A stretch of DNA of 39,610 bases from a bacterium. Lineage in GTDB: Bacteria > Patescibacteriota > Minisyncoccia > UBA6257 > Colwellbacteraceae. The stretch covers positions 103,063-142,672 of the forward strand of contig JAJYME010000004.1 in assembly GCA_021787205.1 (NCBI GenBank), read 5' to 3'. Made by a program: the position numbers and the translations under genes. A model generated the notes under the pieces. That model was not told where the DNA came from. It made no database searches and was given only the letters and a program-made list of their open reading frames with translations. Of the stretch, positions 1-39,610 are shown piece after piece (position 1 is the stretch's first letter; each line of letters begins with the position of its first letter).

Positions 1-2
1 AA

Positions 3-479
3 AACAGGTTCAGGATAGAGGAGATAATCCACAGGGCGAAAGGGTCTGGGGATGACGTCTGGAACGATCCGAGAATCGTCGGGATACTTTCCTCGATAGG
101 CAGCCGCTCAGTTGATCAGTGCGTCAGCTTTGATATGGCGCCGGAGATCAAAAGGTGGTTTTGGGCCGGCACTTGCCTTGTCAGCAGGGAAGAGAAAAAA
201 GCAGGAAATATCCATCCGACAAAAGTCATTAACAAGGGATTCAAGCTGTGGCCGCTCAGGCGTGCCAAGCTCCCCATCTTCGCTCTCTATAGTGGAGGAA
301 GGAGACGCGTCCTTTGCGAGTGGACAATCGAGATCCCATTTGTCTTGTATGCTGATCAGCAGACTTATATCCCCGGAAAGCCACGCGCTGTCGGAAAGGT
401 AATAAGGGTCGGAGATGAGGATTTCCAAGGGACTGATACGATAATTACTGATGTGATTCTCAATGGCACCGACAAATAA
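3..479 (+). CDS. Uncharacterised protein, 5'-truncated by window edge; paralog of the next gene
   Basis: Frame 3 is open from the window edge (NRFRIEEIIHRAKGSGDDVWNDPRIVGILSSIGSRS...) to TAA at 477-479. It aligns by eye with the 605..1216 product (FRVEEI..., VLCEWTIEIPFVL / LVCEWSLMVPFVL). Confidence 0.7.
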   Translation, partial: NRFRIEEIIHRAKGSGDDVWNDPRIVGILSSIGSRSVDQCVSFDMAPEIKRWFWAGTCLVSREEKKAGNIHPTKVINKGFKLWPLRRAKLPIFALYSGGRRRVLCEWTIEIPFVLYADQQTYIPGKPRAVGKVIRVGDEDFQGTDTIITDVILNGTDK

Positions 480-500
480 ATAACTCCAAAAAAATTTCTA

Positions 501-526
501 CGCCCTGAGGTTCTCGGGGCGTTTTT
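501..526 (+). terminator. Rho-independent terminator
   Basis: CGCCCTGAG-gtt-CTCGGGGCG followed by TTTTT. Confidence 0.8.
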
Positions 527-528
527 CA

Positions 529-557
529 TTGACATTTTTGTATAAATATTGCATAGT
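529..557 (+). promoter_or_regulatory. Putative sigma70 promoter for the 605..1216 gene
   Basis: TTGACA (529-534), 17-nt spacer, CATAGT (552-557). Confidence 0.5.
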
Positions 558-604
558 TTGAAGCGTAGAACCTTACAATTTGGATTGAGGGAGGAAGAGT
601 GCAA

Positions 605-1216
605 ATGAACGTGACAAGAAAGGAACAAGATCTCAGAGTTCTTCAGGAACTCTCCGTAGAAGTTTCCATGGCCGATCTTCAGGAGCTGGCTAGTGTCTTG
701 ACCGGATGCTTCGGCCAGATCATCAGAAAGGAGGAGTTAGCGACCATTTTAGAGAGGGAGACCGGAACGAATCCGTATAAGATGCCGGTTGCCATCCGAT
801 TGATCATTTCTCTTGGAGACGGGGAATTCAGGGTTGAAGAAATCGCCCAGTCTCCTGGAGATGATGAACTTTGGTCGTCGGGGCTGCTCTTGGATATCTT
901 ATCCTGCCGTGATTACAGCGACTACTTTCCGGAACGGATCGGCAGGTGGTTCTCCGGAAGCCACTTTTTTGGCGCTGATCACTTTAGGCCATCGCCGGCG
1001 GATTTTCGTCGGGAAGGCTTCACGAGGACGAGGCAGCCGGTGGCGGTCGATATCTCTGGCAAGAAGAAAGACTTGGTCTGCGAATGGAGCCTTATGGTTC
1101 CGTTCGTCTTGGCCGGCGATGGCTATGTGCCCGGTATGGCGATGGCCAAGGGCACCGTCCTTAGCTTCGAGCCGGGTGTAAACGCCGTAGGCGTGAACGC
1201 TCATATCCTTCCCTGA
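605..1216 (+). CDS. Uncharacterised protein, tandem paralog of the upstream ORF
   Basis: ATG at 605 preceded by GGGAGGAAG. The listed GTG at 599 is an alternative start. Confidence 0.75.
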   Translation: MNVTRKEQDLRVLQELSVEVSMADLQELASVLTGCFGQIIRKEELATILERETGTNPYKMPVAIRLIISLGDGEFRVEEIAQSPGDDELWSSGLLLDILSCRDYSDYFPERIGRWFSGSHFFGADHFRPSPADFRREGFTRTRQPVAVDISGKKKDLVCEWSLMVPFVLAGDGYVPGMAMAKGTVLSFEPGVNAVGVNAHILP

Positions 1217-1224
1217 TCCCATTC

Positions 1225-1257
1225 GAGCCCAGACTATACGGTCTGGGCTCTTCTCTT
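1225..1257 (+). terminator. Rho-independent terminator
   Basis: Perfect 10-bp stem GAGCCCAGAC/GTCTGGGCTC, then TTCTCTT. Confidence 0.7.
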
Positions 1258-1287
1258 ATCCAGATTTTTTTATGTTATAATTTTCTT

Positions 1288-1896
1288 ATGGACGGGAGGG
1301 GTGAAAAATTAAAAGCCATAAGGGACGAACTCCTGGGGAATGACAGGTTGCCGCTTTACGGATACAGGACCGAAAACAAATATTTCCCGGTAGCTGGCGA
1401 AGGCAATCATTACGCCAAGATCTTATTTATCGGAGAGGCGCCAGGGAAGAACGAGGCAATGACGGGCAGGCCTTTCTGCGGGGCGGCGGGAAGAGTCTTG
1501 GACCAGAGTCTCTCGGAAGCCGGAATCGAAAGAGGGGAAGTTTATATCACGAATATCGTAAAGGACAGGCCTCCTGAGAACAGGGATCCGTCGCCGGAGG
1601 AGATTGAAGCTTACGCTCCTTACCTTGATCGGCAAATCGAGACAATCAAGCCGAGGGTGATCGCAACCCTGGGGAGATTCTCAATGGATTATGTCATGAG
1701 ACGATACGGGTTGGAAAAAGCGATAAAATCGATAACAGCGATAAGGGGGACAGTCTTTAAGGCTGACATTCTTGGCAATGAAACGTTTGTAGTTCCTCTT
1801 TATCATCCGGCGGCGACGATATATGATCAAAGCAAAAGAGCAATCTTAAAAGCCGATATCAAAATGATTTCAGATTTGGTGCAAAATGAAAATTAA
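1288..1896 (+). CDS. Uracil-DNA glycosylase family 4-like protein lacking Fe-S cysteines
   Basis: Motifs FIGEAPGKNEAMTGRPFCGAAGRVLDQ, VYITNIVKDRPPENRDP and YHPAA match the family-4 UDG fold. Confidence 0.88.
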   Translation: MDGRGEKLKAIRDELLGNDRLPLYGYRTENKYFPVAGEGNHYAKILFIGEAPGKNEAMTGRPFCGAAGRVLDQSLSEAGIERGEVYITNIVKDRPPENRDPSPEEIEAYAPYLDRQIETIKPRVIATLGRFSMDYVMRRYGLEKAIKSITAIRGTVFKADILGNETFVVPLYHPAATIYDQSKRAILKADIKMISDLVQNEN

Positions 1897-2995
1897 CTTA
1901 TTGAGAAGCATAACCGCCTTCTCCCTTCTGGCAACTACAATTATCGGAACCTCTTTGGCGCTTCAAAACTCCGGAGTGGAATTCGGGAGGCGATTTGAGG
2001 GACAAGTTTCTGACGCTGTAAATGATGAGATAAGAGAGAGGATCGCCAAGGACTTGAACGGCAGGGAAACGACGATCCAATTTTTTGGAGATATGATGCT
2101 CGACAGACATGTGAGGGCTTTGATTGACGCTTCCGGCAAAGATGATTCTTGCGACTATCCTTTCTCAATGATCGATCCGGTTATCGGAACGGCGGATTTG
2201 AGAGTGGTAAACATGGAAGGTCCCCTGACCAACAATGATTCGGTCTCGGTCAAGGACAATGGCTTGAGGTTTACTCAACCGATGAAGTGTTTGATCGATA
2301 TCGCCCAAAGATTCCAAGTGGTCGATCTGGCCAACAATCACATGTATGATTTCGGATCCGCCGGATATGCGGAGACTAAGAAGAATTTGACCCTTGCCGG
2401 AATCAAATATTTCGGAGGATATTACAATTCACCCGATACTTATTACATCAAAGAGATAAACGGCTTTAAGATCGCCTTCTTCGGTTGGAATGAGGCTGGC
2501 GGAGGCGGCACTAAAACAGTGGTGGCGGATATAAAGAAAGTAAAGGAAAAAGAACTGGCCGACTTTGTCGTCGTCATGCCTCACTGGGGCGCGGAGTATA
2601 AGACGATCGCGAACGACAATCAGAAAAAAGCGGCGGCTGATTTTATAGGCGCCGGAGCTGACCTGATCGTCGGGTCCCATCCTCATGTAATCCAGGGAGC
2701 GGAAGACATAAGCGGCAAGCCGGTATTTTACAGTCTGGGCAACTTCGTCTTTGACCAATATTTTAGCAAGGAAGTCGTGAGCGGATTGTCGGTGAAACTG
2801 ACGCTTAAAAGGAATAAGAATGGAGGAGTAGATTCTTCGTATCGCCTGGTCCCGATAGCGATAACCCAGAGGAGCCAACCATACGAAACGGACGGGGATG
2901 AGGCTAAGACCGTTCTCAAAGCGATCTCGGATAATTCTCCGGCTGCGACGGAGACGTTCCGGGTGGAGATAGAGAATGGAGAATTTTACCGATAG
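1886..2995 (+). CDS. capA: CapA-family (PGA_cap) metallophosphatase-like protein with N-terminal membrane/signal segment
   Basis: FFGDMMLDRHV, VVNMEGPLTN, LANNHMYDFG, PHWGAEY, GSHPHVIQG and YSLGNFVFDQ motifs. Confidence 0.9.
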   Translation: MKINLLRSITAFSLLATTIIGTSLALQNSGVEFGRRFEGQVSDAVNDEIRERIAKDLNGRETTIQFFGDMMLDRHVRALIDASGKDDSCDYPFSMIDPVIGTADLRVVNMEGPLTNNDSVSVKDNGLRFTQPMKCLIDIAQRFQVVDLANNHMYDFGSAGYAETKKNLTLAGIKYFGGYYNSPDTYYIKEINGFKIAFFGWNEAGGGGTKTVVADIKKVKEKELADFVVVMPHWGAEYKTIANDNQKKAAADFIGAGADLIVGSHPHVIQGAEDISGKPVFYSLGNFVFDQYFSKEVVSGLSVKLTLKRNKNGGVDSSYRLVPIAITQRSQPYETDGDEAKTVLKAISDNSPAATETFRVEIENGEFYR

Positions 2996-3050
2996 TTATG
3001 CTATAATTTCCATGTTGGAGAAAGGTCGTTAAAATCAAAAAAAATAAATC

Positions 3051-3737
3051 ATGTTCGTACAAAATTGGACTGGAGCTGTCGGAAGCGTTTGGGGCTATAT
3101 CGTCCCGGCTTTGATCCAGCTTCTGGGGGCGATAATCCTTCTTTTCATCGGTCTCATTGTCGCAAGGTTGATTGAAACAGCCTTGAAGAAGATAATCACT
3201 TTTTCTAGAATCGATGTTTTATTGAGAAAAGTCGGATTGGAGAAATTCCTCCAGAGAGCCGAGGTCTCCTTGAATGCGGCGGAGTTTATCAGCAGAATCG
3301 TCTACTGGTTTATCGTCCTCGTGACGGTAATCGCGGTATCCGACTTCTTCGGATTCACCACTCTTTCCACATTCATCTGGAGCGTTATCAATTGGGTCTT
3401 CACCGATGTCTTGGCGATGGTAGCGATCTTGCTTGTGGCGGTTATCGCCGCCCAGGCAGTAAAGAAGCTTATCACTGCCTCGATCAAGGGAACCAAATTG
3501 CATTCTGCGAGATTTATCGGTTCTGTTGCCTGGTGGGCGATAATGCTTTTCGGAGCAGAAATGGCTCTGAGACAATTCGGAGTCGATACTTCCTTCTTGA
3601 CCTCTTCCATCCAGATAATCTTTGGTGGAATGATCCTCGCTTTGTCCATTGCTATCGGCCTTGCTTTCGGGCTTGGCGGCAAGGAAAAAGCATCCGAAGT
3701 CGTTAAGAAATTCGACGACTACGTAAACCAGAAATAG
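3051..3737 (+). CDS. Conserved TM-helix repeat (MscS-like) membrane protein
   Basis: Multiple hydrophobic helices, LGAIILLFIGLIVARLIE and LALSIAIGLAFGLGGKEKASE, typical of the MscS TM-helix family. Confidence 0.8.
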   Translation: MFVQNWTGAVGSVWGYIVPALIQLLGAIILLFIGLIVARLIETALKKIITFSRIDVLLRKVGLEKFLQRAEVSLNAAEFISRIVYWFIVLVTVIAVSDFFGFTTLSTFIWSVINWVFTDVLAMVAILLVAVIAAQAVKKLITASIKGTKLHSARFIGSVAWWAIMLFGAEMALRQFGVDTSFLTSSIQIIFGGMILALSIAIGLAFGLGGKEKASEVVKKFDDYVNQK

Positions 3738-3743
3738 TTTCCT

Positions 3744-3770
3744 AAAAGACCCCTTGACAGGGGTTTTTTT
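3744..3770 (+). terminator. Rho-independent terminator
   Basis: AAAAGACCCC-TTGACA-GGGGTTTTTTT. Confidence 0.85.
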
Positions 3771-3782
3771 ATTTGCAATAAT
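3754..3782 (+). promoter_or_regulatory. Putative 23S rRNA promoter overlapping the upstream terminator
   Basis: TTGACA (3754-3759), 17-nt spacer, AATAAT (3777-3782). Confidence 0.65.
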
Positions 3783-3993
3783 ACTACCCGTAGATGACAG
3801 ATAAGAAGTTCTTTTAGGGATACCTAAAACGAACGCGGTAAGTAAGCGACAGCAACTTACAATTGAAAAGTTTATGTCATAAGATTAGTAGTCTTATGAC
3901 GCACAGGTAAACAAGCATTTTTATCGAATATTCTTAAGACGAATATTCATTTAATTTTTATAAGAAAGATTCTTAGGAAATTTTATCGGCTTT

Positions 3994-7012
<3,019 letters not shown>

Positions 7013-7042
7013 GGAGCGGATAAAATGCCTTTTTACTTGTGC

Positions 7043-7071
7043 TTGACTTTTCAATCGTTATCTACGATAAT
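7043..7071 (+). promoter_or_regulatory. Putative separate promoter for 5S rRNA
   Basis: TTGACT (7043-7048), 17-nt spacer, GATAAT (7066-7071). Predicted start coincides with the 5S 5' end. Confidence 0.65.
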
Positions 7072-7075
7072 ATAT

Positions 7076-7185
7076 ATACTCGGTGTTAACCACTAAGTGT
7101 CCCACCCGATCCCATTCCGAACTCGGAAGTGAAATCTTACTGGAGTGATGATAGTCGAAAGGCGAAAGTAACTTCGCCGGGTATT
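7076..7185 (+). rRNA. rrf: 5S ribosomal RNA
   Basis: GTCCCACCCGATCCCATTCCGAACTCGGAAGTGAAA core. Terminal stem ATACTCGGTG / CGCCGGGTAT. Confidence 0.93.
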
Positions 7186-7189
7186 ATGA

Positions 7190-7217
7190 AAAAAACCACC
7201 CTAAAGGTGGTTTTTTT
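7190..7217 (+). terminator. Rho-independent terminator after 5S
   Basis: AACCACCctaaAGGTGGTTTTTTT. Confidence 0.85.
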
Positions 7218-7265
7218 CTTTTCTATAATTTTTAAATAAAGAATAAGAATGACGGAGACAGAATA

Positions 7266-7290
7266 AAACAGCGAAAAACGCTGTTTTTTT
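7266..7290 (+). terminator. Terminator, copy 1 of a duplicated sequence
   Basis: AAAACAGCGaaaaaCGCTGTTTTTTT. The 27-nt sequence recurs at 8322-8348. Confidence 0.8.
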
Positions 7291-7323
7291 GTGATAATAA
7301 TATACTTTGATATACTGATTAGC

Positions 7324-8316
7324 ATGAGAGAGATAATCGCCGACGAAAGATTAGATAATCTTGAAAGGGAAGTAAGGTCCGCCATATATGAACGGAAAGA
7401 TTTCAGCATTGCCTACCCGTTGTCTTCTGATTCTGAAATGATCAGGTACAGCGTTCTCATCCCCATAATTGGATTGGTTGAATACTCAAAAAACGATATG
7501 GATATAAAACTAATCGGTTTCCCCCTATGTGTCTTTCCTCAGGAAAAAAATCGTTGGATGAGCTTTGTTGGTATGATAACTTCTTTTGACGGTGTTTTCG
7601 CCGACAAATGTTCAACTTGCAACTTTAAAGATGTTTTTTGCAAGGGCGTTCCGAAAAAGTATTTGGAAAAATTCGGAGACGATGAGCTAACTCCAGGCTC
7701 GACGAAAAGTCTTGCCTGGGAAGATTTATCAAGTCCGGAAGCGATGAAATCTTTTTGGGAAACCAGCCTGTTTGAGTGCGGATTTGATTGGGATTATTTC
7801 TTTAAAGATATTCCCGGAAAGATATTGGATGTCGGCACTGGATTCGGGGCGTTTGTCAGTTTTGCTCCAGACAGGATAATCGGCGTTGATAAAAACCCTG
7901 ATGTGATAAATAATGCTATGAAAGAAACGCTAAATCTTGATTTGCGTGAAAACGATGCGAGATCGCTCAAATTTCCTGATAATACTTTTGACGGGGTTCA
8001 TTCCAGATATATGCTTGAACATATGACTTTTGATGAGGCTAAAGAAGCCGTTTCTGAGATGATAAGGGTTTTAAAACCGGGGGGAAAGATCTTCATTTCA
8101 GCCGCCGGGCCTTATTCAATGGATGGCGGTATATGGGGAGAGGATACGCATTTCAGCAGAGACGACTTAAAAAAAATGGCAGAAGAGGGTGGGTTAACAA
8201 AATACAGGTCGGTTCGCGGGGATTTATGGCAACCGTTTTTTTACTTTAATTTTGAAGCTGAAGAATTGACTTCGACCGCCAAAGAGATAGCCGTTCTTTT
8301 AATTGGCGAAAAGTAG
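7324..8316 (+). CDS. Class I SAM-dependent methyltransferase with Cys-containing N-terminal region
   Basis: ILDVGTGFGAFVSF, IIGVDKNPDV, FDGVHSRYMLEHM and MIRVLKPGGKIFIS motifs. The listed start at 7291 lies against the terminator T-tract; ATG 7324 is preferred. Confidence 0.85.
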   Translation: MREIIADERLDNLEREVRSAIYERKDFSIAYPLSSDSEMIRYSVLIPIIGLVEYSKNDMDIKLIGFPLCVFPQEKNRWMSFVGMITSFDGVFADKCSTCNFKDVFCKGVPKKYLEKFGDDELTPGSTKSLAWEDLSSPEAMKSFWETSLFECGFDWDYFFKDIPGKILDVGTGFGAFVSFAPDRIIGVDKNPDVINNAMKETLNLDLRENDARSLKFPDNTFDGVHSRYMLEHMTFDEAKEAVSEMIRVLKPGGKIFISAAGPYSMDGGIWGEDTHFSRDDLKKMAEEGGLTKYRSVRGDLWQPFFYFNFEAEELTSTAKEIAVLLIGEK

Positions 8317-8319
8317 CAT

Positions 8320-8348
8320 AAAAAAACAGCGAAAAACGCTGTTTTTTT
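8320..8348 (+). terminator. Terminator, copy 2 of a duplicated sequence
   Basis: AAAAAACAGCGaaaaaCGCTGTTTTTTT. Confidence 0.8.
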
Positions 8349-8378
8349 GGCGTAAAATATATTATAATCACTTTAAAA

Positions 8379-9137
8379 ATGACTAACAGGATAGGGAAGC
8401 AGATATTATACGGTTCTTTTTTCGTCACCTTCATTTTAGGAATAGGTCTACTGATCTATGCTCTTTTTTTGACGCCAAAACCGTCTTGCTCCGACGGAAT
8501 CAAAAACGGGAGGGAGATAGGCATTGACTGCGGCGGCAAGTGCTTGCCGTGCGAGGTAAAAGCGCTTGACCTGACTATCGCTGATAAAAAAATCATCCCG
8601 GTAAGCGCGATTGATAAAACGACCTTCTTGGTAAGGGTCGTCAATCCAAGCGTTGATTATTGGGTGAAAAGCTTTTCTTATTCGCTCAAGGTGTACAATA
8701 CCTTTGACGTCTTGATAAGGGATTATCGCGGAACTTCCACCGTTCCGCCCGGAGGGGAAAGGTTGATTGTCTATCCGGCGGAAGACTTTGATCCAATCGA
8801 AGTCAAAAAAATCGATTTTGAAGTCCTTGATAAGCAATGGGGGTCAATCGACGAGTATGTCGATCCCGGAATAAAGATTTATAACGTGACAACCGCGATG
8901 CAGGGCAAGAGAATCGTGACCAGCGGGTTCGTACGAAACACCTCAGCCAATCTTATTCCGATTTTGAAAATAAATGCGGCTTATAAGAATGAGAAGGGAA
9001 ACCTTGTTAACGTTTCTTCGACGGTAGTTGATGAGTTGTCCGGATACGCGACAAGAAGCTTCCAGATAATCCTGCTTCCCGGAAAAGAGAACATCGTGTT
9101 TGATAAGACTGACATCACAACGGAAATCCAAAAGTGA
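8379..9137 (+). CDS. CPR-type membrane-anchored extracellular protein
   Basis: One N-terminal TM helix, then CSDGIKNGREIGIDCGGKCLPC and a beta-rich region. Confidence 0.7.
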   Translation: MTNRIGKQILYGSFFVTFILGIGLLIYALFLTPKPSCSDGIKNGREIGIDCGGKCLPCEVKALDLTIADKKIIPVSAIDKTTFLVRVVNPSVDYWVKSFSYSLKVYNTFDVLIRDYRGTSTVPPGGERLIVYPAEDFDPIEVKKIDFEVLDKQWGSIDEYVDPGIKIYNVTTAMQGKRIVTSGFVRNTSANLIPILKINAAYKNEKGNLVNVSSTVVDELSGYATRSFQIILLPGKENIVFDKTDITTEIQK

Positions 9138-10213
9138 GGAACATATTAGAAAAAATAGATTGGGTTATCTTCGGCACAAGCGCCTTCCTGTTGACGGCAA
9201 GCGCGGTGGCTTTAAGCTCCATCTCTTGGGATTTGTGCTTGAAACAACTAATCTTCATCGGCATCGGAGTGTTAATTTTTGTCGTCATGGCCTTTATTGA
9301 CGTCAGACCTTTTGTCGGGAATAAGATGCCGATCGTGATCCTCTACACCATAACCCTTCTGCTCTTGATCCTGGTCTTGTTTATCGGAGTTGAGATTCAC
9401 GGCAATAAAAGCTGGATAGACTTAGGATTTACAAGGTTGCAGCCGTCCGAGCTCTCAAAGGTTTCTTTGATTGCGATGCTTGCCCTTTTTTTCAGTAAGA
9501 GACATGTGGGCATAAAAAGAATGGATGTCATTCTCAAATCCCTTTTTTACTTTGCCATTCCGGCGCTCTTTATCATCATGGAGCCGGATTTGGGAACGGT
9601 TTTGATTCTTTTCAGCATCTGGTTCGGATTTTTGGTATTTTCAGGATTGCCCTTCCGGCACATCCTGGTTTCCTTTGCCATCTTCGGGGCAGTCGGTCTT
9701 GGCGCTTGGAATTTCGTGCTTAAGGATTACCAAAAAGACAGGATCGTGGCAGTTTTCAATCCAGAAAAAGACCCTCTCGGGATAAATTACAACGTAATCC
9801 AATCAAAGAATGCGATTGGAAGCGGCGGATTCTTAGGGAAGGGATATAAACAGGGAGAAATCGTCCAGCTGGGATTTTTGCCGTCAGCTTCGACTGATTT
9901 TATATTTTCAGCCTTAGTTGAGGAGTGGGGTCTTTTAGGAGGACTGGCGGTTATCGCCGCCTACACTGTTTTGGTTTTCAGGATCGCTTACATCGGAATG
10001 AGGGCGTCAGGGAACTTCTACAAGTTCATTTGTTTGGGAACGGCGATTTTCATGGTCTTCCAGTTCATCGTCAATATCGGTTCCGAAATCGGATTTCTAC
10101 CAGTCGTGGGAGTAGTCTTTCCTTTGTTAAGCTACGGAGGAAGCAATATCCTGGCGACTTCAATATTACTATCACTGGTCAATAATGTTTCAACTAAAAA
10201 ATACAACGGTTAA
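9134..10213 (+). CDS. rodA: FtsW/RodA/SpoVE-family SEDS glycosyltransferase
   Basis: Polytopic. GNKSWIDLGFTRLQPSELSK, GSGGFLGKGYKQGEIVQLGFLPSASTDFIFSALVEEWGLLGG and PLLSYGGSNI. GTG start overlapping the upstream stop. Confidence 0.9.
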   Translation: MRNILEKIDWVIFGTSAFLLTASAVALSSISWDLCLKQLIFIGIGVLIFVVMAFIDVRPFVGNKMPIVILYTITLLLLILVLFIGVEIHGNKSWIDLGFTRLQPSELSKVSLIAMLALFFSKRHVGIKRMDVILKSLFYFAIPALFIIMEPDLGTVLILFSIWFGFLVFSGLPFRHILVSFAIFGAVGLGAWNFVLKDYQKDRIVAVFNPEKDPLGINYNVIQSKNAIGSGGFLGKGYKQGEIVQLGFLPSASTDFIFSALVEEWGLLGGLAVIAAYTVLVFRIAYIGMRASGNFYKFICLGTAIFMVFQFIVNIGSEIGFLPVVGVVFPLLSYGGSNILATSILLSLVNNVSTKKYNG

Positions 10214-11015
10214 AAAAACAGAAGCGATAATTATCATCATTGCCTGTCTGGCCATCCTTGCGACAGCGGCCGGCAGCTATTGGTTTTACAGACGGGAGGC
10301 AAGAAGGGAACAGATAGAATTCATGTATCAGAAAACAAAAGTCACCATACCGGAAGGGCTGACAGCTCTCCAGGCGGATGATCTCTTGTTCGATAAAGGC
10401 ATTATTGCCAAGAGGGGTTCGGTCGCCGGTTATGACATAAACAGCTTGAAAGGCGAATATCCATTTCTGGAAGCGTCGCCGAACCTAGAAGGCTTTCTAT
10501 TCCCGGATACTTACGAATTTTATAAAGACTCGAACGCCCAGGTAGTTGTCAGGAAAATATTGGACAATTTCAAGGAAAAGACCAGAAGCCAGTTCGGGGA
10601 TAAGATTCCCTCCCAAATCTACAAGGAGTTGATAGAGGCTTCATTGATTGAGGAGGAGATCAAGAATGTCGGAAACGACAGGAAGTTGGTGGCTTCCTTG
10701 ATCGAAAGGAGGATAGCCGAGGGGATGTATCTGAACATTGACGCCTCCCTTTGCTACGCCAGGAGTAAAAGAGGGTGCGAAGGCAGACCATTGACAGCCG
10801 AGGATAAAAAGATCAATTCCGGCTACAATACCTACATTTACAGGGGTTTGCCGCCAACTCCGATTGCCAACCCAGGTCTTTCGGCGATTGAGGCCGTAGA
10901 GCACCCGATCGAGTCCGAATATCTCTATTATTTGACCGATCCCAAGACGGACAAGACGATCTTTTCCACAACCCTTGACGAACATAACAAAAATATTGCA
11001 AAATATTTAAGGTAG
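10185..11015 (+). CDS. mltG: Endolytic murein transglycosylase MltG (YceG-like)
   Basis: LEGFLFPDTYEF, EASLIEEEI, LIERRIAEGMYLNIDASLCYA, TYIYRGLPPTPIANPGLSAIEA. Confidence 0.9.
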   Translation: MFQLKNTTVKKTEAIIIIIACLAILATAAGSYWFYRREARREQIEFMYQKTKVTIPEGLTALQADDLLFDKGIIAKRGSVAGYDINSLKGEYPFLEASPNLEGFLFPDTYEFYKDSNAQVVVRKILDNFKEKTRSQFGDKIPSQIYKELIEASLIEEEIKNVGNDRKLVASLIERRIAEGMYLNIDASLCYARSKRGCEGRPLTAEDKKINSGYNTYIYRGLPPTPIANPGLSAIEAVEHPIESEYLYYLTDPKTDKTIFSTTLDEHNKNIAKYLR

Positions 11016-11083
11016 ATTAACACTTGACAAAAACCCGAAGGCGCCTCGGAGGGTTTTTTGTTCTTGTAAAAATAAAAGCGAAT

Positions 11084-14000
11084 ATGCAAAAAATACGAAC
11101 TAAAGTTTTCTCATCTCACCCGGGATCCTTTGTTAAAGAGCCGGACTTGGTCGAGATCCAAACAAACTCCTTTGAGTGGTTTAAAAAAGAAGGATTGATG
11201 GAACTTCTTAAAGAGGTATCACCGATCAAAGATCATTCTGGTAAGGAATTTGAGTTGAGTTTTAAGAGCTTTTATTTCGACGAACCTAAAATCACACTGG
11301 AGCAGGCTAAGGAAAAAGCTTTGACTTACGAATGCCCGCTTCGCATGAAAGTGGAACTTAAAAATCTCATAAATAAGAGAGCAGCCGAAAAAGAGATGTA
11401 TTTCGGCGATTTTCCGATTATGACAAAGCACGGAACCTTCATCATCAACGGGATTGAGCGTGTTATCATTTCCCAATTGGTCAGAAGCCCGGGCGTTTAT
11501 TTTGTGTCCGAGAAAACGAGAGGAGAAAAGTACTTCGGAGCGAAGATAATTCCGAACCGAGGTGCTTGGATCGAATTCGTGACTGATACTGACGGTTCGT
11601 TGCAGGTCAAGATAGACAGACACAGAAAAGTTTCAATCGCTTCTTTCCTAAAACTTTTTGACATAAACACCGAAGACGAGATCAGAGCCATCTTCAATTC
11701 TGAAGAAGAGAAGGCTTCTTTCGACGCTTCCCTTAAAAAGGATCCGGTCAAATCGATCGGAGACAGCTACCTGGAAATCTATAAGAGATTGAGACCGGGT
11801 GATTTGGCGACCCCAGATGCGGCCAAGAACCTGATCGATTCCATGTTCAAGAGAGAAGACAGATATGATCTCTCCGAAGTGGGAAGATTCAAGATCAGCC
11901 AGAGAATGGGCATTGCCAATTCCAACTCCCATCTTTTGGAACAGGATGACATAGTCAAGATAATCAAGCATATTATCAAGCTCAATAACGACCCGAAGGC
12001 GGTTGACGATGATATTGACCATCTTGGAAACCGACGCGTTCGCGCCGTCGGGGAGCTTTTGCAAGCCAGGATGAGAATCGGTTTTGCCAGGATGAGAAGA
12101 AACATCCAGGACAAGATGTCGACCATCGAGAAAGCGACCATGTCTCCGGAACAGCTTATTAACGTCCGACCTTTGTCGGCGGCTGTCCGCGACTTTTTTG
12201 CCACCTCTTCCATGTCTCAATTCATGGATCAGGTCAATCCTTTGACCGAGCTCGAACACAAGAGAAGAGTCTCAGCTCTGGGACCTGGCGGTTTGACTAA
12301 GGAAAGAGCCGGTTTCGAAGTTCGTGACGTCCATTCCTCCCATTACGGAAGGCTTTGTCCGATCCAGACTCCGGAAGGTCAGAATATCGGTTTGATCAAC
12401 TATCTCTCCATTTATTCAAGGACTAATAAGTATGGTTTTATCGAGGCTCCTTATGTCAGAGTGACTGACGGAAAAGTAAATCCGAAGGACATCGTCTGGA
12501 TGGATGCTTTTGAGGAAGAAACTCATAAGATTGCCCACTCGGGTGAAAAGATTGACGAGAACTGGAACTTGGTAAACAAGATCGTAGAAGTCCGCCATAA
12601 GGGAAAGCCGATCAGCGTCCCGATCGATGAAGTTGACTTTATCGACGTGGCTCCGGCCGAACCTTTGTCCGTAGCTTCCGCCTTAATTCCTTTCTTGGAA
12701 AACGACGATGCAAAGAGAACCCTCATGGGTTCCAACATGCAGAAGCAGGCCGTTCCTTCGATCAAGCCGGAATTGCCGTTTGTCGGAACTGGAATGGAAC
12801 AACGCGCTGCCTATGACTCCGGACACGTAATTATCGCTGAAGAATCGGGTGTCGTCTCGGCAGTCGATGCCGGATCGATAACCGTCCTCGAGGAAGGCGG
12901 AAAGAAACATACTTATAAATTAGAGAAGTTCAGGATGACTAACCAATATATCGCTTTCTCTTATCGTCCGATCGTCAAGGTTGGCGACAAGGTCAAGAAG
13001 GGCGATGTCATCGGCGATGGTCCTTCAACCAAAGACGGAGTTTTGGCCTTGGGTCAGAACATGCTCGTCGCTTTCGTTTCCTGGGAAGGGGCGAACTATG
13101 AAGACGCCATCATCGTTTCCGAGAGGGTCATCCAAAACGACAGATACACTTCCATCCATATCGAAGACTTCATTTGCGATGTTCGCGATACAAAGCTCGG
13201 TCCTGAAATGACCACCCCCGATATTCCAAACGTTTCCGACGACAGGCTTAAGAACTTGGACGAGGAGGGAATAATCAGAATCGGAGCGGAAGTCACCGCC
13301 GGTGATATTTTGGTCGGAAAGATTTCTCCGAAAGGGGAAGCTGAACTGACTTCTGAAGAGAAACTTTTGAGAGCTATCTTCGGTGAGAAGGCGAGAGACG
13401 TCAAGGATACTTCTTTGACTGTTCCTCATGGAAACAGCGGCCGCGTTGTCGGCGTCAAGATTTTTGATCGCGAGAAGGGGGATAAGCTTGATCCTGGAGT
13501 CATTAAGAGAATCCAGGTCCAGCTTGCTTCATTGAGAAATATCCAAGCGGGAGACAAGATGTCTGGAAGACACGGAAACAAGGGTGTCATCTCCCAAATC
13601 AGGCCAGTTGAAGATATGCCTTATTTGGAGGATGGAACCCCGGTGGATGTCATTTTGAATCCGTTGGGCGTCGCTTCCCGTATGAACCTGGGACAGATCT
13701 TGGAAACCCACTTGGGTTGGGCAGCTGACAAACTCGGATACAGGGTTGCCACCCCATCACTTGCGGGCGCTACCGAAGCTCAGATCAAGGAGGAGTTAGC
13801 TAAAGCCGGATTGCCGGAAGACGGAAAGGTCACCTTATTCGACGGTCGCACCGGGCAGCCTTTTGGCGACAGGATTACCGTCGGGAGAATGTATATGATC
13901 AAACTGAACCACATGGTTTTGGACAAGGTTCATATGCGTTCTACTGGACCGTACTCTTTGATTACCCAGCAACCTTTGGGCGGTCGCGCTCAGTTCGGAG

Positions 14001-14344
14001 GACAGAGATTCGGAGAAATGGAAGTGTGGGCGCTTGAAGGATATGGGGCATCCCATACCTTGCAAGAAATGCTCACCATCAAATCAGACGATGTCTTAGG
14101 ACGCTCTGCCGCTTACGAATCCATCGTTCGAAACGAGCCGATAAGCCAGCCGAACATTCCAGCGACTTTCAACGTCATGCTTTCAGAACTTAAGGCCTTA
14201 GGGCTCGATGTTCAACTCGTCGGAGTAGAAACCGAAGGAGAGGAGGAGAGCATCGACGGCAAGACGGAAGAGGAAATAAAAGAGGAGATCAAAGCTCAAA
14301 ACAACGCCGAGGTCGAACCCGTTTCCGCAGAAGAGGAAGAATAA
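11084..14344 (+). CDS. rpoB: DNA-directed RNA polymerase subunit beta
   Basis: RpoB motifs (YGRLCPIQTPEGQNIGLI, SGRHGNKG, GGRAQFGGQRFGEMEVWALEGYGA). ATG 11084 is preferred over TTG 11024, which lies in a terminator. Confidence 0.97.
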   Translation: MQKIRTKVFSSHPGSFVKEPDLVEIQTNSFEWFKKEGLMELLKEVSPIKDHSGKEFELSFKSFYFDEPKITLEQAKEKALTYECPLRMKVELKNLINKRAAEKEMYFGDFPIMTKHGTFIINGIERVIISQLVRSPGVYFVSEKTRGEKYFGAKIIPNRGAWIEFVTDTDGSLQVKIDRHRKVSIASFLKLFDINTEDEIRAIFNSEEEKASFDASLKKDPVKSIGDSYLEIYKRLRPGDLATPDAAKNLIDSMFKREDRYDLSEVGRFKISQRMGIANSNSHLLEQDDIVKIIKHIIKLNNDPKAVDDDIDHLGNRRVRAVGELLQARMRIGFARMRRNIQDKMSTIEKATMSPEQLINVRPLSAAVRDFFATSSMSQFMDQVNPLTELEHKRRVSALGPGGLTKERAGFEVRDVHSSHYGRLCPIQTPEGQNIGLINYLSIYSRTNKYGFIEAPYVRVTDGKVNPKDIVWMDAFEEETHKIAHSGEKIDENWNLVNKIVEVRHKGKPISVPIDEVDFIDVAPAEPLSVASALIPFLENDDAKRTLMGSNMQKQAVPSIKPELPFVGTGMEQRAAYDSGHVIIAEESGVVSAVDAGSITVLEEGGKKHTYKLEKFRMTNQYIAFSYRPIVKVGDKVKKGDVIGDGPSTKDGVLALGQNMLVAFVSWEGANYEDAIIVSERVIQNDRYTSIHIEDFICDVRDTKLGPEMTTPDIPNVSDDRLKNLDEEGIIRIGAEVTAGDILVGKISPKGEAELTSEEKLLRAIFGEKARDVKDTSLTVPHGNSGRVVGVKIFDREKGDKLDPGVIKRIQVQLASLRNIQAGDKMSGRHGNKGVISQIRPVEDMPYLEDGTPVDVILNPLGVASRMNLGQILETHLGWAADKLGYRVATPSLAGATEAQIKEELAKAGLPEDGKVTLFDGRTGQPFGDRITVGRMYMIKLNHMVLDKVHMRSTGPYSLITQQPLGGRAQFGGQRFGEMEVWALEGYGASHTLQEMLTIKSDDVLGRSAAYESIVRNEPISQPNIPATFNVMLSELKALGLDVQLVGVETEGEEESIDGKTEEEIKEEIKAQNNAEVEPVSAEEEE

Positions 14345-14353
14345 AATTTATAT

Positions 14354-17300
14354 ATGGAAAATTTCAACACAATAGATTCGATAAAGCTTCAAATCGCTTC
14401 TCCGGAAAAGATTCAGGAATGGTCTTACGGGGAGGTGACCAAGGCGGAAACGATCAACTACAGGACTCAACGTCCTGAAAAAGACGGTCTTTTCTCCGAA
14501 AGAATATTCGGACCTTCAAAGGATTACGAATGTTATTGCGGAAAATACAAAAAAGTCCGCTATAAGGGACTTGTCTGCGACAAGTGTGGAGTTGAGGTAA
14601 CCAAGTCGTCAGTAAGAAGAGAGAGGATGGGCCATATAACCCTTGCCACTCCCATTGCTCACATTTGGTTTTTGAGAAGCTTGCCTTCGAGAATCGGATT
14701 AGCTCTTAATGTCCAGTTTTCGAAGCTTGAGAAAGTAATTTATTATGCCGCTTATATTGTCGTTTCAGTTGACGAGGAGGCCAGAAGAAGCGCCTTGTCC
14801 GAAATCGACCGTGAACTCAAGAGCCGCAAAAAGCTTGAGGACGACATGGGCGATGAACTTGAGACAGCAGCGGAGACGACCAGGCAAATGATCAAGGATC
14901 TTCGTCCGGGAATGGTACTCACGGAAACGGAATATCATTCTCTGGCCAGGAGATTCGGCGATGTCTTCAAGGCGATGAGAGGCGCTGAAGGAATCAGAAA
15001 GGTTTTGGAAAGCGTCGATCTCGACCGTGAAATAGCGGCCACTGAGAAAGAGCTGGAGAAGACCGATGACGCCAACAAGAGGCAAAACTATGCCAGGCGT
15101 TTGAAGTTCTTCACCGCCATGAAGAGAAACGGATTAAGACCGGAATGGATGATTATGACTCATCTCCCGATCTTGCCTCCAGATCTTCGCCCGATGGTCG
15201 CCTTGGACGGTGGCAGATATGCTACCTCCGACCTGAATGACTTATACAGAAGAGTCATAAACAGGAATAACCGCTTAAAGAGGCTCTTGGAGCTTAAGGC
15301 GCCGGATATTATTGTCGTCAACGAAAAGAGAATGCTTCAAGAAGCAGTCGATGCTTTGATTGACAATACTGCTCGTGCCGGACGCGCCCAGGCCACTGCC
15401 AGAAAGAGATCCTTAAAGTCTCTGGCTGACATGTTGAAGGGAAAGAACGGCCGCTTCCGCCAAAACCTTTTGGGAAAGCGCGTCGACTATTCCGGACGTT
15501 CGGTTATCGTTGTCGGTCCGCGTCTTCCTTATGATGAATGCGGATTGCCGAAGCGAATGGCCTTGGAGCTTTTCAAACCGTTTGTCATTGCGAAAATCAT
15601 CGAAAGAGGATTGGCTCATAATGTCAAAAACGCCAACCGTATGATCGAGCTTGCTCCGGCGGAAGTCTGGGAAATCTTGGAAGAGGTCATTGAGAACAAG
15701 TATGTTCTCTTGAACCGTGCTCCGACTTTGCACAGGCTTGGCATCCAGGCTTTCAAGCCGAATTTGATTGAGGATTTGACAGTCCAGATTCCTCCTCTCG
15801 TTTGTTCCGGTTTTAACGCGGACTTCGACGGAGACCAGATGGCTGTCCATCTTCCTTTAACCGAGGCGGCACAGAAGGAAGCGGAGACTATCATGCTTTC
15901 CTCAAACAATCTTTTGAAGCCGGCTTCCGGTTCTCCGGTTCCCGGTCCTTGGAACGATATCGTCTTAGGATCATATTACTTGACCGAGCTTAATCCGGAA
16001 GGAGTCGGCGCGGGAAAGATTTTTTCCAGCGAGAAAGAAGCCTTGCTTGCGTATGAATTCGGCGAAACGGATATCCAAGCTCCTATCAAGATCGGAAAGA
16101 ACAAGGAGACTTCTTGCGGAAGAATCATTTTCAATGAGGTTCTGCCGGAAGGATTCCCCGAGGTGGAGGTTGCCGTCAATAAGAAAGTACTGTCCAATCT
16201 TTTCTCCGATATCATCAACAGATACGGATTCCAGATAGCCAATGAGGCGCTTCACAAGATCTCACAGCTCGGATTCGAATATTCGACAAAATCAGGCGTG
16301 ACTTGGAGCATCTCCGATCTCTCTGTCCCTGAGGCCAAGAAAGGCATCGTTGCCGAGGCCAAGAAAAAGACGGAGGCGGTCGAAGACCAGTATCAGGACG
16401 GACTTTTGACTTACGAAGAAAAGAGGGCCCGCGTCATTGATATTTGGACTGATGCCGGCAAGGAAGTCGAAAAAGCAGTTTCCGCTTCATTCGACAAGAC
16501 GAACCCGATCGGAAAGATCATTTCCTCGGGAGCGAGAGGCAGCATCGTCCAGTTAAACCAGATGATCGGTATGAGAGGTCTGGTCAAGAATTCAAGAAAC
16601 GAGACCATCGACCTTCCGATCGTTTCCTGCTACAAAGAAGGATTCACTCCGTTACAGTATTTCAACTCCGTTCACGGAAACCGCAAAGGTTTAGTCGATA
16701 CGGCTTTGAAGACTGCGGAAGCAGGATATCTGACCAGAAGAATGATTGATGTCGGACAGGATGTAGTCGTCAAGGAGGAGGATTGCGGAACGAAAGAAGG
16801 AATGGAAATCCGCCGCGCTGACGGGGGAGAGTACGGACACAAATTCGCCGACAGGCTCTATGGAAGAACGGCTTTAAAGAACATTGCTTCAAACGACAGA
16901 ATCATCGTCAAGGCCAACGAGATCATTTCCGCCGAAGAGGCGAGCGAAATCGAAAAGGCGACCGATATTCAGTCGGCCTGGATCAGGTCTCCGTTAAATT
17001 GCAAGACTCTTTATGGAGTTTGCACCAAATGTTACGGACTTGATCTTGGAGAAAACGCTCCAATTCAAATCGGAGAAGCAGTCGGAATTGTCGCGGCGCA
17101 ATCAATCGGTGAGCCGGGAACGCAGCTTACGCTTCGTACCACTCACTCGGGAGGTGTCGCGCGCGCGGATATCACTTCAGGTTTGCCTCGTGTCGAGGAA
17201 TTGTTTGAAGTCAGGTCTCCGAAAGGAAAGGCTATCCTTTGCGAATTTGAAGAAGCGATCGTCGAAACGATCGAGGAGAGAGGGTCATCGAAAGTTGTCA

Positions 17301-17941
17301 AACTCAAATCAATCGGAAAGACAAAAAAGGACAAGATTGCCGAATATGCTTTCCCAAAAAATTTGCTTTTGGGAGTGCAGGCAGGAGATGTCATTACGAA
17401 GGGTCGTGCGATTTCCGAAGGATCATACGATCTTAAGGAATTATTTGCCCTGAAAGGAAAGGATGCGGTATCCCGTTACATCATCCAAGAAGTACAGAGA
17501 ATTTATCTTTCTGAAGGAGCTCCGATAAGCAACAAGCATATCGAAGTCATCATCAGGCAGATGTTCGGCAAGGTAAGAGTCACCCTTCCGGGTGAGTCCG
17601 AGCTTGTCATTGGCGAAGTCCTTGATAAATCAAGATTCGTCGAAGTCGTAAGGGATATGAAGGAGAAGGGACTTGAGTTGCCGAGGGCGGAAGAAATGCT
17701 TTTGGGAATTACCAAAGCTTCGCTTGCCACCGAAGGATTCTTGTCCGCGGCTTCATTCCAGGAAACGGCGAGAGTATTAGTTGCTGCCGCTTCTGAAGGA
17801 AAAGTGGATCTTCTCCGCGGCCTTAAGGAAAATGTCATTATCGGACGTTTATTGCCGATAGGAAATACTTTAAGGAAACAGATGGAAGAACCTCAAGAAG
17901 ATCAAATGGCTGAGACTGAAACGGTTGAAGTCGAAGCTTAA
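14354..17941 (+). CDS. rpoC: DNA-directed RNA polymerase subunit beta'
   Basis: CYCGKYKKVRYKGLVCDKCGVE, NADFDGDQMAVHLPL, GEAVGIVAAQSIGEPGTQLTLRTTHSGG. Confidence 0.98.
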   Translation: MENFNTIDSIKLQIASPEKIQEWSYGEVTKAETINYRTQRPEKDGLFSERIFGPSKDYECYCGKYKKVRYKGLVCDKCGVEVTKSSVRRERMGHITLATPIAHIWFLRSLPSRIGLALNVQFSKLEKVIYYAAYIVVSVDEEARRSALSEIDRELKSRKKLEDDMGDELETAAETTRQMIKDLRPGMVLTETEYHSLARRFGDVFKAMRGAEGIRKVLESVDLDREIAATEKELEKTDDANKRQNYARRLKFFTAMKRNGLRPEWMIMTHLPILPPDLRPMVALDGGRYATSDLNDLYRRVINRNNRLKRLLELKAPDIIVVNEKRMLQEAVDALIDNTARAGRAQATARKRSLKSLADMLKGKNGRFRQNLLGKRVDYSGRSVIVVGPRLPYDECGLPKRMALELFKPFVIAKIIERGLAHNVKNANRMIELAPAEVWEILEEVIENKYVLLNRAPTLHRLGIQAFKPNLIEDLTVQIPPLVCSGFNADFDGDQMAVHLPLTEAAQKEAETIMLSSNNLLKPASGSPVPGPWNDIVLGSYYLTELNPEGVGAGKIFSSEKEALLAYEFGETDIQAPIKIGKNKETSCGRIIFNEVLPEGFPEVEVAVNKKVLSNLFSDIINRYGFQIANEALHKISQLGFEYSTKSGVTWSISDLSVPEAKKGIVAEAKKKTEAVEDQYQDGLLTYEEKRARVIDIWTDAGKEVEKAVSASFDKTNPIGKIISSGARGSIVQLNQMIGMRGLVKNSRNETIDLPIVSCYKEGFTPLQYFNSVHGNRKGLVDTALKTAEAGYLTRRMIDVGQDVVVKEEDCGTKEGMEIRRADGGEYGHKFADRLYGRTALKNIASNDRIIVKANEIISAEEASEIEKATDIQSAWIRSPLNCKTLYGVCTKCYGLDLGENAPIQIGEAVGIVAAQSIGEPGTQLTLRTTHSGGVARADITSGLPRVEELFEVRSPKGKAILCEFEEAIVETIEERGSSKVVKLKSIGKTKKDKIAEYAFPKNLLLGVQAGDVITKGRAISEGSYDLKELFALKGKDAVSRYIIQEVQRIYLSEGAPISNKHIEVIIRQMFGKVRVTLPGESELVIGEVLDKSRFVEVVRDMKEKGLELPRAEEMLLGITKASLATEGFLSAASFQETARVLVAAASEGKVDLLRGLKENVIIGRLLPIGNTLRKQMEEPQEDQMAETETVEVEA

Positions 17942-17950
17942 CCGATGAAT

Positions 17951-17983
17951 ATAAAAAGAAGCGCGTGAGGCGCTTCTTTTTAT
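17951..17983 (+). terminator. Terminator after rpoC (symmetric stem, possibly bidirectional)
   Basis: ATAAAAAGAAGCG-cgtgagg-CGCTTCTTTTTAT perfect 13-bp stem. Confidence 0.85.
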
Positions 17984-18050
17984 ATTTTGCGTATAATGTG
18001 GATAAGTGCGGTTTTTGTAAAATTGCATATATATATATACTTAATTGTAA

Positions 18051-19406
18051 ATGAAACACAAAAGCATTGGAGCTTTTACTCTTATTGAGCTCTTGATTGT
18101 CATTGCCATCATTGCAATTTTAGGTTCTGCAACCGTCTTAGTTCTTAATCCTCTGGAACTCATGAGACAAGGAAGGGATGGAATAAGGGTATCAGACATC
18201 AAAGTGATGGAAAAAGCCATCGGACTTTATCAGATGGACAATCAGATCTCAGCGACTTCAAACAAAGTTTATGTCTCCATTCCAGACACTTCAGCGACCT
18301 GCGCCAATATTGCGGGCCTTCCTCCGCTTCCGACGGGTTGGACTTACAATTGTGTCACTGATGCAAATAAAAACAAAATAGACGGCACCGGCTGGATTCC
18401 TATTAATTTCACTTTAACTAAGGGCGGAACTCCTCTGGCATCTCTTCCGATTGACTCGATAAACACCTCCTCTTCGGAATATTATTCATTTGTCTCTTCG
18501 GGAAATTCTTGGAAGATAGCCTCCGTTCCCGAATCAGTGAAACTTTCAAGTTTCAAATATACTTCGACAAATGACGCCTCATTGGCCCAAGGCATTTTTC
18601 CTTCAGGTTGGATAAGGACTCCGGACGGATTTCTCGTAATGCAATATGAGGCCAAGTATGACAAAAATGGAGACGGAAGGGGAGATACGGCGTCCGCCGC
18701 TTCATGTCCGGCCTCCGTCGGACTCGGCCTCTCGTGGGCCGGCGCAGGCTGTTCTACGGCGACAAATATAGTATCGACTCCGGACGGGGCGCCGATAGTC
18801 GAGATAACCCACGACCAGGCAAAAGCCGCCTGTGTCTCAATCGGATCACATCTTATCACTAATGACGAATGGATGAAGATCGTAAGAAATGCTGAACAAC
18901 AATCCCAAAACTGGACAACAGGCATAGTTGGCTCGGGTTGTCTTTTTACCGGAAATACGGGGGATGGCACCTGCGGTTATGACGGAACTGATCCTGAATA
19001 TGGATCTTCCCGCAATCAAAGGGCTATGCTTTCTCTATCAAATGGCGTAAAAGTTTACGATTTTTCGGGAAACGTTTGGGAACACGTCCAAAAGGATTCT
19101 TCGGATACCTTAGTTTTAAACCAACCGACTGACGGCGGAGCTGTCGGCTGGAGATGGATAGAGCACACAGGCATAACTTCGTATGGAAATCTTTCCTATA
19201 ACGAAATTCGGCCTTCAGTCTCTTCTTGGAACGCCACCCAGGGAATGGGAAGGGTCTATACCTATAATGGTTCTGACGGATTAAGCCATGTTCTTCTTCG
19301 CGGCGGCTATTGGGTCACTGGGTCTTACGCCGGCGCTTTCGCACTGTCCTTGGGTTGGGTTCCGTCCTCTTCGAACTACAATGTGGGGTTCCGTTGCGCG
19401 CGGTAA
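18051..19406 (+). CDS. DGR target protein: prepilin-like N-terminus plus FGE-sulfatase/C-type-lectin-like C-terminal domain with variable repeat
   Basis: N-terminus MKHKSIGAFTLIELLIVIAIIAILG. C-terminal domain VYDFSGNVWEHV ... VLLRGGYWVTGSYAGAFALSLGWVPSSSNYNVGFRCAR. The VR lies at the extreme C-terminus. Confidence 0.93.
   Translation: MKHKSIGAFTLIELLIVIAIIAILGSATVLVLNPLELMRQGRDGIRVSDIKVMEKAIGLYQMDNQISATSNKVYVSIPDTSATCANIAGLPPLPTGWTYNCVTDANKNKIDGTGWIPINFTLTKGGTPLASLPIDSINTSSSEYYSFVSSGNSWKIASVPESVKLSSFKYTSTNDASLAQGIFPSGWIRTPDGFLVMQYEAKYDKNGDGRGDTASAASCPASVGLGLSWAGAGCSTATNIVSTPDGAPIVEITHDQAKAACVSIGSHLITNDEWMKIVRNAEQQSQNWTTGIVGSGCLFTGNTGDGTCGYDGTDPEYGSSRNQRAMLSLSNGVKVYDFSGNVWEHVQKDSSDTLVLNQPTDGGAVGWRWIEHTGITSYGNLSYNEIRPSVSSWNATQGMGRVYTYNGSDGLSHVLLRGGYWVTGSYAGAFALSLGWVPSSSNYNVGFRCAR
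19290..19400 (+). repeat. DGR variable repeat (VR)
   Basis: 111 nt aligned without gaps to TR 19906-20016. 13 differences, each at a TR adenine. Confidence 0.97.
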
Positions 19407-19442
19407 TTGCCTCCGTAGATATCCGCAATCCATAATTTCTTA

Positions 19443-19476
19443 AGTTATCCCTTCGTAATTTTGCGAAGGGATAACT
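19443..19476 (+). other. 13-bp perfect hairpin downstream of VR (candidate target-site hairpin)
   Basis: AGTTATCCCTTCG-taattttg-CGAAGGGATAACT. No T-tract follows. Confidence 0.7.
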
Positions 19477-19495
19477 ACAATAATAAAAAATAAAA

Positions 19496-19831
19496 ATGCT
19501 TGACGATTTGGTTATTTTTCAAAAAACGTATGATTTTTTACTTTGGATAAATCCCGCAATAAACAAATTTCCTAAAAACCAGAAATTCGTTCTGGGACAA
19601 AAAACTGAATTGAAAATATTGGAATTGATGCATTCGATGATCCTGGCAAACAGCGCATCAGAAAAGTCGGAGCATATGAAGCAAGCAAGCGTAGAATTGG
19701 ATGAGTTGAGGGTATTGATTCGCCTTGCGAAGGATTTGCATTACATCAGCATAAAAAAATACGAGGCAGCGGCGGAGAAGATGAATGAAATCGGGCGATT
19801 GTTGACCGGTTGGATGAACAGATTTATATGA
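19496..19831 (+). CDS. avd: DGR accessory variability determinant (Avd-like four-helix protein)
   Basis: 111 aa, YDFLLWINPAINKFPKNQKFVLGQKTELKILELM...ASVELDELRVLIRLAKDLHYISIKKYEAAAEKMNEIGRLLTGWM. Avd-type sequence placed between VR and TR. Confidence 0.92.
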   Translation: MLDDLVIFQKTYDFLLWINPAINKFPKNQKFVLGQKTELKILELMHSMILANSASEKSEHMKQASVELDELRVLIRLAKDLHYISIKKYEAAAEKMNEIGRLLTGWMNRFI

Positions 19832-19905
19832 TTTGCATCGTTCCTGCAGAGGACGGATATGTTAATTATATAACGGTTTCTGCAGGGATGACGGCAAAAA
19901 CAATG

Positions 19906-20016
19906 GATCTTCTTCGCGGCGGCAATTGGGACAATGGGTCTAACGCCGGCGCTTTCACACTGAACTTGAATTGGGTTCCGTCCAATTCGAACAACAATGT
20001 GGGGTTCCGTTGCGCG
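19906..20016 (+). repeat. DGR template repeat (TR)
   Basis: Adenine-bearing copy of VR, rich in AAC/AAT codons (LLRGGNWDNGSNAGAFTLNLNWVPSNSNNNVGFRCA). Confidence 0.97.
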
Positions 20017-20262
20017 GTAAAGCAGATAAATACGGCCTGAAGCAAAAATCTAAGGATTTTGCGTATGTAAATAATTACGCGCGGCGCCAGGGGAAAGTAC
20101 AAGAGTTAAGACAGCCCAGGAATGCCAGGCTCTGAGCCAAAAGACAATTACGGCTATCATTCCTTCTTTATCGGTTTTTCGATGAGGAAAATATGACCTT
20201 TAATCGAAGTCATTGTTTATCTCTGATTTTTGATTTTGTCCAAAAAACAAAAAAGGTTAATC

Positions 20263-20286
20263 AGGACTGCTATGCAGTCCTTTTTT
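20263..20286 (+). terminator. Terminator/attenuator just before the RT start codon
   Basis: AGGACTGC-tat-GCAGTCCT then T-tract. RT ATG at 20291. Confidence 0.8.
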
Positions 20287-20290
20287 ATAT

Positions 20291-21350
20291 ATGTCAAAAC
20301 TATTCAGCGAAATAACGGATTTTACAAATATCCACAAGGCGTATGTTGATGCCAGGCGAAATAAGAGATTCCGCCTCGGCATTTTGGAATACGGTTGCAA
20401 CCTAGAGAAGAATCTTTTATCAATAAAAAGGGATATGAAGAACAGAACTTATGTTCATGGGGGCTATAGAGAATTCATAATCACCGATTCAAAAAAAAGG
20501 ACCATAAATGCGGCTCCTTTCCGAGATAGGGTTGTCCATCATATGATCTGCAATATAATCGAGCCGATACTTGACAGGACCTTTATTTATGACTCGTATG
20601 CTTGCCGTAAGGGAAAGGGAACACATAGGGCTTTCAAGAAATTGGAAAAAAATTTACGCTCTATAAAAGCGAAAATTCCAGAGAGAGAGAGAGCTTAATT
20701 GTAAAATTTATGTCTTGAAGTGTGATATATCAAAGTTCTTTGATAATATCGACCACAATATCCTTATTGGATTGTTAAAAGAGAAAATTGGCGACAAAGA
20801 TACTATGTGGCTGATTGAAAAGATAATCAGGAGTCATGAACGCAAGGAGGGCGTAGGAATACCGATCGGAAATCTTACAAGCCAATTGTTTGCAAATGTT
20901 TATTTAAACAAACTTGACCATTATATAAAAAGGGTCTTAAAAGAAAGATATTATATCCGTTACATGGATGATTTTATCATATTAGGCACAGATAAAAGAA
21001 AATTATTTTCGGTTAAAGAAAAAATAAGAGATTTTTTGAATATTGAATTAAAACTTACGCTTCATCCTAAAAAATCGGAAATATTTCCGGCGGACAACGG
21101 CATCGATTTTCTTGGATATGTATTGAAAAACAATAAAAGGTTTTTGAGAAAGTCAACCGTAAAGAGATTTCTAAAAAGAAGAAAAAAAGCAAGACTGGAG
21201 GAATCAGCAGGAATGATCGCTTCTTTTACCGGATATGCGAAATTTGCGGATTCCTGGGAGTTGAGAAAAAGATTAAAATTTTTTGCAGGGTTGTCAAATA
21301 CTCCAAAAAAGGACATAATTGCCATTACAGCAAGTCGCAAACATAAATAA
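20291..21350 (+). CDS. DGR reverse transcriptase, frame interrupted at (AG)7 (20680-20693); possible phase-variable gene
   Basis: ORF1 20291-20698 (PFRDRVVHHMICNIIEPILDRTFIYDSYACRKGKGTHRAFKKL) and a second frame through 21350 (KIYVLKCDISKFFDNIDH, IPIGNLTSQLFANVYLNKLDHYIK, YYIRYMDDFIILG). IGNLTSQ is the DGR-type motif 4 and YMDD the catalytic motif. Confidence 0.93.
20680..20693 (+). repeat. (AG)7 dinucleotide simple sequence repeat in the RT gene
   Basis: CC-AGAGAGAGAGAGAG-CTTAATTG, exactly where the RT frame breaks. Confidence 0.97.
21292..21320 (+). promoter_or_regulatory. Putative lysS promoter inside the RT 3' end
   Basis: TTGTCA, 17-nt spacer, CATAAT. Confidence 0.45.
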
Positions 21351-21360
21351 AACAAATACA

Positions 21361-22815
21361 ATGATTGATGAAATATTGGAGGCAAGACGCACAAAACTTG
21401 CCAAAATGAAGGAAAAAGGGATAAATCCTTATCCCTCCAAGACTTACAGAGATACTTCCATAACGGACGCCATCTCTAATTTTGATGAACTTTCCTCATC
21501 CAAGAAGTCAATCACTATTGCCGGAAGGATCTTAGCCATCAGAGACCAGGGAAAACTGATCTTCATGGATATCGATGACGGCAGCGCGAAGATCCAAATC
21601 GTCGCCACCGAGAATAATGTAGCCGATTTCGATTTTTGGAAATCAATGATCGATATCGGAGACTTTATCGAATCAAACGGCATTCTTTTCACAACCAAGA
21701 AAGGGGAAAAAAGCTTGGAAGCGAAAACGCTTCGTATGCTTATGAAATCCTTAAGGCCTCTTCCGTCCGGTTTTTATGGAATCGAGGATGACGAGACCCG
21801 TCTTCGCCAGAGATATCTGGAATTGATCTTGAATCCTGAGGTACGCGATATGTTCCGCAAGAAGTCGATTTTTTGGTCGACTTTCCGTCAGGCTCTTTTG
21901 GAAGAAGGATTCTTGGAAGTCGAAACCCCGATTCTGGAGCTGACTCCTGGAGGAGCGGAAGCCGAACCTTTCGTGACTCATTACAATGCCCTTGATACTG
22001 ATTATTATCTGAGGATTTCTCTGGAGATCGCCCTTAAGAAATTAATGGTGGCGGGATACGAAAAAGTTTTTGAAATCGGAAGGATCTTCAGAAATGAAGG
22101 AATCGATGCCGATCACCTTCAGGACTATACCCAGCTTGAATTCTATTGGGGTTATACGGATTACAACGATTTGATGAAATTCATCAACGAGACATATCAG
22201 AAAGTAGTTCAGAACGTAACGGGTTCCTTGAAGACCGATTGGAAGGGAACCGAAATCGACTGGTCCGGAGTCTGGCCTAAAGTCGATTACTGCGAAATTT
22301 TCAAAGAAAAGACTGGTCTTGATCTCTTAGAATCGTCCGACGACGATCTTTACAAATTTGCCAAATCATCAAACATCAAAGTCGATGAAAAACTCGGTCG
22401 CGGAAGGGTGATCGACTTGATTTTCAAGAAATTCTGCCGTCCGAGCTTGATCCAACCGGCTTTCTTAGTCAATCCGCCGATTGAAATCGAGCCTTTGGCA
22501 AAGAGAATGGACGATGATGATCGCAGGGTTTATCGCTTCCAAGTAGTAGCTTGCGGATCGGAGCTCGGTAAAGGTTTTTCCGAAGCCAACGATCCGATTG
22601 ACGAAAGAGAAAGATTCGAAGCCCAGATGGATCTTCGCGAGAGCGGGGATGCGGAAGCGCAGATGCTCGACGAGGATTTCTTGGAAGCTTTGGAATACGG
22701 AATGCCGACCATGTCCGGATTCGGAATTTCCGAAAGACTTTTCGCTTTCCTTATGAACAAACCGATCAGGGAGACTGTCTTCTTCCCTTCGATGAGACGC
22801 AAAAATCAACAATAA
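21361..22815 (+). CDS. lysS: Lysine--tRNA ligase, class II
   Basis: MIDEILEARRTKLAKMKEKGINPYP, class II motifs FEIGRIFRNEGIDADHLQDYTQLEFYWGYTD and RLFAFLMNKPIRETVFFPSMRR. ATG 21361 preferred over the listed 21319. Confidence 0.93.
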   Translation: MIDEILEARRTKLAKMKEKGINPYPSKTYRDTSITDAISNFDELSSSKKSITIAGRILAIRDQGKLIFMDIDDGSAKIQIVATENNVADFDFWKSMIDIGDFIESNGILFTTKKGEKSLEAKTLRMLMKSLRPLPSGFYGIEDDETRLRQRYLELILNPEVRDMFRKKSIFWSTFRQALLEEGFLEVETPILELTPGGAEAEPFVTHYNALDTDYYLRISLEIALKKLMVAGYEKVFEIGRIFRNEGIDADHLQDYTQLEFYWGYTDYNDLMKFINETYQKVVQNVTGSLKTDWKGTEIDWSGVWPKVDYCEIFKEKTGLDLLESSDDDLYKFAKSSNIKVDEKLGRGRVIDLIFKKFCRPSLIQPAFLVNPPIEIEPLAKRMDDDDRRVYRFQVVACGSELGKGFSEANDPIDERERFEAQMDLRESGDAEAQMLDEDFLEALEYGMPTMSGFGISERLFAFLMNKPIRETVFFPSMRRKNQQ

Positions 22816-22824
22816 AGATTACAA

Positions 22825-24063
22825 ATGATAAACATTAATCTTATAAGAGAGAATCCCGATCTTGTGAAAGAGGGGATGAGAAGAAAACTGGCCGATCCTG
22901 ACCTGATCGACAGGTTCTTGAAACTCGACGAGGAATGGAAAGTCCTCCGCCGCAAAACCGATGACCTGAGAGCTAGCCAGAAAAATCTTGGTCCCGACAA
23001 CAGGGATAAGGCCAAAGAGATAAAAGAAGAAGTCATCAAGAACGAAGACAAGATAAAAGTTTTGGAAGAAGAAAAGGATTCCATCCTTTCCTTGATTCCC
23101 AACATGCCTTTTGCCGAAGTTCCGATGGGAAAGGACGATGAGGAAAACCAAGTGGTCAGAATCTGGGGAGAAGCTCCGAAGTTCGACTTCAAGCCAAAAG
23201 ACTATATGGATGTCGCCCAGAACCTTATCGATACCGAGCGCGCTTCCAAGATCTCCGGATCCAGATTCGGATACATCTTCGGAGACTTGGCCGAATTGGA
23301 ATTCGCTTTGCTTCGCTTTGCTTTCGATGCCCTCTTGCCTCACGGATTCAGGCTTTCCTTGCCGCCAGTCATGGTGCGCCCGGAAACCTTAAGACGAACC
23401 GGAAAGGGCAAGTTCATCGACGGGGGAGACGCTTTCTATCTCCCCGCTGACGATCTTTATCTTGTCGGGTCATCCGAACAAAGCCTTGTTGCCATGTTCA
23501 TGGATGAGACGATCGATGTCTCTGTTCCCAGGAGATTCCTTGGGTTCTCGACTTGCTTCAGAAGAGAAGCGGGAAGCTACGGAAAGGATACGAAAGGAAT
23601 CTTGCGCGTCCATCAGTTCAATAAGCTGGAAATGATCTCTTTCTGTCATCCAGACAAGTCCGAAGAAGAACATCAATTCTTACTTGCCAGACAAGAGGAA
23701 CTGATGCAGAAGCTCGGCATCCACCACCGCGTAATTATAAACTGCACCGGAGATATGGGTTTTGACGGAGGAAAACAATACGATGTCGAGGCATGGATTC
23801 CTTCCCAGGGCAAATTCAGAGAAACTCATTCCTGCACCAATACGACTGATTTCCAGGCGCGAGGCTTGGGAACGACTTTCAGGATCAGGGCAGAAGACGG
23901 AAAGGAGAGAAACGAGTTCGTCCATACTCTTAATGCCACCGCTTTATCCGAAAGACCGCTTTTGGCAATCTTGGAGAATTATCAACAAGAAGACGGAACG
24001 GTATCGGTGCCAGAGGTTCTTCGCCCGTATTTCGGACGAGATAAAATATTTCCAAATAAATAA
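22825..24063 (+). CDS. serS: Serine--tRNA ligase
   Basis: N-terminal coiled coil, FSTCFRREAGSYGKDTKGILRVHQFNKLEMISF, DVEAWIPSQGKFRETHSCTNTTDFQARGL. Confidence 0.97.
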   Translation: MININLIRENPDLVKEGMRRKLADPDLIDRFLKLDEEWKVLRRKTDDLRASQKNLGPDNRDKAKEIKEEVIKNEDKIKVLEEEKDSILSLIPNMPFAEVPMGKDDEENQVVRIWGEAPKFDFKPKDYMDVAQNLIDTERASKISGSRFGYIFGDLAELEFALLRFAFDALLPHGFRLSLPPVMVRPETLRRTGKGKFIDGGDAFYLPADDLYLVGSSEQSLVAMFMDETIDVSVPRRFLGFSTCFRREAGSYGKDTKGILRVHQFNKLEMISFCHPDKSEEEHQFLLARQEELMQKLGIHHRVIINCTGDMGFDGGKQYDVEAWIPSQGKFRETHSCTNTTDFQARGLGTTFRIRAEDGKERNEFVHTLNATALSERPLLAILENYQQEDGTVSVPEVLRPYFGRDKIFPNK

Positions 24064-24069
24064 GTAGAC

Positions 24070-24098
24070 AATAAAACGCCTTAACAGGGCGTTTTATT
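24070..24098 (+). terminator. Rho-independent terminator
   Basis: AATAAAACGCC-ttaacag-GGCGTTTTATT. Confidence 0.85.
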
Positions 24099-24167
24099 AT
24101 TGAACCGAGGAGGTTGATGTTTTTTATTTTGAAAAAAACGGGTAACGATATATAATATATATGAAAG

Positions 24168-24980
24168 ATGTCATCGCAGGACAAGAATCTCGGCGCCCTC
24201 AAAAGAAGATTATTTATAAAAAGAGTAAAGATGGTTTTGACGGTGGTTTCGGTTGCCGGTTTTTTTGTTTTTTTAGGATGGTTGACGAGAGAAACTCCGT
24301 TGTTTAAATTCGAGGGGATAAAAATCGTCGGAACCAAACAGATATCAAACCAGGAGTTAACCGATTACTTTAACAAGAAGAAAAATGCGGAACTCTCGGC
24401 AAAACTCCTGACGGCCGACAACATCATTCCTTGGCTCTTGATAAAAAAGGACGATTCGGTCTTAAGGGATTTTCCAAGAATATATGACTATGACATCAAG
24501 AAGAGCTTTTTTAGGAAGGATGTCGAAGTCGACGTGACTGAAAGGGAAGAAAAGAATATCTGGTGCTCAGAAGATGCGGAAGCGGGGAGAACCTGCTATT
24601 GGATGGATGATAAAGGGACAATCTTCGGCAACGCTCCGGAGAGCGAAGGGGAGCTTATAAGAGTGATCATCGACAAGAGCGGGAAGAAAGTTGAAATGGG
24701 CAAGGCGCCTTTCTCCGAAGCCGAATTGGTCAACTTCAGCAAGATGTCTGATCTGGTTTACAAGTGGAACTTAGCCATCTCCTCGATCTATATCGAGAGC
24801 GCCGATTTGAACGATATTTTTTTCTCATTGGAGGGAGGCAAGGAGATCTACTTTAACCTGGATACCGATCCGACATTCGGGGATTCGGTCATCAAGAATT
24901 TGAAGAACTCCGGCGAATGGAACAGTCTTGATTATTTGGATTTGAGGATACAAGGAAAGGGATTTTATAAGTTAAAATGA
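24168..24980 (+). CDS. ftsQ: FtsQ/DivIB-like POTRA-containing cell division protein
   Basis: One N-terminal TM, then LFKFEGIKIVGTKQISNQELTDYF (POTRA-like) and an FtsQ-like C-terminus. Confidence 0.65.
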   Translation: MSSQDKNLGALKRRLFIKRVKMVLTVVSVAGFFVFLGWLTRETPLFKFEGIKIVGTKQISNQELTDYFNKKKNAELSAKLLTADNIIPWLLIKKDDSVLRDFPRIYDYDIKKSFFRKDVEVDVTEREEKNIWCSEDAEAGRTCYWMDDKGTIFGNAPESEGELIRVIIDKSGKKVEMGKAPFSEAELVNFSKMSDLVYKWNLAISSIYIESADLNDIFFSLEGGKEIYFNLDTDPTFGDSVIKNLKNSGEWNSLDYLDLRIQGKGFYKLK

Positions 24981-25285
24981 GAGGATTGGAATGGACAGCT
25001 CACGCAAAGTCAAAACTACGGGAACATTACCTCTCGGAAAGCAAGGTAAAACGGGTAATTAATTTTCCTGACAGGATCGAGACGGGAATAGCGCCTAAGA
25101 CCGTCGCCGTAATGAAGACCTCCGGAAGCTCTAAAAACAAATATGAGATCTGGGCCCTGTTATATGACTCAGAAGACGCCAGGAAAGTCATTTCCGCCTG
25201 GAGATACCCAGGAGTGACGAAACCGGGAGATCCGCTGCCGGAATCGATCCTGACGGAATTCAGGCTAAATGGCGTGGTAATGTAA
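24977..25285 (+). CDS. Small protein, DUF4258-like
   Basis: WTAHAKSKLREHYLSESKVKRVINFPDRIETG...VISAWRYPG. 4-nt overlap with the upstream gene. Confidence 0.55.
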   Translation: MRGLEWTAHAKSKLREHYLSESKVKRVINFPDRIETGIAPKTVAVMKTSGSSKNKYEIWALLYDSEDARKVISAWRYPGVTKPGDPLPESILTEFRLNGVVM

Positions 25286-25316
25286 AAACAGACACTTAAA
25301 AGTGTTTGTTTTTTTA
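25286..25316 (+). terminator. Rho-independent terminator
   Basis: AAACAGACACTT-aaa-AGTGTTTGTTTTTTT. Confidence 0.75.
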
Positions 25317-25348
25317 TTTTTGCCTTGTTTATGATTATAATGTGATAT

Positions 25349-26743
25349 ATGAAGAAGGAGTTGAAGGAAAGGCTTTCAGGATATAAAAAGATCCATGTAA
25401 TAGGGATTTCCGGTCAGGAAGGAAGGGCGGTCTTTGATTATTTAACCCAAGAACAAGGAATCCCCGAGATAATCGGACACGAGAGTTCCCTAAAGGAAGA
25501 TTTCCAAGCGGCGTTCTTAAGATTCTCCGATGCTTACACTAAAGACGAGGCGGAGGGAATGTTGGATCGTTTTTTGTCCTCAGGAGCAAAGATTAACTTC
25601 GGAGCTGACTATCTTAAAGATATCGAAAAGGGAGATCTGGTAATCGTGACTCAGGCCTGGAGGAGGTATAAGCAAAATGCGCCCCTGCTGTCTTTAGAAG
25701 GAGTCGAGATAATCCAGGCAATCGAGATAGTGATGATGCTTTTGGATTGTCGCACCGTTGGAGTGACGGGAACAGCGGGCAAGTCGACAACGACTGCCTT
25801 TATCGCCAGTATCTTGCACCAGGCAAAGAAGAAATTTTATTTTTCCGGGAACGACAGGGAAAACAAGTGGGACTTATTCGAAGCAGAAAAGATGGAGCCG
25901 ACGGACGTGGCTCTCTTGGAAATATCCCATCGCCACCTGATGGATTTGAAAGCCTCACCGGATATCGCGGTCCTGACCAACATCTATCCCCATCATCTGG
26001 ATGATGCCGGCAGCTTTGAAAATTACGTGAGAATAAAGACCAATATTTTCCGTTTTCAAGACAATCAAGGAAAGGCGATAGTGAATGTCAACTTAATCAA
26101 GGACAAATTGATTGATAATACTGAGATCAAGGGAAGCTTGATCGCCTTCAGCGCCAACGCCCTTAGAGGCATGGACGTGGAGAAAATCCCTTTCAAAGGG
26201 GAGCATAATCTCATGAATGCCGCTGCCGGTTATCTTGTCGGGAAGGCTTTGGAAATTGATGATGAAACGATAGAAGCCGGGATCATCAATACCAAACCGC
26301 TTAAATACAGGATGGAAGAAGTGGCTTCAAAGGATGGACTGACCTTTTGGAATGACGGGAAGTCTTCAGATCCTTTGGCGACGATTGAGGCAGTCAAATC
26401 AGTGCCGGAATTAGTCCTTCTTTTTCTCGGGGGAGTCCGCGAAGGAGGAAAGCCGGGAGAGTTCCTGGAGCTTGGGAAAGAGATTGCCAGCCGCGACATT
26501 CCCAAAGTCTATATCGGCGGAAAGACGAAAGAATTGGTTTATAATGATTTGATTGAGGCTGGAGTCAAAAAAGATTCGATCGAATTAAAAGACGGCTTTA
26601 AGGACGCCTTCGCCTCCGCCTCGACCTACCTTAAAGGTAAGACGGGATCGGTCCTTTTCTCTCCTTCTTGCCAGAGTTTTGACGAATTCAAAGACTATAG
26701 GGAAAGAGCAGAGGCCTTCAATGACTTTGCTAATTCCTACTAA
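25349..26743 (+). CDS. murD: MurD-like Mur ligase (UDP-N-acetylmuramoylalanine--D-glutamate ligase)
   Basis: VGVTGTAGKSTTTAFI, LTNIYPHHLDDAGSFENYVRIK, KGEHNLMNAAAG, FWNDGKSSDPLATIEAV, LFSPSCQSFDEFKDYRERAEAF. Confidence 0.85.
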   Translation: MKKELKERLSGYKKIHVIGISGQEGRAVFDYLTQEQGIPEIIGHESSLKEDFQAAFLRFSDAYTKDEAEGMLDRFLSSGAKINFGADYLKDIEKGDLVIVTQAWRRYKQNAPLLSLEGVEIIQAIEIVMMLLDCRTVGVTGTAGKSTTTAFIASILHQAKKKFYFSGNDRENKWDLFEAEKMEPTDVALLEISHRHLMDLKASPDIAVLTNIYPHHLDDAGSFENYVRIKTNIFRFQDNQGKAIVNVNLIKDKLIDNTEIKGSLIAFSANALRGMDVEKIPFKGEHNLMNAAAGYLVGKALEIDDETIEAGIINTKPLKYRMEEVASKDGLTFWNDGKSSDPLATIEAVKSVPELVLLFLGGVREGGKPGEFLELGKEIASRDIPKVYIGGKTKELVYNDLIEAGVKKDSIELKDGFKDAFASASTYLKGKTGSVLFSPSCQSFDEFKDYRERAEAFNDFANSY

Positions 26744-26750
26744 CGATAAG

Positions 26751-26778
26751 AAATCCGCCTTTAGGGCGGTTTTTTTTA
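26751..26778 (+). terminator. Rho-independent terminator
   Basis: CCGCCtttaGGGCGGTTTTTTTT. Confidence 0.85.
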
Positions 26779-26877
26779 TCAGGTTGCATTCGGTCGGATA
26801 ACAACTTATAATTGACTTCGTCAATACACCCCCTATGGCCCCGCCATAAGGGGCTAATGTCGTATATATTCAAAACA

Positions 26878-28920
26878 ATGGACTTTAAATTAGTTTCAAA
26901 TTTTGCGCCCGCAGGAGACCAACCAAAAGCGATCGACTCCCTGGTTTCCGGCATCCGAAAAGGGTTTAACAAGCAGACCCTCTTGGGAGTTACGGGAAGC
27001 GGAAAGACATTTACCATCGGCAACGTTATCGCAAGGATAAATAGGCCGACTTTGATTATCGCACATAATAAGACCCTGGCCGCCCAGCTTGCCAACGAGT
27101 ATGCGGCGATCTTTCCCGAAAACGCCGTCCATTATTTTGTTTCCTATTACGACTATTATCAGCCGGAAGCCTACATCCCGTCATCGGACACCTATATCGA
27201 CAAGGAGGCGATGATAAACGATGAGATAGATAAGCTGAGGCACGCAGCGACGACATCTCTCCTGACCAGGAAAGACGTAATCATCGTCGCTTCGGTTTCC
27301 TGCATTTATGGCTTGGGAGCGCCGGAACAATATGCCGAACACCTTATCCATCTTCGAAGCGGATTCGAGTTCAATCGCGAGGAATTGATGAAGAAGCTGA
27401 TCAATATGCAGTTTTCCAGAACGAGCATGGATTTGAAGCGCGGCAATTTCAGGTTGAGAGGTGACGAATGGGAAATTATGCCTCCAAGCGAGGAGATGGT
27501 TTATTCTTTCAATGCGGAGGGCGGAATCGTCCATGATATTTACAAGATCGATCCAGCCAGAGGAATCGAAGAGAAGGTTTCCGAAGTCTTGATAAGTCCG
27601 GCGAAACACTTCATCACTCTCGAAAAGGAAAGAACTGAGGCGATAAAAGCGATAGAGATCGAGCTCAAAGACAGGTTGGCTTATTTTGAAAAAGCCGGAA
27701 AGCCGCTTGAGGCTGAGAGGCTGGAGAGAAGAACCAAGAACGATTTGGCTATGTTGAGGGAAATCGGATATTGCAACGGAATCGAGAATTATTCCCGTCA
27801 TCTGTCCGGAAGGGCAGCGGGGGAAGCGCCGGCGACTTTATTGGACTATTTCCCCAAGGATTTTTTGACAGTGATAGACGAATCGCACGTGACGGTTTCC
27901 CAGATCAGGGGAATGTATGAGGGAGACGCCTCAAGGAAGAGAAACCTGATTGAATTCGGTTTCAGGTTGCCTTCGGCGGCGGACAATCGCCCCTTGAGAT
28001 ATCCTGAATTCGAAAAAGCGGTGGGACAGATGATTTATGTTTCCGCCACGCCTGGAGATTATGAGAAATCAGAATCAAAGCAAATTGTCGAACAGATTAT
28101 CCGTCCGACCGGTTTGGTTGATCCCAAAATTACGATCTTGCCTGCCAAGGGCCAAGTCAATGACTTGATCCAAAAGATCGAAGAAAGAATTAAGGGCGGA
28201 AAAGACAGGGTGCTCGTAACAGCTCTCACCAAGAAGATGGCCGAAGACCTGTCAGATTATCTCAAAGAGAAGGGAGTCAAGGTGAATTATCTCCATTCGG
28301 ATGTAAAAACTCTTGATAGGATCAAGATCCTGACTGATTTGAGAAAAGGAGTCTATGATGTCGTCGTCGGAGTAAACCTCTTGAGAGAGGGATTGGATTT
28401 GCCCGAAGTGTCGCTGGTCGCGGTATTGGATGCGGACAAGGAGGGATTCTTGAGGAGCGAGACTTCGCTCGTCCAGACCATCGGACGCGCCGCGAGAAAT
28501 GCTGCCGGAGAAGTCCTGCTTTATGCGGACAATATCACCGGTTCGATAGAAAGGGCGGTCAAAGAGACCGAGAGAAGGAGAAATCTCCAGATAGCCTACA
28601 ACAAAGAACACGGAATAGTGCCGCAGACGGTCATAAAGGAAATCAGGGACATCTTGCCCGAAGGGAAGACTTTGGAGATGGAGTTGGGTCCGATGGAAAG
28701 ATCCGCTTCTGCCCTTAAGAAACTTTTGAAACAGAAGGAAAGGGAGATGAAGAGGGCGGCGGAGGAGCTTGATTTTGAAACGGCAGCCATTCTCCGTGAC
28801 GAAATCAGGACTTTGGAGGAGAAGTTCGGCATCAAGCCGGAATTACCGGAAAAGAAGAAGAAAAATATCGTGGTTGTCGATCCCGTAAAAGAAGATGACG
28901 ACGAAGAAAACGATGAATAA
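26878..28920 (+). CDS. uvrB: UvrABC system protein B
   Basis: FAPAGDQPKAID, LLGVTGSGKTFTIGNVI, YYDYYQPEAYIP, DLPEVSLVAVLDADKEGFLRSETSLVQTIGRAARN, C-terminal UVR motif. The start may instead be ATG 26857. Confidence 0.97.
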   Translation: MDFKLVSNFAPAGDQPKAIDSLVSGIRKGFNKQTLLGVTGSGKTFTIGNVIARINRPTLIIAHNKTLAAQLANEYAAIFPENAVHYFVSYYDYYQPEAYIPSSDTYIDKEAMINDEIDKLRHAATTSLLTRKDVIIVASVSCIYGLGAPEQYAEHLIHLRSGFEFNREELMKKLINMQFSRTSMDLKRGNFRLRGDEWEIMPPSEEMVYSFNAEGGIVHDIYKIDPARGIEEKVSEVLISPAKHFITLEKERTEAIKAIEIELKDRLAYFEKAGKPLEAERLERRTKNDLAMLREIGYCNGIENYSRHLSGRAAGEAPATLLDYFPKDFLTVIDESHVTVSQIRGMYEGDASRKRNLIEFGFRLPSAADNRPLRYPEFEKAVGQMIYVSATPGDYEKSESKQIVEQIIRPTGLVDPKITILPAKGQVNDLIQKIEERIKGGKDRVLVTALTKKMAEDLSDYLKEKGVKVNYLHSDVKTLDRIKILTDLRKGVYDVVVGVNLLREGLDLPEVSLVAVLDADKEGFLRSETSLVQTIGRAARNAAGEVLLYADNITGSIERAVKETERRRNLQIAYNKEHGIVPQTVIKEIRDILPEGKTLEMELGPMERSASALKKLLKQKEREMKRAAEELDFETAAILRDEIRTLEEKFGIKPELPEKKKKNIVVVDPVKEDDDEENDE

Positions 28921-31432
28921 CGAAATAATTATAAAAGGCGCCAGGGAACACAATCTTAAAAACGTGAGCCTTAAGTTGCCGAGAAATAAGATGATAGTTT
29001 TTACAGGGCTTTCCGGATCAGGAAAGTCCTCGATGGCGTTCGATACTATTTTTGCCGAAGGGCAGAGGAGATATATCGAGTCGCTTTCGGCTTACGCCAG
29101 GCAATTCTTAGGAAAGCTGGATAAGCCGGATGTCGACGAGATTGACGGCTTGTCTCCGGCGATTTCCATCGACCAGAAAGCTCATTCATCCAATCCAAGA
29201 TCGACGGTCGCGACCATTACGGAAATCTACGATTATCTCCGCGTCCTCTTTGCCAGGGCCGGCGTTCCCCATTGTCCTCAGTGCGGACGGGAAATCCATA
29301 AGATGTCTTTGGCGGAAATCGTTGACGCGGTTTCCTATTTTGCGGAATTGAAGCCCGTCACCGCTCTGACAATCTTTTCTCCAGTGGTTCGAGGAAGAAA
29401 GGGAGAGTATTACCAGTTGCTTTATGATTTTCTTTCCAACGGCTTCAGGGAAGCCCGAGTCGATGGAGAGCTGAAATCGCTGAGGGACAAGATCGTAATG
29501 GAGAGATACAAAGCCCATGATATCGATATCGTAGTCGATAGGATCCCGGCTGGAGTCGATTTGGCGGAGAAAGACAATCGCTTGCGTCTCAGCGAGGCGA
29601 TTGAGATGGCGCTCAAGCACAGCAATGATTGTGTAGTTGCCAAGATGGGAGACAAGGAGATATTCTTTTCGGCTTCCATGTCTTGCCCGCACGACAACTT
29701 TGCCTTTCCGGAAATCGAGCCCAGGCTATTCTCTTTCAACTCCCCGTTCGGAGCTTGTCCTACTTGCCACGGATTGGGAACGAAGGATGTCTGGTCCGAG
29801 GATTTGTGTGAAGACTGCGGAGGGAAGAGGTTAAAGAAGGAAGCCTTAAGCGTGACAATCGCCGACAAGAACATTTCTAATGTCGTCGGAATGTCCATCG
29901 AGGAAGCCAGCGTTTTTTTCAAAGGATTGAGAAAACAACTGGATAAGAAGACCTTAGAGATCGCCGAAGTTCCCTTGAAGGAAATAGAATCGCGATTGAA
30001 GTTTATGTTTGATGTCGGTCTTGATTATCTGACGCTCGACAGGAAAGCTGGAACTTTGTCCGGAGGGGAGGCGCAGAGAATCCGTCTGGCCTCACAGATA
30101 GGATCGAGGCTGGTCGGCGCCTTGTATGTCTTGGATGAGCCGACAATCGGCCTTCATCAAAGGGATAACGACAAGCTGATCAAAACCCTAAAGGAACTCA
30201 AGGATAGCGGCAATACCATCGTTCTTGTCGAACACGACGAAGATGCGATCCGCGCCTCTGACTACTTAGTCGACTTCGGTCCGGCAGCCGGAGTCCACGG
30301 AGGAAATATCGTAGCGGAGGGTCCTTTGCCTGAGCTTTATACGGACAAGAAACAGAACTCACTGACTCTTCAATATTTGAGAGGCGACAAAAAGATCGCC
30401 ATTCCCGAAGAGAGGCGCAATGTCCATAAGGCGACCCCGATGATCAAGATGAAGGGGGTGACCGAAAACAACCTGAAGAACATCAATGTCGAGATTCCGA
30501 TAGGAAGATTCACTTGTGTGACGGGAGTTTCCGGTTCGGGGAAATCGACTCTTATTTACGATGTCCTTTGGCGAGCCCTTTCCAACAAATTCAACCATTC
30601 TGAGCTTAAGAAGCCGGCGATGGAAAGCATTGCCGGACTGGAATATTTAAACAGGGTGATCAATATCGACCAATCGGCGATAGGGAGGACGCCGAGATCC
30701 AATCCGGCCACTTATGTCGGCGCCTGGACTGATATCAGGGATTTGTTTGCCTCCACGGCCGATGCCCGTATCAGAGGATGGAAGGCTGGCCGATTCAGCT
30801 TCAACATTCCCGGAGGAAGGTGCGAATCTTGCGAAGGGTATGGGGAGGTGGCAATCGAAATGCACTTTTTGCCGACAGTCTATGTCGAATGCGATGTCTG
30901 TCACGGAAAGAGATTTGACCGAGAGACCTTGGAGATAGAATACAAGGGCAAGAATATCTATGACGTCCTTAAGATGACCGTCGAGGAAGGGAGCAGATTT
31001 TTTGATGATATCCCTTCGCTCCACGACAAGTTCAAGATCCTTGAGGAGGTAGGTCTCGGTTATCTCGAAATCGGACAGTCGGCGACGACTTTGTCTGGAG
31101 GGGAGGCTCAGCGCGTCAAGCTTTCCGCCGAGCTCGGAAAGAGAGATACGAGAAAGACAATCTATCTTTTGGATGAGCCGACTACCGGACTTCATTTCGA
31201 GGATATCAAAAAGCTTTTGGAAGTCATCCAGAGATTGGTTGACAGGGGCAATACCGTAATCGTCATCGAGCACAATCTTGATGTCATCAAGTCTGCGGAC
31301 TGGGTAATAGACCTTGGGCCGGAGGGCGGAGTAAGAGGAGGAGAGATTATCGCCGAGGGTTCGCCCGAGGAGATTGCCCGCAAAGCAGCCTCCGTCACCG
31401 GAAAATATCTGAAAAACGTTTTGAAAAAATAA
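28913..31432 (+). CDS. uvrA: UvrABC system protein A (short form)
   Basis: GAREHNLKNVSLKLPRNKMIVFTGLSGSGKSSMAFDTIFAEGQRRYIESLSAYARQFL, two LSGGEAQR signatures, zinc modules. ATG 28913 overlaps the uvrB stop. Confidence 0.96.
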   Translation: MNNEIIIKGAREHNLKNVSLKLPRNKMIVFTGLSGSGKSSMAFDTIFAEGQRRYIESLSAYARQFLGKLDKPDVDEIDGLSPAISIDQKAHSSNPRSTVATITEIYDYLRVLFARAGVPHCPQCGREIHKMSLAEIVDAVSYFAELKPVTALTIFSPVVRGRKGEYYQLLYDFLSNGFREARVDGELKSLRDKIVMERYKAHDIDIVVDRIPAGVDLAEKDNRLRLSEAIEMALKHSNDCVVAKMGDKEIFFSASMSCPHDNFAFPEIEPRLFSFNSPFGACPTCHGLGTKDVWSEDLCEDCGGKRLKKEALSVTIADKNISNVVGMSIEEASVFFKGLRKQLDKKTLEIAEVPLKEIESRLKFMFDVGLDYLTLDRKAGTLSGGEAQRIRLASQIGSRLVGALYVLDEPTIGLHQRDNDKLIKTLKELKDSGNTIVLVEHDEDAIRASDYLVDFGPAAGVHGGNIVAEGPLPELYTDKKQNSLTLQYLRGDKKIAIPEERRNVHKATPMIKMKGVTENNLKNINVEIPIGRFTCVTGVSGSGKSTLIYDVLWRALSNKFNHSELKKPAMESIAGLEYLNRVINIDQSAIGRTPRSNPATYVGAWTDIRDLFASTADARIRGWKAGRFSFNIPGGRCESCEGYGEVAIEMHFLPTVYVECDVCHGKRFDRETLEIEYKGKNIYDVLKMTVEEGSRFFDDIPSLHDKFKILEEVGLGYLEIGQSATTLSGGEAQRVKLSAELGKRDTRKTIYLLDEPTTGLHFEDIKKLLEVIQRLVDRGNTVIVIEHNLDVIKSADWVIDLGPEGGVRGGEIIAEGSPEEIARKAASVTGKYLKNVLKK

Positions 31433-31453
31433 AATAACAAAACAACTTAGAAG

Positions 31454-31518
31454 CAAGACAAAGGCTTTCTCGCCAGCGGATAACGCTGCCAAAGCATTTG
31501 TCTTGTTTTTTTATTTTT
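31454..31518 (+). terminator. Long multi-tier hairpin terminator after uvrA
   Basis: CAAGACAAA/TTTGTCTTG, GCTTT/AAAGC and CAGCG/CGCTG nested, then TTTTTTTATTTTT. Confidence 0.85.
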
Positions 31519-31567
31519 CGCTTTATTTTTTATTGTCTCAAAATTTTGTATAATGATATCAAGTAAG

Positions 31568-32476
31568 ATGGATAACGTTGCAGTTGCAAATAAAAAAACA
31601 AAGAAAAGGAAGAAGATTGGCTTGGCGCTCGGCGGCGGCGCCTCGAAGGGTCTGGCTCATATCGGAGTCATCAGAGCCCTGGAAAAGCACAATATCCCGA
31701 TAGATTATATCGCGGGAACCTCGATGGGTTCTTTGATAGGAGGATGGTACGCTCTCAATAAGAATATAGAATCGATTTATCCTCTTCTTGATGAGGTCAA
31801 AAGAAATAGCGATTCCCTGATGAACGAGCTCGTCCGCAAACCGGGATCAATGAGCAAGAAATCTTCCTTCAATATATTCAAAAACCATATTGACGGGAAG
31901 AACTTCGAAGATTGCAAGATCCCGTTTGCGGCGGTAGCTTGCGATTTGAAGAATGGAAGCGAGGTAGTCATGAACTCCGGCGATCTTTATTCCGCCATGG
32001 AAGCCTCAGCGGCAATTCCGATCGTTTTTCCGACGGTTATCAGGGAGGGGAAGCAACTGATTGACGGCGGGGTGGTGAATCCGGTGCCGGCAAATGTCGT
32101 CAGGCAGATGGGGGCGGATGTCGTCATCGCCGTGGATGTCTCCTCCCATTGGTTTGATATCCAGACTTTTTCCGCGGAAGGCCTTAAGTGGAGAAATATC
32201 CATCATGTTTTTGAAGCGATGTTTTCGGTCATGTCCCATCAGATAGCGATGGATATTGAGAAGAACTATGCCGATATCGTCCTTCGTCCGCCAGTCCTTC
32301 ATTACCGATGGTTCGATTTCAAGACCCCGGCAGAAATAATCCACTACGGGGAGACTGAGACTTTGAACAATATCGACCAGATCCTGAAGCTTGCCGGAAA
32401 GAGAGCTAGGAAGAGAGGAATATCCGAAGATTTCTGGGATTTCTTATTCGGAGTTGATAATGATAACGAGGAATAG
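31568..32476 (+). CDS. Patatin-like phospholipase (RssA-like)
   Basis: LGGGASKGLAHIGVIRALE, GTSMGS (GxSxG), LIDGGVVNPVPANVVRQMGADVVIAVDVS. The listed ATG 31553 lies inside a TATAAT box. Confidence 0.92.
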   Translation: MDNVAVANKKTKKRKKIGLALGGGASKGLAHIGVIRALEKHNIPIDYIAGTSMGSLIGGWYALNKNIESIYPLLDEVKRNSDSLMNELVRKPGSMSKKSSFNIFKNHIDGKNFEDCKIPFAAVACDLKNGSEVVMNSGDLYSAMEASAAIPIVFPTVIREGKQLIDGGVVNPVPANVVRQMGADVVIAVDVSSHWFDIQTFSAEGLKWRNIHHVFEAMFSVMSHQIAMDIEKNYADIVLRPPVLHYRWFDFKTPAEIIHYGETETLNNIDQILKLAGKRARKRGISEDFWDFLFGVDNDNEE

Positions 32477-32487
32477 TTTGGTATGAT

Positions 32488-32515
32488 AAAAAAGCAGCAG
32501 TCAATGCTGTTTTTT
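32488..32515 (+). terminator. Rho-independent terminator
   Basis: AAAAAAGCAGCA-gtcaa-TGCTGTTTTTT. Confidence 0.7.
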
Positions 32516-32563
32516 GTTATCACGGTTTTGACAAAAGGGAGGCTTAATGGTAATAAGAAACAA

Positions 32564-33745
32564 ATGGCGAATTTTTATGAAAACTTGCCTGATACTCCCG
32601 GAGTTTATTTGATGAAGAATAAAAAAGGGGAGTTGCTGTATGTCGGAAAAGCCGCCCATCTAAGGCGGCGCGTTTCGAGTTACTTCTTGAAGAGTCATGA
32701 ATCAAGGATTGCGAAACTGGTTTCGGAAATCGCAAAGATCGATTATATCAAGACCGATACGGCGATCGAAGCTCTTATCCTTGAAGCCGACCTCATCAAG
32801 AAACACCAGCCGCCTTACAACATCCGGGAAAAGGATGATAAGACTTTTCCCTATATTGAGATTACCAAGGAAAAGTTTCCTCGCGTCATCTTGGTCAGGG
32901 GCAAAGACAAGGAGAATGGCATCAGGTTTGGGCCATTTACCAATTCCACCCATGCCAAGCTGGCCCTCAAGATCATCAGAAGAATCTTCCCATACTCGAT
33001 CCATCCCCCAGAGAAAGTAGGGACCTACAAGAAGCCCTGCTTTGAGGCAGAGATCGGGTTATGCCCCGGAACTTGCATCGGCGGGATAACAAAAGAGGAG
33101 TATATGAAAAACATCAAGAGTATAAAGATGTTCTTGAAGGGGGAGAAGGAAAAGATTATCGCCGGGTTGGAGAAGGAAATGCTGGAATATTCGAAGAAGC
33201 TTGAGTATGAGAGAGCGGCGGCGGTTAAGAAAAAACTTTTTTCCTTGAGACATATCCAGGATGTCGCTTTTATTACGGCTGACGATTTTTCCGAATCGGG
33301 CGGATACAGGATAGAATGTTTCGATATCTCAAACATCTCCGGGGAAGACGCCGTCGGTTCAATGGTGGTATTCAAAGGCAGCAAGCCGCTGAAGGAGGAT
33401 TACAGGATTTTCAAAATCAAGAGCGTCAGGGAGCCGAACGACGTGGCGATGATGAAAGAGACGATTATGCGCCGCCTGAAGCATGAGGAATGGACTTATC
33501 CCGACTTGATAATGGTCGACGGAGGACCGACTCAGATAAACGCGGCGAAAGATGCGATGAACGAAGTGGGAGTGATCATCCCGGTTGTCGGGGTGGTGAA
33601 GGGACCGAAGAGAAAGAAGGCGGATATCGTGGGAGCGTTGCCCTTCGAAGTCGATGACAAGACTGTCGCCCATATAAGGGACGAGGCGCATCGCTTTGCC
33701 ATCAAACATCACAGGATTTTAAGAGGAAAAGAATTCGCAAAATAA
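32564..33745 (+). CDS. uvrC: UvrC, truncated form lacking C-terminal HhH
   Basis: GIY-YIG domain (TPGVYLMKNKKGELLYVGKAAHLRRRVSSYF), UVR motif region, RNase H-like domain (ECFDISNISGEDAVGSMVVF, LIMVDGGPTQINAA, RDEAHRFAIKHHR). Confidence 0.93.
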   Translation: MANFYENLPDTPGVYLMKNKKGELLYVGKAAHLRRRVSSYFLKSHESRIAKLVSEIAKIDYIKTDTAIEALILEADLIKKHQPPYNIREKDDKTFPYIEITKEKFPRVILVRGKDKENGIRFGPFTNSTHAKLALKIIRRIFPYSIHPPEKVGTYKKPCFEAEIGLCPGTCIGGITKEEYMKNIKSIKMFLKGEKEKIIAGLEKEMLEYSKKLEYERAAAVKKKLFSLRHIQDVAFITADDFSESGGYRIECFDISNISGEDAVGSMVVFKGSKPLKEDYRIFKIKSVREPNDVAMMKETIMRRLKHEEWTYPDLIMVDGGPTQINAAKDAMNEVGVIIPVVGVVKGPKRKKADIVGALPFEVDDKTVAHIRDEAHRFAIKHHRILRGKEFAK

Positions 33746-33746
33746 A

Positions 33747-33780
33747 AAGACCGCCGGATATCTGGCGGTCTTGACTTTGA
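33747..33780 (+). terminator. Rho-independent terminator
   Basis: AAGACCGCC-ggatatct-GGCGGTCTT. Confidence 0.7.
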
Positions 33781-33837
33781 TCACTCCTTACCTTACCCTG
33801 CAAACAGGACCTATAAAAATAAAGGAGATGTTTGGGG

Positions 33838-34335
33838 ATGAAAAAAGACGATTGGTTCTTCCTGCTTTTCTTAGCAACGGTAGTAATGATGATGGTAGTC
33901 ATGACTGGGACTTTCTTTTTCAGCTACGCGATTTACTTAACGGTAACCAGGATCAAAGAGCTTTATCATAAGACGAGAGACCGGATAATTTCCATCCTTC
34001 CAAAGAAGGACGGAAAAGCGGAGTATCGGAAAAAGATAAAGCGAAGCTTCATAAACGGGTTGGAGATCGAATTGAGCAACTTCAATTCCTATCTCAAGGG
34101 AATCAGGGTTTCTCTTTATTGCCATTCTGACGAAGAGGATAGCCTCGTCGTGACTTTGACTGACGATCGTTTTGAGAAGGAGATAATGCGGATCAGGATC
34201 GATTTTGAAAGGGAGAAAGTGTCTTATTCCAAAGATCAGACCGGCGAGCATTACATCAACAGCCAAACTCTAGGGCAAGGAACCAAAAAGGTTCTTGTCG
34301 CCGTCAGAGAACATCTGGAGGAAGTCTTCTCCTAA
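33838..34335 (+). CDS. Uncharacterised protein with one N-terminal TM helix
   Basis: AAAGGAG upstream of ATG. WFFLLFLATVVMMMVVMTGTFFFSYAIYL, then a soluble domain. Confidence 0.65.
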   Translation: MKKDDWFFLLFLATVVMMMVVMTGTFFFSYAIYLTVTRIKELYHKTRDRIISILPKKDGKAEYRKKIKRSFINGLEIELSNFNSYLKGIRVSLYCHSDEEDSLVVTLTDDRFEKEIMRIRIDFEREKVSYSKDQTGEHYINSQTLGQGTKKVLVAVREHLEEVFS

Positions 34336-34342
34336 AACCGAT

Positions 34343-34368
34343 TCCGCGCCCCGGCGCGGATTTTTTGT
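34343..34368 (+). terminator. Rho-independent terminator
   Basis: TCCGCGCC-cc-GGCGCGGATTTTTT. Confidence 0.85.
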
Positions 34369-34441
34369 TGATACCATTGTCATCAGGCCGATCGGCGGGC
34401 AGGCGTTTATTTTATCCGTTTTTTGTGATAGTTTATAAGTT

Positions 34442-35452
34442 ATGAATCTATCCATGGGAATCGTCGGGCTTCCGAATGTCGGAAAGTCTACCCTTTTCAA
34501 ACTTTTGACCAATAAGGACGTCCTGATCGCCAACTATCCTTTCGCAACCATCGATCCATCAGTCGGGATCGTTTCAGTGCCGGACGCGAGGCTCAAGGCC
34601 TTGACCGACTTAAGCGCCTCGAAGAAAACCATCCCGGCCATTGTCGAATTTTACGACATCGCCGGACTGGTCAAAGGGGCTAATGCCGGGGAGGGGCTTG
34701 GAAACCAATTCTTGTCCCATATCCGCGAGACCGACGCTATCGTCCAGGTGGTTCGCTGCTTCCAGTCGGATGAGATTATCCACGTCGATGACAAGGGAGT
34801 CGATCCTGAGCGCGATATCGAGATCATCAATACCGAGCTTATCTTGAAAGATTTAGATACGGTTAATAAGCGCGCCGTATCGTTGGAGAAGGAAGCCAGA
34901 GCCGGGGACAAGCAGAAGCAGAAGGACTTGGAAACGATCAAAGAAGTAAGAATCGGTCTTGAAGAAGGGAAACTGGTAAAGAATATCAAGCCGGGGATCA
35001 TAAACGAGCCGGCGGTAAAAGAGCTTCAACTTCTGACTGCCAAGGCTCAAGTCTATCTTTTGAACGGAGAGCCATCCGATGTGTCGGATTCCTTGAAGGA
35101 TAAGATAAAATCCTTGGGCGCCGATTATGTCATCTATAATCTCTCGGAAATCAACGATCTGACCGAGCTTATCCAAAAAGCCTACGATCTTTTGGGGTTG
35201 ATGAGCTTCTTCACGACTGGAGAGGATGAGACCAGGGCTTGGACGATCTACAAAGGATCGAAGGCTCCTGTCGCCGCCGGCGCTATCCATACCGATTTTG
35301 AAAAGAAATTCATTCGGGCTGAGGTCATCTCCGCGGAAAAGTTATTGGAAGCCGGAAGCTGGACCAACGCCAAATCAAAGGGCTGGCTCAGACTCGAAGG
35401 AAAAGATTACGAAGTTGTGGATGGGGATGTAATGGTAATCCGCCACGGATAA
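34442..35452 (+). CDS. ychF: Ribosome-binding ATPase YchF (OLA1 family)
   Basis: GIVGLPNVGKSTLFKLLT, YPFATIDPSVGIVSVPD, IAGLVKGANAGEGLGNQFLSHIRETDAIVQVVRCF, C-terminal TGS-like region. Confidence 0.96.
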   Translation: MNLSMGIVGLPNVGKSTLFKLLTNKDVLIANYPFATIDPSVGIVSVPDARLKALTDLSASKKTIPAIVEFYDIAGLVKGANAGEGLGNQFLSHIRETDAIVQVVRCFQSDEIIHVDDKGVDPERDIEIINTELILKDLDTVNKRAVSLEKEARAGDKQKQKDLETIKEVRIGLEEGKLVKNIKPGIINEPAVKELQLLTAKAQVYLLNGEPSDVSDSLKDKIKSLGADYVIYNLSEINDLTELIQKAYDLLGLMSFFTTGEDETRAWTIYKGSKAPVAAGAIHTDFEKKFIRAEVISAEKLLEAGSWTNAKSKGWLRLEGKDYEVVDGDVMVIRHG

Positions 35453-35459
35453 AAACATA

Positions 35460-35606
35460 AATAAGCATTATGCTTTCCGATTGACGAGGTTTTCGCTCTC
35501 CTGCGGAGCGAATCCTCTCAGATCTCGGCAATTTGTTTCGCTTTGCGAAAACCAAGCCAAATTGCCTCCGATATGCATCGGGAAAGCATAAGGCTTATTT
35601 TTTATT
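35460..35606 (+). other. Multibranched inverted-repeat element / structured terminator
   Basis: Outer stem AATAAGC..ATGCTTTCCGAT / ATCGGGAAAGCAT..GCTTATT encloses hairpins GAGG.TTCGCTC/GAGCGAA.CCTC and GGCAATTTG(TTTCGC/GCGAAA)CAAATTGCC. Ends in a T-rich tract. Confidence 0.8.
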
Positions 35607-35656
35607 GCCTCTCATCATCTTTTTTAATCCCTTTTTTTTGCGTATAATGAGAGGGT

Positions 35657-37789
35657 ATGTTTTTACAAAGACTGGAACTTCAGGGATTCAAATCTTTCGC
35701 GAGTAAGACGACTCTGGACTTCCCGGATGGGGTGACGGCGATAGTCGGCCCAAACGGTTCGGGAAAATCGAATATAACGGACGCCATTCGCTGGATTTTA
35801 GGGGAAAGGGAGGCCAAATCGCTCAGAGGCGCCAAATCGGACGATCTGATCTTTGCCGGGACGGAGAAGAAGCCCCGCGCCGGCTTTGCCCAAGCTTCGC
35901 TTTATTTTGACAATTCGACCGGGATTTTCCCGATAGAATACAAGGAGGTGGTAATCACGAGAAGAATAGATAGGGATGGCGATTCCAAATTCTTCATAAA
36001 CCAAGCGGAAATGCGTCTTAAGGACGTTGTTGATTTTTTTGCGAGCGCCAGATTGGGTGCCCGCGGGCTTAACATCATCTCCCAGGGGGAGAGCGACGCC
36101 TTCTTGCGCGCCTCGCCGTTAGAGAGAAGGGAATTGATCGAAGAGATCTTGGGGCTTAAGGAATATCTCTTAAAGAAGAGGCGGGCCGCGAGGGAGCTCA
36201 AGAATACTGATTCTAATTTGGAGAAAGCCAGACAATCGATGGAGGAGATGAAACCTCATCTTCAAATGCTTCGCCGGGCGGTGAAGCGCTATGAGGAGAG
36301 AGATAATATCGCCAATGAATTGAAGAACTTGGAGGAGAGCTATTTCGGGTCCAAAGTCAGGGCGATCATAAAGGAACTGGAAAAGATCGATCCGGCCCTG
36401 CAACAAGCGGAGAAGGAGATAGAAGTAAAAAAACAAGAAATGGTCTCAGCCGAGGAGAATCTCAAGAAGATCGAAGCCTCCGAACCGGAGACTAAGAAGG
36501 AGCTGGAGAACATCCGCCAGAAGCGCCGCGAGCTTATCAAAGAGCAAATGAGCTTGAAGCCGAGCGTCCAGGCGCCAAGGCCGGTTGCCCAGAAGGTAAT
36601 GAGGGGTACGGAGACGATCCTCCGGGAAATCAAATTCTCCGCCGAGAAAGCCATAAGCGTTTCCTCGGTCGAAGAGATCCGTGATATCCTTCGCAGGATT
36701 ATCGCCTCTGTCGACGAGGTCTTCGCCGTTCCGGAAATAAAGGAGGAAGAACAGGTCCCGCAAAAGGATTTGGTCTATGAAGCCAAGATTTCTGAATTCC
36801 AGAAATTACTCGACGAACTCGACGAGATGGAAGGAAAGCTTTCTTCCGGCCTGGACGAATTCAACAAGGTTTTCCGCTCAGCGGTAAACGAGTTGGAAAA
36901 GAAGAAGGACGAGCTTTCCAGGGCGAGCGACAAGAGGGAGAAGCTTTTTTTCGAAAGGGAAAAACTGATCTACTATCGAACAGAGTTGGACAACCAGCTC
37001 AAGGCCGCCGGAAAGAGTTTCGACGAATATATCAATGTCGAGGTAAGGGAAGCGAATACCGAGCTTGACCCGATCCAAATAGAAAGACGAATCTACCGCT
37101 TAAGGAACGAATTGGCTTCGATCGGGGAAACCGATGAATCCATCGTCAAGGAAGCGAAAGAAACCGAAGAAAGATTCACCTTCCTGAATACGCAGACAAC
37201 CGAATTGGAAAAAGCTTCCATAGACCTCAAATCCTTGATAAGGGAACTTGACCAGAAGGTGAACAGGGAATTCGATGGGGCGATCGACAAGATCAATTCC
37301 GAGCTCAACCAGTTTGCGAAGATCCTATTTGGGGGCGGATCGCTGGCCTTGAGACTTCAAGAGCCGGTATCGACTTCGCCGACCGAGGAATTATTGGACG
37401 GCGTAATGCCGGAATCGATGTCCGAGGAAGACCAGGACGAACCCAAGGCCGGAATAGAAATCGATGTCGTCCTGCCCAAGAAGAGAATCAAGGGCTTGGA
37501 AGTCTTATCGGGAGGGGAGAGAAGCCTTCTTTCCGTCGCGGTACTCTTCGGGTTGGTCGCCATCTCACCCCCACCATTCATCGTGGTCGATGAGGTCGAC
37601 GCGCCGCTTGATGAGCATAACGCGAGACTTTTGGGGGAGATATTGAAGCATTTTGAGAGCAAGACCCAATTCCTGATAGTCACCCACAACAGATCGACAA
37701 TGGAATCCGCCAATTCCCTCTATGGGGTCACCATGGGGGAGGATGGGGCTTCCAGGGTTGTATCTGTCAGGCTGACTGGAGGAGAATAG
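35657..37789 (+). CDS. smc: SMC-like chromosome segregation ATPase, short form
   Basis: N-terminal MFLQRLELQGFKSFASKTTLDFPDGVTAIVGPNGSGKSNITDAIRWILGE; C-terminal LSGGERSLLSVAVLFGLVAISPPPFIVVDEVDAPLDEHNARLL. Only 710 aa. Confidence 0.92.
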   Translation: MFLQRLELQGFKSFASKTTLDFPDGVTAIVGPNGSGKSNITDAIRWILGEREAKSLRGAKSDDLIFAGTEKKPRAGFAQASLYFDNSTGIFPIEYKEVVITRRIDRDGDSKFFINQAEMRLKDVVDFFASARLGARGLNIISQGESDAFLRASPLERRELIEEILGLKEYLLKKRRAARELKNTDSNLEKARQSMEEMKPHLQMLRRAVKRYEERDNIANELKNLEESYFGSKVRAIIKELEKIDPALQQAEKEIEVKKQEMVSAEENLKKIEASEPETKKELENIRQKRRELIKEQMSLKPSVQAPRPVAQKVMRGTETILREIKFSAEKAISVSSVEEIRDILRRIIASVDEVFAVPEIKEEEQVPQKDLVYEAKISEFQKLLDELDEMEGKLSSGLDEFNKVFRSAVNELEKKKDELSRASDKREKLFFEREKLIYYRTELDNQLKAAGKSFDEYINVEVREANTELDPIQIERRIYRLRNELASIGETDESIVKEAKETEERFTFLNTQTTELEKASIDLKSLIRELDQKVNREFDGAIDKINSELNQFAKILFGGGSLALRLQEPVSTSPTEELLDGVMPESMSEEDQDEPKAGIEIDVVLPKKRIKGLEVLSGGERSLLSVAVLFGLVAISPPPFIVVDEVDAPLDEHNARLLGEILKHFESKTQFLIVTHNRSTMESANSLYGVTMGEDGASRVVSVRLTGGE

Positions 37790-37802
37790 GTGTTTATAAG
37801 GA

Positions 37803-37826
37803 AAACCGCCGAAAGGCGGTTTTTTG
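37803..37826 (+). terminator. Rho-independent terminator
   Basis: AAACCGCCgaaaGGCGGTTTTTT. Confidence 0.85.
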
Positions 37827-37905
37827 TATGAGTTTTTATAAAGGTCTATAATAGCCACAAAGAGGAACCAGATTCCTAGGTCGATTAATAAAATTAACAA
37901 AAACA

Positions 37906-39597
37906 ATGAATAATAATTTTTTTTCGGTTGATGTTTTGTATGGGGATAATTTATTTCAACATACTCAAAGACAATTAATTCCCTCACTTCAAAGACAATA
38001 TACGTGGGATAAAAAGAGTGTTAATAAGTTATGGGGGGACATTATAGAAAACAATAGTCCATATTTTGTTGGGACTATAGTTCTTATTTCTGGAGAGGGT
38101 TCTTCATCTCGTGATGAAGTGATTGATGGTCAGCAAAGATTAACTACAATTTCTTTAATTCTTATTGCACTACGCGATCTGATTAAAGAGAAATATGGAG
38201 AAGAACATCCGTATCTAGGAGAAATTCGCAAATTACTATTAGTGCCTCAATTTATTGGAGATCCAAGCCCAACTCTTGAGTTTTTTGATAAGTCATCTAA
38301 TGATGTGTATAAAACGATCCTCTTTGGTAGGGGTGAATTTTCTAAACCTAAAATAAAATCTCAGACAAATAGGTTCTTTGATAATTATTTTGAAATTAGG
38401 AAATTAATAGAAAAGACAGTTGGTGAAGGAGTAGAAGTGAGTGATATATTTAATAAAATAAAATCATTAGAGATGGTTATTACAAAATGTGCAACATACT
38501 CATTAGGATATAAATTATTTGAAGGACTTAATGCAACAGCTGTACAACTTGTTAGTACCGATCTTATAAAAAACTCTCTTTTTATGAAATTAAGAGAAGA
38601 TTCTATTTTACTAGAAGAGGCTCAGAATAAATGGATTGAATTAGAATCAAAATTTGAAGGCAGTCGTTTTTTAAGGGATTTTGTTAGGCATCAGTGGTTA
38701 AGTACTATCGGGTATGTTAATCAATCAAACTTATTTGAAGCTTTTCAAAAAATATATATTAAAAATTCAGATAAGAATAATACATACAGATATATTGAAA
38801 CATTGTTGGATGATGCTGACTTATATTTAGCTTTAAGAAATGCAAGAATTGATAATCTTAATAACCTACCATGTATTAGGAATGATCGTAAAGAGATAAG
38901 AGCTCTGTTGGAGTTTATTAATTTTTTAAATATCGATCAGATTTATCCGGTTATTATGTATATTTATAAAAATAAACCTGATAATTTTAAAAAATATTTA
39001 GTTAGATTGGCATCTTTTCAGTTCTTGTTTAAATATCTTCCAGGGAGTCCGAGTATTGTTGAAAAAATCTACGCTCAATTTTGTAAAGGTGGTATGGATA
39101 TAAATGGGCTCTCAAATGAATTGAAAAAATTATGTAGTGATAGACAAGAGTTTATTGAATCATTTTTAGATAAGATAAAATACAAAGAGGGAAAAAGTGG
39201 TGATGTTCAATTTATATTACAAAAACTAATCAATAATAAACAGCCAGAAATAGAATATATAAATCCGACAATAGAACATATTATTCCTAGAGAGCCGGAA
39301 GGAGAATATAAAAAACTATTAGAGTCTCAGTTTAAAAAGTATAAGACCTTAAAATATGAACTAGATAAAATAGGTAATCTAACTATTCTAGATAAAAAAT
39401 CTAATGGTAGTATAGAGAATACTCCGTTTGTAGATAAAAAGGGTATGTATGAGAGTAGTGGTTTTGTTGTTAATCAGGAAATAAATAGATATGATTTTGA
39501 GAATGATCCTCAGGATGCAATAAAAAAGAGAGGGAGAGATATTTCCACAGAAATATACGATATCTTTCTTAGTGCTCTTAATTCAGGAAAATTTTAA
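37906..39597 (+). CDS. DUF262 + DUF1524 (HNH) protein, GmrSD-like type IV restriction / defence candidate
   Basis: N-terminal IPSLQRQYTWDKKSVNKLWGDI...FVGTIVL...EVIDGQQRLTTISLI. C-terminal NPTIEHIIPREPEGE...IGNLTILDKKSNGSIENTPF. Confidence 0.9.
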   Translation: MNNNFFSVDVLYGDNLFQHTQRQLIPSLQRQYTWDKKSVNKLWGDIIENNSPYFVGTIVLISGEGSSSRDEVIDGQQRLTTISLILIALRDLIKEKYGEEHPYLGEIRKLLLVPQFIGDPSPTLEFFDKSSNDVYKTILFGRGEFSKPKIKSQTNRFFDNYFEIRKLIEKTVGEGVEVSDIFNKIKSLEMVITKCATYSLGYKLFEGLNATAVQLVSTDLIKNSLFMKLREDSILLEEAQNKWIELESKFEGSRFLRDFVRHQWLSTIGYVNQSNLFEAFQKIYIKNSDKNNTYRYIETLLDDADLYLALRNARIDNLNNLPCIRNDRKEIRALLEFINFLNIDQIYPVIMYIYKNKPDNFKKYLVRLASFQFLFKYLPGSPSIVEKIYAQFCKGGMDINGLSNELKKLCSDRQEFIESFLDKIKYKEGKSGDVQFILQKLINNKQPEIEYINPTIEHIIPREPEGEYKKLLESQFKKYKTLKYELDKIGNLTILDKKSNGSIENTPFVDKKGMYESSGFVVNQEINRYDFENDPQDAIKKRGRDISTEIYDIFLSALNSGKF

Positions 39598-39610
39598 TTT
39601 ATAAGATAAA

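Follow-up and report, generated by a model that had tools for sequence, protein, structure and literature searches.

A dinucleotide tract as a probable phase-variation switch in the reverse transcriptase gene of a Patescibacteria diversity-generating retroelement

The window, by which we mean the whole stretch of 39,610 nucleotides that was analysed (G000:C3:103063-142672), comes from a source genome of 616 kb that is 96% complete. Positions 18051-21350 hold a complete diversity-generating retroelement (DGR), in which target gene, variable region, avd, template repeat and reverse transcriptase (RT) all lie on the same strand:

18051..19406, + strand: DGR target gene (Pfam N_methyl, E 2e-5; FGE-sulfatase, E 2e-9; IV_pilin_GFxxxE)
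19290..19400, + strand: variable region (VR), 111-bp pair with the TR
19496..19831, + strand: avd accessory gene, intact (Pfam bAvd, E 2e-27; NCBIfam DivGenRetAVD, E 4e-32)
19906..20016, + strand: template repeat (TR), 111-bp pair with the VR
20291..20698, + strand: RT N-terminal part, 135 aa, ending in PERERA and a stop (group II-like RT match)
20680..20693, + strand: (AG)7 tract, proposed phase-variation switch (from the repeat and its recurrence in relatives; loop position from a homologue model)
20694..21350, + strand: RT C-terminal part, in the +1 frame relative to the N part (RVT_1, E 2e-18; PDB 8ub7, E 2e-32)

The target joins a type IV prepilin-type N-terminus (N_methyl) to an FGE-sulfatase/C-type-lectin-like domain at its C-terminal end, where the VR is located; the C-type-lectin/FGE fold is assigned via the Pfam FGE-sulfatase domain. 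Over 111 bp the TR and VR differ at 13 positions, and all 13 are template adenines. Alignment of the RT C half revealed the catalytic D of motif 3, the YMDD box and the IGNLTSQ motif, and its best match among solved structures is the Bordetella phage DGR RT (8ub7, E 2e-32). Once both RT halves are read together, the catalytic motifs of DGR/group II-like RTs are present. By all sequence features tested the element is a DGR, and from the TR/VR pattern we infer past mutagenic retrohoming in this cassette. Elsewhere in the window, at 37906-39597, lies a gene for a GmrSD-type restriction endonuclease.

The element resembles the DGR of Bordetella phage BPP-1 in its RT (8ub7 being the best PDB match), its Avd, its adenine-only TR/VR changes and its C-type-lectin-like target, but differs in that the target is a prepilin-like cellular protein. 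It also shares a cellular location and an Avd with the DGRs of Patescibacteria placed in DGR clade 2 by Roux et al. 2021 (PMC8144416), and it probably belongs to this clade. In the passages of that paper that were searched, neither frameshifts nor repeat tracts are spoken of.

The preliminary description of this DNA had placed a single frame change, splitting the RT into two ORFs, inside a perfect (AG)7 repeat at 20680-20693. These coordinates proved exact, with the N ORF at 20291-20698 and the C half at 20694-21350 in the +1 frame. Recomputed translations agree with the earlier figures of 353 aa for eight AG units and 351 aa for five, and neither RT half has a stop within its aligned core, in keeping with the claim that no other lesion is visible. 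Read together, the halves also bear the catalytic motifs that had been expected of a joined RT (RVT_1, the 8ub7 match, YMDD and IGNLTSQ). The RT frame is set by the number of AG repeats, each of which is two nucleotides long and so shifts the frame. Chance does not account for the tract, since none of 100 dinucleotide shuffles of the window contained an (AG)7, and it is the sole AG run of at least six units in the 616-kb genome. A TRF scan omitted it, the tract being too short for the TRF score. The same genome has three poly-G tracts of 8-10 (C1:17807, C7:94971 and C11:41905), with the G8 run lying within an in-frame DNA-methylase-like ORF.

Relatives, at approximately 55-68% identity, were gathered by a homology search with the RT C half alone, i.e. 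blind to the tract. All sequences compared are metagenome assemblies, and the recorded taxonomy of the relatives is Wolfebacteria, Colwellbacteria and other Parcubacteria; in IMG/VR a close relative was not found, the best match having 50% identity. At the same RT loop (loop 1), tracts of (AG)7-27 occur in 13 independent loci, the window included, down to approximately 55-60% protein identity. All 13 are out of frame, with an offset of +1 in eight and of +2 in five. Relatives without the tract have the RT in frame, and so does L006, in which the tract has degenerated through interrupting substitutions. In a second loop, which lies between motif 3 and the GIPIGNLTSQ motif, a distinct RT clade (support 95/89) has tracts of (AG)11-35; its four AG loci are likewise all out of frame, each with offset 1. 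Overall, the RT-internal AG tracts are out of frame in the assemblies in 17 of 17 cases (p 0.001 vs two thirds expected). G9-G12 tracts at the same RT sites are in frame in four cases and out of frame in four. Among the G-tract loci, L124 and L127 are weaker cases owing to additional table-11 stops. The RTs of these two loci (G184, G185) have internal TGA codons, which perhaps stand for an amino acid in their genomes. At these sites the RT strand invariably carries the G or AG version of the tract, and in no case C or CT.

Tract length varies also within a frame class, the tracts of L337 and L338 being 18 units apart in length and of the same class. The L161/L167 pair was unusable for an allele comparison, as its contig begins within the tract. 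Contigs terminate in or beside an AG tract at G073:C4, G015:C30, G219:C10 and G225:C9, which is expected if lengths vary or if the repeat confuses assembly. Beside the tract, in the same RT loop, short inverted-repeat insertions are present in L096 and L020. The RT of L072 is a mosaic, with an N half nearer to L097, a C half nearer to L099 and the break close to the tract.

Other tracts lie just upstream of the RT. A reading of these as N-terminal leaders of the RT was rejected, for the opposite strand shows the leader of a divergent avd overlapping the RT start: the tracts sit in the leader of a divergently running avd (bAvd matches) whose start overlaps that of the RT. This arrangement was seen in L384, L130, L350 and L146 and in approximately 65 poly-G loci. 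In all 71 loci with an avd ORF, the avd strand offers a candidate ATG no more than 75 nt ahead of the tract and open to it, and the candidate leader is in frame with the avd core in 13 and out of frame in 58 of them (n=71; p 0.004 vs one third). In a system reconstituted in E. coli, DGR activity was abolished by loss of the RT or of Avd (PMC12875486), and therefore either gene could serve as a switch.

Of the 116 distinct RT loci that the homology-sampled set contains from the window's order, 68 have an AG or poly-G tract in the RT or the avd leader: 11 in loop 1, two in loop 2 and 55 immediately before the RT. Such tracts were likewise found in 14 of 18 loci at class level and in three of six at phylum level. 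No such tract was found in 112 RT loci from outside the Patescibacteria (64 viral and 48 other bacterial), unlike in the window. The Fisher p of 5e-32 for the contrast between order and non-Patescibacteria is an overstatement, because related loci are not independent and some assignments of unnamed bins to Patescibacteria are our own. In 43 genomes of the order, 19 of the 66 AG tracts of at least seven units lie in or beside DGR RTs vs approximately 0.06 expected, and in 80 genomes 13 of the 49 tracts of at least ten Gs lie beside RTs by their coordinates. Judged from these sequences, the AG and G tracts appear to form a contingency system that is general in these bacteria and includes the DGRs.

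The out-of-frame RTs do not have the appearance of dead genes. Their dN/dS is 0.05-0.18 for the N half and the C half alike (purifying selection), and the aligned cores of RTs with an AG tract are free of stops. In 12 cassettes with an out-of-frame RT, 169 of 174 TR/VR mismatches fall at TR adenines; the scoring of the TR/VR finder favours adenine mismatches, but the near absence of other mismatches over approximately 110 bp is still plain. These adenine-focused mismatches suggest that the DGRs worked recently. Near-identical alleles came up once, in L168 and L169, which share 99.9% identity along 4015 bp and differ by one substitution and one indel. The indel consists of two Gs in the RT tract (G11 vs G9), which puts one RT out of frame and leaves the other in frame. 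This pair should be interpreted with some caution, since the two loci are assigned to different genera and may be one population binned twice, and since the tract of this poly-G relative is a homopolymer, in which the difference could be a sequencing error. The preliminary description had asked about further RT lesions in relatives: relatives were found without such lesions, and in this near-identical pair tract length and frame differ, in poly-G rather than AG. Its reading of the site as a contingency locus gained support from the AG and G tracts of the relatives, which occupy two RT loops with varied length and frame in genes that appear otherwise intact and under selection, within DGRs that seem to have been active recently.

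The RT gene bears the sequence hallmarks of a simple sequence repeat (SSR) contingency gene, namely a tract, frame dependence, conserved position and variable repeat number. It shares with the SSR contingency loci of Neisseria, Haemophilus, Campylobacter and Helicobacter a mono- or dinucleotide tract in a coding region, a frame-dependent on/off state and a recurring position in surface and modification genes, but the gene switched here would be a mutagenic diversity generator. We consider it highly probable, on the grounds of sequence comparison, that the (AG)7 tract makes the window DGR phase-variable through changes in repeat length. AG units would be gained or lost by slipped-strand mispairing at replication. 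One frame class of three would fuse both halves of the RT to a full-length protein of approximately 350 aa (ON); in the other two, translation would stop just after the tract and leave a truncated RT without the catalytic core (OFF), which is the predicted state of the present assembly. Mutagenic retrohoming of the prepilin-like target would then take place in ON cells, while OFF cells would keep and propagate a fixed variant. Populations would switch reversibly, and activity would depend on frame.

The structural setting is compatible with a variable linker. A homologue with an in-frame G12 was modelled (mean pLDDT 88.5), and its tract residues fall in a turn between helix 108-122 and strand 130-136, the strand that bears the first catalytic Asp, and the tract loop is among the most length-variable segments of the RT alignment. 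Both repeats are stop-free linkers in every frame, poly-G coding for Gly and AG for Arg-Glu, and consequently most in-frame lengths should be tolerated in the case of AG. Seven units are short compared with the 8-35 found in relatives, so that switching may be slow in the window organism.

The finding that 17 of 17 AG alleles are OFF requires either that the OFF state be favoured or that the RT be obtained in another way. OFF is also commoner than expected among the consensus alleles overall (79 of 96; p 5e-4), which means that OFF has an advantage or that OFF alleles yield RT through slippage in expression. In the latter case, transcriptional or ribosomal slippage on the repeat would yield some full-length RT from any allele, and the tract would set a low constant dose instead of being a genetic on/off switch. 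That the AG alleles are all out of frame, yet the TR/VR pairs show recent activity, fits this explanation, as do the good re-pairing of AG repeats after a shift of one unit, which could join either offset, and the shared offset 1 of the loop-2 loci. However, it leaves unexplained why lengths of 7-35 units fall in three frame classes and why poly-G loci are equally often in frame and out. Moreover, a fixed slippery heptamer or stimulatory element was not identified, and a long tract of AG or G cannot escape the tendency to slip at replication. We regard slippage in expression as unlikely on balance, albeit worth keeping in mind. Programmed frameshifting with a fixed shift was ruled out by the presence of both offsets among the loop-1 relatives.

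An error in the AG count, by a unit, in a gene that is intact in the cell would be conceivable for a single metagenome assembly with error-prone repeat tracts, the more so as several contigs end inside AG tracts. It is nevertheless very improbable here: reads can cross a dinucleotide tract of 14 bp without difficulty, the out-of-frame state is repeated in 13 loci from many genomes, and even with one wrong allele call the tract stays a conserved feature. The reading frame is indeed broken in the present assembly, as it would be in a dead RT undergoing simple decay, but the lesion is single and located in the tract, both halves are conserved with a dN/dS of 0.05-0.18 in relatives of the same state, the TR/VR differences in the window are purely at adenines and the position of the tract is kept across deep divergence. 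Decay into a pseudogene is contradicted by selection, stop counts and the TR/VR pattern, and we give it hardly any weight. Since both ORFs are open, they might also be produced as separate subunits of a split RT. The C frame of the window, however, has no start codon at its head before motif 3 (the first is TTG at 20715), the offsets differ between relatives and the RTs of the clade are as a rule in one piece, which makes a split RT the most far-fetched of these explanations.

Little is known about how DGRs are regulated, and a cell that mutates a useful binding protein all the time should pay for it. Patescibacteria are a huge uncultured lineage thought to depend on host-cell attachment. If phase variation by repeat length is true, a contingency tract in the RT or avd would give simple heritable control, with bursts of diversification confined to a few cells while the others keep a stable variant. 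Two classical diversity mechanisms would thereby be joined in one hierarchy, a hypermutable switch atop a hypermutation machine. DGRs annotated as broken, or missed through a split RT, may be working, and surveys may therefore undercount them. We think it likely that the DGRs of Patescibacteria are in general controlled by a layer of SSR phase variation, which evolved several times, in two loops of the RT and in the leader of avd, and is accompanied by AG tracts at the leaders of some prepilin-type targets, and that populations are mostly locked OFF while a minority of ON cells diversify. The preliminary description knew of no described phase-variable DGR RT, and no published phase-variable DGR was found in the literature searched; a 2025 review of phase variation (PMC11868660) mentions neither DGRs nor candidate phyla. 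A switch tract in a DGR RT or avd thus appears to be undescribed so far.

Many further AG tracts are found at the starts of secreted and surface proteins, including prepilins that resemble DGR targets. In L158 (15 units, minus strand 3493-3522) and L159 (nine units, minus strand 4211-4228), a second AG tract precedes the prepilin-like DGR target, approximately 18 nt from its ATG, and the expression of these targets may therefore be phase-variable as well. In L295, L296 and L305, AG tracts are situated directly ahead of the GFTLIE prepilin motif in large pilin-like proteins, and in L288, L303, L316, L318, L326, L333, L334 and L336 at the N-terminal leader of secreted or tail-fibre-like surface proteins. 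Tracts at the leaders of surface proteins possibly form a wider phase-variable repertoire in the order. A methyltransferase-like gene (L181) and a glycosyltransferase-like gene (L183), both named by reading of the sequence, are each split by an AG tract.
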